Source: Aegicerativicinus sediminis
GTDB taxonomy: Bacteria > Bacteroidota > Bacteroidia > Flavobacteriales > Flavobacteriaceae
Direction of reading: 5' to 3'
DNA length: 64,000 nt
NCBI RefSeq assembly: GCF_015476115.1
Contig: NZ_CP064295.1
Coordinates: 3,032,001-3,096,000, forward strand
Positions within the stretch are counted from its first letter, which is position 1. The number at the start of each line of letters is the position of its first letter. The notes beneath the pieces are model-generated. The model saw only the letters and a list, made by a program, of their open reading frames with translations. It searched no databases and had not been told where the DNA came from. Position numbers and translations under genes: made by a program. Positions 1-64,000 of this stretch are shown in pieces.

Positions 1-800
1 ACAACATTGGGTGAGCTTGGCGCAATGGCAACTCCAATTCGGCCTAAATCTCCTTCAGGTAAACCATCTTCTGATGTAATTTTTGTCCAATTTTCACCTC
101 CATCATGCGTAATATGAAGACCAGAACCCGGTCCGCCTGAATTGAAAAACCAAGGTTCACGTTTGTGTTCCCACATGGCTGCAATTAATTTATTTGGATT
201 TGTAGGATCCATAATTAATTCTGCGGTCCCGGTTTTATCATTAGCAAACAATATGTTAGTCCATGATTTGCCGCCATCAGTAGTTTTATAAACACCTCTT
301 TCTGGATGTTCTCCCCAGGGAGAGCCTATTGCAGCTGCATAAACTACATCTGGGTTTGATGGGTGAATGATAATTCTATGTATGTGACGGGTTTTCTCAA
401 GACCCATTAATTTCCAAGATTTTCCTCCATCAAGGGATCTATAAATACCATAACCTCCATTTAAACTATTCCTTGGGTTACCTTCTCCTGTACCTACCCA
501 AATAACGGAAGGGTTAGTTTGTTGGATGGCAACCGAACCGATGGAAGCAGTACTTTCATTTTCAAAAACAGGTTCCCATTTTATACCCCCAGAAGTAGAT
601 TTCCATAAACCTCCGGATGCTGTACCGACATACATTACATTTGGATTGTTTTCTACCACATCAATAGCAGTAACCCTTCCACTCATGCCACCAGGGCCTA
701 TGCTTCGAGGTTTCATGTTTTTCACTAAATCCATAGGTAATTTTTGAGCTTGTAAAGACAATACTGCACAAGCCGCAAGTAAGAATAAAAATGATCTCAT
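1..800 (-). CDS. Secreted Asp-box (BNR/VPS10-like) repeat protein, 3' end outside the window
   Basis: The reading frame runs from an ATG at 798-800 off the left edge, so only the first ~266 residues are visible. It starts with a signal peptide (MRSFLFLLAACAVLSLQAQ), so the protein is exported. The rest carries repeated Asp-boxes of the type S/T-x-D-x-G-x-x-W (SLDGGKSW, TTDGGKSW, THDGGENW) plus a degenerate STSGGIKW, the signature of BNR/sortilin-like beta-propellers. Full-length family members in Bacteroidota are usually about 1000 residues and are often labelled glycosyl hydrolase or VPS10-domain protein, but no catalytic residue can be assigned here. It is divergent from the VWA gene at 939. 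A ligand-binding or structural propeller is likely; enzymatic activity is unproven. Confidence 0.85.
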   Translation of the reverse strand, partial: MRSFLFLLAACAVLSLQAQKLPMDLVKNMKPRSIGPGGMSGRVTAIDVVENNPNVMYVGTASGGLWKSTSGGIKWEPVFENESTASIGSVAIQQTNPSVIWVGTGEGNPRNSLNGGYGIYRSLDGGKSWKLMGLEKTRHIHRIIIHPSNPDVVYAAAIGSPWGEHPERGVYKTTDGGKSWTNILFANDKTGTAELIMDPTNPNKLIAAMWEHKREPWFFNSGGPGSGLHITHDGGENWTKITSEDGLPEGDLGRIGVAIAPSSPNV

Positions 801-938
801 TTAAATGTGTAAATTTTGGTTGAATTAGCCTTTTATTATTGAATAGCCCTAAAGATAAATAATTATTATAGGTTGATTTTAAAATATGATGTTAAAGAGG
901 GAATCTGTCTTTTAGAATTATACTATTTTTATCTAGCT

Positions 939-2066
939 ATGAAACGTACCCAAAACAAAAGAGGTTTCAGGTTCGAGTCTTATACCGAATCGGAACAACC
1001 TCTTTTTGAAAAACTTCTGGAAATATTTAAGGAACTGTTGACCCATACATCAGGCGAATTGGATGAGGCCATCGAATGGTTAAAACAGTTAGATGAGGAA
1101 TACAAGCTTACCAATGAAGATTATACGATTGATGATTTTCTGGAAGAATTAAAGGAGAAGGGATACATTCGAGAAGAAATTCGGCCAGATGGTCAGGGTG
1201 GAAAATTAGAGATTACTTCTAAAACTGAACGTGCCATACGCAAACATGCCTTAGACCAAATATTTGGGAAATTACGTAAAAGTGGAGCAGGTAATCACAG
1301 AAGTAAAAAAGCAGGAGTAGGAGATGAGCATACTGGTGATTTCAGAACCTATCAGTTTGGTGATTCAATAGATAAAGTGTCAATGACCGAAAGTTTACGG
1401 AATGCTCAGATGAATCATGGTTTAGGAGATTTTAATATTACCGAAGATGATTTAGTGGTTGAGGAAACTCATCACAAATCTCAAATGAGTACTGTGCTAA
1501 TGATAGATATTAGTCATAGTATGATTTTATACGGTGAAGATAGAATTACACCTGCCAAAAAGGTTGCCATGGCATTGGCTGAATTAATTACCACCCGATA
1601 TCCTAAGGACACTCTTGATATAATTGTATTTGGTAACGATGCGTGGCCAATTCAACTGAAAGATTTGATGTATTTAAATGTTGGGCCTTACCATACAAAT
1701 ACAGTCGCCGGTCTGCAATTGGCTATGGATATTCTCAGACGCAAGCGCAATACCAACAAGCAAATCTTTATGATTACTGACGGTAAGCCAAGTTGCGTTA
1801 GATTAAAAGATGGCAGATATTATAAGAATAGTGTCGGCCTAGATTCTTTTATAGTGAATAAATGTTACAGTATGGCAAGCCAAGCAAGGAGACTACATAT
1901 ACCGATTACCACTTTTATGATTGCGGAAGATTCTTACCTTATGGAGTTTGTTAGGGAATTTACCTACGCCAATCAGGGCAAGGCTTTGTTTACTGGATTG
2001 AAAGGACTAGGTGAAATGATTTTTGAAGATTACGAACGAAACAGAATTAAACGATTAAAAGGTTAA
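939..2066 (+). CDS. VWA domain protein partnered with a MoxR-type AAA ATPase
   Basis: 375 residues. The C-terminal half is a von Willebrand factor A domain with the metal-ion-dependent adhesion site D190-I-S192-H-S194, Thr residues near 253-255 and ITDGKPS around 279-285. The first 180 residues are charged and helical with no signal peptide, so the protein is cytoplasmic. I start at the ATG at 939 (MKRTQNKRGF). An in-frame TTG at 873 would add 22 hydrophobic, poorly coding residues. The AAA gene follows after 10 bp, and VWA/MoxR pairs are known to work together as chaperone-like machines in metal insertion or complex assembly. The client of this pair cannot be read from the context. Confidence 0.88.
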   Translation: MKRTQNKRGFRFESYTESEQPLFEKLLEIFKELLTHTSGELDEAIEWLKQLDEEYKLTNEDYTIDDFLEELKEKGYIREEIRPDGQGGKLEITSKTERAIRKHALDQIFGKLRKSGAGNHRSKKAGVGDEHTGDFRTYQFGDSIDKVSMTESLRNAQMNHGLGDFNITEDDLVVEETHHKSQMSTVLMIDISHSMILYGEDRITPAKKVAMALAELITTRYPKDTLDIIVFGNDAWPIQLKDLMYLNVGPYHTNTVAGLQLAMDILRRKRNTNKQIFMITDGKPSCVRLKDGRYYKNSVGLDSFIVNKCYSMASQARRLHIPITTFMIAEDSYLMEFVREFTYANQGKALFTGLKGLGEMIFEDYERNRIKRLKG

Positions 2067-2076
2067 CGATATAATT

Positions 2077-3543
2077 ATGAATATCGAACAGATAAAAACT
2101 TTAGGTGAATTAAAGAAAACAGGTTATAAAAGTCGAACCATTAAAAATGAACTTCGGCAAAATCTTATAGAAAAATTACGGAAGGGAGAATCGACCTTTA
2201 GTGGAATTCACGGGTATGAAAACACCGTAATACCGGAATTGGAACGAGCGATTTTATCGAGACATAATGTTAATTTACTTGGGCTTAGGGGGCAGGCGAA
2301 AACACGCCTTGCTCGAATGATGGTTGAATTGCTTGATGAATATATACCAGTTGTTGAGGGTTCAGAAATTAATGATGATCCATTTAACCCAATTAGTCGG
2401 TATGCCAAAGAATTGATTAAGGAGAAGGGAGATGAAACTCCAATAAGTTGGATGCACCGATCAGAACGTTTTGCTGAAAAATTGGCTACTCCAGATGTTA
2501 CGGTTGCAGATATTATAGGGGATATCGATCCTATAAAAGCTGCCAATTTAAAATTGAGTTATGCGGATGACAGGGTAATCCATTATGGTATGATACCTCG
2601 TGCCAACCGCTGCATATTTGTAATTAATGAATTACCGGATCTACAAGCTCGAATTCAGGTGGCTTTATTCAATATCCTTCAAGAAGGTGATATACAAATA
2701 CGCGGGTTTAAACTGAGGCTCCCATTAGACATGCAATTTGTCTTTACAGCAAATCCCGAGGATTATACCAATCGAGGAAGTATCGTAACACCATTGAAGG
2801 ACCGTATTGGTTCTCAGATTTTAACCCATTATCCAGATTCAATTGAAATTGCAAAAGCGATAACAGTACAAGAAGCAAAATTAGATGGCAATCAATCCGA
2901 AATGATCAGTGTGCCAGAATTGGCAAGGGAACTGTTGGAGCAGATCTCGTTTGAGGCACGAGAGAGTGACTTAATTGACAGTAAAAGTGGGGTAAGCGCC
3001 AGGTTAAGCATAACCGCTTTCGAAAATTTAATTAGTACGGCTGAGCGAAGAGCTTTAAAAAATGAAGATGCAACCACATCCATTAGGATGGGAGATTTTA
3101 CCGGAATTATTCCAAGCATTACCGGAAAGGTTGAACTTGTTTACGAAGGTGAACAGGAAGGAGCTTTCACAGTTGCTTATAATCTAATTGGAGATGCCGT
3201 TAAATCACTGTTCCCAACGATGTTTCCATCAATTCAAAAACTAGAAAAACAGAATGAAGAAACTCCTTATGATGCTATTGTGTCATGGTTTTTTAATAAT
3301 AGCGATGGGTTTGAACTATTGGATGATATTGACGATGTTGAATATAAAAGACAATTAGATAGCGTTGAGCCATTGAAAAGTCTTGTGAAAGAATATCAAC
3401 CTAATCTCGAAGGAGATGCGCTTTATTTCTGTATGGAATTTGTTCTGTGGGCCTTAGCCGAACATAAAAAATTAACTAAACACCGGTTTTATGACGGTAT
3501 ACAGTTTCAAGATCCTTATGGAAACTTTATAAATAAACTCTAA
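2077..3543 (+). CDS. MoxR/ChlI-like AAA+ ATPase
   Basis: 488 residues. The P-loop is at 69-76 (GLRGQAKT) and the Walker B region around 179-186 (CIFVINEL), followed by a sensor-1-like segment ending FTANPEDY. Both ATPase motifs are slightly off consensus: Ala replaces the last Gly of the P-loop and Asn replaces the Walker B Asp, while the following Glu is kept. The arrangement resembles magnesium-chelatase subunit I and MoxR proteins, which couple ATP hydrolysis to a VWA partner. Here that partner is the gene 10 bp upstream. Its stop lies 3 bp from the convergent glgC stop. Family call is firm, substrate unknown. Confidence 0.87.
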   Translation: MNIEQIKTLGELKKTGYKSRTIKNELRQNLIEKLRKGESTFSGIHGYENTVIPELERAILSRHNVNLLGLRGQAKTRLARMMVELLDEYIPVVEGSEINDDPFNPISRYAKELIKEKGDETPISWMHRSERFAEKLATPDVTVADIIGDIDPIKAANLKLSYADDRVIHYGMIPRANRCIFVINELPDLQARIQVALFNILQEGDIQIRGFKLRLPLDMQFVFTANPEDYTNRGSIVTPLKDRIGSQILTHYPDSIEIAKAITVQEAKLDGNQSEMISVPELARELLEQISFEARESDLIDSKSGVSARLSITAFENLISTAERRALKNEDATTSIRMGDFTGIIPSITGKVELVYEGEQEGAFTVAYNLIGDAVKSLFPTMFPSIQKLEKQNEETPYDAIVSWFFNNSDGFELLDDIDDVEYKRQLDSVEPLKSLVKEYQPNLEGDALYFCMEFVLWALAEHKKLTKHRFYDGIQFQDPYGNFINKL

Positions 3544-3546
3544 TGA

Positions 3547-4812
3547 TTAGATTTTGTAACCTTTAGGAATGGTTACGCCTTTTTTCAACACAACAATTCC
3601 GCTTTTAACAACATAGAGATCGGTTTCTTTATCTTCAGTATAAACACTTCCATCTATATGGACGTCATCTCCTATTCTGCAGTTTTTCTCAACGATGGCA
3701 TTTTTAATAAAGCAGCGCTCACCAATACCCATCAATATGTCAATGTGATCATTCTCAATTTCGTCTAAAGATTCATAATAATCTGAACCCATCATATAGG
3801 TGTTTATAATAACACTGTCTTGCCCAATACGTGATCGGATACCAATGACGGATCGCTCGATTTTTGCTGCGCTAATTATGCATCCTTCAGCAATTACAGC
3901 ATGTTCCATTTGAGCGACAAGAATTTTAGAAGTAGGTAATATACGCGCATTTGTATATACTCGTTGGGAAAGATCGTATAGGTTGAATTGTGGAATATTG
4001 TCTGTTAGTCCGATATTGGCTTCAAAAAATGAGTCTATATTCCCTATGTCTGTCCAATACCCTTCAAAGGGATAACTTAATATTTTTCTTTTACCAATGC
4101 TTTGAGGAATAATTTCCTTACCAAAATCCATGGTCTTCGGATCATTCATCAATTCAATCAGCAAATCCCTATTAAAGACATAAATTCCCATAGAGGCAAG
4201 GTAATTTCTACCTTGACTTTTCATTTCATCACTTACCTCTGAACCCCACTTTAATATTTCCTCTGAATTTGGTTTTTCGGTAAAGCTGGTAATTAAACTA
4301 TCGCTATTTGTTTTTAAAATACCAAAAGAGGTTCCATCTTTTGCGTTAACTGGTAAAGTTGCAATTGTAATATCAGAACCACTTTCAGCGTGTCTGGCAA
4401 TGAGATCATTGTAGTCCATCTGGTACAATTGGTCGCCAGAAAGTATAAGGGCATATTTAAATTGATGATTTAAAAAGTGATGCATACTTTGTCTAACTGC
4501 ATCGGCGGTGCCTTGAAACCACTCTGTACTTGTCATGGTTTGTTCTGCGGCTAAAACATCGACGAATGCTGAACTGAAAAAACTAAAATGGTAAGTGTTT
4601 TTAATATGCCTATTTAATGAGGCCGAATTAAATTGAGTCAGTACAAACATTCTTTTAATGTCTGAATTGATACAATTAGAAATTGGGATATCCACCAACC
4701 TATATTTACCAGCAATCGGTACGGCCGGCTTAGAGCGTTTCTCTGTAAGTGGATATAATCGTGAGCCTTGGCCACCTCCTAAAATTATAGCTAGTACGTC
4801 GTTATTAATCAT
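3547..4812 (-). CDS. glgC: Glucose-1-phosphate adenylyltransferase
   Basis: 421 residues, the usual length for GlgC. It makes ADP-glucose from glucose-1-phosphate and ATP, the first committed step of bacterial glycogen synthesis. The N-terminal nucleotidyltransferase domain has the signature GGGQGSRLYPLTEKRSKPAV (residues 12-31), then RLVDIPISNCINS and the WFQGTADAVRQ segment. The C-terminal ~130 residues are a left-handed beta-helix (GCIISAAKIERSVIG, CRIGDDVHIDGS). The start ATG overlaps the TGA of the upstream glycogen synthase by 4 bp (ATGA), so the two are translationally coupled. Allosteric regulation is typical of the family but cannot be read here. Confidence 0.96.
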   Translation of the reverse strand: MINNDVLAIILGGGQGSRLYPLTEKRSKPAVPIAGKYRLVDIPISNCINSDIKRMFVLTQFNSASLNRHIKNTYHFSFFSSAFVDVLAAEQTMTSTEWFQGTADAVRQSMHHFLNHQFKYALILSGDQLYQMDYNDLIARHAESGSDITIATLPVNAKDGTSFGILKTNSDSLITSFTEKPNSEEILKWGSEVSDEMKSQGRNYLASMGIYVFNRDLLIELMNDPKTMDFGKEIIPQSIGKRKILSYPFEGYWTDIGNIDSFFEANIGLTDNIPQFNLYDLSQRVYTNARILPTSKILVAQMEHAVIAEGCIISAAKIERSVIGIRSRIGQDSVIINTYMMGSDYYESLDEIENDHIDILMGIGERCFIKNAIVEKNCRIGDDVHIDGSVYTEDKETDLYVVKSGIVVLKKGVTIPKGYKI

Positions 4813-6014
4813 TTTAAAAGAGATTTATAAAGTTCTTCAGTTTGTTTAGCGATTGCAGACCAATCAAAATAATCTTCTACACGTTTTCTGCCATTAACAG
4901 CCATTTTTGCCCGTAACACAGGGTCATCCATCAAAGAATTAATTGCGGCTGCCAAGTCTTGAGCAAATTGTTCCGGATTTGCGGCTTCAAATGGTGCAAT
5001 TGTTTCTTGTTCTAATGCCACCAAAATTCCTGTTTCTCCATCTACTACCACTTCCTTAATACCACCAACACTACTTGCTACAACGGCAGTACTACAAGCC
5101 ATGGCCTCAATATTAATAATGCCAAACGGTTCATATATGGATGGGCAACAAAATACATCTGCATGTGAATAGAGTTGGATTACTTCTGATTTTGGAAGCA
5201 TGTCTGCAATCCAAATAACATTTTTCCTGTTCTCTGTAACCGAATCTACTTTCTCTTTCATTTCCCTAGCGATAGCTTCGGTATCTGGTGCTCCGGCACA
5301 AAGTACTACTTGCACATCTGGGTTTATATAGTTTATTGCATTTACCAAATGAATAATTCCTTTTTGCCTGGTAATACGTCCAACAAAAAGCACATAAGGT
5401 TTGGTTTTGTCAATTCCATATTTATCTAAGGCCGAGGTTTCTGAAGTGGTTTGGTATTGTTCAAGATTTATACCATTGTAAATAACCTCAATTTTGTTTT
5501 CATCAACATCAAAATGCTTTAAAACATCTTCTTTAGTTTCTTTTGAAACAGCTATAACTGCATCTGCCATCTCAATAGCTGTTTTTTCTATCCAAGAAGA
5601 AGCCTGATATCCACGTCCTAATTGTTCGGCTTTCCATGGTCTTAAAGGTTCTAATGAATGTGTTGTAACAACTAATGGAGTGCCATAACACAATTTAGAT
5701 AAAATTCCTGCAAATTGTGCATACCAAGTATGGCAATGAACCACATCAGCATCAACAATTCCTCCATTCATTTGAATACAGGTCAATAAGGTTTTGAAAA
5801 TTGGTGCTATTTCTGAACGAGTATGTTCCAACGTTAAGGTCTCATTTTTAAAGCCTAAAACTCTTAAATGCTCTTCCTTAATATCTTGATCACCAAAACT
5901 TCGGACCTCCACTTCCACAAGTTTGGCTAATTCAGCGGCCAAATATTCAACATGCACTCCTGCGCCACCATAAACATGCGGAGGATATTCTTTTGTGTAA
6001 AATAGAACCTTCAT
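4809..6014 (-). CDS. glgA: Glycogen synthase, GT4 family
   Basis: 401 residues with a GT-B fold. It begins MKVLFYTKEYPPHVYGGAGV, typical of the actinobacterial-type GlgA/GlgM group of GT4 rather than the ~480-residue E. coli GT5 enzyme. The C-terminal half has the retaining-GT motif PSIYEPFGIINIEAMAC with the E-x7-E arrangement and VLFVGRITRQKG for donor binding. The 4-bp overlap with glgC supports use of ADP-glucose for alpha-1,4-glucan or maltose-1-phosphate synthesis. Which product is made cannot be decided from sequence. The 163 bp upstream (6015-6177) separates it from the M28 peptidase gene; I see no clear promoter there. Confidence 0.88.
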   Translation of the reverse strand: MKVLFYTKEYPPHVYGGAGVHVEYLAAELAKLVEVEVRSFGDQDIKEEHLRVLGFKNETLTLEHTRSEIAPIFKTLLTCIQMNGGIVDADVVHCHTWYAQFAGILSKLCYGTPLVVTTHSLEPLRPWKAEQLGRGYQASSWIEKTAIEMADAVIAVSKETKEDVLKHFDVDENKIEVIYNGINLEQYQTTSETSALDKYGIDKTKPYVLFVGRITRQKGIIHLVNAINYINPDVQVVLCAGAPDTEAIAREMKEKVDSVTENRKNVIWIADMLPKSEVIQLYSHADVFCCPSIYEPFGIINIEAMACSTAVVASSVGGIKEVVVDGETGILVALEQETIAPFEAANPEQFAQDLAAAINSLMDDPVLRAKMAVNGRKRVEDYFDWSAIAKQTEELYKSLLK

Positions 6015-6177
6015 ATTAAAAGGCTTATAGTTTTTAGTTAATGTAAATTACTAATTTAAATCCAAATTTGTAATTGAAATCGCAATTATGAGTAGGCTTT
6101 TATGGGGATCTAATTTCGAATTTAGAAATTACTCTAGGATTAAATTATGATTAAATGCATATTATTTAGGCAGGAGT

Positions 6178-7521
6178 CTAGTTCCTAATAATTCCTTCAG
6201 GAAAACTAACTATGCTTTCAAAGCCATTATTTCCGACAGCAGCAACTCCAAAGAAGTAATTATCTATGACAATGCCTTCTAGGATAAATTGATCTACATC
6301 ACCAACATAGCGACTATAGTCCCAAGTAGGTGAGGTTGTATCTCTCCAATAAATAATATATCCATTTGCATTATCAACTTTGTTCCATGCTAATCGAACA
6401 TTTGGTTCTACCATGCCTCCAATTTTCACCTCTTTAGGTGCTGGTGGGGCAGAGGCAATACTCGCCAAATTAATGGCATTTACGGCGGTTAGCTTTTTTG
6501 CATAATCGAAATTTACATGTTCGAAAGTATCTCCATAGTTAATGCCGTTCTCCGTGCGAATATCTTGATGCTGTTGAGTATAATTTTCATGAGTTTCCAT
6601 TATGCGAATCCCGGCAAAACCAACATCATTAAAAGGTCGATGATGACCGCCTCTCGCAAAACGGTCTAAACGATAAACCATCATGGGATTCATTTCTGGC
6701 ATATAAGATTTGGTTGTTTTAAAAACGTACCTTGCCAATTGTCTAGAGATTCCATCTACTTCACCGCCATAAAATCTTCGTGCTCTTCGGCGTTCTTCAG
6801 ATTCTGTGGGAGGTGTCGGTTCTGAAAATATTCTAAAAGAGCGATTATCAATTACGCCATCAACACCTTTTATATTCCCTATCATGTCATTATTAAGAAT
6901 TCCAATGACATCCCAATTCTGTTCCAATGCGTATTCTGCCAATCCTTTTCCCCCATAGAGTCCTTGTTCTTCCCCTGCTAACCCAACATAAATGATGCTA
7001 TTTTCAAACTTATATTTTGAAAGTACCCTTGCTGCTTCAATGGTGCCCGCCATACCCGAAGCATTATCATTTGCTCCTGGGGAATCTGAAGTAAAATTGG
7101 TAGGATCTGAAACACGGGAATCTATATCCCCGCTCATAATTATAAACCTATTTGGAAATTTTGTTCCTCTTTGAATTGCAACGACATTATTAATCCAAAC
7201 ATCTTTTACAATTCGTTGGTTATCACCCTTAGGAATAAAATTCTTCTGATAAAAAACTTCTAAACAGCCATTACAATTCGTAGATATAGATTCAAATTCA
7301 CTCTTAATCCATCTGCGAGCTGCGCCAATGCCTCGGCTTTGGGAAATAGTATCGCTTAGAGTATGGCGAGTACCAAAATCGACTAAAGTTTTTATATCTT
7401 TTTTAATTCGGTCAGCTGATATGGCTTCAATAATCTGGTAGATTTTTACATCCTGTTGACCGTAGGAGTGGAAGCTGATAGTTAAAAAAACTGTCAGCCC
7501 AAGAGCATAAAAGTGTTTCAT
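6178..7521 (-). CDS. Secreted M28-family metallopeptidase with C-terminal FN3-like domain
   Basis: 447 residues with a signal peptide (about residues 1-21, ending HSYGQQ). The zinc-peptidase core has SPGANDNASG with the bridging Asp152, AGEEQGLYG with catalytic Glu184 and ligand Glu185, NNDMIG with Asp212, and a C-terminal QHQDIRTENG with a candidate His318. The first motif is SGDIDSR (130-136). In most M28 enzymes the residue two before the second Asp is a zinc-binding His; here it is Asp132. The last ~90 residues look like one fibronectin-III-type domain (VRLAWNKVDNANGYIIYWR). It probably trims peptides in the periplasm or outside. It lies between glgA and the trehalose gene and is probably an operon passenger (3-bp gap to the otsAB-like stop). 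Confidence 0.88.
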   Translation of the reverse strand: MKHFYALGLTVFLTISFHSYGQQDVKIYQIIEAISADRIKKDIKTLVDFGTRHTLSDTISQSRGIGAARRWIKSEFESISTNCNGCLEVFYQKNFIPKGDNQRIVKDVWINNVVAIQRGTKFPNRFIIMSGDIDSRVSDPTNFTSDSPGANDNASGMAGTIEAARVLSKYKFENSIIYVGLAGEEQGLYGGKGLAEYALEQNWDVIGILNNDMIGNIKGVDGVIDNRSFRIFSEPTPPTESEERRRARRFYGGEVDGISRQLARYVFKTTKSYMPEMNPMMVYRLDRFARGGHHRPFNDVGFAGIRIMETHENYTQQHQDIRTENGINYGDTFEHVNFDYAKKLTAVNAINLASIASAPPAPKEVKIGGMVEPNVRLAWNKVDNANGYIIYWRDTTSPTWDYSRYVGDVDQFILEGIVIDNYFFGVAAVGNNGFESIVSFPEGIIRN

Positions 7522-7524
7522 GTA

Positions 7525-9729
7525 TTAATTGAATTTTGAAAGGAGTTCTCTTACTTCTTTAGAATCTTTAACATAGTATTTCGCAGCAGTTTTCTTTATC
7601 CCAACCTTGATGGTAGCTGCTTCATCAGGCATTTCTTCAAACATATATTCATCCGTCCAATCATCACCAATAGCCAGCATAAAGTCATATTCTTTTTCAC
7701 CTAATAGACGAGAAGCGGCTCTACCCTTATTAACATTGGTGCTTTTTATTTCTATTACTTTATTACCTTCTAAAACGGACAGATCGTTATTGGATATTAA
7801 ACTCGTCAGCACAGTAGTAAGTTCTAGGACCCTAATTTGAGACAATTCTGGGTCTGCCTTCCTGTAGTGCCAAGCTAAAGAATAACGTTTCTTTTCGATA
7901 AAAGTGCCTGGTGTTCTATCAACAAATGTTTGTAACACAGGTTGAATATTTTCCATCCAATCATTCTTCAGTCGCTCTAAGGCTGTCCAATCTTTATCTT
8001 TATGTTTAATCCAAACGCCATGGTCCGTAATTAAGGTGTAGGGTTTATTATGATACCAATTTTCAAAAGTCTCGCGGTCTCTACCACTTATGATCACCAG
8101 ATCCGTATTATGATGGGAGGAAAGGGAATCCAATAAATCATATAATTCTGCATCTGGACTTGCATCTTTTGGGTCATCTTTAAAACCCACAAGGGTACCA
8201 TCATAATCTAATAGCATTAATCGCGATGCAGCTTTTTGGTATTCCTCCAATAATTTATCCTCTTGGTCCTTTTTCAACCTTGTGGCCATTATGATATCAT
8301 CATTGTTCTTTGTGGCCTCCATCGATTTCAAAAATTCCTCTGCCCATTTTTCTACAGTATACCTTTGAATTCTTTTTTGCAGAAGTTTCATGCGTTTTTG
8401 TTGCTCATCCATTGGCATTTCCAGGGCCTGCTTAATGGTGTCAGCAATTTGTTCAAAATTATTTGGGTTTATTAGTAAGGCTTCATTCATTTCTTTGGAA
8501 GCTCCTGCCATTTCACTTAAGATAAGTACCCCATCTTGTTCAGTTCTAGTTGCAACAAATTCCTTCGCCACCAAATTCATCCCATCCCTGACAGGTGTAA
8601 TTAATCCTATGTGGGCCGAGGTATATAAATCTATAAGATTCTCAAAAGGCATAGATCTGTAAAAATACCAAATGGGAGTCCAGCTTACGGTTGCAAACTG
8701 GCCATTGATGCGACCAACCAATTCGTCTGTATCCCGTTTAAGTTTTTGGTACTGAGGAACATTAGATCGAGAAGGTACCGCCAACATGATTAATCGCACT
8801 TTTTCACGAAATTCTGGATATTTATTTAAGAAATACTCGAAGGCCCTTATTCTGTTTGGAATTCCCTTTGTGTAATCTAGTCTATCGATAGATAGAATTA
8901 ACTTAGCATCGGAGTCTGATTGAAAATGGTCATCTAAACGTTTTTGAAGTTCTGTTCTGTTCTTGTCTTGTTGTTTCTCATTTTTCGATGCAGCATTATG
9001 AAATTTGTCATAATCGATTCCCATTGGAAAAGAATCTACTTTCACAATACGATCATGATATATTATTTCATTGAATTTTACATCCAGCCTTAAAATCCGT
9101 TTAACGGAACTTAAAAAATGTCTTTCGTAATCATAGGTGTGAAAACCTAATAGGTTAGAACCTAACATTCCTTCCAAGATTTCTTCTCTCCAAGGAAAAG
9201 TTCTAAATATTTCGTAAGAGGGAAAAGGGATATGAAGGAAAAAACCAATAGTTACATGCGGTTTTTTATCTCTGATTAATTTGGGCAGAAGCAACAATTG
9301 ATAATCGTGCACCCAAACAGAATCACCTTCTTCAATATGATTAATGACTTCATCTGCAAATTTTTGATTCACTCGTTTGTAGGCTTCCCAATATTGTAAT
9401 TCAAATTCTGTGTAATCTGTAAAATAGTGGAAAAGTGGCCAAAGAGTACGATTACTGAAACCAAAATAATAATCTTCTACATCTTCTTGGGTTAACGAAA
9501 CTGCGACACATTTTTCCTTTTGTACAGCATTTTTAACTTTTATGGAAGTTTCCTCATCAATTTCCTCCTCGGTAAGCCCAGACCAACCAATCCATATTCC
9601 ATTTCCTTCAGCATGAACAGATTTCATTCCTGTTGCTAATCCTCCAACACTAGGTATGGTTTTTATAGTTTGATCCTCAATTTTTATTTGTAAGGGTAGT
9701 CTGTTTGAGACTATTATGGTTTTACTCAT
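7525..9729 (-). CDS. Bifunctional trehalose-6-phosphate synthase/phosphatase
   Basis: 734 residues in two fused enzymes. Residues 1 to ~470 are a GT20 trehalose-6-phosphate synthase: VSNRLPLQ at the start, VGGLATGM, WVHDYQLLLLPKL, IDRLDYTKGIP and the donor-loop segment PVRDGMNLVAKEF. From about residue 500 comes a HAD-type trehalose-6-phosphate phosphatase with LDYDGTLVGF (nucleophile DxD), IISGRDRETFE and GDDWTDEYMF. Together they convert UDP-glucose and glucose-6-phosphate to trehalose (OtsA plus OtsB activity). The fused order is common in Bacteroidota. It diverges from the GH15 gene across 92 bp, which probably holds both promoters. The likely role is osmotic or desiccation stress. Confidence 0.95.
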   Translation of the reverse strand: MSKTIIVSNRLPLQIKIEDQTIKTIPSVGGLATGMKSVHAEGNGIWIGWSGLTEEEIDEETSIKVKNAVQKEKCVAVSLTQEDVEDYYFGFSNRTLWPLFHYFTDYTEFELQYWEAYKRVNQKFADEVINHIEEGDSVWVHDYQLLLLPKLIRDKKPHVTIGFFLHIPFPSYEIFRTFPWREEILEGMLGSNLLGFHTYDYERHFLSSVKRILRLDVKFNEIIYHDRIVKVDSFPMGIDYDKFHNAASKNEKQQDKNRTELQKRLDDHFQSDSDAKLILSIDRLDYTKGIPNRIRAFEYFLNKYPEFREKVRLIMLAVPSRSNVPQYQKLKRDTDELVGRINGQFATVSWTPIWYFYRSMPFENLIDLYTSAHIGLITPVRDGMNLVAKEFVATRTEQDGVLILSEMAGASKEMNEALLINPNNFEQIADTIKQALEMPMDEQQKRMKLLQKRIQRYTVEKWAEEFLKSMEATKNNDDIIMATRLKKDQEDKLLEEYQKAASRLMLLDYDGTLVGFKDDPKDASPDAELYDLLDSLSSHHNTDLVIISGRDRETFENWYHNKPYTLITDHGVWIKHKDKDWTALERLKNDWMENIQPVLQTFVDRTPGTFIEKKRYSLAWHYRKADPELSQIRVLELTTVLTSLISNNDLSVLEGNKVIEIKSTNVNKGRAASRLLGEKEYDFMLAIGDDWTDEYMFEEMPDEAATIKVGIKKTAAKYYVKDSKEVRELLSKFN

Positions 9730-9821
9730 GAATTTATAATCTTTTACGAATTATCTTATAACAAGATTTTTGTTAATTTACTGAATTAATAAGGGACTAA
9801 CCAATTCAAAGCTGAATTTTA

Positions 9822-11621
9822 ATGAATAATTTAGATTATGGAATAATTGGAAACTGTAGGAGTGCAGCCTTGGTTTCCAAACAGGGCTCTATTGATTGGT
9901 GTTGTTTGCCAGAATTTGATTCTTCTTCTGTTTTCGCCCACCTTTTAGACGATAATATTGGCGGTCGTTTTTCTTTTATAGTAGATGACAGTTATGAAAT
10001 AGAACAATATTATTTGCGGAACACCTGCATACTGATTACGAGATTTTCTAATGGTATGGACGTTTTCGAGGTTCGGGATTTTATGCCTCGCTATCACAAA
10101 TCCAATAATAAATACCATTCTCCACCAGAAATTATAAGATTTGTAAAGTACATTTCTGGTTTTCCATCATTCAAAGTGGTCTATAATCCAAAACTGGAAT
10201 ACGCCAAAACGGATACGGTAACCTATATTAAACATGATTTCATTGTCAGTTTAACCGATAAGGAAAAATTCGATACCGTTTTTCTTTATTCCAATTTTAA
10301 TAAAGAAGCCATAATGGCGAGTTCCGAAATACCTTTTCGCGAGGATGGTTTTTTTCTAATGGGTTATAACGAGAAATTATTTAAACCAGATTTAGATGCC
10401 ATTATATTAGAATATGAGCGAACTAAGGTGTATTGGCTGAACTGGATGGAAAACACTCCTAATTACCAACGGTATAATGATGAGATTGCTAGAAGTGCTA
10501 TGACATTGAAATTGTTGAGTTATGATAAAACCGGAGCCATTTTGGCAGCGGCGACCACATCATTGCCAGAAACAATTGGGGAAGTGCGAAATTGGGATTA
10601 TCGTTTCTGTTGGATTCGTGATGCCTCTATGGTGGTTAGCGTTGTGGCTCAATTGGGACATAAAAGAATGGCTCAACGTTATTTGCAATTTATTGTGGAT
10701 CTTATTCCGGATAAGGACGAAAAGTTGCAAATAATGTATGGCATCAATAAGGAAAAAAAGCTTACGGAAGAGATTCTGGATCACTTAAAAGGCTATCAAG
10801 ACAGTAAGCCAGTCCGAATTGGTAATGCAGCCTATAAGCAACAGCAGAATGATATTTACGGAATTTTAATGGATGTAATCCATCACCAGTTGGTAACATT
10901 TCAAACAGATGTTGAAAATGGCGAGGAATTGTGGAGCATTACCAAAGGTATTGTATGGGTGGTTAACAAACATTGGAAAGAACCTGACAAGGGAATTTGG
11001 GAATTTCGAACCGAAGACCGACATTTTACATTTTCAAAAGTTTTATGTTGGGTAGCTGTAGATAGGGCTCTAAAAGTTGCAGAATTGCTAGGTAAAAAAT
11101 CTAAAACTGCCAAATGGTCTTTACTTGAAGAGGAAATACGAATGGATATATTAGATAATGCATGGAGTGATGAAACACAGGCATTTACCCAATCCTATGG
11201 TTCCAACGAACTTGATGCCTCAGTATTATTGATGGGTCGATATGGATTTATTGATCCAAAATCAGAAAGATTCGTGAGCACTGTTCATGCAATTGAGAGA
11301 GAGCTGAGCAATGATGGTTTGTTGTATCGATATAAAAACCAGGATGACTTTGGTTTACCTTCTTCATCATTTACAATTTGTACTTTTTGGTATATCAATA
11401 GCCTGATTTTGATTGGTGAAGTGCAAAAGGCCAATAAAATGTTTAAGAGATTATTATCGTATAGCAACCATGTAGGGCTTTTCAGTGAGGATATTGATTT
11501 TAAATCGAAACGGTTACTCGGTAATTTTCCACAAGCATATTCCCATTTGGCACTGATTGAAACGGCAATAAACCTCTCAAAAATTACTCAAGAAGAAAAG
11601 ATTAAGGAATCTATAGGTTAG
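9822..11621 (+). CDS. Glycoside hydrolase family 15 protein (glucoamylase- or trehalase-like)
   Basis: 599 residues. It starts MNNLDYGIIGNCRSAALVSK and GSIDWCCLPEFDSSSVFAHL, the classic opening of bacterial GH15 proteins, and has the (alpha/alpha)6-barrel segments NWDYRFCWIRDASMVV, WSITKGIVWVVNKHW and SSFTICTFWYINSLILIG. No signal peptide, so cytoplasmic. GH15 contains both glucoamylases and trehalases. The divergent otsAB-type gene 92 bp away favours a role in trehalose or alpha-glucan turnover, but the substrate cannot be fixed by eye. The gene ends 9 bp from the convergent stop at 11631 and I see no terminator between them. Confidence 0.9.
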   Translation: MNNLDYGIIGNCRSAALVSKQGSIDWCCLPEFDSSSVFAHLLDDNIGGRFSFIVDDSYEIEQYYLRNTCILITRFSNGMDVFEVRDFMPRYHKSNNKYHSPPEIIRFVKYISGFPSFKVVYNPKLEYAKTDTVTYIKHDFIVSLTDKEKFDTVFLYSNFNKEAIMASSEIPFREDGFFLMGYNEKLFKPDLDAIILEYERTKVYWLNWMENTPNYQRYNDEIARSAMTLKLLSYDKTGAILAAATTSLPETIGEVRNWDYRFCWIRDASMVVSVVAQLGHKRMAQRYLQFIVDLIPDKDEKLQIMYGINKEKKLTEEILDHLKGYQDSKPVRIGNAAYKQQQNDIYGILMDVIHHQLVTFQTDVENGEELWSITKGIVWVVNKHWKEPDKGIWEFRTEDRHFTFSKVLCWVAVDRALKVAELLGKKSKTAKWSLLEEEIRMDILDNAWSDETQAFTQSYGSNELDASVLLMGRYGFIDPKSERFVSTVHAIERELSNDGLLYRYKNQDDFGLPSSSFTICTFWYINSLILIGEVQKANKMFKRLLSYSNHVGLFSEDIDFKSKRLLGNFPQAYSHLALIETAINLSKITQEEKIKESIG

Positions 11622-11630
11622 TTTAATAAA

Positions 11631-12893
11631 TTATTGAATATAGGTAACCCTAGTTATTTTGCCATTATTTACTTCATAAATGGCGATAGCATAAATGGCA
11701 TTACCGTCTATGGTTACTCGTTCATGGTCGACAATTTTATTGCCCAAGACCATTCGTTTAAGAACTTCGGCATTTAAATTTTTTATTCTCCGAAAGAAAT
11801 TAGTATAGGTTTCCTTGACTGCCGTTGCCCCGTCAGAAGTAATTTTGTTTGGATAATCGTAAATTTTCACATCATCTGAAAATGTCGCCATAAAGGCATT
11901 AATATCCTTGTTTACATAACCTCTAAGATGACGTTCAATTATAGCTGCCACGCCGGACTTTTCAATTTCTTGGTTACCTATTTCAGGGGTTGAATTTTTA
12001 TCATCTTCCGGATTAGCAACAATGGCACCATTGGATTCTCCTACAACTACCAATTTGTTGATGTTATCATTAATGGCTAACCGGCTAATGTTATCAATTC
12101 CAAATCTTTTAAGATCGTTAATCTCTTTCCAGTCACTGTTATTTCTTGTTGAAATTGTATATAATTTGGGACCCTTTCCCATAAGGAGGGTATTTCTATT
12201 TAACCAAATGAAATCTTCTGAATCTTTTAAAGTTGTGGTAATGGTATTTTGTCTTCCAGAAGCAATATTTATGCTCTTTATTTCCCGTTTATTAGAATTC
12301 TTTTTAGAAATATAACTAACCTCATTACTATTAGGTATTTTTTGAAGAGACCTTCCAATATTCGTATCTAAGCGTCTGTGTTTTTTTGTGATTAAATCCG
12401 TTACGTATAATGATAAACCGTTATCCTCTAATACAGCTGAAACCAAAGTATTTTCATCATACCAAAGTTGATAGCCTATAACGATATCGTCAATAAGAAT
12501 TTCAGAATCAGTAGTTGAAAGTGAATATTTATACAATTTCTGAGTGCCGTCTTGCTCTAATCTGATGGCAGAAACTGCATTCTGATTAGGAATTTTAATA
12601 GGTGAATACTCACTGCCTGGTGTGAAATTCACCCAAACTTTAGATCCATAAGGAATGTAATATTTCGCAATATCATTTTGGCCCCCACGGTTAGATGAGA
12701 AAAGCAAAAATGTGTCATCCAAGAAGTACGGTTGATTATCGTATCCTTCATTATCTGAAATATTCTTGAAATTGCTTAATTCCAATTTTCCATTAGAATA
12801 ATTAAAATCGAACATATAAACATCTGTATCCGGACTTTGAGGGATAGCTATGGTTGTAAAAAGTAAGGTGAATATTAATGTCCAGGATTTCAT
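11631..12893 (-). CDS. Exported TolB-like beta-propeller fused to a SnoaL/NTF2-like domain
   Basis: 420 residues from the ATG at 12891-12893, which begins the signal peptide MKSWTLIFTLLFTTIAIPQS. An upstream in-frame start at 12926 would bury the signal, so I reject it. Residues ~25-290 have WD40/TolB-like repeats (DTFLLFSSNRGGQNDIAKYY, VSAIRLEQDGTQKLYKYSL, LYTISTRNNSDWKEI). The last ~110 residues resemble a SnoaL/NTF2-like cone (IERHLRGYVNKDINAFMATF, VKIYDYPNKI, NGKITRVTYIQ). The NTF2-like part could bind a small ligand or act as a small enzyme. No function is assigned. It stands alone between convergent and divergent neighbours. Confidence 0.75.
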   Translation of the reverse strand: MKSWTLIFTLLFTTIAIPQSPDTDVYMFDFNYSNGKLELSNFKNISDNEGYDNQPYFLDDTFLLFSSNRGGQNDIAKYYIPYGSKVWVNFTPGSEYSPIKIPNQNAVSAIRLEQDGTQKLYKYSLSTTDSEILIDDIVIGYQLWYDENTLVSAVLEDNGLSLYVTDLITKKHRRLDTNIGRSLQKIPNSNEVSYISKKNSNKREIKSINIASGRQNTITTTLKDSEDFIWLNRNTLLMGKGPKLYTISTRNNSDWKEINDLKRFGIDNISRLAINDNINKLVVVGESNGAIVANPEDDKNSTPEIGNQEIEKSGVAAIIERHLRGYVNKDINAFMATFSDDVKIYDYPNKITSDGATAVKETYTNFFRRIKNLNAEVLKRMVLGNKIVDHERVTIDGNAIYAIAIYEVNNGKITRVTYIQ

Positions 12894-13189
12894 CTTTAAG
12901 AATTTGAATAAAGATACATATACCAAAATAAGATTGTTAGCTGAATCAAAATGAAAAGTTCTTTATCTCAATTTTATTAATTCAAAAATAAGCTTCCAAA
13001 ATTATTTATAAGCATTTACTTACAAAACTAATTATAAGGAGATTAGGTGCTGTCATTCGTCGTTTTTATTCGAATTTTAGGTGAGATTAAACCAATTAAT
13101 GGGGAATAAACACTATCTTAAAAGTTCTTCCCCCCTTACTTAGTCCTTAATGGATTCAGTTTTTATTAACCAACTAAATCATTTTAAAA

Positions 13190-14218
13190 ATGAAAAGAAT
13201 TCTAATGTATTTTTTGGTAATGCCATTTCTATTTATGGCGTGCCAACAGGAGACTGTTCAAGGGAATGAACAGGAACTTTTAGATGCGAAAAAACTTGTT
13301 CAGCCAATTACTAAAATTAATCTAAGTAAAGATTTAAAAAGTAGTGACTTAAGAAAAAGAGGCAAATCGGGTGATGTCGTTCAGGAGTTTATGTCCGAGT
13401 TTAACACTTCACTTTCCAAATTCGGGCTTATGCTTGAAAAAATTGAGACCTATGGAGCTGAAAGTTCAGGCAGAACAGTTTATTTCAAAAATGTTGGGAA
13501 TAAGCAATTAGGATCCGATTTTGCACCCAATGATCCTAATAATGTTGGAGGTGTAATGGTTCCTTATTGGATTGATGACTCTGAACTAGGAACATCATCC
13601 GGAATGTCTCCTTATGAAACATTTATGGGTATTACAAATAGTATGGATACATGGAATGCGGTAAGTTGTTCTCAAGGTCTTGAAATTCCTTTATTGGGGG
13701 TAACAGAGGGCTTCGATGTTGGATTGGTTCAATACTTTGCAGGTTTTGGCGGTTATCAAGGGTATATCCCCGGAACCATTCTTTTTGCAGGTATTTTACC
13801 CCCTGATTTTTTTGAGGCTGTTTTAGGTGAAGGCGCTGGTAATGGTACTATAGGGGTAACTTTTACTTATATATGGGTTGATGACGATACTGGTGAGCCT
13901 GCTGATATTGACCGAAATGGAAAGAACGATGTTGCTATAAAGGAAATTTATATTAATGATAACTTCAATTATCAAGATGCACCTAATGATGGCTTAGACC
14001 CTAGTTTTGTTATCGATTTTCAAACCATCGTTCTACATGAGGCAGGCCATGGTTTAAGTCAAGGACATTTCGGTACTGCATTCAGTGACGGTAGAGGAGG
14101 TCTTCACTTCGCTCCACATGCTTTAATGAACGCAGGTTATTCAGTTGGAAGAAGAACAATTTCTGGCACTGATGAAGCTGGGCATTGTTCCAATTGGGGA
14201 AGTTGGCCGATGGAGTGA
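13190..14218 (+). CDS. Predicted zinc-metalloprotease lipoprotein (metzincin type)
   Basis: 342 residues. The N-terminus is a lipoprotein signal with lipobox FMAC (Cys18), so it is probably outer-membrane anchored. The zinc site is HEAGHGLSQGH: His283, Glu284, His287 and His293 give HExxHxxxxxH, and ALMNAGYS about 20 residues later (Met313) can form the Met-turn. The usual Gly of HExxHxxGxxH is Ser290 here. The segment between the lipobox and the protease domain (30-110) is charged and may be a pro-region. The 296 bp upstream (12894-13189) contain no gene; I recognise no clean promoter there. A strong terminator follows. Substrate unknown. Confidence 0.82.
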   Translation: MKRILMYFLVMPFLFMACQQETVQGNEQELLDAKKLVQPITKINLSKDLKSSDLRKRGKSGDVVQEFMSEFNTSLSKFGLMLEKIETYGAESSGRTVYFKNVGNKQLGSDFAPNDPNNVGGVMVPYWIDDSELGTSSGMSPYETFMGITNSMDTWNAVSCSQGLEIPLLGVTEGFDVGLVQYFAGFGGYQGYIPGTILFAGILPPDFFEAVLGEGAGNGTIGVTFTYIWVDDDTGEPADIDRNGKNDVAIKEIYINDNFNYQDAPNDGLDPSFVIDFQTIVLHEAGHGLSQGHFGTAFSDGRGGLHFAPHALMNAGYSVGRRTISGTDEAGHCSNWGSWPME

Positions 14219-14237
14219 TTAAAGCCTATAATAATAA

Positions 14238-14271
14238 AAAAAGCCGATTCCAATTACAGAATCGGCTTTTT
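14238..14271. terminator. Bidirectional rho-independent terminator
   Basis: A 13-bp perfect stem (AAAAAGCCGATTC at 14238-14250 and its complement at 14259-14271) with an 8-base loop. The A-run and T-run flanks make it work on both strands. It sits between the convergent metalloprotease gene and the acyl-CoA dehydrogenase gene and can end both. Confidence 0.9.
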
Positions 14272-14290
14272 ACATTTGAGTTAGTCTAAC

Positions 14291-16090
14291 TTAAAAACAA
14301 TAAGAGTTCTCCTCTTTTACTTTTTCGGCAATGGTATTTCTTAATTCAACTACATTGGGATAATTGACATATTTCGTAAAACGTTTAAGACCCATTAACA
14401 TCATTCGTTGCTCATCTCCTTCTGAGAATGAAATAATCCCTTCTCGAGCATTTTTGGTAATAATTTCAACTGCATTGTATAGGTAAAGTTTAGCCATTGC
14501 TATTTGAACTTTTTGAGCGTCCTCTCCAAATCTTTTAGCATTTTTCTCAGCTCGCAAGATGGCCGATTCAGCCATATAAACCTCAATTAAAATATTTGAA
14601 GCTGCTAGGAGTAATTGCTGATGCTCTTCAAGTTCTGGGCCATATTTTTGAACAGCCGCTCCTGCAACCATTAAAAACACTTTCTTCAATTTGGCAATCA
14701 TTTCCTTTTCTTCTGAAAACAATTCCGAATAATCAGGAACTTCAAAACTTGGGATGCCCATTAATTCATCCTTAACCGCCATGGCAGGCTGTAACAAATC
14801 TACATGACCTTTCATTGCTTTCTTTACCAACATTCCAACGGAAAGTATTCGATTAATTTCGTTGGTTCCCTCATATATCCTCGCAATTCTGGCATCTCTC
14901 CAAGCCGCTTCCATTGGGGTGTCCTTAGAAAATCCCATACCTCCAAAAATTTGAATCCCCTCATCCGAACAGTTCTGAACATCCTCAGAAACGGCCACTT
15001 TTAGGATTGAACATTCAATAGCATATTCCTCAACACCTTTAAGTTCCGCTTCTTGGTGTGAGTTTCCATTTGCAATTCGCATCGCTATTCGGTCCTCAAT
15101 ATTCTTTGCGGCCCTGTAGCTTGCAGCTTCTCCTGCATAGGCACTGGTAGACATTTCGGCAAGTTTAGATTTGATAGCGCCAAACTCAGAGATTGGAGTT
15201 TTAAATTGTTTCCTCTCATTGGCGTATACAACTGCACGAGTTGTTATTCTTCTTTGGGAGTCTAAACAGGCTGCAGCTAGTTTTATTCGACCTATATTTA
15301 ATGCGTTCATAGCAATTTTAAAACCGTTGCCTCTTTCAGACAACATGTTTTCTACTGGAACCGAGGTATCATTAAAAAACACTTGTCGGGTAGAAGAGGC
15401 ATGAATACCCAATTTATTCTCTTCTTCACCTAATGTTATACCATTAGTCGGATCGTTTTCAACTATGAAACCGGTAATATATTTGTCATCTTCAATACGG
15501 GCGAAAACAATAAACATATTGCAGAATCCCGCATTTGAAATCCACATTTTTTGGCCATTAATTTTATAATGTTTGCCGTCCTCTGTTAGAGTTGCAGCAG
15601 TTTTTCCTGAATTTGCATCACTTCCTGCACCAGGTTCGGTCAAGCAATAGGCTCCAAACCATTCTCCAGTTGCCAATTTGGGAACATATTTTTGTTTTTG
15701 TTCTTCTGTACCATAAAGTACTATTGGCATAGTGCCTATACCAGTATGTGCACCAAAAGCGGTGCTATATGATCCCGTACCAGAGGAAATGTAATCACAT
15801 ACTAGCATGGTAGAAACAAATCCCATACCCATACCTCCATACTCTTCCGGTACTGCGACACCCAGAAATCCCATTTCTCCTGCTTTTCTCATGCACTCTT
15901 CTGTATATGCATAATCCTTTGCTTCAAAACGTTCACGATGGGCGATGATCTCCCTATCATTAAATTCTTTTACGGCTTCCTTCATCATTACTTGCTCTTC
16001 CGAAAAATCTTCGGGAGTAAAAACGTCCTCACAAGAAGTCTCTTTTACGATAAATTGACCTCCTCTTAATATTTCAGTTGTCGTTTCCAT
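14291..16090 (-). CDS. Acyl-CoA dehydrogenase
   Basis: 599 residues, longer than the ~380-residue classical enzymes because of an extra C-terminal helical domain after about residue 430. It introduces the trans-2 double bond into acyl-CoA, passing electrons to FAD and ETF. Family landmarks are YCLTEPGAGSDANSGKTAAT, WISNAG, IFGGMGFSKDTPMEAAWRDA and RIYEGTNEINR, where the Glu of YEGTNE is the position of the catalytic base in several subfamilies. It is the last gene of the marR-led beta-oxidation operon, 57 bp after the thiolase, and ends at the bidirectional terminator. Confidence 0.94.
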   Translation of the reverse strand: METTTEILRGGQFIVKETSCEDVFTPEDFSEEQVMMKEAVKEFNDREIIAHRERFEAKDYAYTEECMRKAGEMGFLGVAVPEEYGGMGMGFVSTMLVCDYISSGTGSYSTAFGAHTGIGTMPIVLYGTEEQKQKYVPKLATGEWFGAYCLTEPGAGSDANSGKTAATLTEDGKHYKINGQKMWISNAGFCNMFIVFARIEDDKYITGFIVENDPTNGITLGEEENKLGIHASSTRQVFFNDTSVPVENMLSERGNGFKIAMNALNIGRIKLAAACLDSQRRITTRAVVYANERKQFKTPISEFGAIKSKLAEMSTSAYAGEAASYRAAKNIEDRIAMRIANGNSHQEAELKGVEEYAIECSILKVAVSEDVQNCSDEGIQIFGGMGFSKDTPMEAAWRDARIARIYEGTNEINRILSVGMLVKKAMKGHVDLLQPAMAVKDELMGIPSFEVPDYSELFSEEKEMIAKLKKVFLMVAGAAVQKYGPELEEHQQLLLAASNILIEVYMAESAILRAEKNAKRFGEDAQKVQIAMAKLYLYNAVEIITKNAREGIISFSEGDEQRMMLMGLKRFTKYVNYPNVVELRNTIAEKVKEENSYCF

Positions 16091-16146
16091 ATTTATTTTT
16101 TTGAATAGTAGGATTTATTAAACCCTTATTGTTAGCTTAGTAATAT

Positions 16147-17337
16147 TTAGTTTAAAAATTCGAAAATTCCACAGGCACCTTGTCCTGTACCAACACACAT
16201 TGTTACCGCCCCATATTTTCCTATCATGTTGCGTTTCCTCATTTCGTCAAACAGTTGTACCGATAATTTGGCTCCTGTGCAGCCAAGAGGATGCCCTAAA
16301 GCAATCGCCCCGCCATTGACATTTACAATATCATTGTTTAATCCTAATTCTCGGATAACTGCAATAGATTGAGATGCGAAGGCTTCGTTTAATTCAATTA
16401 ATTCTAAATCTTCTTGCTTTAAACCTGCTTGTTTAAGAGCTTTTGGAACTGCTTTAACGGGCCCGATCCCCATAATACGGGGTTCAACCCCTGCAGCAGC
16501 ATAATTCACCAACCGAGCTATAGGTGTTAAATTCAATTCTTTTACCAGGTCTTCACTCATAATCATTAAAAATGCTGCTCCATCACTCATTTGGGAAGAG
16601 TTACCAGCAGTTACGCTTCCATTGGCCGCGAATACAGGTTTTAATTTTGCTAATACCTCCAAACTGGTATCTTTTCTCGGCCCTTCGTCCTTAGTTACAG
16701 TATAGGATTTAGAAGCCTTTTTTCCATTTTCATCTATATAATTCTCATCAATTTTTATAGGAACTATTTGATCTTGAAATCTATCTTGCGATTGTGCCTT
16801 TATTGCTTTTTGGTGGGAATTATAAGCAAACTCATCTTGGTCATCTCTAGATACCTTAAATTCCTTTGCTACAGCTTCTGCAGTTAACCCCATGCCCCAG
16901 TAATAATCTTCATGACCAGCCTTGGCAATGGCGTAATCGGGTACTGGTTTGTATCCACCCATGGGGATAAAACTCATACTTTCAACTCCTCCTGCAATGA
17001 TGCAATCTGCCATGCCAGCTTGTATTTTGGCAGTAGCAATACCAATTGTTTCGATTCCTGAGGCACAATACCGGTTTACAGTTACCCCTGGAACATCTTC
17101 AATTTTAAGTCCCATTAAAGAAATAAGTCGTCCCATATTGAGTCCCTGTTCCGCCTCAGGCATGGCATTACCAACAATAACATCATCAATTCGTTTTTTG
17201 TCGAAATCTGGTAATTGATCCATTAAGTACTGAATGGTCTCCGCTGCAAGTTCATCTGGTCGCTTAAACCTGAACACTCCTCTTGGTGCCTTGCCTACTG
17301 CTGTTCTATATCCTTTTACTATATATGCTGTTTTCAT
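16147..17337 (-). CDS. Acetyl-CoA C-acyltransferase (thiolase)
   Basis: 396 residues when started at the ATG at 17335-17337 ([20 protein letters not shown]), the usual thiolase start. An ATG 24 bp upstream adds eight atypical residues. It cleaves 3-ketoacyl-CoA to acetyl-CoA and a shortened acyl-CoA. The nucleophilic Cys lies in [12 protein letters not shown], the His in [11 protein letters not shown] and the second Cys in [12 protein letters not shown]. It lies 57 bp after the fused hydroxyacyl-CoA dehydrogenase/enoyl-CoA hydratase gene and is almost certainly its partner in a FadA/FadB-type trifunctional complex. Confidence 0.95.
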
Positions 17338-17393
17338 TTGTTTTGTGATTTGAAGTGCCAAATTTGGTGTCTTCTAGTTTGGTGTGAATGATT

Positions 17394-19802
17394 TTAGTTA
17401 CGAAGAGGTTTCCCCGTCTTTAGCATGTGTTGAATTCTTTCAAGTGTCTTACGTTCTGTACAAAGACTGAGAAACGCTTCACGCTCTAAATCCAATAAAT
17501 ACTGTTCACTAACAAGGCTAGATTCTGATAAATCGCCACCAGCCATTACATAGGCCAATTTGTTGGCAATTTTTTTGTCGTGTTCTGAAATATATTTTCC
17601 CGCTTCCATGCTATCAGTTCCAACTAAAAACATTCCTAACGCTTGTTTTCCTAAAACTTTCACGTCCTTACGAGGTATGGGTTTTGTATAGCCTTGATCT
17701 GACAATAATTGTGCATAACGTTTTGCTGTTGCTATCTGTCGATCTTTGTTTACAACTACTATATCCTTTCCTTGTTGTAGAATACCTAGGTCATACGCCT
17801 CATAAGCAGAGGTACTAACCTTAGCCATACCGATAGTTAAGAAGTACTCTTGTAGCACGTTCAATTCAACATCATTTTTTCTAAAGGTATCAGATGCCCT
17901 AAGTGTCATTTCTTTTGTTCCACCGCCTCCGGGGATAACGCCAACACCAAACTCTACTAGTCCAATATATGTTTCTGCTGCAGCAACGACTTTATCAGCG
18001 TGTAAGCACAATTCACAGCCTCCACCTAACGACATTCCGTGTGGGGCGGCAACTGTGGGAATTGAAGAATAACGCATACGCATCATTGTATCCTGAAAAT
18101 ATCGAATGGCCATATTAAGTTCATCGTACTCCTGTTCCACCGCCATCATAAAAATCATTCCTATATTAGCACCCACAGAGAAATTTGCTGCTTGGTTACC
18201 TACCACCAAACCAGCGAAATCTTTTTCCGCAATATCAACAGCTTTATTAATACCTGCAAGAACATCGCTTCCAATGGTATTCATTTTGCTACGGAATTCT
18301 AGATTGAGAATACCATCGCCCAAGTCCTCAACCACGACTCCAGTATTCTTAAATACTTCCTTGCTAGTACGTATATTGTCTAAAATGATAAATGCATCTT
18401 GGCCGGGTATTTTCTTAAAATCCATTTTCTCAGGATCGTATGCATAGCTATCGCCATCTTTAACTGTGTAGAAAGATTCGAAACCATTAGTAACCATGTC
18501 ATTTATCCAATCCGCTACTTCTAGACCTTCAGATTTAGCAAATTCGATTCCTTTTTTAATGCCAATTGCATCCCATATTTGAAATGGTCCATGTCCCCAG
18601 CCAAACCCAGCTTTCATAGCATCATCAATTTTATGTAATTGATCTGTTATCTCTGGAATTCGGTATGACACATAAGCGAAAAGAGCCCCGAAAGATTTTC
18701 GGTAAAATTCACCTGCTTTATCTTTTCCATCAACAAGGATTGGAAAACGATCGATGACATTATCGATGGCTTTAGTTTGTTCTAATGTGCCAAACTTTGC
18801 CGATTTCTTGCCACGGTATTCTAAAGTATCTAGGTCTAAAGTCAAAATCTCACTCTGACCCTTATCATTTGTCACCTTTTTATAAAATCCCTGACCAGAT
18901 TTACTTCCCCACCATTTGTTTTCATGCATGGTGTTAATAAAATTAGGTAGAGCGAATAACTGGTGTCTTTCATCATCTGGCACATTTTCATAAAGGCCAT
19001 TTGCCACATGAATTAAAGTGTCTAAACCAACAACATCTACGGTTCTGAAAGTCGCAGATTTTGGACGACCGATGACTGGTCCTGTTAATTTGTCTACTTC
19101 TTCAACAGTCATATTTAAGTCTTTTACTGCATGGAAAAGACTCATAATACTGAAGATACCTATCCTGTTTCCAATAAATGCAGGAGTGTCTTTAGCGATT
19201 ACCGATGTTTTCCCGAGAAACTTCTCTCCATATACATTGAGAAAATCCAGAACTTCCTGCTTTGTTTTTGGTCCTGGAATAATTTCGAATAGTTTCAGGT
19301 AACGGGCTGGGTTGAAAAAGTGGGTCCCGCAGAAATGTTCCTGGAAATCTTCGCTTTTTCCTTCACTCATAAAGTGAATAGGAATTCCTGAAGTGTTTGA
19401 CGTTATAAGTGTCCCTTTTGTTCTAAATTTATCAAGCTTTTCAAAAACCTGCTTTTTAATATCTAGTCGTTCAACCACTACCTCTATAATCCAATCAGCC
19501 TTAGCGACCTTTTCAATATCATCCTCCAAATTGCCCGTCGTAATCCTAGAGGCAAATTTTTGGTGATAAATAGGGGAGGGCTTAGATTTTAAGGCTGCCT
19601 GAAGTGAATTGTTTACAATTCTATTTCTAACAACCTTATCTTCTAATGTTAAACCCTTTGCTTTTTCTGCCTCGGTAAGTTCTCTTGGAACAATATCTAA
19701 TAGCAACACCTTAACGCCGATATTGGCGAAATGACACGCAATGCCGCTTCCCATTATTCCGGAACCTATAACCGCAACTTCCTTAATTCTTCTAATACTC
19801 AT
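17394..19802 (-). CDS. Fused 3-hydroxyacyl-CoA dehydrogenase / enoyl-CoA hydratase
   Basis: 802 residues. The N-terminus is the NAD-binding domain of 3-hydroxyacyl-CoA dehydrogenase (AVIGSGIMGSGIACHFAN, residues 10-27), followed by HFFNPARYLKLFEIIPGPKT and the helical domain with DTPAFIGNRIG and VVGLDTLIHVANGLYENVPD. The crotonase-type hydratase domain is in the C-terminal half (PHGMSLGGGCELCLHADKVV, VGVIPGGGGTKEM). This order is the reverse of E. coli FadB, where the hydratase comes first, and is the usual form in many other phyla. It performs steps 2 and 3 of beta-oxidation. It sits 42 bp downstream of marR in the same transcription direction. Confidence 0.93.
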   Translation of the reverse strand: MSIRRIKEVAVIGSGIMGSGIACHFANIGVKVLLLDIVPRELTEAEKAKGLTLEDKVVRNRIVNNSLQAALKSKPSPIYHQKFASRITTGNLEDDIEKVAKADWIIEVVVERLDIKKQVFEKLDKFRTKGTLITSNTSGIPIHFMSEGKSEDFQEHFCGTHFFNPARYLKLFEIIPGPKTKQEVLDFLNVYGEKFLGKTSVIAKDTPAFIGNRIGIFSIMSLFHAVKDLNMTVEEVDKLTGPVIGRPKSATFRTVDVVGLDTLIHVANGLYENVPDDERHQLFALPNFINTMHENKWWGSKSGQGFYKKVTNDKGQSEILTLDLDTLEYRGKKSAKFGTLEQTKAIDNVIDRFPILVDGKDKAGEFYRKSFGALFAYVSYRIPEITDQLHKIDDAMKAGFGWGHGPFQIWDAIGIKKGIEFAKSEGLEVADWINDMVTNGFESFYTVKDGDSYAYDPEKMDFKKIPGQDAFIILDNIRTSKEVFKNTGVVVEDLGDGILNLEFRSKMNTIGSDVLAGINKAVDIAEKDFAGLVVGNQAANFSVGANIGMIFMMAVEQEYDELNMAIRYFQDTMMRMRYSSIPTVAAPHGMSLGGGCELCLHADKVVAAAETYIGLVEFGVGVIPGGGGTKEMTLRASDTFRKNDVELNVLQEYFLTIGMAKVSTSAYEAYDLGILQQGKDIVVVNKDRQIATAKRYAQLLSDQGYTKPIPRKDVKVLGKQALGMFLVGTDSMEAGKYISEHDKKIANKLAYVMAGGDLSESSLVSEQYLLDLEREAFLSLCTERKTLERIQHMLKTGKPLRN

Positions 19803-19844
19803 AAATATTTATCTTGTAAATTACCTTAGTAAAAGGCTTATTAA

Positions 19845-20294
19845 CTAGTTAGTTTTTGAATTCTCGTAGATCTGTTTGTTAGCAATCATATTATTTATAA
19901 TCTCTGCTACCTCATAAAAATGATTGAGTTGATCTTCACTTACTTTAGACCTGATGGCATCATTAAAGGTTAATACCTTTTCTCTAGCGTAAGCTCGCTT
20001 TTCCCTACCAAAGGCGGTAAGGTGAATAATTACGCCTCTACCATCTTCAGGGTTTGGACGTCTTTCAATTAAATCTCGGGCTTCCATGGATTTAAGAGTT
20101 CTTGAAAGGCTAGTAGCTTCCATACCCATTTTTGGGCCTAGAGAGGTTGAAGGTGTGCCGTTTTCAGGGTCAATGCTTAACAATGCAAAACCTACCGCCA
20201 TGGTTACTCCAAATTGGGCGGCCTCTTCATTATACATTTTGTTTACTGCTAACCAAGTGGTTCTCAGAACATAATCAATAGTCTTGTCTTTCAT
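19845..20294 (-). CDS. MarR-family transcriptional regulator
   Basis: 149 residues. The winged-helix segment has LGPKMGMEATSLSRTLKSME (recognition helix) and RPNPEDGRGVIIHLTAFGREK (wing and following strand). It is the first gene of the beta-oxidation operon and is preceded by a perfect 24-bp palindrome 31 bp before the start codon. The likely model is a repressor that controls its own operon and is released by an acyl-CoA or related ligand, as for several MarR-type fatty-acid regulators. The ligand is inferred from the neighbours only. Confidence 0.92.
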   Translation of the reverse strand: MKDKTIDYVLRTTWLAVNKMYNEEAAQFGVTMAVGFALLSIDPENGTPSTSLGPKMGMEATSLSRTLKSMEARDLIERRPNPEDGRGVIIHLTAFGREKRAYAREKVLTFNDAIRSKVSEDQLNHFYEVAEIINNMIANKQIYENSKTN

Positions 20295-20311
20295 GAAATT
20301 CTTCCGATTCG

Positions 20312-20348
20312 TAAATATAGTAATATTTATTATGCACGCATAATAAAT
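20312..20348 (-). promoter_or_regulatory. Palindromic MarR-type operator and probable promoter of the beta-oxidation operon
   Basis: ATTTATTATGC (20325-20335), a 2-base centre and GCATAATAAAT (20338-20348) form a perfect 11-bp-arm inverted repeat. Five bases downstream on the minus strand is TATATTTA (20312-20319), one mismatch from the Bacteroidota -7 element TAnnTTTG. The palindrome thus fills the -7/-33 spacer, where a bound MarR dimer would block RNA polymerase. No good -33 TTG is visible. Confidence 0.8.
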
Positions 20349-20390
20349 TAATAAAATATTTGGAAGAATTGTTGAGGTTAGAAGGGAAGG

Positions 20391-22160
20391 TTAGCGGTAA
20401 ATTCTATCATAAAGATTTTGATATATACCTTTAATAATGTCCCTTTTCATTTTCATGGTTGGGGTTAATTGACCTCCCTCAATACTCCAGGTATCTGGTG
20501 TTAGTTCGAAGCGTTTGATTTGTTCCCATTTACCAAACTGGGCATTACATTTATCCACCTCTTTTTGAATACGGTCATTAACTTCTTTGCAGGCAACCAA
20601 TTCCTCATTGGTAGTACCTACATTAACATTTTTGAGTTTGGCCCAATCACGTACAAATTCAAAATTTGGCTGTATGAGCGCCGCAGGCATTTTTTCTCCT
20701 TCGCCTACCACCATAATTTGCTCAATAAATCGGGATTGTTTTAGTTCATTTTCTAAAAGGGCTGGAATCACATATTTTCCACCAGAGGTTTTAAACATTT
20801 CCTTCTTTCTCCCCGTTATCTTTAAAAAGCCATCCTCATCTATGATCCCCTTGTCACCTGTATGAAAATAATCCCCTGTCATCACTTCCGCCGTACGTTC
20901 TGGATCTTTGTAATAGCCCTTCATAATATTAGGGCCCTTAACTAAAATTTCTCCATCCTCGGCAATTTTCACTTCTACCCTTGGAATAGGTTTTCCTACA
21001 GTGCCAATCTTATAATTATTATCAGCTAACTGTCCGACTGATACCACTGGAGAGGTTTCCGTAAGTCCATAACCTTCCATAACGGGCATGCCAGCTGCGC
21101 CAAAAATTCGGGCAAGTCGTGGCTGAAGAGGTGCACTACCAGATACCATACTAATTAATTCACCGCCTAAGGCGGCTTGCCATTTGCTAAATATTAGTTT
21201 GCGTGCAACTTTTAATTGTGTTTCATACCACCAGCCATTTTTGCCATAGGGTTCCCATTTTTCACCTAAACTTATGGCCCAAAAGAAAAGGGCTTTTTTA
21301 ATGCCAGTTAATTCTTCGCCTTTTGCATGTATTTTATCAAATACCTTTTCCAACAGTCTAGGAACAACCGTCATAAATATAGGTTGAATTTCGCGCGCAT
21401 TGTCTCCAATTTTTTCTAGGTTTTCTGCATAATACATGGAAAAACCAGAATATTGGTAGATATAAATAATAACTCTTTCAAAAATATGGCATATAGGAAG
21501 GAAGCTTAAAACCTTTGAATTATTTCCTATCTGCGGTAATCTATCCACTGTATCTAATACATTACTAGTAATATTGTCATGGGTGAGCATAACGCCTTTG
21601 GGACGGCCAGTTGTACCAGACGTATAGATGATAGTTGCCAAATCATCTGGTGAAATGGAGTCTTTTAAACTTTCAACTTCTGATTGATTGGAATCATCGG
21701 CACCAATATTAAAAAGCTCAGAATAATGCTTGCATCCAGGGATATGATCGAATGAAAAAACATTTTTTAAGGCAGTCTCATCCTTAATTTCCAAAACCTT
21801 ATCTAAAACCTCTTGATCGGAAACAAAACAATAAATACTTTCAGAATGGTTTAGAACATACTTATAATCTTCGGCGGAAATCGTTGGGTAGATTGGAATA
21901 TCCTGGGCCCCGATTTGAAGAATGCCAATGTCCATAATATTCCATTCGGTTCTGTTGGTGCTGGATATTAAGGCTATTTTATCATTTTTCTTCACGCCCA
22001 ACCGTAGCAATGCCCTGCTAACCATATTCGCTTTGTCCACATATTCTTGTGTGGATGTAGCTTCCCATTTACCATCTTTTTTGGTATTGAGAGCCTTTTG
22101 TAAATTGAATTTTTCTAATTGGAAATAAGGAAAATCAAAAAGCCTAGTTGGAGTGGTCAT
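20391..22160 (-). CDS. Long-chain acyl-CoA synthetase (AMP-forming)
   Basis: 589 residues of the adenylate-forming superfamily. It activates fatty acids to acyl-CoA through an acyl-adenylate. The nucleotide motif TIIYTSGTTGRPKGVMLTHD is around residues 190-210, followed by VMEGYGLTETSPVVS and GDYFHTGDKGIIDEDGFLKI. The hinge and the Lys-containing A10 segment are near the C-terminus (QLTPTMKMKRDIIKG). Length and motifs match the FadD15/FACL-like group. It ends 97 bp before marR, so it may feed the beta-oxidation operon but is probably transcribed from its own promoter upstream of 22160. Confidence 0.93.
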   Translation of the reverse strand: MTTPTRLFDFPYFQLEKFNLQKALNTKKDGKWEATSTQEYVDKANMVSRALLRLGVKKNDKIALISSTNRTEWNIMDIGILQIGAQDIPIYPTISAEDYKYVLNHSESIYCFVSDQEVLDKVLEIKDETALKNVFSFDHIPGCKHYSELFNIGADDSNQSEVESLKDSISPDDLATIIYTSGTTGRPKGVMLTHDNITSNVLDTVDRLPQIGNNSKVLSFLPICHIFERVIIYIYQYSGFSMYYAENLEKIGDNAREIQPIFMTVVPRLLEKVFDKIHAKGEELTGIKKALFFWAISLGEKWEPYGKNGWWYETQLKVARKLIFSKWQAALGGELISMVSGSAPLQPRLARIFGAAGMPVMEGYGLTETSPVVSVGQLADNNYKIGTVGKPIPRVEVKIAEDGEILVKGPNIMKGYYKDPERTAEVMTGDYFHTGDKGIIDEDGFLKITGRKKEMFKTSGGKYVIPALLENELKQSRFIEQIMVVGEGEKMPAALIQPNFEFVRDWAKLKNVNVGTTNEELVACKEVNDRIQKEVDKCNAQFGKWEQIKRFELTPDTWSIEGGQLTPTMKMKRDIIKGIYQNLYDRIYR

Positions 22161-22224
22161 TCGTTAATTATGATTAGTCTTAATGCAAATTATGAAAAAG
22201 AGACATATCATCAAATGAATTCGT

Positions 22225-22255
22225 AAAAAAGGAGCCTATAAATTATAGACTCCTT
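22225..22255 (-). terminator. Rho-independent terminator after purL
   Basis: On the minus strand AAGGAGTCTATA pairs with TATAGGCTCCTT (one T-G wobble) and is followed by six T. It lies 54 bp after the purL stop and before the acyl-CoA synthetase gene. Confidence 0.82.
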
Positions 22256-22308
22256 AAATTTTCCTTTATTAAAGATTGAACTTTAACTGAATAAGTAAAA
22301 ATTGAATG

Positions 22309-25300
22309 TTATGAATGTTTCTCAATCCATTCCCTTGCATTTACAAAAGCCTGCAGCCAAGGCGTAACTTCATCCCTTCGGTCATGAGGGTAATGTGCCC
22401 AATTCCATTGGAAGGTAGAACGTTCAATGTGCGGCATAGTAACTAAATGGCGCCCAGTTTTATCCGTCATCATAGCAGTATTGTAATCTGAACCATTTGG
22501 ATTGTGTGGATATTCTGAATAAGCATAAGTTGCTACAATGTCATACTTTTCCCTATCAAGAGGAAGATGGAATTTACCTTCACCATGAGATATCCAAACT
22601 CCTAGTGTAGAACCTTCTAAATTTGAAAGCATCACAGAATTATTTTTCTCAATGGTTACCGAAGTAAACCCACTTTCGTGTTTATGGGAATCGTTATGAA
22701 GCATTTTTCCATGTATGTCATGCTCAGGATTAATCAATTCCAATTCCATCCATAATTGACAGCCATTACAAATTCCGACGGATAGTGTATCAGGTCGCGC
22801 GAAAAATTTGTTCAAAGCTTCACGAGCCTTTTCATTGTATAAAAATGCACCAGCCCATCCTTTAGCAGATCCTAATACGTCTGAATTTGAGAAACCTCCA
22901 ACTGCTCCAATAAATTGAATGTCCTCCAGAGTTTCACGTCCAGATATAAGATCAGTCATGTGAACATCTTTAACGTCAAACCCTGCAAGATACATAGCGT
23001 TTGCCATTTCGCGCTCACTATTACTTCCTTTCTCCCGAATAATGGCAGCCTTAGGTCGTTGTTTAGAGTCATCTATCTTAGGAAGTTTTCCTGTGAAAAA
23101 TTCTGGGAACTTATAGGAAAGAGGCTGTACTTTATAATTCTTGTAACGATCCTCTGCCAAATTATTAGAAGTTTGCTTCGAGTCTAATAAATAAGAAGTC
23201 TTGTACCAAACATCTCGAAGCTCTGAAATATTCAAGTTAAACTTGTCCATGCCATTGGTGATATTCATATTGGCACTCTCGGTAACCTTACCTATTTTGA
23301 TAAACTCAATGGCATTATCTTGTAAAATAGCTTCGGCTTCGTCCTTCAACTGAACAACAATTCCAATATTTTCTGAATAAAGAAGTTTAATAGAATCTTG
23401 CTCATTTAATGCTGTAAGGTCTAGATCAGCTCCGAGATTATTGTCCGCAAAACACATTTCTAACAAGGTTGTTATTAAACCACCAGAACCAATATCATGT
23501 CCAGCAACAACTAATTCATTTTTAATTAGTTTCTGAATTGTATTGAACGTGTTTTTGAAATATTCTGCATCAGTAATTGTTGGTGATTCTGTGCCCAATG
23601 CATTCACTATTTGGGCGAAAGAACTTCCACCAAGCTTAAAACTGTCTTTGGAAAAATTCACATAATAAATATTTCCTTCTCCTAGCTTTAGGACTGGCTC
23701 AACCACTTTCTTTATATCGCTACAATGGCCAGCAGCTGAAATAATTACCGTGCCAGGAGCTATAACTTCCGCATCCTTGTATTTCTGCTTCATGGAAAGG
23801 GAATCCTTTCCCGTTGGTACGTTGATACCTAATTGGATAGAAAATTCTGAAACTGCTTCAACTGCTTCATAAAGACGTGCGTCCTCACCTTCATTCCTAC
23901 ATGGCCACATCCAGTTTGCGGAAAGTGACACACTTTTCAAGTCATTTTCTAATGGCGCCCAAATAATGTTTGTAAGAGCTTCCCCTATACTATTTCGGCT
24001 ACCAGCAATAGGGTCGATTAATGCTGATACTGGTGAATGACCAATTGAAGTTGCAATACCTTCTTTCCCATTATAGTCAATTGCCATAACACCGACATTA
24101 TTTAGCGGTAATTGAAGAGGTCCGGCGCATTGTTGTTTTGCAACGCGGCCCCCAACGCAACGATCAACCTTATTGGTAAGCCAATCTTTACAAGCAACCG
24201 CTTCTAGTTGAAGCAATTGCTCAAGATATTTTTGAAAATTATCAGGGTTGTAAGCCAAATCCTTATAAACACGATTTACAGTTGAATCGTTCATATAAGT
24301 TTTTGGGGAACTGCCGAACATATCCTCAAGAGCCAAATCCATAGGAGTATTTCCTTTAGATTCTGAACTAAAGCAAAAACGTTGATCATCCGTTACATTG
24401 CCAACAACATAGGAAGGCGAGCGTTCCCTTTCGGCAATTCTGTTAAGATCGCCCAAATATTTTTCTGCAATCAATAATCCCATACGTTCTTGAGATTCGT
24501 TGCCAATAATTTCTTTATCTGAAAGGGTAGGGTCGCCAATAGGAAGTTTATCCAAATCGATGCGACCACCAGTATCTTCAATTAATTCGGAAAGACAGTT
24601 AAGATGTCCTCCTGCACCATGATCGTGGATTGAAATAATGTGGTTTTCTTCACTTTCTACCATTCCACGGACAACATTTGCAGCTCGTTTTTGCATTTCT
24701 GGATTAGATCGCTGGACGGCATTTAGTTCAATGCCTGATTCAAATTCGCCAGTGTCTGCCGAAGAAACAGCAGCGCCGCCCATCCCAATTCTATAGTTTT
24801 CTCCCCCAAGTACTACAATTTTGTCCCCAGGTTTGGGAGTATCTTTTAATGCTTGTGAAGCTTTTCCATAACCTATACCACCCGCCAACATAATCACTTT
24901 GTCATAACCCAATTTTCGTGCAGGAATATCACATTCAGTAATATTTTCTTCATGTTCAAACGTAAATAGTGATCCGCAAATTAGAGGTTGCCCAAACTTA
25001 TTACCAAAGTCTGAAGCCCCATTGGAGGCTTTTATAAGAATATCGATTGGAGTTTGGTATAACCAAGGTCGCTCATTAAAATGTTGCTCCCATGGTCTGT
25101 CCTTTTCCAAACGGGAATAGGATGTCATGTAAACGGCTGTTCCTGCTAAAGGTATTGCACCTTTACCTCCAGCTAGACGATCCCTGATTTCCCCTCCAGA
25201 TCCGGTTGCAGCCCCATTGAATGGCTCAACAGTAGTTGGAAAGTTGTGTGTTTCTGCTTTAAGGGAAATGACCGAATCGAATGGTGATTTTTTATAAAAA

Positions 25301-25992
25301 TCAGGTACATCTGGTCTTTTAGGAGCAAATTGTTCAACAGTTGGGCCTTCCACAAAAGCCACGTTATCCTTATAAGCAGAAACGATATAATTCGGGTTTG
25401 TTTCCGAAGTTTTCTTTATCAGTTTAAAAAGTGAAGACGGTTTTTCCTTACCATCTATGACAAAAACACCATTAAAAATTTTATGTCTGCAGTGCTCACT
25501 GTTTACTTGCGAAAAGCCAAATACTTCTGAATCGGTTAAAGGTCTACCAATACGGTTGGAAACATCATTAAGATAATCTATTTCCTCCTCGCTTAAAGCC
25601 AATCCTTCAGATGCATTATACCCCGCAATATCCTCAATATCTATAATGGGTTCAGGCTCAATATCTATAGTAAATGTATTTTGATTTAACCCCTTAAATT
25701 TTTGAGAAATCATAGGGTCATAAGCAGAAAAATCTTCCTGAACATTTTCGAATTCCTCAATTCTGAGAATTCCAGAAATACCCATATTCTGAGTAATTTC
25801 AACAGCATTGGTACTCCAAGGCGTAATCATTGCAGCTCTTGGGCCAACAAAAAAGGCGTCTAAAGACGCCACAGAAAGCTTAGGCTGGTTGCCAAACAAC
25901 CATTCTAATTTTGAGATATCTTCTTTGCTAAGTTCTTTGGTGGTTTGAACGGCATAGATCTTTCCGTCGGTCTTTCCAAAAAAGTGAATCAT
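22309..25992 (-). CDS. purL: Phosphoribosylformylglycinamidine synthase, single-chain
   Basis: 1227 residues from the ATG at 25990-25992 (MIHFFGKTDGKIYAVQTTKE), the start usual in this class. An ATG 21 bp upstream would leave almost no leader after the -7 element at 26024. It makes FGAM from FGAR, glutamine and ATP in purine synthesis. It is the large fused form: N-terminal PurS-like part, two AIRS-like ATPase halves (VSLKAETHNFPTTVEPFNGA, GSGGEIRDR; PTGKDSLSMKQKY) and a C-terminal glutamine amidotransferase with GICNGCQLWMEL (nucleophile Cys), plus the late His/Glu region. Transcribed alone. Confidence 0.96.
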   Translation of the reverse strand: MIHFFGKTDGKIYAVQTTKELSKEDISKLEWLFGNQPKLSVASLDAFFVGPRAAMITPWSTNAVEITQNMGISGILRIEEFENVQEDFSAYDPMISQKFKGLNQNTFTIDIEPEPIIDIEDIAGYNASEGLALSEEEIDYLNDVSNRIGRPLTDSEVFGFSQVNSEHCRHKIFNGVFVIDGKEKPSSLFKLIKKTSETNPNYIVSAYKDNVAFVEGPTVEQFAPKRPDVPDFYKKSPFDSVISLKAETHNFPTTVEPFNGAATGSGGEIRDRLAGGKGAIPLAGTAVYMTSYSRLEKDRPWEQHFNERPWLYQTPIDILIKASNGASDFGNKFGQPLICGSLFTFEHEENITECDIPARKLGYDKVIMLAGGIGYGKASQALKDTPKPGDKIVVLGGENYRIGMGGAAVSSADTGEFESGIELNAVQRSNPEMQKRAANVVRGMVESEENHIISIHDHGAGGHLNCLSELIEDTGGRIDLDKLPIGDPTLSDKEIIGNESQERMGLLIAEKYLGDLNRIAERERSPSYVVGNVTDDQRFCFSSESKGNTPMDLALEDMFGSSPKTYMNDSTVNRVYKDLAYNPDNFQKYLEQLLQLEAVACKDWLTNKVDRCVGGRVAKQQCAGPLQLPLNNVGVMAIDYNGKEGIATSIGHSPVSALIDPIAGSRNSIGEALTNIIWAPLENDLKSVSLSANWMWPCRNEGEDARLYEAVEAVSEFSIQLGINVPTGKDSLSMKQKYKDAEVIAPGTVIISAAGHCSDIKKVVEPVLKLGEGNIYYVNFSKDSFKLGGSSFAQIVNALGTESPTITDAEYFKNTFNTIQKLIKNELVVAGHDIGSGGLITTLLEMCFADNNLGADLDLTALNEQDSIKLLYSENIGIVVQLKDEAEAILQDNAIEFIKIGKVTESANMNITNGMDKFNLNISELRDVWYKTSYLLDSKQTSNNLAEDRYKNYKVQPLSYKFPEFFTGKLPKIDDSKQRPKAAIIREKGSNSEREMANAMYLAGFDVKDVHMTDLISGRETLEDIQFIGAVGGFSNSDVLGSAKGWAGAFLYNEKAREALNKFFARPDTLSVGICNGCQLWMELELINPEHDIHGKMLHNDSHKHESGFTSVTIEKNNSVMLSNLEGSTLGVWISHGEGKFHLPLDREKYDIVATYAYSEYPHNPNGSDYNTAMMTDKTGRHLVTMPHIERSTFQWNWAHYPHDRRDEVTPWLQAFVNAREWIEKHS

Positions 25993-26023
25993 GGGTTCTG
26001 AAGTGCTTATCAATTGAACAGTG

Positions 26024-26031
26024 CAAAAATA
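26024..26031 (-). promoter_or_regulatory. Putative -7 element of purL
   Basis: TATTTTTG followed by CAC on the minus strand matches TAnnTTTG, about 30 bp before the purL ATG. No TTG lies at the usual distance, so the -33 part is not assigned. Confidence 0.55.
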
Positions 26032-26102
26032 CCTATTTTATGCGATTAAACACTTCGCAATTTTTAAAATCAATATGCTATTTATAAAAGGCTTTTCAAC
26101 AA

Positions 26103-26963
26103 TTAAAAATAGGTTTTCAATATGCGGGTTACGGAGCCCTTATAGCTTTGTCCGAATAAATTTAAATGCACCAAAAGGTAATAGAGTTGGTATATATCTA
26201 TTCTTGCTTCCAATCCTGAAGAACTAGCATTTTTGCTGAAATATCCTTGGTAGAATGCCGAATTAAATCCTCCGAAAAGTTTCGTCATTGCAATATCTAC
26301 TTCAGAATGGCCATAATAACTGGCGGGGTCAATTAAATATGCCTGTCCTGAAAGTGAAATAAGGAAATTACCACCCCACAAATCTCCATGAAGGAGGGAG
26401 GGTTTTGGAGTTCCTAATAATGAATTTAAATTTTTGATTATCGAATGTTCAGAAGGGCATTCACCAGGCAATAACCTTCCAGAACTAAAAGCAATTTGTA
26501 ATTGAGGTTTTAACCTTTGCAAAAAATAGAATTCCACCCAATTTTCGAAAATTAAATTTTGCTGAGGTAGACTACCAATAAAATTGCTGGATTCCCAACC
26601 GAAAGTTTGGTGCGAACATTCATGCAATTTTGCCAAGTCTTCTCCAAATGCATACATTTCCTCATTAGAAGGTTTTTTAGATTCAACATATTCCAATAAA
26701 AGAAAAGCTTTGGAATTAATAGATCCTACGTGTATGACATTTGGAGTTAGGATAGTTCCACTTTTTTGAATCTCATTCAATCCTTTAGCCTCCTCATGAA
26801 ACATTTTTAAGGCATCAGATTTTCCATTAATTTTTATAAAATAGGAATGATATTGAGTTGATATTTTATAAGCTTCAGAAATATCACCTCCTAATTCGGG
26901 GAGAACTGCAGTAATTTTATTATCGAGTATTTCTGTGAGGAGCTGTTTTAATTTAGAATCCAT
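26103..26963 (-). CDS. Fructosamine/ketosamine-3-kinase family protein
   Basis: 286 residues. The kinase-like fold of the aminoglycoside-phosphotransferase type is seen in LLHGDLWGGNFLIS (catalytic HGDxxxxN) and YLIDPASYYGHSEVDIAMTK (metal-binding Asp). The N-terminal lobe has YFIKINGKSDALKMFHEEAKG with the ATP-binding Lys and Glu. Family members phosphorylate sugar-amine (Amadori) adducts on proteins or free ribulosamines and so start their repair. It is 10 bp downstream of the RNA methyltransferase gene and probably co-transcribed with it. Confidence 0.88.
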   Translation of the reverse strand: MDSKLKQLLTEILDNKITAVLPELGGDISEAYKISTQYHSYFIKINGKSDALKMFHEEAKGLNEIQKSGTILTPNVIHVGSINSKAFLLLEYVESKKPSNEEMYAFGEDLAKLHECSHQTFGWESSNFIGSLPQQNLIFENWVEFYFLQRLKPQLQIAFSSGRLLPGECPSEHSIIKNLNSLLGTPKPSLLHGDLWGGNFLISLSGQAYLIDPASYYGHSEVDIAMTKLFGGFNSAFYQGYFSKNASSSGLEARIDIYQLYYLLVHLNLFGQSYKGSVTRILKTYF

Positions 26964-26973
26964 TTAGCATATG

Positions 26974-28188
26974 TTAGGAAATACGTTCCAACTTTGCCAT
27001 ATAAAAACCATCATTTCCGGTTTTGTGAGACAGAATTTTGTCATCCTTAACCAGTTTAAAATCCTTTCCTTCCTCACTTTGTAAAAATGACTTCACCTGA
27101 TTTTGGTTTTCCGAAGGTAATATTGAACAGGTGGCATACACCAATTTTCCACCTGGCTTAACCATTTTAGAATAGTCTTTTAACAGCTTTTGTTGGGTTT
27201 CCCTAATTTCATTTAAAAACTCTGGGCGTAATTTCCATTTTGCATCTGGATTTCGTCTTAGGACTCCAAGACCTGTACATGGCGCATCGATTAAGACTCT
27301 GTCCATTTTACCATGTAATTTTTTTATCACCTTGGTTGAATCTATTAACCTCGTTTCAATATTGTGTACGCCATTTCTCTTTGCCCGACGTTTTAATTCA
27401 TTCAATTTATTTTGATATATATCTAAAGCGATTATTTGCCCTTTATTATCCATTGTATCAGCTATATGAAGGGATTTACCGCCAGCCCCTGCACAAGTAT
27501 CGGCCACTCTCATACCTGGTTCTGCCTCAATGTATGAAGCCACTAGTTGGGAGGATGCATCTTGAACCTCGAACCATCCATTTTTAAATGCTTCTGTTTG
27601 AAAGACGTTTCCTCTCTCTTTTAATTTTAACGCATTAGGTAACTTAGATAGGTTTTCGGTTTCAAAACCTGCATCAAAAAGTTCAGCTTTTACTTTATCT
27701 ACATTGGTCTTAAGTGTATTTACTCTTAAAACGACATCAGCCTGCTCGTTTAATGCAGCTATTTCTTTTGTCCAGATAGGTTCTCCAAGTTCTTCAATGC
27801 CCAACTCATCCATCCAATCTGGAATCGATTCTCTGTATTTTCTTATTTTCTGTAATTCATCAAACCTCCCCTTTATTCTTCTATTAGGAGTATCCTTAAA
27901 GTATGGCCAATCGGGAAGTTTAATGCCTCTAAGTGTTGCCCAGACAGCGAATACACGCCATAAATCATCACGGCTATATGGTGATTTTACTTCTGCAATT
28001 GAGGTGTATAAGCGTTTCCACCGTACAATTTCATAAATCGTTTCAGCTACAAACCCTCTATCCCTGCTTCCCCAGCGTTTATCTCGTTTAAGTAATTTCT
28101 CTATAGTTTTATCTGCATAAGAACCATCATTAAAAATCTCAAGAAGTCCATCGATGACTGCAAAACATAAATTTCGGTGTAAACGCAT
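26974..28188 (-). CDS. RsmB/NOP2-family RNA (cytosine-5) methyltransferase
   Basis: 404 residues. The N-terminal ~110 residues are an RNA-binding NusB-like region (RDRGFVAETIYEIVRWKRLY). The Rossmann methyltransferase has CAGAGGKSLHIA for SAM binding, VLIDAPCTGLGVLRRNPDA (motif IV, Cys for product release) and LVYATCSILPSENQNQ (motif VI, catalytic Cys). These mark the m5C methyltransferase family that acts on rRNA or tRNA. Whether it is the true RsmB (16S C967) cannot be decided without an alignment. A TTG-N17-TAAATTTG promoter precedes it. Confidence 0.9.
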   Translation of the reverse strand: MRLHRNLCFAVIDGLLEIFNDGSYADKTIEKLLKRDKRWGSRDRGFVAETIYEIVRWKRLYTSIAEVKSPYSRDDLWRVFAVWATLRGIKLPDWPYFKDTPNRRIKGRFDELQKIRKYRESIPDWMDELGIEELGEPIWTKEIAALNEQADVVLRVNTLKTNVDKVKAELFDAGFETENLSKLPNALKLKERGNVFQTEAFKNGWFEVQDASSQLVASYIEAEPGMRVADTCAGAGGKSLHIADTMDNKGQIIALDIYQNKLNELKRRAKRNGVHNIETRLIDSTKVIKKLHGKMDRVLIDAPCTGLGVLRRNPDAKWKLRPEFLNEIRETQQKLLKDYSKMVKPGGKLVYATCSILPSENQNQVKSFLQSEEGKDFKLVKDDKILSHKTGNDGFYMAKLERIS

Positions 28189-28238
28189 AAAATTTTTTAG
28201 GATTAAATCTTACTTGCGTAAGAAGATGTAATTTCGTG

Positions 28239-28266
28239 CAAATTTAGGTATTAAAGTACTTTTCAA
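28239..28266 (-). promoter_or_regulatory. Promoter of the RNA methyltransferase operon
   Basis: On the minus strand TTG (28264-28266) is followed after 17 bp by TAAATTTG (28239-28246) and then CAC. This matches the Bacteroidota primary-sigma consensus and points away from the divergent BNR lipoprotein gene. Confidence 0.7.
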
Positions 28267-28277
28267 ACTTTTTTTCA

Positions 28278-29396
28278 ATGAAGAACTTAAAATCACTCTT
28301 TTCCATCCAGTTAATTGTTGGTTGTTTAATTACGTTTTTAATGGTTTTGTCTTGTAGGGAGGAAGTGGCCTATCTTAAAAAAGATATTTCCACATTGAAG
28401 ATAAATGTTCTTATGGAAGACAGTTTGTTGAATGTAAGAGCTCTGGAGGTGTCTCCTCCAAATATAGGTGTTTTTGCAACCTCAGATGGTAGGATAGGTT
28501 TTATAACTGCCGACGTTCCTATTATGCCCAATGCCAAGACTTCAACATTAACAGTTACAATGGCGCAGAATTTAACCTTCAAAGCTGATACTATTATTCC
28601 AAATTTCAGATCATTAGCTATAACAAACAAAGGTTTATTTGTTATGGGAATTGGGTCTCCCGCTATGTTGTTTAAAGTTGATTCAACAAACACAGTAAAT
28701 GTTGTCTATAGGGAAGATGACCCAAAAGCTTTCTATGACTCTATCGAATTTTGGAATGATGAAGAAGGGATTGCAATCGGTGATCCAACTGGGGATTGTA
28801 TGAGTATTATAATAACGAGAGATGGTGGTAATACTTGGAGTAAAATTGAATGTTCCAAATTGCCTAGAGTAGAAGAGGGTGAGGCTGCTTTTGCTGCTAG
28901 TGATTCAAATATTGCAATCGTGGGTGATGAGGTTTGGGTTGCAACAGGAGGAATGTCGAGTAGAATTTTTTATTCTCCCGATAAAGGAGAAAGTTGGGGT
29001 GTAAAGAACACCCCAATTATTCAAGGCAAAGCCATGCAAGGAATGTTTTCTGTTGATTTTTTTGATTCTTTACATGGGTTTGCTATAGGCGGGGATTTTG
29101 AGGATCCAGGAAACAATCATAATAATAAGATAAGAACTTCAGATGGTGGAATGACCTGGAAGTTGGAAGGAGCAGGTACTGGACCTGGCTATCGCAGCAA
29201 TATTTCCTATATACCTGGAAGAGGCAAAGAGTTAGTTGCTGTAGGTTTCAAGGGAATAGATTATTCCAAAGATGAAGGAAAGACTTGGAGACATTTGAGT
29301 GATGAAGGGTTTTATACGCTTCGTTTTTTAAATGACACTATTGCCTATGCTGGTGGTAAGGGTAGGGTGGCCCTGTTAGTTTTTAGTAGGCAATAA
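28278..29396 (+). CDS. BNR-repeat (YCF48-like) lipoprotein
   Basis: 372 residues. The N-terminal ~28 residues form a lipoprotein signal with lipobox MVLSC. The rest is a beta-propeller with Asp-boxes ITRDGGNTWSKIE, SPDKGESWGV, TSDGGMTWKLEG and SKDEGKTWRHLS, resembling photosystem-II-stability-factor/YCF48-like proteins that are often labelled oxidoreductase in this phylum. A role in assembling an envelope complex is possible, but no catalytic site is visible. The gene is monocistronic and ends in a terminator shared with the ECF module. Confidence 0.82.
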   Translation: MKNLKSLFSIQLIVGCLITFLMVLSCREEVAYLKKDISTLKINVLMEDSLLNVRALEVSPPNIGVFATSDGRIGFITADVPIMPNAKTSTLTVTMAQNLTFKADTIIPNFRSLAITNKGLFVMGIGSPAMLFKVDSTNTVNVVYREDDPKAFYDSIEFWNDEEGIAIGDPTGDCMSIIITRDGGNTWSKIECSKLPRVEEGEAAFAASDSNIAIVGDEVWVATGGMSSRIFYSPDKGESWGVKNTPIIQGKAMQGMFSVDFFDSLHGFAIGGDFEDPGNNHNNKIRTSDGGMTWKLEGAGTGPGYRSNISYIPGRGKELVAVGFKGIDYSKDEGKTWRHLSDEGFYTLRFLNDTIAYAGGKGRVALLVFSRQ

Positions 29397-29420
29397 AAAA
29401 AGGCCAATCGGCCCTTTTTA
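29395..29420. terminator. Bidirectional terminator between convergent genes
   Basis: GGCC-AATC-GGCC core (29402-29413) flanked by seven A on the left and C plus five T on the right. It can end the BNR lipoprotein transcript and, on the other strand, the ECF sigma operon. It overlaps the ends of both coding regions by a few bases. Confidence 0.75.
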
Positions 29421-29867
29421 TTCTCCTTTATCTTCGTCCCGGTTATGTCGCCGCTTAAATTCTTCAAACATTTTTTTGTTGAACTCATCCTCGGCAATTT
29501 TCAACATTAAAATTTTCTTTGAAGACAGGACTTTTTTCAAATCTTTCATATAATTCTCCTTTAATGAAAGTCTAGATTTATCTAAATCATTAAGGGTTTT
29601 TATTGCTTTGTCTGCTTCATTTTCTGATAATTGAGCCACATCTTTATTATTGAAAAGATCTCGATACTGATTTCGAATCGTATGTTCTTGCTCTTGGTAT
29701 GTATTGTAAATGGGCCAGAATTTTTCAGCCTCAGTTTTAGAAAGTTCAAGTTTCTCGGTAATAAAAGCGGTCTTAAGAGCTTTAATTCTCTCTCTGCGAT
29801 CCATTTTTTGCGAAAAACCCTGAAAACTGAAAAATAGTATAAATGCTATTAAAATAAAATTTTTCAT
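29418..29867 (-). CDS. Periplasmic helical protein of the ECF module (Spy/CpxP-like sensor)
   Basis: 149 residues with a signal peptide (MKNFILIAFILFFSFQGFSQ). The mature part is helical and highly charged, with KALKTAFITEKLELSKTEAEKFWPIYNTY, a pattern found in Bacteroidota proteins labelled sensor of ECF-type sigma factor and resembling Spy/CpxP chaperones. It begins 2 bp after the anti-sigma-like gene. It probably senses envelope protein state and reports to the membrane protein; this is inferred from operon position. Confidence 0.78.
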   Translation of the reverse strand: MKNFILIAFILFFSFQGFSQKMDRRERIKALKTAFITEKLELSKTEAEKFWPIYNTYQEQEHTIRNQYRDLFNNKDVAQLSENEADKAIKTLNDLDKSRLSLKENYMKDLKKVLSSKKILMLKIAEDEFNKKMFEEFKRRHNRDEDKGE

Positions 29868-29869
29868 TG

Positions 29870-30379
29870 TTATTCGTTAATTAGGTCATCAATTATTAAT
29901 TGGTCTTCAAAATAAGACTGAAGGGCATCTTCATGAATTTGAGTTTCCTCTAAATAACTCAAATTTAAATCTTCATTTTCCATTAGGGTTGCAAGTTCCT
30001 CGCTTGTAAATGATATATCTGAAAGATAATTATCAATAGAACTTGTTTCTAATTTTTGAAAATTAGTCGACGTTGTTGGGGAATTGAAAAAACTAAAATA
30101 AACAACCAAAATTGCTGCAATCGCCATTGCAACTTTAATTATCGGTCTTTCAAAAATCGGAATAACTCTTGGTTCAACCTTGTCTGCCATTGCAGATTGG
30201 AGATTCTTTTCGAAGGAGGAGAAGTAATCTTTTGGGACGGTAAATCCAGATGCTTCAATATTCGATTTAAGATTTTCCTCGGAAATTTTCGCATACATGG
30301 AACTATCAAAATCCTGAAGATAATCCTTCGGAATTTTGAAACCGCTTCCTTTGCCACTATTAAAATCCAATTCTTTCAT
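29870..30379 (-). CDS. Anti-sigma-factor-like single-pass membrane protein
   Basis: 169 residues. One membrane segment at about residues 88-104 (PIIKVAMAIAAILVVYFSFF) separates a cytoplasmic N-terminus from an acidic periplasmic tail. The N-terminal half holds two copies of a motif, GFKIPKDYLQDF and GFTVPKDYFSSF, about 33 residues apart. No classical zinc anti-sigma HxxxCxxC is present. Its place directly after the sigma gene (30-bp gap) and before the periplasmic helical protein supports an anti-sigma role. Confidence 0.75.
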   Translation of the reverse strand: MKELDFNSGKGSGFKIPKDYLQDFDSSMYAKISEENLKSNIEASGFTVPKDYFSSFEKNLQSAMADKVEPRVIPIFERPIIKVAMAIAAILVVYFSFFNSPTTSTNFQKLETSSIDNYLSDISFTSEELATLMENEDLNLSYLEETQIHEDALQSYFEDQLIIDDLINE

Positions 30380-30409
30380 ACTATTAAGACTATAAAAATC
30401 GATTAAGGT

Positions 30410-30952
30410 TTAATTATTTAGTACAAATTCTTCTATCTTTTTTACCGCAATATGGTATGAGGCCTTCAGGGCCCCTTCACTGGTGTCTAGAATTTCCGAC
30501 ATATCTGAATACTTCATTTCTTGAAAATAGCGCATCCTAAATACCATTTGCTGTTTTTGAGGTAGCTGGGCTATGGCTTTTTGAAGCTTCAATTGCATTT
30601 CATCTCCTTCAAAATATGGGTCTGATGTAAGATTGCTGACCATTCTTTGTTGTAATTCCTCACTTGAAATTTGCAATTGCTTGGCTCTGTTGCTTAAAAA
30701 TGTCAAAGCTTCGTTTGTTGCAATCCTATACATCCATGTATATAGTTTGCTGTTACCCTTAAAATTATCGATGTTATTAAAAACTTTAATAAAGGTGTTT
30801 TGAAGCACGTCATCCGTATCCTCATGCGAAGTAACCATGTTACGAATATGCCAATACAATCTTTCTTTATATTGGGATAAAAGATCTGTAAACGCTTTAT
30901 CCTTAGAACTTTTTGATTGTAATCGGACTAAAAATTGGGCTTCGGTTTCCAA
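30410..30952 (-). CDS. ECF-type RNA polymerase sigma factor
   Basis: 180 residues. Region 2 is seen in DTDDVLQNTFIKVFNNIDNF and LYTWMYRIATNEALTFL; region 4 in LPQKQQMVFRMRYFQEMKYS and DTSEGALKASYHIAVKKIEE. The start is TTG at 30950-30952: an in-frame TAA directly precedes it and the next Met is inside region 2, so no ATG start is possible if the N-terminus is complete. It heads the sigma/anti-sigma/sensor operon. A 13-bp direct repeat lies 115-147 bp upstream. Confidence 0.92.
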   Translation of the reverse strand: METEAQFLVRLQSKSSKDKAFTDLLSQYKERLYWHIRNMVTSHEDTDDVLQNTFIKVFNNIDNFKGNSKLYTWMYRIATNEALTFLSNRAKQLQISSEELQQRMVSNLTSDPYFEGDEMQLKLQKAIAQLPQKQQMVFRMRYFQEMKYSDMSEILDTSEGALKASYHIAVKKIEEFVLNN

Positions 30953-31066
30953 TTATAAAGGCTTTTTCTTGAGACTTGTGAAATTATCAAAAGTTTAATT
31001 CAAATAATTATAAACACAATGTTTTATGTAAACAATTGATAAACAGTATTTTAAAATTATTTAAAT

Positions 31067-31099
31067 CGATAAAATGCATAAAAATACGATAAAATGCAT
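31067..31099. repeat. 13-bp direct repeat with 20-bp period
   Basis: CGATAAAATGCAT occurs at 31067-31079 and again at 31087-31099. The 20-bp spacing is two helical turns, which would place both copies on the same DNA face. It lies in the non-coding stretch upstream of the ECF sigma gene. Confidence 0.7.
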
Positions 31100-31163
31100 T
31101 TTTTTCTTGTTTTGTCCAAACAAATGTTATAAGTTTACACCAGCCTAACCTACTAGCCAATGT

Positions 31164-31226
31164 ATTACCAGTCTCCCCAAATCTGGTAATATTCTGAAAG
31201 GGATGTAACCTGCTGTTATGTCCCTT
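31164..31226. other. Two consecutive stem-loops downstream of the ABC exporter; possible terminator
   Basis: The first is ATTACCAG (31164-31171), an 11-base loop and CTGGTAAT (31183-31190). The second is AAGGGATGTAAC (31198-31209), loop CTGCT and GTTATGTCCCTT (31215-31226), with two G-T wobbles. On the minus strand they follow the ABC exporter stop by 17 bp and may terminate or stabilise its transcript, although only three T follow. The remaining bases of 30953-31242 hold no gene that I can recognise. Confidence 0.5.
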
Positions 31227-31242
31227 CTTTCTTTTATAAAAT

Positions 31243-33069
31243 TTAACTGAAACTTTGCATCTCAACGAGACGCTTATAAATACCTCCAGATTGTAAGAGT
31301 TCACTATGCGTGCCTTGTTCCACAATCTCACCCTTTTGCATAACCACAATATTATCTGCATTTTGTATTGTGGAGAGGCGGTGTGCTATAACTAATGATG
31401 TTCTATTTTTCATCATATTTTCCAAAGCCTGTTGAACGAGTCGCTCACTCTCCGTATCTAGAGCAGAGGTTGCTTCATCTAAGATCATGATAGGTGGATT
31501 TTTGAGAACCGCCCGTGCAATACTTAATCTTTGTTTTTGTCCGCCTGATAATTTATTGCCCGAATCTCCAATATTGGTATCGATGCCATCAGGTAATTGT
31601 GATACAAACTCCCAGGCGTTTGCAATTTTTAAGGCGTCTATTATTTCATCATCAGTGGCGTCTGGCTTACCAATTAATAGATTGTTTTTTATTGATTCAT
31701 TAAACAATATTGAATCTTGGGTTACTAAACCAAGTAGATTTCGGAGTGACTTTTTTGTAATATTTCGTATGTCCTCCCCATCAATCGAAATCTTGCCTTC
31801 GTTAACATCATAAAATCTAGTAACTAAATTGGCAATTGTGCTTTTACCGCTACCAGACTGCCCCACTAGGGCCACAATTTTGCCTTTTGGAACCTCCAAA
31901 TCGAAATTTTTCAATACTGGATTTTCATCGTATCCAAATGAAATTTTTTCGATAGAAATTTTGTCATTAAAATTATCCTTCACAATTGCATCAGGTGAAT
32001 CTTCTAATGAAGATTCTGTTTGCAAAACCTCTAGAATTCTATCCGCAGCGGCATTACCAGCTTTAACACTGTAACTAGCTTTACTTATGGCCTTTGCAGG
32101 TGTAAGTATTTGGTATGCTAGTGCCATAAAACCTATAAATGCACCTCCAGACAAGCTATTGTCAACTAATACCATTTTACCCCCATACCAAAGCAAGGCA
32201 GCTATTGTTACAATCCCTAAGAATTCACTTGTTGGCGAAGCCAAATTTTGGCGATTCATTAAAGAATTTGAAAAATTGTAAAATCGACTTGTGGAGGTTT
32301 TAAACTTATTTGTAAAGGTTTCTTCAGCATTAAAACCATGAATGACTTTTAGCCCTCCAAGGGTTTCCTCCAAAGTGGAAAGAAATTCACCTTGTTCTTT
32401 TTGTACCCGCCCAGATTTACGCTTTAAGGTTTTACCAATCCGTGAAATAATAAATCCCGCTACTGGAATAAATAGGAATACAAAGATGGTTAGTTTCACA
32501 GAAATTGTAAACATTGCAATTATTGCAAACACTATAGTGAGGGGTTCCTTCACTATAAGTTCAAGCATTGCGAGCATTGAGTTTTTAACTTCGTTTACAT
32601 CGCCAGAAATACGAGCGATTATATCTCCCTTTCGTTTTTCAGAATAAAATGAGATGGGAAGGGATATAACTTTTGAATAAATATCATTCCGCAAATCTTT
32701 TAAAACTCCATTTCGAAGAAAAGTTAAAAAGTAAAGGCCCAAATAATTAAAAAAGTTCTTTAATAAAAAGAGACCAATGATTACAAGAATAAGATAAAAA
32801 AGAGTTTGTTGCGGTCCATCTTCTGTATTGGTGGTAGTAATAAAATAGTTCAAACTATTTTCCAGATAATCCTTAAGATTATCAAGACCTTTGTAGATAG
32901 GCTTTTCGTGTATCTTTTCACCTTCTCCAAATAGCACATTTATCATTGGCATTAAAGATACCATTGCCAATGTGCCAAATAAGGCATAAAGAATATTACA
33001 AATGATATTCAGTATGCCATATTTCTTATAAGGCGTTATGTATTTGGAAAGCTTTTTTAAATAATCCAT
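31243..33069 (-). CDS. ABC exporter, fused permease and ATPase (MsbA-like)
   Basis: 608 residues. Six membrane helices occupy about residues 20-320, then a nucleotide-binding domain with VALVGQSGSGKSTIANLV (Walker A), NKLSGGQKQRLSIARAVL (signature) and PIMILDEATSALDTESE (Walker B). Half-transporters of this kind dimerise and flip lipids, lipid A or hydrophobic compounds. The start lies 4 bp after the phosphohexomutase stop, so the two are co-transcribed. The substrate is not evident; MsbA-type lipid flipping is the default reading. Confidence 0.92.
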   Translation of the reverse strand: MDYLKKLSKYITPYKKYGILNIICNILYALFGTLAMVSLMPMINVLFGEGEKIHEKPIYKGLDNLKDYLENSLNYFITTTNTEDGPQQTLFYLILVIIGLFLLKNFFNYLGLYFLTFLRNGVLKDLRNDIYSKVISLPISFYSEKRKGDIIARISGDVNEVKNSMLAMLELIVKEPLTIVFAIIAMFTISVKLTIFVFLFIPVAGFIISRIGKTLKRKSGRVQKEQGEFLSTLEETLGGLKVIHGFNAEETFTNKFKTSTSRFYNFSNSLMNRQNLASPTSEFLGIVTIAALLWYGGKMVLVDNSLSGGAFIGFMALAYQILTPAKAISKASYSVKAGNAAADRILEVLQTESSLEDSPDAIVKDNFNDKISIEKISFGYDENPVLKNFDLEVPKGKIVALVGQSGSGKSTIANLVTRFYDVNEGKISIDGEDIRNITKKSLRNLLGLVTQDSILFNESIKNNLLIGKPDATDDEIIDALKIANAWEFVSQLPDGIDTNIGDSGNKLSGGQKQRLSIARAVLKNPPIMILDEATSALDTESERLVQQALENMMKNRTSLVIAHRLSTIQNADNIVVMQKGEIVEQGTHSELLQSGGIYKRLVEMQSFS

Positions 33070-33073
33070 TCGA

Positions 33074-34804
33074 TTAACTTAGTCCCATTACCTCCGAAAT
33101 GGAGGCAATTTTGGCATCGAGTAAGTCACTAACCTTTTGCATATCTGAAAGCGACTCTAATGGAGCATTTACACTCATATAAAACTTAATCTTAGGTTCT
33201 GTTCCACTAGGTCTTAGTGCAATTCTACTACCGTCTTCAAGATTATAAATAATAACATTTGATTTTGGGATGTCTATTTTCTCGGTTCTTCCACTTTCCA
33301 AGAAAGTCTTTTTTGAAATTGCATAATCCTCGATACTCTCCACTTTAATGTCCTTAACAGAACGAATGGGGTTTTCACGAGCATCTACCATCATTTGCTT
33401 TATTTCCTCTGCACCGCTAATTCCTTTCTTAGTTAGTGACACCAAATGCTCTTTATACAAACCATGCTTTCTATATAGCTTCAACAATTCTCCGTAAAAA
33501 GAACATTTATTAGCCTTTGAAATTGCTGCAATTTCACATGCAAGTAGGGTAGATGTTACCGCATCTTTGTCTCTAACAAAATCTCCTACCATATAACCAA
33601 AACTTTCTTCCCCTCCACCAATAAATTCTTGTTTAGGAAAATCAACAATCATTTTGGCTATCCATTTAAATCCGGTAAGGGCTTCTTTGTATTCCACAAA
33701 ATATTTTTCAGCCAATTTTTTCATCATTGGAGTGGAGACAATTGTGGATGCTATAAATTGTTTGCCGTTTATTTTTTTTGCTTCCCGCCATTGATTCAAA
33801 AGGAAATCGGTCATAACAATCATGGTTTGATTTCCGTTAAGCAAAACAAGTTCTCCTTCAAGGTTTCTCACGGCAATACCCAATCTATCACTATCTGGGT
33901 CGGTTCCGATGACAATATCGGCGTTAACTTTTTCAGCAAGATCCATTGCCATTTTTAAGGCAGCTGGCTCTTCGGGATTAGGAGATTTTACAGTAGGGAA
34001 ATTACCATTAGGTTCAGCCTGTTCCTCCACAATATGAATATGCTTGAAACCTGCTGCCCTTAATGTATCGGGTAAAACGGTTATAGAGGTGCCATGAAGT
34101 GAGGTGAAGACAATTCTTAAATTATCTCGAACCTCCATAGGAACCTCAAAGCTTCCATTTGCAACTGAAGCCTTGATAAATTCCATATCGACATCCTTTC
34201 CAATGATTTTAATTAAATCTGGTTTAGGCAGGAAATTAATATCCGAATAATCCACATTTTCTATTTCGCTTATAACCTCATGGTCTTGGGGTGGTACCAA
34301 TTGGCCTCCATCCTGCCAATAAACTTTATAACCGTTATATTCCGGTGGATTGTGGGAAGCCGTTAAAACAATGCCACATTGACAATTTAGATGTCTTACC
34401 GCAAATGATAATTCTGGTGTTGGTCTTAAATCTTCAAATAGATATACTGTTATATCATTTGCCGAAAAAACATCCGCAACAACCTTTGCCAATTTTTTGC
34501 TATTATTTCTGCAGTCGTATGCTATTGCCACTCCCAAGGCTTTATTCGGGAATGATTGTTTCAAATAATTGCTTAATCCTTGAGTGTTTTTGCCCAAGGT
34601 GTACTTATTGATCTTATTGGTGCCGATTCCCATAATACCGCGCATGCCGCCTGTTCCGAATTCAAGGTCTTTATAAAAGCTTTCCTCCAATTCCTTGGCA
34701 TCATTCACCATAAGATTTTTAATTTCTTGCTGGGTATCCGTGTCAAAACTTGGTGTAAGCCATGCATTGACTTTTTCTAGAATTTCGGGTTTAATTTGAT
34801 TCAT
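33074..34804 (-). CDS. Phosphoglucomutase/phosphomannomutase family enzyme
   Basis: 576 residues, of the longer phospho-sugar mutase group. The active-site phosphoserine loop is LTASHNPPEYNGYKVYW, the metal loop GTDPDSDRLGIAV, the sugar-binding loop GGEESFGYMVGDFVRD and the phosphate-binding loop RPSGTEPKIKFYMS. It interconverts hexose-1- and hexose-6-phosphate and so links glycolysis to ADP-glucose and nucleotide-sugar supply (glgC at 3547 needs glucose-1-phosphate). It leads a two-gene operon with the ABC exporter. Confidence 0.94.
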   Translation of the reverse strand: MNQIKPEILEKVNAWLTPSFDTDTQQEIKNLMVNDAKELEESFYKDLEFGTGGMRGIMGIGTNKINKYTLGKNTQGLSNYLKQSFPNKALGVAIAYDCRNNSKKLAKVVADVFSANDITVYLFEDLRPTPELSFAVRHLNCQCGIVLTASHNPPEYNGYKVYWQDGGQLVPPQDHEVISEIENVDYSDINFLPKPDLIKIIGKDVDMEFIKASVANGSFEVPMEVRDNLRIVFTSLHGTSITVLPDTLRAAGFKHIHIVEEQAEPNGNFPTVKSPNPEEPAALKMAMDLAEKVNADIVIGTDPDSDRLGIAVRNLEGELVLLNGNQTMIVMTDFLLNQWREAKKINGKQFIASTIVSTPMMKKLAEKYFVEYKEALTGFKWIAKMIVDFPKQEFIGGGEESFGYMVGDFVRDKDAVTSTLLACEIAAISKANKCSFYGELLKLYRKHGLYKEHLVSLTKKGISGAEEIKQMMVDARENPIRSVKDIKVESIEDYAISKKTFLESGRTEKIDIPKSNVIIYNLEDGSRIALRPSGTEPKIKFYMSVNAPLESLSDMQKVSDLLDAKIASISEVMGLS

Positions 34805-34826
34805 TTCTTGAGCAATTAATAGATTA

Positions 34827-34853
34827 CAAAATTAACTATTTCGCTTCTAACAA
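34827..34853 (-). promoter_or_regulatory. Putative promoter of the phosphohexomutase operon
   Basis: On the minus strand TTG (34851-34853) is followed after 16 bp by TAATTTTG (34827-34834), 22 bp before the ATG. The spacer is one base below the usual 17-23. Confidence 0.5.
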
Positions 34854-34880
34854 CCTTAAAGATGGTTGAATTAGGCTAGT

Positions 34881-35831
34881 TTAAGAGATGTTTAATTGTT
34901 CCTTAATTAAGTATCGACGTCTATCTTCCCTGTTTCTTAAAATTAATTCACCTAGAAATCCCGCAACAAAGAATTGAGTTCCTATAATCATGGTTACCAA
35001 TGCAATGTAGAATTGTGGGCGTTGGGTAATTAATCGTCCCGCAGGATCTAAAAATAACTTATCGATTCCTAAATAACCTGCGAATCCGAAACCTATAAGA
35101 AACATTAATACCCCAAGAGCGCCAAATAAATGCATAGGCCGACGGGCAAATCTTGAAATAAACCAAATTGTCAAAAGATCTAGGAATCCATTGATAAACC
35201 TATCTATACCAAATTTAGTTTCACCATATTTCCTTTTCTGATGCTGTACAATCTTTTCGCCAATTTTTGTAAAGCCCGCATTATTTGCCAGTACTGGGAT
35301 GTAGCGGTGCATCTCACCATGTACATCTATGTTTTTAATTACTTCATTTTTATAGGCTTTCAATCCGCAATTAAAATCATGCAGATAGATGTTAGAAGTT
35401 CTTCTTGCAGCCCAATTAAAAAGTTTGGAAGGTAAGTTTTTAGTTAATTTTGAATCGTGACGAACTCTTTTCCAGCCAGAAACCAAGTCATAGTTTTCAT
35501 TGGTTATCAAATTCACTAATTCAGGAATTTCATCAGGACTATCTTGTAAATCTGCGTCCATGGTTATTACAACATCACCAGTTGCAGCAGCAAAACCAGC
35601 ATGTAACGCTTGCGATTTGCCAAAATTCTTTAAGAACCTAATTCCTTTAACTTCATGGTGAATCTGGGATAGTTCGGCAATTGTGGACCAGGAACCATCA
35701 TCGCTGCCATCGTCTATGAAAATAACTTCAAATGAAAATTTTTGGGACTGCATAACCTTTGCAATCCAATTGTAAAGTTCTCTTAGAGATTCTTCCTCAT
35801 TGAGTAATGGAATAACAATTGATACGTCCAT
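34881..35831 (-). CDS. GT2-family glycosyltransferase (DPM1/polyprenyl-phosphate type)
   Basis: 316 residues. The GT-A domain has VSIVIPLLNEEESLRELYNW, VIFIDDGSDDGSW and the metal-binding MDADLQDSPDEIPE. Two C-terminal membrane segments (LFGALGVLMFLIGFGFAGYL and FYIALVTMIIGTQFFVAGFL) anchor it in the inner membrane. This architecture is typical of undecaprenyl- or dolichyl-phosphate sugar transferases that supply sugars to the periplasmic side. Its ATG shares one base with the stop of the DUF4199 gene (TAATG), indicating translational coupling. Confidence 0.92.
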   Translation of the reverse strand: MDVSIVIPLLNEEESLRELYNWIAKVMQSQKFSFEVIFIDDGSDDGSWSTIAELSQIHHEVKGIRFLKNFGKSQALHAGFAAATGDVVITMDADLQDSPDEIPELVNLITNENYDLVSGWKRVRHDSKLTKNLPSKLFNWAARRTSNIYLHDFNCGLKAYKNEVIKNIDVHGEMHRYIPVLANNAGFTKIGEKIVQHQKRKYGETKFGIDRFINGFLDLLTIWFISRFARRPMHLFGALGVLMFLIGFGFAGYLGIDKLFLDPAGRLITQRPQFYIALVTMIIGTQFFVAGFLGELILRNREDRRRYLIKEQLNIS

Positions 35832-36352
35832 TAATTGCGGTCATTTTTCATAATTAAACCGGTGATTAATGAAAATATGAAACCAAAAAATACAGAAAAT
35901 ATTAAACTCATGGCACTGATAATGGCCGGAGAACTAAACTTTTTGGCAAATGACAATGCAGTTTGAAGTTGTTCATCAGTCATATCTGGGTTAGATTTTA
36001 AAATAGCCTCTCTCTGAACTTCCGCCATTTGGTTCATAAAATCGGGCTCGATCACATTAATAAAAATTAGGGTGTAAAGAACGCTTACAATCCCTCCAAT
36101 TAAAGCTACACCAACACCAACTTTTAATGCCTGACTTATTGAAAGGAGATTCTCATTGGCTTTTTTATATTGCTTTATTCCGTAAACCACAAAAATTAAG
36201 ATTATTAATAATCCAATTAATCCCGAGACCATATTCTGCTCTAAATGCATGTTAAGGATATAAAGAATCACGCTTAAACCTATACTCGCTAAACCTAGTA
36301 GAAGGCCAGTATTAATAATTATTTTCTTTGAAGATGTAGAAGTAGCTTCCAT
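35831..36352 (-). CDS. DUF4199 four-helix membrane protein
   Basis: 173 residues with four hydrophobic segments (about 10-30, 37-58, 77-101 and 140-165). The pattern, including GIKQYKKANENLLSISQALKVG in the loop after helix 2, matches DUF4199, a Bacteroidota-specific family of unknown function. It is transcribed with and coupled to the GT2 gene downstream, a common arrangement in flavobacteria, so it may assist that glycosyltransferase. A TATCTTTG -7 element lies at 36391-36398 on its strand. Confidence 0.85.
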   Translation of the reverse strand: MEATSTSSKKIIINTGLLLGLASIGLSVILYILNMHLEQNMVSGLIGLLIILIFVVYGIKQYKKANENLLSISQALKVGVGVALIGGIVSVLYTLIFINVIEPDFMNQMAEVQREAILKSNPDMTDEQLQTALSFAKKFSSPAIISAMSLIFSVFFGFIFSLITGLIMKNDRN

Positions 36353-36390
36353 AATTAAAATTATTTTTATTGGTAATGTTAGTTAGTAAA

Positions 36391-36398
36391 CAAAGATA
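36391..36398 (-). promoter_or_regulatory. Putative -7 element for DUF4199-GT2
   Basis: TATCTTTG on the minus strand fits TAnnTTTG, 38 bp before the DUF4199 start. No TTG is found at the expected -33 distance. Confidence 0.45.
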
Positions 36399-36443
36399 GT
36401 AAAAGGTTACATGTTGATTTAATAATAAATTTTAATAAAACAG

Positions 36444-36473
36444 TTGTTTTATCTGTAGAAATTAGTAAATTTG
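36444..36473 (+). promoter_or_regulatory. rpmE2 promoter
   Basis: TTG (36444-36446), a 19-bp spacer and TAAATTTG (36466-36473) followed by CAC give a full match to the Bacteroidota -33/-7 consensus, 36 bp before the L31 start codon. Confidence 0.85.
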
Positions 36474-36509
36474 CACCTCGAAAATTGAAACCCAATAAAG
36501 TAGGAAGCG

Positions 36510-36761
36510 ATGAAAAAAGGTATACATCCTGAAAACTATAGAGTTGTAGCATTTAAAGATATGTCTAATGAAGATGTGTTTTTAGCTAAATCTACAGCAG
36601 ATACCAATGAAACAATTGAGGTGGAAGGTGTTGAATATCCATTGGTAAAGATGGAAATTTCCAGAACATCGCATCCATATTATACTGGTAAAGCAAAATT
36701 GGTAGATACTGCTGGGCGTATTGATAAATTCAAAAGCAAATACGCTAAGTTCAAAAAATAA
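36510..36761 (+). CDS. rpmE2: Type B 50S ribosomal protein L31
   Basis: 83 residues, MKKGIHPENYRVVAFKDMSN to the lysine-rich end. It is the zinc-independent (C-minus) L31 form: the CxxC pair of type A L31 is absent. It binds the large subunit at the central protuberance. Single-gene transcription unit with a consensus promoter in front and a strong hairpin terminator behind. Confidence 0.96.
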   Translation: MKKGIHPENYRVVAFKDMSNEDVFLAKSTADTNETIEVEGVEYPLVKMEISRTSHPYYTGKAKLVDTAGRIDKFKSKYAKFKK

Positions 36762-36780
36762 CCTGTTTTATAAACAGTAC

Positions 36781-36812
36781 AAAAGCCTTTCGAAAACCGA
36801 AAGGCTTTTTTT
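36781..36812 (+). terminator. Rho-independent terminator of rpmE2
   Basis: AAAAGCCTTTCG (36781-36792), a 5-base loop and CGAAAGGCTTTT, continuing into a T-rich run. Perfect 12-bp stem. Confidence 0.93.
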
Positions 36813-36849
36813 ATTTTTACGGTGCTTGTACATCTTTCAAACTCTATAA

Positions 36850-38025
36850 ATGAATTACATTCTTTTTGACGGCCAAGAACGCATAAACTTATTGCCATTC
36901 ACGTTTACACGTCCAGTTTCTGAAATTAGAATAGGAATTCTAACCATAACTGAAAAATGGAAATTCTATCTAAAGCAAGAAGTGTCTTTTAAAACCGAAG
37001 ACTATCTTCAAAAAAAATTTCCTTTGAAGTTGCAAGGAGACAATATCTTCATTAATGGCTCATATTTGCCTTCAATTGAATTAGTTAATGAAATCCATAA
37101 ATTGAAGGTTCAAGAAAAACTAACTAAAAATGGAACTGTAATTGCCTATAGATCCTCCACTTTATGTGGTGAAAAAGAATTGGTTGCCTTCTCATCTATG
37201 GAAACAGATTTAGATCCACTAAAAATCAATTATAACTGGGATATTTTTTCCAAAAATGGCATTGCCTTAGAAGCAGATTTTGAATTGATCACCAAAGACA
37301 GAAAATCGGTACCAATTCCTAATACCGTCAATGTTTTAAATAAAGAAAGGATTTTTATTGAAGAAGGGGCTCAATTAAACTTCGTTTCCCTAAACGCAAG
37401 TAATGGACCTATTTATATTTCTAAAAATTCAGAAATAATGGAGGGTAGCCATATTCGAGGACCTTTTTCTCTTGGTGAAGGAGCTGTGGTTAAAATGGGT
37501 GCCAAGATTTACGGCCCAACCACTGTTGGTCCGTATTGTAAGGTTGGCGGTGAGATAACTAATTCTGTGTTATTTGCCCAATCTAATAAAGGTCACGATG
37601 GCTATTTGGGCAATTCAGTTTTAGCGGAATGGTGCAACCTAGGTGCAGACACAAATAATTCCAATTTAAAAAATAATTATGCTGAGGTACGACAATGGAA
37701 TTATGCCTCTGAACGATTCGATAAAACCGGTCTTCAATTTTGTGGTTTAATGATGGGTGACCATAGTAAATGTGGTATCAATACCATGTTTAATACCGGA
37801 ACTGTGGTTGGGGTTTCAGCCAATATTTTTGGAAGTGGGTTCCCTCGCAATTTTGTGCCAAGTTTTAGTTGGGGAGGTAATGGCGGTTTCTCAACCTATA
37901 ATACATCTAGAGCCTTTGAAGTTGCAGAACAAGTGTTCTCTAGACGGAATTTAGAGTTTTCTCAAATTGAAAAAGATATACTTTTGGAAGTGTTTGAGTT
38001 AACCAAGAAATATAGACACTACTAG
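36850..38025 (+). CDS. GlmU-like putative sugar nucleotidyltransferase
   Basis: 391 residues. The N-terminus MNYILFDGQERINLLPFTFTRPVSEIRIGI is characteristic of the GlmU-family putative sugar nucleotidyltransferases of Bacteroidota (NTP_transf_4 type), where the usual GG-x-GTR nucleotide loop is replaced by FDG-x-ER. The C-terminal half is a left-handed beta-helix with hexapeptide repeats (ISKNSEIMEGSHIRGPFSLG, GPYCKVGGEITNSVLF). It may make UDP-GlcNAc or another nucleotide sugar, or only bind one. It starts 38 bp after the rpmE2 terminator. Confidence 0.85.
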   Translation: MNYILFDGQERINLLPFTFTRPVSEIRIGILTITEKWKFYLKQEVSFKTEDYLQKKFPLKLQGDNIFINGSYLPSIELVNEIHKLKVQEKLTKNGTVIAYRSSTLCGEKELVAFSSMETDLDPLKINYNWDIFSKNGIALEADFELITKDRKSVPIPNTVNVLNKERIFIEEGAQLNFVSLNASNGPIYISKNSEIMEGSHIRGPFSLGEGAVVKMGAKIYGPTTVGPYCKVGGEITNSVLFAQSNKGHDGYLGNSVLAEWCNLGADTNNSNLKNNYAEVRQWNYASERFDKTGLQFCGLMMGDHSKCGINTMFNTGTVVGVSANIFGSGFPRNFVPSFSWGGNGGFSTYNTSRAFEVAEQVFSRRNLEFSQIEKDILLEVFELTKKYRHY

Positions 38026-38094
38026 AATCATTATCGGACCAACTCCTCCAGTTAATACTTTTAAAATCAGTTTTAAAGGGTCGATTTTAAATTG

Positions 38095-38102
38095 TAAGTT
38101 TG
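38095..38102 (+). promoter_or_regulatory. Putative -7 element of mtaB
   Basis: TAAGTTTG followed by CAG, 46 bp before the mtaB start. No TTG at 17-23 bp upstream. Confidence 0.5.
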
Positions 38103-38148
38103 CAGGCTTAAAATTAGACAGGTAAAATATAGAGGAATCGCCAAGTCA

Positions 38149-39474
38149 ATGGATAAAAAAGTTGCATTTTATACGTTAGGTTGTAAACTGAATTTTTCGG
38201 AGACATCTACTATTGCAAGAAATTTTGAAAATGAGGGTTTTCAGCGAGTAGATTTTTCTGAAAGTGCTGATATCTATGTTATTAACACCTGTTCGGTAAC
38301 TGAGAATGCAGACAAACGTTTTAAGACCATTGTAAAACAGGCCCAAAGTGCTAATCCCGATGCTTTCATCGCTGCAGTTGGTTGTTATGCCCAGCTTAAA
38401 CCTGAAGAGTTGGCTGATGTTACTGGTGTGGATTTGGTTTTAGGTGCTACCGAAAAATTTAAGATCACCGATTATCTTAACGATTTAACTAAGAATGATT
38501 TTGGAGAAATTCATTCTTGTGAAATTGAAGAGGCTGATTTTTATGTTGGAAGTTATTCAATGGGTGATCGAACTAGGGCATTTTTAAAAGTTCAAGACGG
38601 CTGCGACTATAAGTGTACATATTGTACAATTCCTTTAGCAAGGGGGATTTCTAGGAGTGATAAATTAGAGAACGTTTTGCAAAATGCTTCTGAAATTGCA
38701 GAACAAGGCATCAAAGAGATTGTATTAACTGGTGTAAATATTGGTGATTACGGGAAGGGTGAGTTTGGTAATAAGAAACATGAACATACATTTTTAGATC
38801 TTGTAAAAGCATTGGATGAAGTGGAAGGGATAGAACGCTTACGAATTTCTTCCATTGAACCCAATCTCCTTAAAAATGAAACAATTGAGTTTGTAGCTCA
38901 AAGTAAAACCTTTGTTCCCCACTTTCATATTCCATTACAAAGCGGAAGTAATGAAATTTTGAAGGCTATGAGAAGGCGCTACCTGAAGGAATTATATGTT
39001 AATAGGGTAGAGGCTATTAAGAAAAGTATGCCCCATGCTTGTATTGGAGTCGATGTGATTGTGGGTTTTCCAGGAGAAACGGATGAGCATTTTTTGGAAA
39101 CCTATCATTTCCTAAATGAATTAGACATTTCTTATTTACACGTATTTACTTATTCTGAAAGGGACAATACGCTGGCTGCCGAAATGGGTGAAGTAGTGCC
39201 GAAATCAATTAGAAACAAACGCAGTAAAATGCTTCGTGGGCTTTCATCAAAAAAACGTAGGGCATTTTATGAGTCTCAAGTTGGTACCCGCCGCACTGTA
39301 TTGTTTGAGGGTGAAAACAAATTGGGTTATATCCATGGCTTTACTGAGAATTATGTTAAGGTAAAATATCCCTGGGACCCAGATTTAATAAATGAACTTA
39401 AAACAGTCGATCTTAAAAGTATAGATGAAGATGGGCTGATGAGGGTAGAATTTGTTGAGACTCTCGTCCATTAA
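38149..39474 (+). CDS. mtaB: tRNA t6A37 methylthiotransferase MtaB
   Basis: 441 residues of the radical-SAM methylthiotransferase family. The N-terminal MTTase domain has VAFYTLGCKLNFSET, INTCSVTENAD and GCYAQLKPEE, giving the three Cys of the auxiliary cluster. The radical-SAM CxxxCxxC is in DGCDYKCTYCTIPLARG, and a TRAM domain ends the protein. The opening TLGCKLNFSET and length are those of MtaB (ms2t6A, tRNAs decoding ANN codons) rather than MiaB or RimO. Confidence 0.93.
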   Translation: MDKKVAFYTLGCKLNFSETSTIARNFENEGFQRVDFSESADIYVINTCSVTENADKRFKTIVKQAQSANPDAFIAAVGCYAQLKPEELADVTGVDLVLGATEKFKITDYLNDLTKNDFGEIHSCEIEEADFYVGSYSMGDRTRAFLKVQDGCDYKCTYCTIPLARGISRSDKLENVLQNASEIAEQGIKEIVLTGVNIGDYGKGEFGNKKHEHTFLDLVKALDEVEGIERLRISSIEPNLLKNETIEFVAQSKTFVPHFHIPLQSGSNEILKAMRRRYLKELYVNRVEAIKKSMPHACIGVDVIVGFPGETDEHFLETYHFLNELDISYLHVFTYSERDNTLAAEMGEVVPKSIRNKRSKMLRGLSSKKRRAFYESQVGTRRTVLFEGENKLGYIHGFTENYVKVKYPWDPDLINELKTVDLKSIDEDGLMRVEFVETLVH

Positions 39475-39586
39475 ACGGTGTTTTAGACAGTTAACTGCAT
39501 TTCAACCGTATTTTTTTCCACTCATCTTATTTTTTTAATTGTTGAGATTTTGCGAAATATTTTTACCCTTGAAAATTTTCGCCCCA

Positions 39587-40102
39587 ATGAAAAACTACTT
39601 TTACCTATTACTAACCTTATTGTTTACTTTCGCAACATCTTGTTCAGTTGATAAGGTTTCCGATGAAGAATTTGAATCCATTAAAGGCTCTTGGCTATTA
39701 ACCTCTTGGCACGTTAATAATCCTGTTGATTTAAATAATGATGGCATTGCAACATCTGACTTTTCTGCTGGCTGTTTCACTGATTCTAATATTGTATTCA
39801 ATAACGAAGGTCGAGGAACCATTTTCTTTAGCTCTAAAGTTGAATACCATACTGAAGAAGAGAATGGAAATATAACCTATATGGTTACTTGTGCAACAAG
39901 TACCGAATTAAAACCTTCTCCAATAAGCTATTCTGTTGATAAAGATATTATCACCATTTATGATGAAGATAGGATTTCCCAATTGGTAAAAGAAAACAAC
40001 CGACTAGCGTTGACTATCGAAGGCGGCTTCATTACAAGAGATATCAACACTTTTGAAATTACATCAAAGCAAGACGTAACATATTATTTTACCAGGCCAT
40101 AA
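39587..40102 (+). CDS. Small lipoprotein, lipocalin-like
   Basis: 171 residues from the ATG at 39587, which opens a lipoprotein signal (MKNYFYLLLTLLFTFATSCS, Cys at position 19). An upstream in-frame TTG at 39539 would add 16 residues in front of the signal and is rejected. The mature part (IKGSWLLTSWHVNN, RGTIFFSSKVEYH, SYSVDKDIITIYDED) has the beta-rich pattern of small lipocalin-like proteins that are frequent in flavobacteria. No ligand can be named. Its relation to mtaB upstream (112-bp gap) is unclear. Confidence 0.75.
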   Translation: MKNYFYLLLTLLFTFATSCSVDKVSDEEFESIKGSWLLTSWHVNNPVDLNNDGIATSDFSAGCFTDSNIVFNNEGRGTIFFSSKVEYHTEEENGNITYMVTCATSTELKPSPISYSVDKDIITIYDEDRISQLVKENNRLALTIEGGFITRDINTFEITSKQDVTYYFTRP

Positions 40103-40163
40103 ACATTTTGTAGATTAAAATTAATCTAATAGTAAAAAGGCGAAAATAGTTGAAGATGAATTC

Positions 40164-40460
40164 TTAAATCCTGATCCCTACAGGCAGCATTTTCTTGTAT
40201 CGTCTATTTCTTCGGATGAATTTTGCAATTTCAGGACTCGTAGGTACTACGCTTATATTTCTTTCCTGAATATCCTCCATAACAAGTTTTAAAAATTCCT
40301 CTTCAAATTCGTCAGAGTGGATCCCCTTTGGGATTACCATCTTGGTGAGGAAAATTTTGCGATCTTGGAGTGAATATTCAATTTTAGCTAAAGATTCGTC
40401 AATTTTAATTTCATATTGACGTAAGAAATCGTTGTCTACTAGTTCTGCTGCATCAATCAT
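40164..40460 (-). CDS. GNAT-like acetyltransferase domain protein (YjdJ/COG2388 type)
   Basis: 98 residues. The order of features (IEYSLQDRKIFLTKMVIPK, SDEFEEEFLKLVMEDIQERN, ISVVPTSPEIAKFIRRNRRY) matches the minimal ~95-residue GNAT family related to human NATD1, where CPF-x-x-Y/F-I-x-x-H is replaced by TSPEIAKFIRRN. The glycine-rich acetyl-CoA loop between strand and helix is poorly conserved (KGIHSDEF), so activity is doubtful. It is divergent from the hydrolase gene with overlapping promoter elements. Confidence 0.65.
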   Translation of the reverse strand: MIDAAELVDNDFLRQYEIKIDESLAKIEYSLQDRKIFLTKMVIPKGIHSDEFEEEFLKLVMEDIQERNISVVPTSPEIAKFIRRNRRYKKMLPVGIRI

Positions 40461-40511
40461 AATAACATTATTTTAAATACAAGGGGGTAAGTTAGAAACT
40501 GCTAAAATCAA

Positions 40512-40532
40512 TAGATTTGCAGTGCAAAGGTA
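40512..40532. promoter_or_regulatory. Overlapping divergent -7 elements
   Basis: Plus strand: TAGATTTG then CAG (40512-40519), facing the hydrolase at 40578. Minus strand: TACCTTTG then CAC (40525-40532), facing the GNAT gene at 40460. The two are back to back within 21 bp, so transcription in one direction may exclude the other. Confidence 0.55.
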
Positions 40533-40577
40533 TGAAAACTATTGCAAAAATGAAAGGTAACACTCTGTTAAAACCTT

Positions 40578-41246
40578 ATGAATCAAGATATCATACATGT
40601 TTATCTTATGCCTGGGATGGCAGCTAGCTCTCGGATTTTCGAGTTTATAAGCCTTCCGGAAGATGAATTCGAAATCCATTACTTAGATTGGGAAGTGCCT
40701 GATCCAGAGGAAACACTATCCTCATATGCTAAAAAAATGTGTGGGAAAATAACACATCCTAAGAGTGTCTTATTGGGTGTTAGCTTTGGAGGAATTCTTG
40801 TTCAGGAAATGAGTAAATATTTAGACCTTAAAAGACTTTTGGTAGTCTCAAGTATTAAGAGTAAACATGAACTTCCTAAAAGATTGGCTTTGCTAAGGGT
40901 AACAGGAGCCTATAAAATTCTTCCTACCCGTTGGGTTAAAAATTTGGAGCACCTTGCTCAATTTTCATTTGGTGAAACCGTAAGCAAACGAATTGAGTTA
41001 TACAAGAAATACCTTACTATGGATGACCCCGTTTATTTAGACTGGGCGATTAAGGAAATTATTTTTTGGGATCAAGAGGAGCCTCTTAATAATGCCATTT
41101 ATATACACGGCGACAAAGATCTAATTTTCCCTCACAGTTGTGAAGGTAATTGTATCGTCATAAAAGGAGGTACCCATATAATGGTTATCAATAGGGCACG
41201 TTGGTTTAATGAAAATCTTCCTAGGTTGATAAAAGAGGGCAAATGA
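40578..41246 (+). CDS. Alpha/beta hydrolase
   Basis: 222 residues. The nucleophile elbow is LLGVSFGGILV (Ser69), the acid probably the Asp of HGDKDLIFP and the base the His of GGTHIMVI, a complete catalytic triad. There is no signal peptide, so it is cytoplasmic. No lid domain is obvious, and the substrate (ester, thioester or lactone) cannot be told. The lytic transglycosylase ATG follows after 30 bp and may share its transcript. Confidence 0.85.
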   Translation: MNQDIIHVYLMPGMAASSRIFEFISLPEDEFEIHYLDWEVPDPEETLSSYAKKMCGKITHPKSVLLGVSFGGILVQEMSKYLDLKRLLVVSSIKSKHELPKRLALLRVTGAYKILPTRWVKNLEHLAQFSFGETVSKRIELYKKYLTMDDPVYLDWAIKEIIFWDQEEPLNNAIYIHGDKDLIFPHSCEGNCIVIKGGTHIMVINRARWFNENLPRLIKEGK

Positions 41247-41276
41247 TTTTTTTTGTTACATTTATCAAAAAATTTC

Positions 41277-42218
41277 ATGAAATTCTTCACACATCTTTTT
41301 GCTATTATTGGGGTTATTTCAGTGGGGGGTCTTTTCATATATTCTTCCCAATCGCCCAATACGAATACCGATCCTGAGATTCAGTCTAATACGAAAATGC
41401 TGAATGATTACAACGTCTATGCGCTTAGTGTACCTGAGTCTATAGAATTTGCTGGTGAATCAGTTCCTTTAGAAGATCCAGATGTTTATGAACGTATGGA
41501 TAGGGAGCTGTTGGTTAATACTTATTGGCAATCTAATGGTTTGTTACTTTTTAAAAGGGCTGCCAAATATTTTCCAGTAATAGAACCTATTCTTAAGAAA
41601 AATGGAATTCCTGAAGATTTTAAGTATTTGGCTGTCATTGAAAGTGGCTTAACAAATGCAGTTTCTCCAGCTGGAGCTAGAGGAGTTTGGCAAATTATGG
41701 CTGGTACTGGTAAGGATAATGGCTTAGAAGTAAATGATAATGTTGATGAGCGTTACCATTTGGAAAAGGCTACGGAAGTTGCTTGTAAGTATATAAAGCA
41801 ATCTAGGGACAAATTTGGTTCTTGGACATTGGCTGCTGCTGCTTACAATGCAGGTAACGCCGGTGTATCTAGACGGTTGGATGACCAAAAGGTTGATGAC
41901 TATTACGATTTACTTTTAGGTGAAGAGACCGGTCGATACTTATTTAGAATTTTAGCTTTAAAGGAAATTTTGAACCATCCGAAAAAATACGGTTTCAATT
42001 TTTCTGATGCCGATTTGTATAAAACTATTCCAACGACAAAAATTATGGTTGACAGTGAGGTTACAGATTTTGCCTCATTTGCTCTAGACCATGGTATAAA
42101 TTACAAAATTTTAAAAATTCATAATCCATGGTTGAGGGAGGATCATCTAAATAATAAATCAAAAAAGGTTTATTATATAGAGATTCCAGAGGAAGGATAT
42201 TATCCTGCAAAACCATAA
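41277..42218 (+). CDS. Lytic transglycosylase, SLT domain
   Basis: 313 residues from the ATG at 41277 (MKFFTHLFAIIGVISVGGLF, signal or membrane anchor). A TTG 24 bp upstream is rejected because it would precede the signal. The goose-lysozyme-like SLT domain has FKYLAVIESGLTNAVSPAGA (catalytic Glu in IES), RGVWQIMAGTG and WTLAAAAYNAGNAGVSRRL. It cleaves peptidoglycan to 1,6-anhydro products, similar to MltD but without its multiple LysM repeats. The stop is directly followed by the cls start, so the genes are co-translated. Confidence 0.9.
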   Translation: MKFFTHLFAIIGVISVGGLFIYSSQSPNTNTDPEIQSNTKMLNDYNVYALSVPESIEFAGESVPLEDPDVYERMDRELLVNTYWQSNGLLLFKRAAKYFPVIEPILKKNGIPEDFKYLAVIESGLTNAVSPAGARGVWQIMAGTGKDNGLEVNDNVDERYHLEKATEVACKYIKQSRDKFGSWTLAAAAYNAGNAGVSRRLDDQKVDDYYDLLLGEETGRYLFRILALKEILNHPKKYGFNFSDADLYKTIPTTKIMVDSEVTDFASFALDHGINYKILKIHNPWLREDHLNNKSKKVYYIEIPEEGYYPAKP

Positions 42219-43673
42219 ATGATAGATTATATAAAGGACAACACTTGGGACATACTGTTGTTCATCAACTATGTTTTGTCCATTGGTGCTGCAATTCTTG
42301 TTCTTCTCAAGAATGTTAATCCAACCAAAACCCTCACTTATATAATTGTATTATTGGTATTTCCCTTTGTGGGGCTAATCGTTTATTATTTTTTCGGTCA
42401 GGAATATCGCAAAGTAAAAATCTTCAATAGGAAGGATGTTTTAAACCAAAAAATCATCAAGGATGTACAGGAAGAATTAAAACTTGCACCAGCAGAGATT
42501 AGGATAATTAGAAACCAACTGGACGAAAAGGTTAAACTCGTTCGACTCTTATCCAAAAGCGATAAGTCTCCTCTCACCATGAAAAATGAACTTGAATTGT
42601 TGAAAAATGGTGAAGAAAAATTTCCAAGACTTTTTGAGGATTTAAAAACTGCCAAAGACCATATCCATGTTGAATATTACATATTAGAAGACGATAAAAT
42701 TGGTACCCAGTTCATCGATTTGCTGTGCGAAATGGCAAAATCTGGAGTGGAAGTTCGTTTAAGTTATGATTATGTAGGTAGTAGTATTAGCAGTAAGGCC
42801 AAACGAAAAATGAAAATTGCAGGCATACAATTTATGCCATTTATGCCGGTATTGTTTTCTGGTTTGACAGGCCAAATGAATTATAGAAACCATCGAAAAA
42901 TTGTTATAATTGATGGTAAAATTGGATATGTTGGAGGAATAAATGTGTCCGACAAATATGTAAATAATGGCAAAAGCGATGTTTATTGGAGAGACACTCA
43001 TTTAAGGATTGAAGGCGAAGCAGTGAAGGAGTTGCAAATCAATTTTTTTAACAATTGGAACTTTGTTACAGATTCAACATTAAAAATAACTCCAAACTAT
43101 TTTCCTCCTAATTCTATTGAAACCGAATTACCTGTGCAAATAGCTGCTAGTGGCCCGGACTCCGATTGGGCAAATATTATGGAAGCTATCTTTACTTCCA
43201 TAAATACTGCAGACAAATATGTTTATATAACTACACCATATTTTATTCCAAACGAGCAGATTGTAACGGCCCTGCAAGTTGCTTCAAGGTCTGGTGTGGA
43301 TGTACGACTTGTTATACCTAAAAATTCCGATAGTTGGGTTGCAAAATATGCCACGAATTCATTCTTAGATAGGTTGTTAGAAGCAAATGTGAAAATCTAT
43401 AGGTACTGTAAAGGATTCATACACGCAAAAACTATTGTAGTGGATGATATGTTCAGTACAGTGGGAACTTCTAATATGGACAACCGTAGTTTTAATATAA
43501 ATTTTGAAATAAATGCCTTAATCTATAATAGGGATTTCACACTGAAACTAAAGCAGCAATTTTTTGATGATGTCGAGGAGTGCGAATTATTGGATAAAGA
43601 GGAATGGTTTAATCGTCCGAAAATTGATAAATTAAAAGAATCCTATAGCCGTCTTTGGGCTCCACTGTTGTAG
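42219..43673 (+). CDS. cls: Cardiolipin synthase
   Basis: 484 residues, the size of bacterial ClsA. Two N-terminal membrane helices (INYVLSIGAAILVLLKN and LTYIIVLLVFPFVGLIVYYF) precede two phospholipase-D domains with HRKIVIIDGKIGYVGGIN and HAKTIVVDDMFSTVGTSN, both complete HxKxxxxD. It joins two phosphatidylglycerols into cardiolipin in the inner membrane. It starts on the base after the transglycosylase stop, a coupling of envelope-wall and membrane-lipid genes. Confidence 0.94.
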   Translation: MIDYIKDNTWDILLFINYVLSIGAAILVLLKNVNPTKTLTYIIVLLVFPFVGLIVYYFFGQEYRKVKIFNRKDVLNQKIIKDVQEELKLAPAEIRIIRNQLDEKVKLVRLLSKSDKSPLTMKNELELLKNGEEKFPRLFEDLKTAKDHIHVEYYILEDDKIGTQFIDLLCEMAKSGVEVRLSYDYVGSSISSKAKRKMKIAGIQFMPFMPVLFSGLTGQMNYRNHRKIVIIDGKIGYVGGINVSDKYVNNGKSDVYWRDTHLRIEGEAVKELQINFFNNWNFVTDSTLKITPNYFPPNSIETELPVQIAASGPDSDWANIMEAIFTSINTADKYVYITTPYFIPNEQIVTALQVASRSGVDVRLVIPKNSDSWVAKYATNSFLDRLLEANVKIYRYCKGFIHAKTIVVDDMFSTVGTSNMDNRSFNINFEINALIYNRDFTLKLKQQFFDDVEECELLDKEEWFNRPKIDKLKESYSRLWAPLL

Positions 43674-44378
43674 TTAGTAATCAGGGTCATTTTCTTCATC
43701 TAAGGTAGTGATCACACCTTCTGAGGTGTTTTCGTCCTTAAACAGTAATAATGCCAAATTTTTGTATGTATTATCAAAAGTATATTCAGTCTCATCTTTT
43801 AGCATTAAGCTGAATTTCTTATTAATATGCATTAGATGTTTTGTTTGATCAACAAAAAAGCAAGTTGGGGCACCAAAGGAATGTTTATATGTTTTAATGA
43901 GCAGATTGTTTTTGTTATCCCGTTCATCTACATAGGTGACAATAACATCCTTGCTAAACGCCTTAGAAGCTTTTTTTACAACCTTCTCGTCTGACCAATA
44001 CAAAACAATAATTGCAATTTGCTGGCTATATTTCAAAGCTATGTCATTTATTAAAGCAACTTCATCTTCATTTTCTAACATCCATGGCGTTCTTGTGATA
44101 ATGATGAACGGTATTCCCAAATCATCTGTATTAATGGGATCCCCTTTAATTCGATTTAAAGTTAGATTAGGGATTATACTTCCTCTCAAATGTTTTTGAA
44201 ATAGAGAATCGAAAAGCATTTCTGCCTTTTCATATTCATAATTCTCTATTGCTGCATTGGAGTTTTTAATGTACTTGGGTAAATGCAGGTCCAAGGCCTT
44301 ATCGAATTGCATCTCAGAATTCTGTGCAAACAATTGAAGGTTAAGTAATAAGATAGTTATGAGTAAAGTTATTCTCAA
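43674..44378 (-). CDS. Exported thioredoxin-like protein without a CxxC
   Basis: 234 residues starting at TTG (44376-44378), which opens a good signal peptide (RITLLITILLLNLQLFAQN). An in-frame stop lies a few codons upstream and no ATG exists before the signal, so TTG is the only sensible start. A helical stretch (about 25-70) is followed by a thioredoxin-like fold (IPFIIITRTPWMLENEDEVA, QQIAIIVLYWSDEKVV, FGAPTCFFVDQTKHLMHINK with the cis-Pro-like GAPT). At the redox position it reads TRTPWM, so no disulfide exchange is expected. Function unknown. It ends exactly next to cls (convergent). Confidence 0.7.
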   Translation of the reverse strand: MRITLLITILLLNLQLFAQNSEMQFDKALDLHLPKYIKNSNAAIENYEYEKAEMLFDSLFQKHLRGSIIPNLTLNRIKGDPINTDDLGIPFIIITRTPWMLENEDEVALINDIALKYSQQIAIIVLYWSDEKVVKKASKAFSKDVIVTYVDERDNKNNLLIKTYKHSFGAPTCFFVDQTKHLMHINKKFSLMLKDETEYTFDNTYKNLALLLFKDENTSEGVITTLDEENDPDY

Positions 44379-44558
44379 ATAGTTGGGGCTTACAATTTGT
44401 TAAAACAAAATTATAGGATTGAGCAATAAACTTCAAATTTAATCGTTAAAGCACGAAAAATTTTAAGAAAAATACTACATATCATACTAAATTCGTCTTG
44501 AAATTATCTTTCCTAGTCATTATCTCCATTAATTTTTTATTATTATAACCATTGAAAT

Positions 44559-44588
44559 TTGGTTGAATCAAGAAGTTGTCTAATTTTA
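44559..44588 (+). promoter_or_regulatory. Putative promoter of the glucan-phosphorylase-like gene
   Basis: TTG (44559-44561), 19 bp, TAATTTTA (44581-44588, one mismatch to TAnnTTTG). It would give an untranslated leader of ~80 bases. The rest of the 294-bp gap 44379-44672 shows nothing else I recognise. Confidence 0.4.
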
Positions 44589-44672
44589 GCCACTTAATTT
44601 TTTAAGTGTTTTTTAGTTGTTGAGAACAAATGGAAAGCATCAATTTCATTCTTTAATTAAATTTCAGTTTAA

Positions 44673-46319
44673 ATGTCTTCATCTTTATATAGTACATGGT
44701 ATCATCCGTACAAACCAGCAAAAGAATTTAATAAAAAGGTAGCATACTTTAGTATGGAATTTGCTATTGATCAAGCTTTGGCAATCTATTCCGGAGGATT
44801 AGGTTTTTTAGCTGGTTCCCATATGCGTTCCGCCTATGATTTAAAACAAAACATGATTGGTGTTGGAATCCTCTGGAAGTATGGTTATTACGACCAGGCC
44901 AGAAATGAGGATCAATCCTTGAGGGTTGAATTCAACGAAAAAACATATGATTTCCTTGAAGATACTGGTATAACAGTTAAAATTCAGTTGCATGAAAATC
45001 CAAATGTGCATGTAAAGGCTTATGTTTTGAAACCTGAAATTTTCGGTAATGTTCCATTATATCTATTAAGCACGGATGTTGAGGAAAATGATCATTTATC
45101 TAGGACTATTACGAATCATCTTTACGATTCAAACGAATTAACACGTATTTCACAAAGTATAGTATTAGGTATTGGTGGGGCTAAGGTTGTTGAGGCTTTG
45201 GGAGGAGCAGATATTTATCATCTCAATGAAGGACATGCACTTCCTGCATTTTATTACTTAAAGGATAGAGGGGTTAAAAAATCCCAATTGGCATTTACTA
45301 CCCATACCCCTGAAAAAGCTGGTAATGAGGAACGGGATGGTCGTCATCTTAACCGTTGTGGTTTTTTTGGAAGATATCTTTCTGACATGGAGTTAGAAAA
45401 GGAACTAGTTAATGACGGTATGATTAGTTATACTGTTTCTGCCCTAAGAATGGCGAACAAATCCAATGCTGTGTCCAAATTACATGCTAAGGTTTCAAAA
45501 AACATGTGGAAGGATTATAAGGGTGTTTCTAAAATAATGGCTATCACTAATGCCCAAAATCAGCATTATTGGCAAGATGATAAACTCAAAAATGCCCGGA
45601 AAAGGAAAAGTTCTAAGAATTTTCATACTCGGAAAAACGAATTAAAGAAAGAACTTTTTGCTGAAGTCTATAACCAAACGGGTAAAGAATTCGACCCAGA
45701 TACCCTTACTCTAGTTTGGGCACGTCGCCTTGCAGGCTATAAACGGGCAGATTTGTTGCTACATGATTTGGAGCGATTTAATAGGATTGTACATAATACA
45801 GAATACCCAGTTCAAATAATATGGGCAGGAAAACCGTATCCATTTGACTATTATGCCATTGATATTTTTAACCATCTAGTTAATCATTCCAAGGGATACG
45901 CAAATTTGGCAGTACTGATTGGATACGAATTAGATTTGTCTAGAAAATTAAAATTAGGATCTGATGTTTGGTTGAACACTCCGAGAATAACACGTGAAGC
46001 TTCTGGAACAAGTGGAATGTCTGCAGCAATGAATGGTTCAGTGAATGTTTCGGTTAATGACGGGTGGATTCAAGAATTTGAAAAGGATGAAGTAAATAGT
46101 TTCGTGCTGCCAAAAGGAGATCACACTAAGCCAGTTTGGGAACAAGATAGAATCGATGCCTATAACCTATATAATGTATTAGAGAATAAGGTTATTCCAA
46201 CTTATTATGATGATCCAACTGCTTGGCATAAACTCGTGATTAATGGAATTGAAGACGTTATTCCTGAATTTACAAGTGAGCGAATGGCAAAAGAGTATTA
46301 TTCTAAACTTTATAAATAG
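44673..46319 (+). CDS. Alpha-glucan phosphorylase family (GT35-like) protein lacking the PLP lysine
   Basis: 548 residues, shorter than classical glycogen phosphorylases (about 800). It has the landmarks of the alpha-glucan family: AYFSMEFAIDQALAIYSGGL (24-43), NEGHALPAFYYL (185-196), FTTHTPEKAG (208-217) and WARRLAGYKRADLL (349-362), which holds the Arg and Lys that bind phosphate. The motif that normally reads EASGTSGMKAAMNG is EASGTSGMSAAMNG here, so residue 450, the Schiff-base Lys for PLP in this family, is Ser (codon TCT at 46020-46022). The protein may therefore not be a PLP-dependent phosphorylase. Monocistronic, with a terminator behind. Confidence 0.87.
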   Translation: MSSSLYSTWYHPYKPAKEFNKKVAYFSMEFAIDQALAIYSGGLGFLAGSHMRSAYDLKQNMIGVGILWKYGYYDQARNEDQSLRVEFNEKTYDFLEDTGITVKIQLHENPNVHVKAYVLKPEIFGNVPLYLLSTDVEENDHLSRTITNHLYDSNELTRISQSIVLGIGGAKVVEALGGADIYHLNEGHALPAFYYLKDRGVKKSQLAFTTHTPEKAGNEERDGRHLNRCGFFGRYLSDMELEKELVNDGMISYTVSALRMANKSNAVSKLHAKVSKNMWKDYKGVSKIMAITNAQNQHYWQDDKLKNARKRKSSKNFHTRKNELKKELFAEVYNQTGKEFDPDTLTLVWARRLAGYKRADLLLHDLERFNRIVHNTEYPVQIIWAGKPYPFDYYAIDIFNHLVNHSKGYANLAVLIGYELDLSRKLKLGSDVWLNTPRITREASGTSGMSAAMNGSVNVSVNDGWIQEFEKDEVNSFVLPKGDHTKPVWEQDRIDAYNLYNVLENKVIPTYYDDPTAWHKLVINGIEDVIPEFTSERMAKEYYSKLYK

Positions 46320-46326
46320 TATAATA

Positions 46327-46356
46327 AAAAAGCCCTGAAAATCTTCAGGGCTTTTT
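46327..46356. terminator. Bidirectional terminator
   Basis: AAAAAGCCCTGAA (46327-46339), 4-base loop, TTCAGGGCTTTTT (46344-46356). Perfect 13-bp stem with A and T flanks between the phosphorylase-like gene and the convergent TPR gene. Confidence 0.92.
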
Positions 46357-46371
46357 CTATAATTAAATAAT

Positions 46372-46932
46372 TTACCTTCTTCTCATTTGGCGATTGCCAT
46401 AATGTTGATTTGGGATATTTGCGCGCTTCATGCTGTCCTGCATCATTTTAATTTGGTCGGTAAGTATGTTTCGTTTGTCCAATGTTTTAGCCTCTGCTAA
46501 AAGTCTTTTCGCTTCCTGGGGTCTTCTTTTACTGAATGCAATACCCGCCAAATTCAATTTTGCCATAGCTAGGTCATGATCCATTGACAAGCCAAATTCC
46601 ACAGACCTTTTAAAATATTTTTCTGCTTCATTCATGTTGGTTTGAGAAACCATTATGCCATGAAGGAAATTATAATAACCCTGCTGTTTTTTTACTAAGG
46701 CAGAAGATGGATTTTTAATTTTATCTAACCATTTTTTGGCGCCATCAAAATCCTGTTTCCTCAAACGTAGAAATGCCAAAAGAATCATTTCGTTCTTGAA
46801 ATACAGAAATATGAATACAAGAGACAATAATATTAAGGAGATACCATTACCTATATTATTTTCGGTAAATTGGTAAACTGCGTACCCGATTATAAGTCCA
46901 GCAAGAACTAACTTTATATTTTTATTAAACAT
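46372..46932 (-). CDS. Membrane-anchored TPR-like protein (DUF2892-like N-terminus)
   Basis: 186 residues. Two N-terminal helices (LVLAGLIIGYAVYQF and ISLILLSLVFIFLYF) are followed by about three TPR-type helix pairs (RKQDFDGAKKWLDKIKNPS, NMNEAEKYFKRSVEFGLSMD, AMAKLNLAGIAFSKRRPQEA) and a basic tail ending RQMRRR. TPR repeats bind partner proteins, probably on the cytoplasmic side. No partner is evident from the neighbours. A TACCTTTG -7 element (46956-46963, minus strand) precedes it. Confidence 0.78.
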   Translation of the reverse strand: MFNKNIKLVLAGLIIGYAVYQFTENNIGNGISLILLSLVFIFLYFKNEMILLAFLRLRKQDFDGAKKWLDKIKNPSSALVKKQQGYYNFLHGIMVSQTNMNEAEKYFKRSVEFGLSMDHDLAMAKLNLAGIAFSKRRPQEAKRLLAEAKTLDKRNILTDQIKMMQDSMKRANIPNQHYGNRQMRRR

Positions 46933-46955
46933 ATTTATTATTTGCTAAAGGAGTG

Positions 46956-46963
46956 CAAAGGTA
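46956..46963 (-). promoter_or_regulatory. Putative -7 element of the TPR gene
   Basis: TACCTTTG then CAC on the minus strand, 23 bp before the ATG. No -33 TTG at the usual spacing. Confidence 0.5.
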
Positions 46964-47075
46964 AGAAATAAAGGCTTATTCTTCTATATGGACTCATTTA
47001 AAGAGCCATAAATACTTTGAAAATATTGATTGTTAATAAGCCGAAATTCTTGTTGAAAATTATTTATTTTTGCAC

Positions 47076-47105
47076 TTGCTAAACTAAAAAGTCTTTGTAT
47101 ATTTG
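47076..47105 (+). promoter_or_regulatory. rpmH promoter
   Basis: TTG (47076-47078), 19-bp spacer and TATATTTG (47098-47105) then CAC: full consensus, 72 bp before rpmH. A second TATTTTTG-CAC lies upstream at 47065-47072 without a spaced TTG and may be an alternative start. Confidence 0.82.
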
Positions 47106-47177
47106 CACGCAGTTTTTAGAACGCCTCAAACGTAAGTTGTAAATAAGATATTTCAGAAGAATTAAAGATATAGAGAA

Positions 47178-47339
47178 ATGAGCAAAAGAACGTACCAGCC
47201 TTCCAAGCGCAAGAGAAGAAATAAACACGGATTCAGAGAAAGAATGGCTTCTGTAACCGGAAGAAAAGTCCTTGCTCGTAGAAGAGCTAAAGGAAGAAAG
47301 AAATTATCTGTATCTTCTGAAATCAGACATAAAAAATAA
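47178..47339 (+). CDS. rpmH: 50S ribosomal protein L34
   Basis: 53 residues, [20 protein letters not shown] through [14 protein letters not shown] to HKK. The sequence is unmistakable L34: KRTYQPS...R-x-HGF...R...RR-x-KGRK-x-LSV. The protein is very basic and among the smallest in the large subunit. It is a single-gene unit between a consensus promoter and a terminator. The common dnaA/rnpA neighbours are absent, as is usual in this phylum. Confidence 0.97.
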
Positions 47340-47361
47340 TGATTAACAATTGTTGATATTT

Positions 47362-47393
47362 AAAGGTGTTACTTAGGTGTAACGCCTTTTTTT
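47362..47393 (+). terminator. Rho-independent terminator of rpmH
   Basis: AAAGGTGTTAC (47362-47372) pairs with GTAACGCCTTT (47379-47389) with one wobble and a 6-base loop, then a T-run to 47393. Confidence 0.88.
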
Positions 47394-47409
47394 ATACTTA
47401 TTCGATTCC

Positions 47410-47417
47410 TAATTTTG
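47410..47417 (+). promoter_or_regulatory. Putative -7 element of carB
   Basis: TAATTTTG then CAC, only 19 bp before the carB ATG, implying a very short leader. No TTG upstream at the right distance; the rpmH terminator occupies that place. Confidence 0.55.
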
Positions 47418-47436
47418 CACACCAAATATTTATACA

Positions 47437-50289
47437 ATGCCAAAAAATCCCTCCATTAAATCTGTCTTAATTATCGGTTCTGGTCCAATCATTATAGGCC
47501 AGGCTTGTGAATTTGATTATTCTGGATCTCAAGCCTTGAGATCCCTAAGAGAAGATGGGATTGAAACAGTTTTAATTAATTCCAATCCAGCAACAATTAT
47601 GACTGACCCTACCATGGCAGATCATGTTTACTTGTTGCCTCTAACAACCAAATCAATCATAAAAATTTTGGAAAAGCATCCAGAAATAGATGCTGTTTTG
47701 CCAACTATGGGTGGACAAACGGCTCTAAATTTATGTATTGAAGCCGATGAAAAGGGGATTTGGAAAGATTTTAAAGTAAAATTAATAGGTGTCGATATTG
47801 ATGCCATAAATATTACCGAAGATAGAGAACAATTTAGGGAATTGATGCTGAAAATTGGCGTTCCTATGGCGCCTCAAGCAACCGCTACAAGTTATTTGAA
47901 GGGTAAAGAAATTGCGCAGGAATTTGGGTTCCCTTTGGTTATCAGAGCATCTTATACCTTGGGAGGAGCTGGTGCTTCTTTTGTGCATAGTGAAGACCAG
48001 TTTGATACATTGTTAACACGTGGTCTAGAAACCTCGCCAATACATGAGGTAATGATAGATAAGGCCTTAATCGGGTGGAAAGAATATGAGCTGGAATTGT
48101 TGAGGGATAAAAATGACAATGTTGTTATTATTTGTACCATAGAGAATATGGATCCGATGGGGATCCACACTGGTGACTCAATAACAATTGCCCCAGCAAT
48201 GACTCTATCCGATACAACGTTCCAAAAGATGCGTGATATGGCCATTCATATGATGCGTAGTATTGGGGATTTTGCAGGAGGTTGTAATGTTCAGTTTGCA
48301 GTTAGTCCAGATGAAGAGGAAAACATCATTGCCATAGAAATAAACCCGAGGGTATCCAGGTCTTCAGCTTTAGCGAGTAAGGCCACCGGTTATCCGATTG
48401 CAAAAATAGCTGCTAAATTGGCCATAGGTTATACTCTAGACGAATTGCAAAACCAAATTACAAAGTCTACTTCTGCCTTGTTTGAGCCAACCATAGACTA
48501 TGTGGTGGTAAAAATTCCAAGATGGAATTTTGATAAGTTTGAAGGTTCTGATAGAACCTTAGGTCTACAAATGAAGGCAGTAGGAGAGGTGATGGCTATC
48601 GGTAGATCTTTTCAAGAAGCTTTGCACAAGGCGACTCAATCGCTTGAAATTAAAAGAAATGGGTTAGGGGCTGATGGTAAGGGATATAAAAATTACGACC
48701 AGATTATAGATAAGCTTACCCATGCAAGCTGGGATAGGGTATTCGTTATTTACGATGCCATTCAAATGGGTATTCCGCTTAGCAGAATCTACGATATCAC
48801 AAAAATTGACATGTGGTTCCTTAAGCAATACGAAGAATTGTACCAGCTTGAAAAGGAAATTTCAAAGTTTGATATCGATACAATTGATAGAGATCTATTG
48901 CTAGAGGCTAAGCAAAAAGGTTATGGCGATCGACAGTTGGCACATATGCTAGGATGCCTTGAAAGTGAGGTTTACAATAAAAGAGATGAATTAAATATTC
49001 ATAGAATTTACAAACTAGTTGATACCTGTGCTGCGGAATTTCAAGCAATGACTCCTTATTATTACTCAACTTTCGAGAATGAAATTGTTGAACCAAATGG
49101 TAAAACATATTCTGCCAATGAAAGTGTTGTTTCAGATAGAAAAAAGATTGTAGTTCTTGGCTCTGGACCAAATAGGATTGGCCAGGGAATTGAGTTCGAT
49201 TATTGTTGTGTACATGGAGTTTTAGCTGCTTCGGAATGTGATTACGAAACCATAATGATAAATTGTAATCCAGAAACTGTATCAACTGATTTTGATATTG
49301 CGGACAAGCTTTATTTTGAACCAGTTTTTTGGGAGCATATATACGACATAATAAGGCATGAAAAGCCCGAAGGCGTTATTGTTCAATTGGGTGGACAGAC
49401 TGCCCTAAAATTGGCTGAAAAGCTAGATCGTTACGGCATAAAAATAATGGGAACCAGCTTCCGATCTTTAGACCTTGCGGAGGATAGAGGAAGTTTTTCA
49501 ACTCTTTTAAAAGATAATGGAATTCCATACCCCGAATTCGACACTGCTGAGACGGCAGATGAGGCTTTAGCAGTAGCGGACAGATTGAATTTTCCAATTT
49601 TGGTTAGACCATCTTATGTATTGGGTGGTCAAGGAATGAAAATCGTAATCAACAAAAAGGAATTGGAAGAGCATGTAGTTGACTTGTTGAGAAAAATTCC
49701 AAACAATAAATTATTACTAGACCATTATTTAGATGGAGCAATAGAAGCTGAGGCTGATGCAATTTGTGATGGAGAAGATGTGTACATCATTGGTATAATG
49801 GAGCATATTGAACCTTGTGGAATTCATTCTGGTGATAGTAATGCCACATTACCGCCCTTTAATTTAGGTGAATTTGTAATGCAGCAAATTAAAGACCACA
49901 CCGTGAAAATTGCGAAAGCTCTTAATACAGTGGGGCTCATAAATATACAGTTTGCAATTAAGGACGACATGGTTTATATCATTGAAGCAAACCCAAGAGC
50001 CTCCAGAACGGTACCTTTTATCGCCAAGGCCTATGGTGAACCTTATGTAAATTATGCCACCAAAATTATGTTGGGTGAGAAGAAATTAAAGGATTTTAAT
50101 TTCAATCCTAGATTGGATGGATATGCCATAAAACAACCGGTTTTTTCATTCAATAAGTTCCCTAATGTTAATAAACAATTGGGTCCAGAAATGAAAAGTA
50201 CGGGTGAAAGCATTTTATTTATAGATAGTTTAAAGGATGATGAATTTTATGAATTATATGCGCGCAGAAAAATGTATCTGAGCAAATAA
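47437..50289 (+). CDS. carB: Carbamoyl-phosphate synthase large subunit, short form
   Basis: 950 residues. Two homologous ATP-grasp halves are visible: VLIIGSGPIIIGQACEFDYS near the N-terminus and VVLGSGPNRIGQGIEFDYCC at about residue 567, each with MGGQTALN or LGGQTALK and NPRVSRSSALASKATG or NPRASRTVPFIAKAYG. It makes carbamoyl phosphate for arginine and pyrimidines with ammonia supplied by CarA. E. coli CarB is 1073 residues; here the ~120-residue C-terminal MGS-like domain that binds UMP and ornithine is missing, as in other Flavobacteriia. carA is not adjacent. Confidence 0.96.
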   Translation: MPKNPSIKSVLIIGSGPIIIGQACEFDYSGSQALRSLREDGIETVLINSNPATIMTDPTMADHVYLLPLTTKSIIKILEKHPEIDAVLPTMGGQTALNLCIEADEKGIWKDFKVKLIGVDIDAINITEDREQFRELMLKIGVPMAPQATATSYLKGKEIAQEFGFPLVIRASYTLGGAGASFVHSEDQFDTLLTRGLETSPIHEVMIDKALIGWKEYELELLRDKNDNVVIICTIENMDPMGIHTGDSITIAPAMTLSDTTFQKMRDMAIHMMRSIGDFAGGCNVQFAVSPDEEENIIAIEINPRVSRSSALASKATGYPIAKIAAKLAIGYTLDELQNQITKSTSALFEPTIDYVVVKIPRWNFDKFEGSDRTLGLQMKAVGEVMAIGRSFQEALHKATQSLEIKRNGLGADGKGYKNYDQIIDKLTHASWDRVFVIYDAIQMGIPLSRIYDITKIDMWFLKQYEELYQLEKEISKFDIDTIDRDLLLEAKQKGYGDRQLAHMLGCLESEVYNKRDELNIHRIYKLVDTCAAEFQAMTPYYYSTFENEIVEPNGKTYSANESVVSDRKKIVVLGSGPNRIGQGIEFDYCCVHGVLAASECDYETIMINCNPETVSTDFDIADKLYFEPVFWEHIYDIIRHEKPEGVIVQLGGQTALKLAEKLDRYGIKIMGTSFRSLDLAEDRGSFSTLLKDNGIPYPEFDTAETADEALAVADRLNFPILVRPSYVLGGQGMKIVINKKELEEHVVDLLRKIPNNKLLLDHYLDGAIEAEADAICDGEDVYIIGIMEHIEPCGIHSGDSNATLPPFNLGEFVMQQIKDHTVKIAKALNTVGLINIQFAIKDDMVYIIEANPRASRTVPFIAKAYGEPYVNYATKIMLGEKKLKDFNFNPRLDGYAIKQPVFSFNKFPNVNKQLGPEMKSTGESILFIDSLKDDEFYELYARRKMYLSK

Positions 50290-50361
50290 ATTCTAATTTT
50301 CGACGAACGGTAAACCATAATAATCTAAAAATTACTACATTAGCATTAAATCTACTATTCT

Positions 50362-50709
50362 ATGGTGAAAAAACTACTTATCACTTTCCTTATTGTTTTC
50401 TTTTTTATCCCGCTCCCAGAAGTAAACGCATTAGGGAATTCATCAGAATCTGGACAATTTATTGCTCAATTTGGTAATGAATTTACGATTTCTCCAAATC
50501 CTGCTACCACCAAATTAAATATCAATTTAAAATCTATACAGCCAAATACACATTTAACCATAATTGATGTATTGGGTAAAAAAGTTCTTTCTAAGGAAAT
50601 TTCAGAATTAGAAACAACAATTGATGTTAGCCGTTGGAATGCGGGAGTTTATTTGGTAAGAATTTCAAATGATAAGGAAACCCAAACAAAACGATTTGTA
50701 AAACAATAA
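50362..50709 (+). CDS. Secreted mini-protein consisting of a T9SS type A sorting domain
   Basis: 115 residues. Signal peptide at about 1-23 (LLITFLIVFFFIPLPEVNA), about 18 linker residues, then a complete type IX secretion C-terminal domain: FTISPNPATTKLNINLKS, LTIIDVLGKKVLSKEISE, IDVSRWNAGVYLVRISNDKE and TKRFVKQ at the end. There is no cargo domain. It lies 72 bp behind carB with its own terminator. It could be a remnant of a larger cargo protein or a genuine small surface peptide. Confidence 0.88.
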   Translation: MVKKLLITFLIVFFFIPLPEVNALGNSSESGQFIAQFGNEFTISPNPATTKLNINLKSIQPNTHLTIIDVLGKKVLSKEISELETTIDVSRWNAGVYLVRISNDKETQTKRFVKQ

Positions 50710-50732
50710 TCTATTCTTAATTTAATAAATAG

Positions 50733-50758
50733 AGCCGTTCACTTGAACGGCTTTTTTT
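50733..50758 (+). terminator. Rho-independent terminator
   Basis: AGCCGTTCA (50733-50741), 2-base loop, TGAACGGCT (50744-50752), seven T. It overlaps the last two bases of the convergent dehydrogenase gene. Confidence 0.9.
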
Positions 50759-51749
50759 ATGGTCTAACTTCATTTTTTAGTTTCTCTCCGTTTTTGAATG
50801 CCTTAATATTATTTAAAGTTGTGGTTGTAATTTCATCCATGGCCTCTTTAGTAAAATAGGCTTGGTGAGAAGTAATTAAAACGTTTGGAAAACTGTTCAA
50901 GCGTAAAATATAATCATCATTGATAATACTTTCAGATAGGTCTTTATAGAATATATTCTCCTCTTGCTCGTATACATCGATTCCCAAATAACCAATTTTT
51001 CGATGTGATAAAGCTTCAATAACATCGGCGGTGTCTATTAGCCCTCCTCGACTTGTATTTATTACCATCGCACCATCTTTCATTTGGTCAACTGAATTCT
51101 TGTTGATAATATGTTTTGTGTCGGGGTTTAATGGACAGTGAAGAGAAATTATATCAGCACTTTTAAATAAATCCTTTAAACTTAAATAGTCAACCCCAAT
51201 AGACTTTAAATCTTCATTGGGGTAAAGATCATAAGCAATTAATTTACAACCAAAGCCTTTCATTATTTTAAGGAAAGTAGCACCAATCTGTCCAGTTCCT
51301 ATTACACCCACGGTTTTATTATGGAGATTGAAACCAATTAATTTATTCAAGGAAAAATTACCTTCCCTGATTCGGTTATAGGCTTTATGGGTCTTTCTAT
51401 TCAAGGTTAATATTAGGGCTAAGGCATGTTCCGCTACTGCTTCAGGTGAATAGGCTGGAACACGTACAACCTTTATTCCATTTGAAATGGCCTCCTCCAA
51501 GTCAACATTATTATAACCTGCACAACGCAATGCGATTAGTCCGACATTACACTTTGCTAATTTCTTAATGGTTTCTTTATCTATTTTGTCGTTTACAAAA
51601 ACACAAACCACATCAAAACCATTACATAAATTGGCCGTGTTTTGGTTTAGCGAGGCCTCAAAAAACACGAAATCGAAATCATGCTCTTTTCTATGTTTTT
51701 CAAAATATTCCTGGTCGTATGGCTTAGAACTGAATACGGCTATTCTCAT
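50757..51749 (-). CDS. D-2-hydroxyacid dehydrogenase (D-lactate dehydrogenase-like)
   Basis: 330 residues. The NAD-binding motif is VGVIGTGQIGATFLKIMKGF. Substrate and catalytic residues are the Arg of NTSRGGLID, the Glu of DVYEQEENIFY and the His of ITSHQAYFTKEA. The N-terminal MRIAVFSSKPYDQEYFEKHR and the internal LRCAGYNNVDL match fermentative D-lactate dehydrogenases (LdhA type). It reduces pyruvate to D-lactate with NADH, or a related 2-ketoacid. It lies 32 bp downstream of the DUF3307 gene but is probably not functionally linked to it. Confidence 0.9.
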   Translation of the reverse strand: MRIAVFSSKPYDQEYFEKHRKEHDFDFVFFEASLNQNTANLCNGFDVVCVFVNDKIDKETIKKLAKCNVGLIALRCAGYNNVDLEEAISNGIKVVRVPAYSPEAVAEHALALILTLNRKTHKAYNRIREGNFSLNKLIGFNLHNKTVGVIGTGQIGATFLKIMKGFGCKLIAYDLYPNEDLKSIGVDYLSLKDLFKSADIISLHCPLNPDTKHIINKNSVDQMKDGAMVINTSRGGLIDTADVIEALSHRKIGYLGIDVYEQEENIFYKDLSESIINDDYILRLNSFPNVLITSHQAYFTKEAMDEITTTTLNNIKAFKNGEKLKNEVRP

Positions 51750-51781
51750 AAAATTTTAATGTTTTGAAGATAATTTTGGCA

Positions 51782-52495
51782 TTACAGGTGTGATAAAGCG
51801 AATAAATAACCAAGGCTTACCAGTATGGCAATTCCGAAACTTAAAAGTGTACCTATCAATATATATTCTGTAAGTTTTCGGTGTTTTGCTTCTTTCAAAT
51901 CGCCAAATCGATATACGGATTTTGCTGTAATCAAAAATCCTACCGCCTCCCAATGTCGAAAAACTATAAAGGTAAAAACCAATAAACGCTCCAAAATACC
52001 TATGTATTTACCTGCATCCCTCAGTGAGTCATTTTCATCGGTTAATTCATCTATTTTCCATTTACTGAAAATTGTTTGCAATATTAGAGAAGTAGGCTTA
52101 GTTAAGAAAAGTACAGCAAGAAGAAGGGTAAGATTATTCTCGTTCAATAGCTCAGAGATTTGAAATGTATTTTCTGAAATAAAATAGTAAGCCAATAGTA
52201 TTATTAAAAGATGAGCCGCTTGATCTATAAAAAACAAAACTCTTTTGTTGGAATCGTTCTGTAAGTTGGCCTTCAAGCCATCAAAAAGGAAATGTGTAAA
52301 GGCAATGAATAAAATCCATTTCCAAAGCTTTATATCCCATAATATGAGGAATAATAAAACAATGTGAATAAGAACGTGGAGATATAGTTTAGGTGACTTT
52401 AATTTTTTTTGTTGCTTTTCTATTACCCAATGTAGTGGTTGAAGCAAAAAATCACCAATAACATGGGCGAGTAGCAGTTTAATTAATAAAATCAT
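51782..52495 (-). CDS. DUF3307 membrane protein, partner of SatD
   Basis: 237 residues, with about six hydrophobic segments. The opening LIKLLLAHVIGDFLLQPLHW and the later FIAFTHFLFDGLKANLQ carry the conserved HxxxDF/Q and H...D residues of DUF3307, which suggest an intramembrane polar or metal site. Its ATG overlaps the SatD stop by 4 bp (ATGA), so both proteins are made from one message. DUF3307 is of unknown function. The steady pairing with SatD suggests that SatD controls the membrane protein or the reverse. Confidence 0.88.
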   Translation of the reverse strand: MILLIKLLLAHVIGDFLLQPLHWVIEKQQKKLKSPKLYLHVLIHIVLLFLILWDIKLWKWILFIAFTHFLFDGLKANLQNDSNKRVLFFIDQAAHLLIILLAYYFISENTFQISELLNENNLTLLLAVLFLTKPTSLILQTIFSKWKIDELTDENDSLRDAGKYIGILERLLVFTFIVFRHWEAVGFLITAKSVYRFGDLKEAKHRKLTEYILIGTLLSFGIAILVSLGYLFALSHL

Positions 52496-53103
52496 AGGAA
52501 CTTTTTTAATTTGGAGTTATACATCTTGTCAAGGGCAAAGATTTCATCGAGATTCGCCCGCTTTTGCCTTTTGCTCACCGCATTTTGACTAGTGCCTATG
52601 AGTTTTGCGAGTTCAGTTTGTAGCATATTTGGGTTCTCTATGGTTAATTTCACAACTTCGGCCGAATTTACAGTCCAATTATCTATACCGATTAACAACA
52701 GTTTAAAATACAAGTTTATTTCATCGTTGAAAATTGGATTGTCAGATTTTAATTTTAGGTTAGTTTTTTCCTTTTTTAATTGCTCTAATGTCTCTCCTGA
52801 ATAAACAAAGGCAGGGCCATTAGATTCACTGACATCTTTTCCTTGATGTTCTTTGTTTCCTAGCCCTATTGCAATGCGAATATCAAGGTCTTTTATGGTT
52901 TTAATACAGGCTTTTATATAAATTGCTGCCATAAAAGCTTTCCCTGGATTTCCTATTTCCAATTGGAAACTGTCACCCCTGTAAATTGACCAAAACTCTT
53001 CTTTGTTAAGAAAATTTAAGGCAATTTTTAACCTGTCCAACCAAATAGAAGGCGCTGCTATTTCTTGTGATTTAATTATGTCTCCTGTAAGAACAGCAAT
53101 CAT
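52492..53103 (-). CDS. SatD-family protein with C-terminal helix-turn-helix
   Basis: 203 residues. The N-terminal ~120 residues carry VLTGDIIKSQ (Asp8) and IYRGDSFQLEIG (Asp44), then AFMAAIYIKACIKTIKDLDI, RIAIGLGNKE and GPAFVYSGETLEQLKKE. The order resembles class III nucleotide cyclases (FxD, then GD, then R-x-x-IG-x-x-x-G, then G-x-x-V-N-x-A-x-R-L) but lacks the Asn/Arg pair. Residues 161-182 (LQTELAKLIGTSQNAVSKRQ) are a helix-turn-helix. SatD was named in Streptococcus in an acid-tolerance operon; its activity is unknown. The gene is preceded by a consensus promoter interlaced with palindromes and is coupled to DUF3307. Confidence 0.88.
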   Translation of the reverse strand: MIAVLTGDIIKSQEIAAPSIWLDRLKIALNFLNKEEFWSIYRGDSFQLEIGNPGKAFMAAIYIKACIKTIKDLDIRIAIGLGNKEHQGKDVSESNGPAFVYSGETLEQLKKEKTNLKLKSDNPIFNDEINLYFKLLLIGIDNWTVNSAEVVKLTIENPNMLQTELAKLIGTSQNAVSKRQKRANLDEIFALDKMYNSKLKKFL

Positions 53104-53210
53104 TATTCCTGAAAAATATACTTTTTTATAATATTCCCTATTTAAGGAATAAAATTAAATATTCCTTATAAAAGGAATATCAAATATAGCTCGTATATTC
53201 CGGAAATCAA
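53104..53210 (-). promoter_or_regulatory. satD promoter with three TTCC/GGAA palindromes
   Basis: On the minus strand TTG (53208-53210), a 19-bp spacer and TATATTTG (53181-53188) match the full Bacteroidota consensus. A TTCCGGAA palindrome (53198-53205) sits inside the spacer. ATATTCCTT-4-AAGGAATAT (53159-53180) covers the expected start site, TATTCC-8-GGAATA (53132-53151) lies in the leader, and a further TATTCC half-site (53104-53109) touches the start codon. Confidence 0.8.
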
Positions 53211-53213
53211 AAT

Positions 53214-54563
53214 TTAATTAAGCAAATCAGTAATCATTTCATCTTGATCATCAGCATCTTCGGCCCTTCTTAAGAGATTTTCATTAATGTTTTTGCTTGC
53301 CTTTGCCCCCAATTTCTTTAATTTTTCTACTCGCTTCACTAAGTTGCCTCTTCCAGTTAATTTCTTCATAGCGCCTTCATAACTGTTTTGGACAGTTCCA
53401 ATTTGTTTGCCAACCTTAATCAATTCATCTGTTAGATTGGTAAAACTATCGTAGAGATTACCCGCTTCAGTGGCAATTTCTAGCGCATTCTGTCTTTGCC
53501 TATCGTTTTGCCACAAATTGTCAACAAGCCTTAATGCGGCAAGAAGTGTAGCAGGGGTAACGATGATAACTTGCCGATCAAAAGCCTGTTCATACAAATT
53601 GGGTTCGTGTGCTGAAGCAATGGCAAATGCAGGCTCGATAGGAATGAACATAAAAACCGTATCTGGACTTTCATCAATAAGATATTGATAGTTCTTGGCG
53701 CTCAATTGCTCAACATGTCTTTTAATAGATCCTATGTGTTGTTTCAAGTGAATTTGCTTTTGTTCCTCGTCTTCTTCGGAAACAAAACGTTCAAAGTGAA
53801 CTAACGATACCTTACTGTCGATAATCATTTTTTTTCCGTCAGGGAGATGAATAAGGACATCTGTTTGTAATCGTTTTCCATCTTCTGCGGTGTGGCTGTC
53901 TTGCAACGTATACTCCCTGTCTTTTTCAAGTCCAGATTTTTCAAGAATTCTGGTTAAAATCAATTCACCCCAATTTCCTTGCATTTTGCTGTCACCTTTG
54001 AGGGCTTTGGTAAGATTGTCGGCATCCTTACTCATTTGCTGATTCAATTCAGCTAAAGTTTTTATCTGTTCCTTTAGTTCGCTATGCCGCCCTATACTTT
54101 CTTTGTTGGTGTCTTCCACTCGCTTTTCAAACCCTTTAATCTTTTCTTGAAGGGGATTGAGAAGAATCTCTAGGTGTTCTTTGTTTTGCCGCGTAAATTT
54201 TGAAGACTTTTCATCTAGAATTTTATTGGCTAAATTCTCAAACTCCTTAGTAAATTTTTCTTGCAGGTTTTCTACTTCCTTTTTCTGTTCCTGTATTTTG
54301 GTTTGAAGATTTTCAAACTCAGTATTTCGGGTGGCCAATTCAATGTCAACCTGACCTTTTTCCTGTCTTAATTTTTCTTTTTGGAGTTCAGATTCAGAAA
54401 TCTGGTCCTTTAAATCTGAAATTTGCCGCTCAAATTGTATCTGACGTTCGTTTATTGCACCAATTTCAGACTTGTTTTTCAGTCTACTAAAAACAATTCC
54501 GATTGCTGCACCGATACCAAATGAAAAAATTATTGAAATAAGAAGGGTTAAAGATTCAGACAT
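53214..54563 (-). CDS. rmuC: DNA recombination protein RmuC
   Basis: 449 residues from the ATG at 54561-54563 (MSESLTLLISIIFSFGIGAA). An ATG 12 bp upstream is possible but less likely. One N-terminal membrane helix is followed by a long coiled coil (about residues 30-170) and the RmuC nuclease-like core: MQGNWGELILTRILEKSGLE, DGKKMIIDSKVSLVHFERFV and FMFIPIEPAFAIA. RmuC limits inversions at short repeats and is proposed to be a PD-(D/E)xK-type nuclease (the E of WGE, the D and K of IDSK). It is transcribed alone. Confidence 0.93.
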   Translation of the reverse strand: MSESLTLLISIIFSFGIGAAIGIVFSRLKNKSEIGAINERQIQFERQISDLKDQISESELQKEKLRQEKGQVDIELATRNTEFENLQTKIQEQKKEVENLQEKFTKEFENLANKILDEKSSKFTRQNKEHLEILLNPLQEKIKGFEKRVEDTNKESIGRHSELKEQIKTLAELNQQMSKDADNLTKALKGDSKMQGNWGELILTRILEKSGLEKDREYTLQDSHTAEDGKRLQTDVLIHLPDGKKMIIDSKVSLVHFERFVSEEDEEQKQIHLKQHIGSIKRHVEQLSAKNYQYLIDESPDTVFMFIPIEPAFAIASAHEPNLYEQAFDRQVIIVTPATLLAALRLVDNLWQNDRQRQNALEIATEAGNLYDSFTNLTDELIKVGKQIGTVQNSYEGAMKKLTGRGNLVKRVEKLKKLGAKASKNINENLLRRAEDADDQDEMITDLLN

Positions 54564-54644
54564 AGAAAACAACAAATTTTACCAAAGATAAATTTATTGA
54601 ATCTAAATTCTTGGGCTAATTGGTTGAAACTTATTAAATGATTT

Positions 54645-55451
54645 TTAGTCTTTCTTTATTCTGAAATTACCAGTACTTCCGTCAAATTCTAGCAGTCCTT
54701 TTGGGAATAAATCATCAAACACGCCAGATTCAATTAGGTTACACGGGGTATCGAACCACGATTTCTCGTTCTTCATAACTAAAATCTTGTCACATACTTG
54801 GATTGCCAAATCAATTTCATGGGTTGAAAATAATACTGATTTGTTTGTTGAATGTGAGATAGATTTTAGCAGCTTAAGGATCGTAACCTTATGAAATAAG
54901 TCTAAATGGGTGGTAGGTTCGTCGAGGACGATAAGTTTAGTGTCCTGTGCCAAGGCACGAGCTATCAATGCTTTTTGTAATTGGCCATCGCTAAGCTTAT
55001 AGCATTTGTTATTTGCTAAATGTTCAATCTGCGTGAGTTTTATAGCCTCTTTGGTTTTTTCAACATCAGTTAAATTCAATTGCCCAAGCCAATTTGTATA
55101 GGGGTGTCTTCCAAGAGCTACCAATTCAAATACAGTTAAATTTTTGGATAATAAAGATTCAGTTAAAACGACACTCAATAATTGAGCAAATTCTGAGGTA
55201 TCGTAAAGATTAAATGGTTTGCTTTCCAAGGATATGTTCCCTTTTAGAGGCGGCTGTAATCCTGAAATTGTGCGTAATAATGTAGATTTACCAATACCAT
55301 TTGCTCCCACCAAACCGATTAATTCCCCTTTTTGCAAAGAAAAATTTATATCCTCTGCAATAGTGTTTATTTGCTTACCGTCTTTATAGCCAACACTTAA
55401 TTCGTAAGCTTGTAAAATTGAATTGTTTTCTATTTCAGAGTTACTAACCAT
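54645..55451 (-). CDS. ABC transporter ATPase, BtuD/FecE type
   Basis: 268 residues. Walker A GLVGANGIGKSTLLR, Q-loop near VVLTESLL, signature KLSDGQLQKALIARAL (LSDGQ instead of LSGGQ), Walker B KLIVLDEPTTHLDL and a His loop LFSTHEIDLAI. The family serves vitamin B12, haem or siderophore import. It starts 2 bp after the permease gene, in the operon facing the B12-riboswitch-controlled receptor, which points to cobalamin. Confidence 0.92.
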   Translation of the reverse strand: MVSNSEIENNSILQAYELSVGYKDGKQINTIAEDINFSLQKGELIGLVGANGIGKSTLLRTISGLQPPLKGNISLESKPFNLYDTSEFAQLLSVVLTESLLSKNLTVFELVALGRHPYTNWLGQLNLTDVEKTKEAIKLTQIEHLANNKCYKLSDGQLQKALIARALAQDTKLIVLDEPTTHLDLFHKVTILKLLKSISHSTNKSVLFSTHEIDLAIQVCDKILVMKNEKSWFDTPCNLIESGVFDDLFPKGLLEFDGSTGNFRIKKD

Positions 55452-55453
55452 TT

Positions 55454-56482
55454 TTAAAAAATCATTTTTCTCTTACGCAGTAATAACCAAATAACAACAG
55501 GTGCACCAATTATTGATGTAATAGCATTTATAGGTAAGGTGTAATCGCTATTCGGCAATTGAGCCACACTATCACAAATTAACATGCTAATTGCACCGAT
55601 TAATAATATGCAGGGAACTAATACATGATGATTAGAAGTCTTGAATAATAAACGGGCTATATGTGGTATGGCAAGTCCTATAAAGGCTATAGGTCCAACA
55701 AAAGCAGTTATTCCTCCTGCCAATAGACTAGTGCTTATAATAATTAAAAATCTATTTCTATTGAATTTTACTCCCATGCTTTTGGCATAGTTTTCCCCTA
55801 ACAACATGGCATTCATATCTTTAATTGAGAATAGACAAATTAATAAACCGAGTAAACAAATACTTCCTAATACCATTAGCGATTTAAAATCTAGATTACC
55901 TAAACTTCCAAACCCCCAAAACATATACTGTTGAATTTTTTCAGCTGTACTAAAATATGCTAGGACACTTACCAATGCAGAAGTAATGCTTCCGAACATT
56001 AGACCAACAATAAGCAAGGCCATACTGTCCCTTAATTTGAGAGAAACGATTAAAACGACTAATAAAACCAAGAAACTACCAAGACTGGAAGCAATTACCA
56101 AGGTCCATTGGTTCATTAATAGTCCACCAATAACATTACCAGTTATTCCAGAAGCAAGAATTACAAGGGCAACACCCAAACTTGCACCCGAACTAATACC
56201 AAGGACAAATGGTCCAGCTAAGGGATTTCTAAATAGTGTTTGCATCATAAGACCTGAAACCCCAAGACCTGCTCCTGTGAGAACAGCAGTTATAGCTTTT
56301 GGTAATCGGTAATTTCCTATTATATACTGCCAAGAATTATTTTCAATTTTTCCAAAAAGCGCTCCCAAAACTTTCCTTATTGGAATATCAACCGACCCTA
56401 AACTGAGATTTAAAATAAAGGATATGATCAATATTAAAATGAGGACTACAAAAATGCGTTTATTTCGAAAAGAGGGTTTCAA
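55454..56482 (-). CDS. ABC transporter permease, BtuC/FecCD type
   Basis: 342 residues with about ten membrane helices. Conserved parts are YRLPKAITAVLTGAGLGVSG, QTLFRNPLAGPFVLGISSGA, GENYAKSMGV and FVGPIAFIGLAIPHIARLLF, all typical of the FecCD/BtuC family. It starts at TTG (56480-56482): the TTGA overlap places this start on the TGA stop of the binding-protein gene, and no ATG is available nearby. It forms the inner-membrane channel of the importer and is probably cobalamin-specific by context. Confidence 0.92.
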   Translation of the reverse strand: MKPSFRNKRIFVVLILILIISFILNLSLGSVDIPIRKVLGALFGKIENNSWQYIIGNYRLPKAITAVLTGAGLGVSGLMMQTLFRNPLAGPFVLGISSGASLGVALVILASGITGNVIGGLLMNQWTLVIASSLGSFLVLLVVLIVSLKLRDSMALLIVGLMFGSITSALVSVLAYFSTAEKIQQYMFWGFGSLGNLDFKSLMVLGSICLLGLLICLFSIKDMNAMLLGENYAKSMGVKFNRNRFLIIISTSLLAGGITAFVGPIAFIGLAIPHIARLLFKTSNHHVLVPCILLIGAISMLICDSVAQLPNSDYTLPINAITSIIGAPVVIWLLLRKRKMIF

Positions 56483-57621
56483 TTTGGCAATTTTTGAAAG
56501 AATGTGAACTTGTAATCTGGCAATAGTTCTGGATGCCCTATTTTAATTAAATCTTTTAGCACCAAATCCGGTCTAGCAATCCCCGATTCATAGTAAAGTA
56601 CTCCCCCAGTTTCACCAACAGTATTACCCATTGTATATATATTATCCGTTTTGAAGGCCGCAAATTGACTATAATGGGGATTGCTTTTCAGTAAATTAGT
56701 TTTAGATATTAAATTGGACGGATTCAACCATAATTCAGCATTTTCTCCCTTTTCTAAAACGGTTTCAAAACTTAATCCCAAACTGCCAGAACCCTTAGTG
56801 TCTGACCAAAGATAATTTATATTGGCATCATTCATCAATTGACCTTCAGGACTTGTACCGTAAGGCAAATACCAAATATCTTGGTATAAGGCTCCACTTA
56901 TTGCAGTAGGACTGTGTTCTGCCTTTGAAGCTAAACTTTTGGCTTCGTTATACTGTTTTTCAATAGAATTAAAGATGGAATCAGATTTTTGCTTTTTTTC
57001 AAATAGTAATCCGAACACTTTTATCCATTCAGCTTTACCTAAAGGGGATTTCTCCGTCCAATCTCCATTAAATAGTACCGGAATTCCAGCATTTTTAATG
57101 GTCTCAAATGTTTTTGATGTGCCATCAATACTAAAGCCCATAACAAGTTCTGGAGAAATATTTAAGATTTTTTCTGTATTCAGGGATTCATTTTTTCCTA
57201 TTTCTTGAATAAGGCCACCTGAAATTCTTTCGCGGATTTGAGGATTGGAGATATAATTTAATTCAGGAAACCCAACAAGGCTATTAGTTTCATTTAAATA
57301 GTCTAAAGCTGGTAGGTGAGTGGTAGAAGTAACAATAAGTTTATCTATGGGTGTAGTAATAATGGCGTCGTACCGATCATTGGGAAAAGTTATACTTGCC
57401 GCAATTTTACGATTTACCATTACATATTTATAGACCTTATCAGATTTAGGCCAAGGAGAGTTTATAGTTAATTCTGAGTAATTAGAAAAATGTGTAACGT
57501 AAAACCCATTTGCATACTCTGGTTTCTCAGTTGAAATCGATTCTATTTCTAGTATGTTTTCTGAGGAATTATTTTTACATCCTAAAAAAATTACCACCAA
57601 AAAAACATATAAAAAGCGCAT
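56479..57621 (-). CDS. ABC transporter substrate-binding lipoprotein, BtuF type
   Basis: 380 residues. Lipoprotein signal MRFLYVFLVVIFLGCKNN (Cys15). The two-lobe helical-backbone binding fold is seen in YDAIITTPIDKLIVTSTTHL, NISPELVMGFSIDGTSKTFE, PLGKAEWIKVFGLLFEKKQK and NIYTMGNTVGETGGVLYYES. It delivers the ligand to the permease gene with which it overlaps. A TACTTTTG -7 element lies 16 bp before the ATG and leaves a leader too short for a riboswitch, unlike the divergent receptor gene. Confidence 0.88.
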   Translation of the reverse strand: MRFLYVFLVVIFLGCKNNSSENILEIESISTEKPEYANGFYVTHFSNYSELTINSPWPKSDKVYKYVMVNRKIAASITFPNDRYDAIITTPIDKLIVTSTTHLPALDYLNETNSLVGFPELNYISNPQIRERISGGLIQEIGKNESLNTEKILNISPELVMGFSIDGTSKTFETIKNAGIPVLFNGDWTEKSPLGKAEWIKVFGLLFEKKQKSDSIFNSIEKQYNEAKSLASKAEHSPTAISGALYQDIWYLPYGTSPEGQLMNDANINYLWSDTKGSGSLGLSFETVLEKGENAELWLNPSNLISKTNLLKSNPHYSQFAAFKTDNIYTMGNTVGETGGVLYYESGIARPDLVLKDLIKIGHPELLPDYKFTFFQKLPN

Positions 57622-57637
57622 TGAAAATTCTTTTTGC

Positions 57638-57645
57638 CAAAAGTA
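57638..57645 (-). promoter_or_regulatory. Putative -7 element of the ABC importer operon
   Basis: TACTTTTG on the minus strand fits TAnnTTTG, 16 bp before the start codon of the binding-protein gene. No TTG at 17-23 bp upstream. Confidence 0.5.
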
Positions 57646-57700
57646 ATATTATTTAAACTTCTTATGTTTTCCTTAAACAAAATGTTTACTTTCGCGACGA

Positions 57701-57881
57701 TTTTGGTTCCCAAAACCTTTCAACAGGTTTGGGATTAAAATGGGAATCCGGTTTAAATCCGGAGCTGTTCCCGCAACTGTAAGCTTTGTTCTTTGAGAAC
57801 GCTTATTTCGACCTTCATTGTCACTGCACTAGTTTGTGTGGGAAGACCCGATAATAAGACGCGAGCCAGGAGACCTGCCTA
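57701..57881 (+). promoter_or_regulatory. Cobalamin riboswitch
   Basis: The stretch has the order of conserved boxes of an AdoCbl-class riboswitch: GGTTCCC near the start, AAAATGGGAATCCGG, CGGAGCTGTTCCCGCAACTG, a variable arm, GGAAGACCCG and the highly conserved GAGCCAGGAGACCTGCC (57863-57879). It lies 45 bp before the TonB receptor start and should switch receptor expression off when cobalamin is abundant, probably by hiding the ribosome site, since no T-run terminator is seen. The upstream promoter (TTTACTTTCG near 57687) is weak. Confidence 0.95.
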
Positions 57882-57925
57882 AATCAATAATTTAAATTGA
57901 CTTTCGGGAAAAAGGTCGTTTTGGC

Positions 57926-59749
57926 ATGAGAGCATTTATATCATTAATCTTATTTTGTTTTTCCTTGGTGGTTTGTGGTCAGCCATCTAATGATACAATT
58001 CAATTGGCAGATGTGAACCTGTCTACTAGAATTCTTAAAAACTTTTCCACTGGTCAGAATATTATTAATCTTTCAGATTCACTTAATGCAAAGCGCACCA
58101 AGTCAGCAACAACCTATTTAAGATTTGTTTCGCCTATTCATTTTAGAGAGAATGGTTTTGGAATGGTTTCCTCACCTAGCTTTAGAGGAACTCTGGCAAG
58201 TCATACACTTGTTTTATGGAATGGTATACCCATTAATTCTCAATTCAATGGCCAAGTAGACTTTAACACTCTTAATTTAGGCTTTTACAACAATATAGAC
58301 ATTCGTCCTGGAGGAGGAAGTCTGTTGTATGGAAGTGGTGGTTTAGGTGGAACAATTCACCTCAACCAATCCTTTTTAAAGAAAAATGGACTTGAAACAA
58401 CTTTAATAAGCAGTTACGGTTCTTTTAACACCTTTAGAACTAACGCGAGTATCAGTAATAGAATTGATAATCTGGCTTATACTTTCAAGTTTTCACATAA
58501 TTATTCAGACAATAATTTTGATATAGAACAATTTCAAAGGAATAATCTAAATGGAAAATACCAGAACTATAGTTTAAATTTTAATGCTAGTTATGCTTTT
58601 AACAAGTCGAGTAAGGTTGAGTTGTTCAATGAATTTTACGATAGTAATAGATATTTATCCATTATCCGACCAAGTGAAACTCCAGGGAAATACATTGATA
58701 AGAATTTTAAAAGTTTAATTCAGTGGAGGTTAGATTCGGATAAAACAGCTCATTATGTTAAAGGTTCCTATATAAGGGAACAATATAAATATTACCAGAA
58801 TAGGTTAAATGAGAATTTCACTTTTGGTAAATCAGATACGTATTTTGGAAGTTATGAATCAGATATTTGGCTTCCAAAACGAATGAAGTTGAAGCCCCTC
58901 ATTTCCTTTCAGAATGTTATAGGTGATGGGACTGACATTAATTCCAAAAATTTTCAGAATGCTGTTACAGCATTAGAATTTAAACATAGACTTAATCGAA
59001 TTGTTTATGAATTGGGAGGACGTTTTCAATGGCATTCGGTCTATAAAGGCCAATTATTAGGTCAATTTGGATTGGAATGGTCGGCCATCGATAATTACAA
59101 TTTAAAATTTAGTGCGTCAAAAAACTTTAGAGCTCCAACTCTGAATGACCTGTATTGGACTAATAGTGGAAATCTCCAATTAAAGCCGGAAGATGCTTAC
59201 CAATTTGAAATAACCAACCAGTATATCAAAGGGAAGTTTAAATTACAGTTTACAGGGTTCTATAATGATATTTCAAATCTAATCCAATGGGTACCTAGGG
59301 AATCTGGTTTATGGAGCCCTCTAAATGTAGGGCAAGCGGAAACTTACGGTTTGGAATTAAACTTATTCTATGAAAAGGATTTTGGAGATTTTAGGTTTGG
59401 GTTTAATTCATTGAATTCGCATACAATTTCTAGGGATAGTCAATTGAATAAATTTTTAGTTTACACCCCTCGTTGGCAATCAAACAACAACGTTCAATTA
59501 GTTTTTAAAAAGCTTAGCGCTAACCTTCAGTTACATCTAACCGATAAGGTTTACACAACTACAGATAATTCAAATTGGTTGAATGGGTATACAATTGCCA
59601 ATTGTATGCTTGAGTATGCCTTTGGGGAAAAACGGGAAATCGCTGTAGGCGTTAATATTCAAAACATATTTAATCAGCAATATCAAACAATTGAATTAAG
59701 GCCAATGCCCGGAAGATATTATCAAACCGTAATACAAATTAATCTTTAA
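57926..59749 (+). CDS. btuB: TonB-dependent outer-membrane receptor for cobalamin
   Basis: 607 residues, like E. coli BtuB (~594 mature). Signal peptide 1-19. The plug domain follows (FVSPIHFRENGFGMVSSPSF, PGGGSLLYGSGGLGGTIHLN), then a 22-strand barrel ending in the aromatic-terminated strand (GRYYQTVIQINL). It has no CarboxypepD-like extension of SusC proteins. Its place directly under the B12 riboswitch and before a BtuG-like propeller makes cobalamin the likely ligand. Confidence 0.93.
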   Translation: MRAFISLILFCFSLVVCGQPSNDTIQLADVNLSTRILKNFSTGQNIINLSDSLNAKRTKSATTYLRFVSPIHFRENGFGMVSSPSFRGTLASHTLVLWNGIPINSQFNGQVDFNTLNLGFYNNIDIRPGGGSLLYGSGGLGGTIHLNQSFLKKNGLETTLISSYGSFNTFRTNASISNRIDNLAYTFKFSHNYSDNNFDIEQFQRNNLNGKYQNYSLNFNASYAFNKSSKVELFNEFYDSNRYLSIIRPSETPGKYIDKNFKSLIQWRLDSDKTAHYVKGSYIREQYKYYQNRLNENFTFGKSDTYFGSYESDIWLPKRMKLKPLISFQNVIGDGTDINSKNFQNAVTALEFKHRLNRIVYELGGRFQWHSVYKGQLLGQFGLEWSAIDNYNLKFSASKNFRAPTLNDLYWTNSGNLQLKPEDAYQFEITNQYIKGKFKLQFTGFYNDISNLIQWVPRESGLWSPLNVGQAETYGLELNLFYEKDFGDFRFGFNSLNSHTISRDSQLNKFLVYTPRWQSNNNVQLVFKKLSANLQLHLTDKVYTTTDNSNWLNGYTIANCMLEYAFGEKREIAVGVNIQNIFNQQYQTIELRPMPGRYYQTVIQINL

Positions 59750-59757
59750 TAAATACT

Positions 59758-60777
59758 ATGAACAAATACTTATCGATTTTTGGAGCCATTATAATTCTTC
59801 AATCCTGTACCTCTGACGACAAAATAACAGAATTAAGTTTAGGGAATTATGTGAATGGGTTTTTTATATTAAACGAAGGCGGTGTTGGTAGTGTCACCTA
59901 TATCTCTGAAGACTTTACAACTGTTGAAAATGATATTTATAAACATAACAATGACAATTCAGATTTAGGTAATTATGTTCAATCCATGTTTTTCGAAAAT
60001 GAGTTAGCCTTTATAATTTCCAATGGTTCAAATCTCATCACCATTGTAAATCGGTATACTTTTAAAACAGTGGGTGTTGTTAATTCTGGTATAGAAGTGC
60101 CCCGGTATGGTGTTGTGGTCGATGGCAAGGCATACATTACAAACCAAGCAAGTTTTCAGACTTCAGATGACGATTATATTGCGGTTGTTAATTTGGAAAC
60201 CTTTGAGGTGGAAGATACATTTTTGGTAGGGGATACAGTTGAGTATATCCAAACAAATGGGTCAAATTTATTTGTACAAAACGCTGCCTATGGTTTTGGA
60301 AATCATATTTCTGTTATAGACCCTTCTAACGGAGACGTTATTGAAAGGATAGAAACCTCTCAGGGATTGAATGAATTTGAACTTTATGGGAATTATTTAT
60401 ATGCCTTAAGTTCAAACGAATTAGAGATTTTTAATTTGTCGAATCTAGAACTATCTAAAACAGTTGATCTCAATAATTCGTCAGCCCCTAGGCATTTGGA
60501 AGTAAATAATGACACAATTTTTTATACGGTTTCAAATAGTGTTTACTCAATGTCCATTTCTGCCGTTAATGCTCCTACGTCCCCATTTGTTACTTATGAG
60601 TCCCAATCAGCTTATGGAGTCATGTATGGTTTTAAATCTTATAACAATAAAATCTTTATAGCGGATGGGGGTGATTTCGCTTCAAATAGTTTTATAGAGG
60701 TTTATGATTTAAATGGAACTAAACTGTTTTCTACAGACGTTGGGATAGCCCCTAACGGTTTTTATTTTAATTATTAA
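59758..60777 (+). CDS. BtuG-like beta-propeller surface lipoprotein (YncE/DUF5074 type)
   Basis: 339 residues. Lipoprotein signal MNKYLSIFGAIIILQSC (Cys17). The mature part shows regularly spaced YncE-like propeller blades (ISNGSNLITIVNRYTFKTVG, VNLETFEVEDTFLVGD, ISVIDPSNGDVIERIE, SNELEIFNLSNLELSKTVDL). Bacteroides BtuG is a surface propeller lipoprotein that captures B12 with very high affinity on top of BtuB. The 8-bp gap to btuB and shared riboswitch support the same job. The match is by architecture and context, not alignment. Confidence 0.82.
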   Translation: MNKYLSIFGAIIILQSCTSDDKITELSLGNYVNGFFILNEGGVGSVTYISEDFTTVENDIYKHNNDNSDLGNYVQSMFFENELAFIISNGSNLITIVNRYTFKTVGVVNSGIEVPRYGVVVDGKAYITNQASFQTSDDDYIAVVNLETFEVEDTFLVGDTVEYIQTNGSNLFVQNAAYGFGNHISVIDPSNGDVIERIETSQGLNEFELYGNYLYALSSNELEIFNLSNLELSKTVDLNNSSAPRHLEVNNDTIFYTVSNSVYSMSISAVNAPTSPFVTYESQSAYGVMYGFKSYNNKIFIADGGDFASNSFIEVYDLNGTKLFSTDVGIAPNGFYFNY

Positions 60778-60793
60778 AATTTCTAATATAAAG

Positions 60794-60819
60794 AAGGCCG
60801 CAATTAGCGGCCTTTTTTT
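60794..60819. terminator. Bidirectional terminator
   Basis: AAGGCCGC (60794-60801), 5-base loop, GCGGCCTT (60807-60814) and a T-run to 60819, between the convergent propeller lipoprotein and S41 protease genes. Confidence 0.9.
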
Positions 60820-60820
60820 A

Positions 60821-62305
60821 TCAGTTTAACTTAAAGTCGACAGGTATGTCTTTTGGATCGAGAATTAAACCAAAATCTGGCTGATTTTTATCCAATGGGT
60901 TTTCAATTTGTCTGAAGTAGGAATCCATATCAGTTCTTCTGCCGGTTCCAAGAATATCCGAAATTGCAGCGGCCAAAAGCGTTTCATCAGGGTCTCCCAA
61001 AGTGCCAAAATTGCTAAGTCTTTCTTGTAATTCAATATTTGGTGTAAAACCATCAGGTGGAACCGAACCATCATTTACATTATAAAAATTGGCGATTAAA
61101 GGTTGTAATGCGTAAGTGTGATTTGGGTTTATTCCATCCTTATCAAATACTCCTGGAGAATCATAAACCGTCAGTGAAGCTTGTGTTTTACCGACCGTGT
61201 TAGTTCCAACATGAACAACTTCAATATAGGGTCTTAGATTATTAATCATCATTTCTGATGCTGATGCACTTCTACCAGTAGCAATAATATAGACCTTGTT
61301 TAAATTTAGGCTATTAATTGAGCCTCCGCCATTAGGCAACGTATTTGTAAATGCAGTGTTGGAATTATTATTGCTTAAAGTTTCATTCCATTTTAATTTT
61401 GAAAATACTTCACCAGTGAATTGCCCTGTAATCATACTTGCTAAATAGTTAGCTACATCGGCTCTTCCGCCTAAATTATATCTAAGATCTAGGACAAGAT
61501 TAGTAACATTGGCTGATTTGAAATCTCCAAAAATTGAATTTAATTCCTCGTTGTATCCAGCTGTAAATCCGTTATAGGCCAAATAACCAATTTTATTTCC
61601 ATCAATTTCTATAATATCATAGTAGTAAATTGGGTTTTCTACATAACCAATCTGTTTGGTTAAGGTAACGGAAGTGTTATTCGGTACAATTGTATCATCC
61701 GATGTTGTTTGGGTGCCATTGGTATTATAATCGGCAAAACTCAACGTATATGTGTCATTTCCGAAAAGAGTGTAATAATTGTTTACATTCATTTCTATAC
61801 CATCAACGGCATGAAAAATTTGACCTCGTACAACTCCATTATTTTCAGCATCAGAATCATGCAAAACTAAGCTAACAACCCCAACTACGTCTGTATCACT
61901 ATTTGGTTCATAATAGAAAAAATATTCAAGACCGTTTGTCTTGAATACGCCGCCTAACTGTTGTTCTAGTTCGATATAGTCATCTGTCATCCAACTAAAT
62001 CGATCAACGGTTTCGGGTTCATAAAGTACAGCATTGAATAAAGCCTCTGGCGAAGAGTAATTGTTTAAAAAATTATTATAATCAGCCATTGATCCAAAGC
62101 GATCTTCATCTAGGAGAGGCACTTGATCTTTATATAAATACACAAGATTCATTGATTTCCAAATGAAATCTTTAACCTCATCTAGAATAATTTCGGTGTC
62201 CGTTTCTATTTCATCGTCATTGTCCTTCGAACAATTTTGGAATAAACTGATGCTCACCACTAATAAAAGTAGCAAGCTAATTTTTTTAAAAAGCTTAATG
62301 TTCAT
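60821..62305 (-). CDS. S41-family peptidase lipoprotein (C-terminal processing protease-like)
   Basis: 494 residues. Lipoprotein signal ending LFQNCS (Cys25). After an N-terminal helical region (~40-110) and a degenerate PDZ-like part (~115-190), the S41 core has KIGYLAYNGFTAG, LVLDLRYNLGGRADVANYL, TGRSASASEMMINNL with catalytic Ser348 and VGKTQASLTVYD with the general-base Lys373. It cleaves proteins near their C-terminus on the outer side of the envelope. Alone on its strand, convergent with the B12 operon. Confidence 0.9.
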   Translation of the reverse strand: MNIKLFKKISLLLLLVVSISLFQNCSKDNDDEIETDTEIILDEVKDFIWKSMNLVYLYKDQVPLLDEDRFGSMADYNNFLNNYSSPEALFNAVLYEPETVDRFSWMTDDYIELEQQLGGVFKTNGLEYFFYYEPNSDTDVVGVVSLVLHDSDAENNGVVRGQIFHAVDGIEMNVNNYYTLFGNDTYTLSFADYNTNGTQTTSDDTIVPNNTSVTLTKQIGYVENPIYYYDIIEIDGNKIGYLAYNGFTAGYNEELNSIFGDFKSANVTNLVLDLRYNLGGRADVANYLASMITGQFTGEVFSKLKWNETLSNNNSNTAFTNTLPNGGGSINSLNLNKVYIIATGRSASASEMMINNLRPYIEVVHVGTNTVGKTQASLTVYDSPGVFDKDGINPNHTYALQPLIANFYNVNDGSVPPDGFTPNIELQERLSNFGTLGDPDETLLAAAISDILGTGRRTDMDSYFRQIENPLDKNQPDFGLILDPKDIPVDFKLN

Positions 62306-62389
62306 AGCAAGAATTTAAGGGTTCGCGCAAAAAAATGCGGTATATTCAATATCGTAAAAATACTTACAATATTGTTATTGAAAAATATT

Positions 62390-62415
62390 TGTAACAAATT
62401 TTAGAGTTGTTCGTC
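62390..62415 (+). promoter_or_regulatory. ECF-type promoter of the second sigma module
   Basis: TGTAAC (62390-62395) as the -35 and CGTC (62412-62415) as the -10 with a 16-bp spacer fit the AAC/CGTC logic of ECF promoters, not the housekeeping TTG/TAnnTTTG. It lies 48 bp before the sigma gene, so the factor probably transcribes its own operon. Confidence 0.65.
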
Positions 62416-62462
62416 GTAATTGTAGAAAAGGGAAATTAAATCCTAACTAACCAAACCAACCG

Positions 62463-62972
62463 ATGACCCATAAGGATTTTGAAAAAGCAATAATGCCATT
62501 TAAAGACAAGCTTTATAGGCTTGCTAAAAGGTTATTGGTTAGCAAAGAGGAAGCAGAGGATGCGACCCAAGAAGTTCTTTTAAAATTGTGGAATAATAAG
62601 AGTCATTTCGACAACTATAAAAATGTTGAGGCTTTTTCTATGACGATGACAAAAAATTTTTGTTTGGATAGGTTAAAATCTAAACAGGCACAGAATTTGA
62701 AAATTGTTCATAGTAACTATCAAGATAACAATGTTTCCTTGCAAAAGGAAATCGAGGTTAAGGATAGCCTCTCCTGGGTTGGAAGAATGATGGAAGATTT
62801 GCCCGAACAGCAAAAAATTATTCTACAATTGCGAGATATTGAACAATATGAGTTTGATGAAATTGGCAAGATGCTGGATATGAATCAAACCGCAATTAGA
62901 GTTGCTCTATCAAGAGCAAGAAAAACATTAAGAGAAAAATTAACTAATACTCATAATTATGGTATTAAATAA
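62463..62972 (+). CDS. ECF-type RNA polymerase sigma factor
   Basis: 169 residues. Region 2: LAKRLLVSKEEAEDATQEVL, LLKLWNNKSHFDNYKNVEAF and MTMTKNFCLDRLKSKQ. Region 4: LPEQQKIILQLRDIEQYEFD and MLDMNQTAIRVALSRARKTL, a clear helix-turn-helix. It is the first gene of a three-gene module with a membrane protein that overlaps its end by 14 bp and a DUF4252 protein, and differs from the module at 29418-30952 in its accessory genes. Confidence 0.93.
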   Translation: MTHKDFEKAIMPFKDKLYRLAKRLLVSKEEAEDATQEVLLKLWNNKSHFDNYKNVEAFSMTMTKNFCLDRLKSKQAQNLKIVHSNYQDNNVSLQKEIEVKDSLSWVGRMMEDLPEQQKIILQLRDIEQYEFDEIGKMLDMNQTAIRVALSRARKTLREKLTNTHNYGIK

Positions 62973-63441
62973 TATAGAAAAACTAATAGAGAAGTACGAG
63001 AACGCAGAAACTTCCATTAAAGAAGAAAAGATACTACAAGAGTATTTTTCAAGGGAAGATGTTCCTCCACATTTGGAAGTATATAAACCTTTGTTCAATT
63101 ATTTCACTTTTACCCGAACAGAGCAGTTCACTAAAGAGGTGCCACTAAAAACTAAAAATACTGTATGGTATAAGTGGTTGTCCGTTGCTGCAGTCGCTGT
63201 TGTAATGTTTGGAGTTTATATGTCTCAATTGGCAGGTCCGACTGAGGCAGAAAAGCAGGAGGCACTGTTAGCTTACAACCAGACGATGGAAGCTTTGTCT
63301 ATGGTGTCTAATCAACTAGAAATTGGAAAGAATCAATTAACGCCTTTAAATGTTATGGCTTCAAACTTAGATGAAGGCATCGAAATGGCGGGAATGATCA
63401 CCGAATTTTCAGAAACAACGAATTTAATTTATAACCCTTAA
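62959..63441 (+). CDS. Putative anti-sigma single-pass membrane protein
   Basis: 160 residues, starting inside the end of the sigma gene (14-bp overlap, translational coupling). The N-terminal ~70 residues are cytoplasmic and charged (LIEKYENAETSIKEEKILQE), a membrane helix follows at about 72-88 (WLSVAAVAVVMFGVYMSQL), and the C-terminal ~70 residues (LLAYNQTMEALSMVSNQLEI) lie in the periplasm. No zinc motif. Anti-sigma function is inferred from the overlap and topology. Confidence 0.75.
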   Translation: MVLNNIEKLIEKYENAETSIKEEKILQEYFSREDVPPHLEVYKPLFNYFTFTRTEQFTKEVPLKTKNTVWYKWLSVAAVAVVMFGVYMSQLAGPTEAEKQEALLAYNQTMEALSMVSNQLEIGKNQLTPLNVMASNLDEGIEMAGMITEFSETTNLIYNP

Positions 63442-63461
63442 AACCACTAAATCAAAAAACG

Positions 63462-64000
63462 ATGAAAAAGTTATTAGTAATCGCTGCAATTGTTTTGGCT
63501 CCGGCCTTGGCTTCTTCCCAAAGTATATTCGATAAATTTGAGGATCTAGAAGAAGTGACATCTATAATCGTCAACCAGAAAATGTTTACAATGCTGGCAA
63601 AGATAGATATAGATACCGATGACCCTGAAAGTCAAGAATACCTAAATATGGTGAAAAAAATTACCGGTTTGAAAGTATTCACCACTGGAGATGAAAAGAT
63701 CTCTAAAGATATGGGCGCTACTGTTAATCAGTATTTAAAGTCTAATCAATTGGCTGAATTGATGCGAATTAAAGATGGCGATCAAACAGTTCAATTTTAT
63801 GTGAAAGAAGGAAGAGACGATGATCACGTTAAGGAATTGTTGATGTATGTGAACGGTCTTAAAGAAATTACCAAAGACCAAGACATTGAAATAAATGGCA
63901 AAAAACGTGAAATTGAAACAGTATTACTGTCGTTGACAGGAGATATAGATCTTAACCAGATTTCAAAAATCACTAGTAAAATGAATGTTCCTGGTGGAGA
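63462..64000 (+). CDS. DUF4252 protein, 3' end outside the window
   Basis: The frame opens at the ATG 63462 and stays open to the right edge (about 179 residues visible). Signal peptide MKKLLVIAAIVLAPALASSQ. The mature part (SIFDKFEDLEEVTSIIVNQK, LKVFTTGDEKISKDMGATVN, LSLTGDIDLNQISKITSKMN) matches DUF4252, a Bacteroidota periplasmic or lipoprotein family often encoded next to ECF sigma factors. It is 20 bp after the anti-sigma-like gene and is probably the third member of the operon, perhaps the signal-sensing or target protein. Confidence 0.85.
   Translation, partial: MKKLLVIAAIVLAPALASSQSIFDKFEDLEEVTSIIVNQKMFTMLAKIDIDTDDPESQEYLNMVKKITGLKVFTTGDEKISKDMGATVNQYLKSNQLAELMRIKDGDQTVQFYVKEGRDDDHVKELLMYVNGLKEITKDQDIEINGKKREIETVLLSLTGDIDLNQISKITSKMNVPGG

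Follow-up and report, generated by a model that had tools for sequence, protein, structure and literature searches.

Helix-turn-helix regulators with an operator recognition code are a known kind, described for the LacI and MerR families. In the MerR family (PMC5045206), and in the LacI family as cited there, operators are palindromic and specificity is shifted by a few residues, a likeness apparently shared by the SatD proteins considered here. Correlated protein-DNA positions in the MerR family concentrate in the recognition helix (PMC5045206), and positions 1, 2 and 6 of a recognition helix face the major groove and matter most for recognition (PMC5045206). The only paper we found naming the SatD family gives it a role in acid resistance, by annotation (PMC10326533). 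An operator or regulator role for SatD was not found in the open-access literature searched, from which preprints and most subscription papers are missing, and the same literature yielded no phased or mixed arrays of the sort described below for SatD. A sequence-only reading of the locus, made without searches, knew of no described SatD operator. Here we analyse a 64,000-nucleotide stretch of the Aegicerativicinus sediminis genome ("the window") in which an array of palindromes precedes satD. We consider it very likely that SatD binds this array and regulates the satD-DUF3307 operon, although no binding or expression data are available and repression is inferred. The assignment rests on array geometry, uniqueness, covariation with residue 178, held-out prediction, promoter phase and operon synteny, all of which are shown.

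The satD gene (52492..53103, minus strand) encodes a GGDEF/cyclase-fold N-terminal domain (about residues 1-120) and a C-terminal helix-turn-helix (recognition helix 173-182, key residue K178). It overlaps by 4 nt with a DUF3307 gene (51782..52495, minus strand), and its upstream neighbour on the same strand is rmuC (53214..54575, minus strand); the Pfam names of the three genes are SatD, DUF3307 and RmuC. Between the end of rmuC at 53214 and the start of satD at 53103 lie 110 bp that hold the promoter and the palindromes. Our test for a SatD-DUF3307 operon, a DUF3307 homolog directly downstream of satD, was met in 165 of 168 loci, the gene not being found there in L059, L186 and L193. The operon is a trait of the present locus set and lies outside the Pfam definition of SatD. 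An RmuC homolog directly upstream of satD was found in 36 of 169 loci. The DUF3307 protein of the window carries eight invariant H/D residues (H11, D15, H40, H44, H68, D72, D91 and H95) and its model is mostly helical, which suggests a metal-binding membrane enzyme; no solved structure matched its fold at E <= 0.001. PHROG family 2470 (membrane protein, moron category) matches DUF3307 at 8.8e-14; tblastn searches of phage records with the window DUF3307 protein and with SatD returned nothing at E 1e-3. A reading of satD-DUF3307 as a defence system was dropped, PADLOC giving only weak matches (E 0.026 and worse).

All elements upstream of satD are described on the minus strand. A promoter of the Bacteroidota type, TTG-N19-TATATTTG, occupies 53181..53210, and its spacer contains TTCCGGAA (53205..53198). 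Downstream of it, the repeat ATATTCCTT-N4-AAGGAATAT (53180..53159) encloses palindrome A (TATTCCTTTTATAAGGAATA, 53160..53179), a full 20-bp site of the form TATTCC-N8-GGAATA. Palindrome B (TATTCCTTAAATAGGGAATA, 53132..53151) has the same form and follows at a spacing of exactly 28 bp. Another exact 28 bp past the GGAATA of palindrome B lies a right half-site GGAATA (53104..53109), which abuts the satD ATG at 53103 and whose left partner is degenerate. On the upstream side, a degenerate unit (53196..53207) consists of ATTTCC, an in-phase left half-site, and an adjoining GGAATA that is out of phase; together they contain TTCCGGAA, the TTCC of which keeps the 28-bp phase. The sequence-only reading had described the promoter, TTCCGGAA within its spacer, the arm repeat over the start region, a further TATTCC/GGAATA pair in the leader and the half-site at the start codon, and each of these held; the strict 28-bp phasing that unites both palindromes, the start-codon half-site and the TTCC of TTCCGGAA was absent from it.

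The array is unique in its genome. The exact pattern TATTCC-N8-GGAATA occurs at 2 places in the 4.09-Mb genome, both upstream of satD. With up to 2 mismatches there are 356 matches, compared with 373 for the reversed control pattern, so that there is no enrichment elsewhere and no sign of a wider set of sites; a genome-wide SatD regulon was therefore rejected. Scanning the 64-kb window for paired sites 28/29 bp apart gave a score of 7.0 upstream of satD, the next best being 2.4. Among 198 relatives the exact pattern is present at least once in 89, in some at satD and in others elsewhere, and the control pattern occurs in many too.

We found SatD in 82 of the 198 relatives and used 81 upstream regions (L054, cut by a contig end, was excluded). 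Inverted repeats with 6-bp arms peak in these regions at a spacer of 8, i.e. in a 20-bp frame, with 118 occurrences in 57 of the 81 regions, compared with 6.4 +/- 2.7 in 60 shuffles (maximum 14) and 5 in the first 180 bp of the satD genes. When sites were picked without any spacing constraint other than no overlap, 117 of 136 neighbour intervals measured 28 or 29 bp, as did 146 of 185 in the held-out loci introduced below, again with unconstrained spacing. Autocorrelation over 169 upstream regions has its top lag at 28 (0.438, mean 0.317), followed by lag 56. Inverted repeats at the regulator's own promoter that exceed chance and keep their geometry were one criterion for an operator, and it was met. 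The half-site is TAT followed by letters specific to the lineage: TTCC, TCAC/TCAT, TCGG/TCGT, TCTG, TWAG, TTAC and others. The check proposed in the sequence-only reading, conserved GGAATA pairs upstream of orthologs in Flavobacteriia, accordingly fails in its literal form, as the letters are not conserved and only the geometry is kept. Letter conservation would mislead as a test because the half-site letters change along with the protein; we dropped it, since many orthologs without GGAATA retain the geometry.

For the comparison of proteins and sites we added the best 80 of at least 575 relatives in named genomes and 30 loci from a phylum sample, giving 192 loci (177 with a tblastn match to the SatD queries and 15 without), of which 3 were too short; 169 different proteins were kept. 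The array caller, blind to the protein, required at least 2 sites at a spacing of 28/29 bp that scored beyond the 99% level of a Markov null. Arrays of 2-6 sites were called in 135 of 169 loci and in none of 169 gene bodies of equal length. The caller admits only a spacing of 28/29 bp, so the called arrays themselves are no evidence for the period. No array above threshold was found in 34 of the 169 loci; 15 of these come from the phylum sample and as a group show lag 29 and a 17-bp frame, and the other 19 show a lag-28 peak as a group. More distant SatD relatives, those of the phylum sample (L166-L195), carry other palindromes (TTCAAC-N7-GTTGAA, TTTAACT/GTTAAA, GTTTCAT/GAAAC) with a group lag of 28-29 bp, so phased arrays may predate this SatD branch; this closer inspection was rough, several gene starts not having been found. 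In L186, one of the loci in which DUF3307 was not found downstream, the 140 bp before satD hold three copies of TTTCACTTTTTCTGCAA, a tandem repeat that is direct rather than inverted.

The lineage-specific letters of the half-site follow the SatD protein encoded next to it. With mutual information computed over all protein columns, residue 178 is the top column for bases 4, 5 and 6. It accounts for 0.71 of the base-5 entropy, and residues 175 (0.38) and 174 (0.34), which lie in its helix, come next; beyond residues 160-190 the highest value is 0.27, and the median over columns is 0.06. The margin is narrower for base 6 (0.54 for residue 178, 0.47 for 174 and 0.44 for 146). K178 goes with TATTCC, E/D178 with TATCG or TATCT, Q/L/H178 mostly with TATWAG, S/T/N/M/G178 mostly with TATCA, and R178 with TATTAC or TATCAC. 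Lysine paired with C (G on the opposite strand), glutamate with G (C on the opposite strand) and glutamine with A fit classical side-chain preferences. This letter rule fits 130 of the 135 arrays of the first set, which is a fit and no test. Counted by half-site, 730 of 876 agree with the residue class, compared with 197 +/- 28 for shuffled residues. Covariation of the letters with recognition-helix residues of the adjacent regulator was a further criterion for an operator, and it was met.

Shared ancestry could in principle produce such an association, and several controls bear on it. In 400 simulations of the bases along a tree of the N-terminal domain (helix-turn-helix omitted), no column reached the value observed for residue 178; for base 5, the largest simulated value at column 178 was 0.81 bits, the observed value being 1.38. 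By simulation z-score, residue 178 ranks first for base 5 and second, after the nearly constant helix-turn-helix column 166, for bases 4 and 6. This tree requires a minimum of 18 changes of base 5. We also compared pairs of proteins sharing over 60% identity across the N-terminal domain: where base 5 differs, so does residue 178 in 607 of 610 pairs, and where base 5 is shared, residue 178 differs in 174 of 581. These pairs are not independent. An independent-pairs sign test gave directions nearly always as expected, but it lacks power, since supported branches are scarce in the N-terminal-domain tree: only 1-2 pairs lie on such branches and no significance is reachable.

The rule was then applied to held-out loci, having been fixed before any new sequence was examined. 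Of at least 86 new places without a locus, 80 were retrieved; G596, which has an internal stop, and G610, G636, G782, G815 and G818 were left out. Of the 109 new loci, 29 had already been retrieved when the rule was fixed and 80 were fetched later; 17 proved to be duplicates or already seen, leaving 92. Arrays were called in 83 of these 92 loci (gene-body control 0), with none above threshold in the remaining 9. The rule was right in 76 of the 83 arrays, wrong in 4 and without prediction in 3; shuffled residues gave a mean of 22.7 right and a maximum of 37 in 2000 trials. The misses are T/A178 with TATATGC-type half-sites (4), K178 with TATTACC (2) and A178 with TATCG (1). The held-out loci share their family with much of the first set, and the prediction is therefore out-of-sample but not phylogenetically remote. 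Over the 218 arrays of both sets, base 5 is C in 51 of 55 K proteins and G or T in 55 of 55 E/D proteins; it is A in 63 of 63 Q/L/H, 28 of 28 R/S/N/M, 6 of 8 T and 4 of 6 G proteins, and is not A in 3 of 3 A178 proteins.

Exceptions to the rule include K178 with TATTACC (L017, L247, L296) and once with TATAAG (L080), S178 with TATAAG (L079), G178 with TATCG/TATTG (L021, L041), and T/A178 with TATATGC, A occurring once with TATCG. L237, L267, L269 and L295 form a further code class, in which A or T178 accompanies TATATGC-type half-sites. Asymmetric sites were seen in L011, L116 and L040, with TATCAC on the left and a TATCCT-type half-site on the right (R178), or TATTAGC on the left and TATCAC on the right (Q178); these could conceivably be intermediates between codes.

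A different regulator, e.g. a global factor, might bind the array, with residue 178 of SatD merely hitch-hiking. In favour of this, binding by SatD lacks direct demonstration. However, a global factor would have sites elsewhere, whereas exact sites are found here only and matches with 2 mismatches are not enriched; the array accompanies satD also without an RmuC neighbour (RmuC is present at 35 of 135 array loci); and the coupled columns 178, 174 and 175 cluster in the recognition helix of SatD itself. We regard this explanation as very unlikely. The proposal of the sequence-only reading, an operator bound by SatD's own helix-turn-helix in autoregulation, is supported by the residue-178 covariation, the tree simulations and the held-out loci, with binding and repression remaining inferred.

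For the promoter, the match in the window alone is weak evidence, as 3 kb contain 11 sigma-70-type sites (E. coli-type consensus) compared with 10.3 +/- 3.9 in shuffles; it is the comparative phase of the -7 box that supports it. The motif TAnnTTTG is the sigmaA -7 box in a flavobacterium (PMC9723704). Within 200 bp upstream it occurs in 91 of 135 arrays, compared with 6 of 135 gene bodies, and its start falls on position 18 of a site, numbering from 0, in 83 of 104 cases. The held-out loci give 55 of 83 arrays (gene bodies 5) and position 18 in 50 of 56 cases. In the window, the unit in the promoter spacer is degenerate and the -7 box has phase 19, compared with the commonest phase of 18 in relatives. 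The overlap of right half-site and -7 box at a fixed phase points to competition with RNA polymerase.

SatD might instead bind the array and activate, or switch between activation and repression. A palindrome is situated immediately upstream of the -7 box, which falls at the right edge of that palindrome; spacer-binding activators of the MerR family also act from such a position. Moreover, 44 of the 91 arrays have no site starting near or past the last -7 box. Against activation, the full sites of the window and the start-codon half-site are all downstream of the -7 box, and 47 of the 91 arrays have at least one site starting near or past it; an occupied -7 box and leader are typical of repressors. 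Since the distance of the array from the -7 box varies, activation is not excluded, but we think it unlikely.

A further explanation is that the palindromes act as RNA, i.e. as leader hairpins forming an attenuator or an RNA-binding site, and not as a DNA operator. Indeed, the 79-nt leader (53104-53182, minus strand) folds at -21.4 kcal/mol, compared with -11.2 +/- 2.7 kcal/mol for shuffled sequences (z -3.8). Any inverted-repeat array would, however, be expected to fold in this way. Sites in one array share their arm letters (identity of bases 4-6 is 0.73 within and 0.35 between arrays), which separate hairpins would not need, and these letters track a recognition-helix residue. In addition, the 44 of 91 TAnnTTTG-bearing arrays in which no palindrome starts near or past the last box would have their sites outside its transcript. 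The RNA reading was rejected as very unlikely because the arms are common to the sites and track the protein. The leader could form one long RNA hairpin, either as a by-product of the array or as a second layer of control.

The window SatD matches the PF16264 profile over residues 5-185 (E 5.1e-6), its 26.7 bits falling slightly below the curated cut-off of 29; 24 of the 30 members of the SatD alignment match it at E up to 1, and matches over the cut-off occur in 70 of 395 sampled genomes of the phylum. Its AlphaFold2 model (mean pLDDT 96.6) places the helices of the helix-turn-helix at 162-169 and 173-182, so that residues 178 and 174 are predicted to be positions 6 and 2 of the recognition helix. 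The criterion that the N-terminal part adopt a GGDEF / class III cyclase / Cas10 palm fold was met, residues 1 to about 120-130 being predicted by the model to do so: Foldseek found the cyclase Ma1120 (E 2.9e-4), and structural comparison gave Z 10.1 for the GGDEF domain of DosC (4zvg; rmsd 2.6, 117 aligned) and Z 8.9 for mCpol (9pd0; rmsd 2.4, 102 aligned). Y-family DNA polymerases score nearly equally (Z up to 8.9), and the fold alone therefore cannot name the subfamily. Neither D8 in strand 1 nor D44 in the (R)GD(S/E)F hairpin varies in alignments of 30 and 44 proteins, and G43 of the hairpin is invariant in the 30-member alignment. The criterion of metal-binding acidic residues is met by D8 and D44, metal binding being inferred from their position. 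A nucleotide ligand or product of the palm domain is plausible, ligand and enzymatic activity being unproven.

Taken together, the array is in our view very probably the operator through which SatD regulates itself. One dimer of the protein would bind each 20-bp palindrome through the C-terminal helix-turn-helix, bases 4-6 of TATNNN being read mainly by residue 178, with K reading TTCC in the window. Several dimers would sit side by side over promoter and leader with a strict 28-bp period (29 bp in some lineages). They would thereby cover the -7 box as well as the start region and repress the satD-DUF3307 operon. The N-terminal GGDEF/class III cyclase-like domain would probably sense (or make) a nucleotide that lifts or adjusts this repression. 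Physical binding, dimers, repression, cooperativity and the nucleotide ligand are all inferred.

Twelve arrays include one or more sites whose class disagrees with that of the protein; in 8 of them, the proximal sites agree with the protein but the distal sites depart from it. These 8 comprise L105, L109, L119 and L135 (K178; distal TCA, proximal TTCC/TGCC), L002 (G) and L095 (T; both distal TTCC, proximal TCA), L096 (E; distal TTCC, proximal TCG) and L034 (Q; distal TCTG, proximal TWAG). The reverse pattern is found in L087 and L088 (K178; distal TTCC, proximal TCAC); L017, L021 and L079 among the flagged arrays are plain misfits to the rule, and L003 (M) has one extra distant TTCC site. In an RmuC tree (SH-aLRT values in brackets), L105 and L109 fall within the T/N clade (97), as does L135 (96); L096 is sister to a TTCC/K lineage (98) and L003 to a K lineage (98), and L119 groups with L009, likewise a K lineage (100). 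With the exception of L119, these placements are as expected if distal sites retain the former specificity.

Replacement of the satD allele was considered as the cause of mixed arrays. The DUF3307 proteins of L119 and L135 are close to that of L092 (87 and 80% identity), while residues 1-165 of their SatD are at most 64% identical to any compared row except each other, and the SatD grouping {L119, L135, L131} is rejected by the DUF3307 and RmuC data (AU p 2.7e-6 and 3.7e-103). In these two loci, SatD seems to have been exchanged while DUF3307 stayed; recombination is not shown for the other mixed arrays. Several points count against replacement: the SatD data do not firmly reject the flank groupings (p 0.185, 0.062), the flanks do not reject the SatD grouping of L105/L109 (p 0.243, 0.065), SatD support for joining L131 is only 89, and the flanks of L119 disagree with each other (RmuC with L009, DUF3307 near L092). 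The groups for these topology tests were named after the trees had been inspected. As a general cause of mixed arrays, allelic replacement is only partly supported and was not adopted. A bolder reading sees SatD as a nucleotide-sensing, perhaps nucleotide-making, palm-fold repressor acting cooperatively on a 28-bp-phased array, with its code under repeated turnover: lineages would change satD and the promoter-proximal operators together, in some cases through a recombination event that breaks within the array, so that distal sites still carrying the older specificity persist as fossils (L105, L109, L119, L135, L096, L002, L003, L095, L034). We offer it tentatively, as somewhat less likely than not. 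The mixed arrays resemble an operator caught in the middle of a change of specificity, and how regulator and operator change together without loss of control thereby becomes experimentally approachable.

A little-studied Bacteroidota family thus gains a likely function, as autoregulator of a membrane-protein operon, together with an operator and a recognition code at the level of single residues, which one point mutation could put directly to the test. Compared with GGDEF, cyclase and Cas10 palm domains, SatD shares the fold but is small and fused to a DNA-binding helix-turn-helix; this combination suggests a nucleotide signal that would be new for the satD-DUF3307 operon. Unlike the MerR and LacI families, in which family searches do not place it, SatD is associated with a strictly phased 28-bp array whose exact copies lie at one locus in the genome and whose letters differ between close lineages; the lock and key of SatD and its operator have apparently been redesigned repeatedly in evolution.
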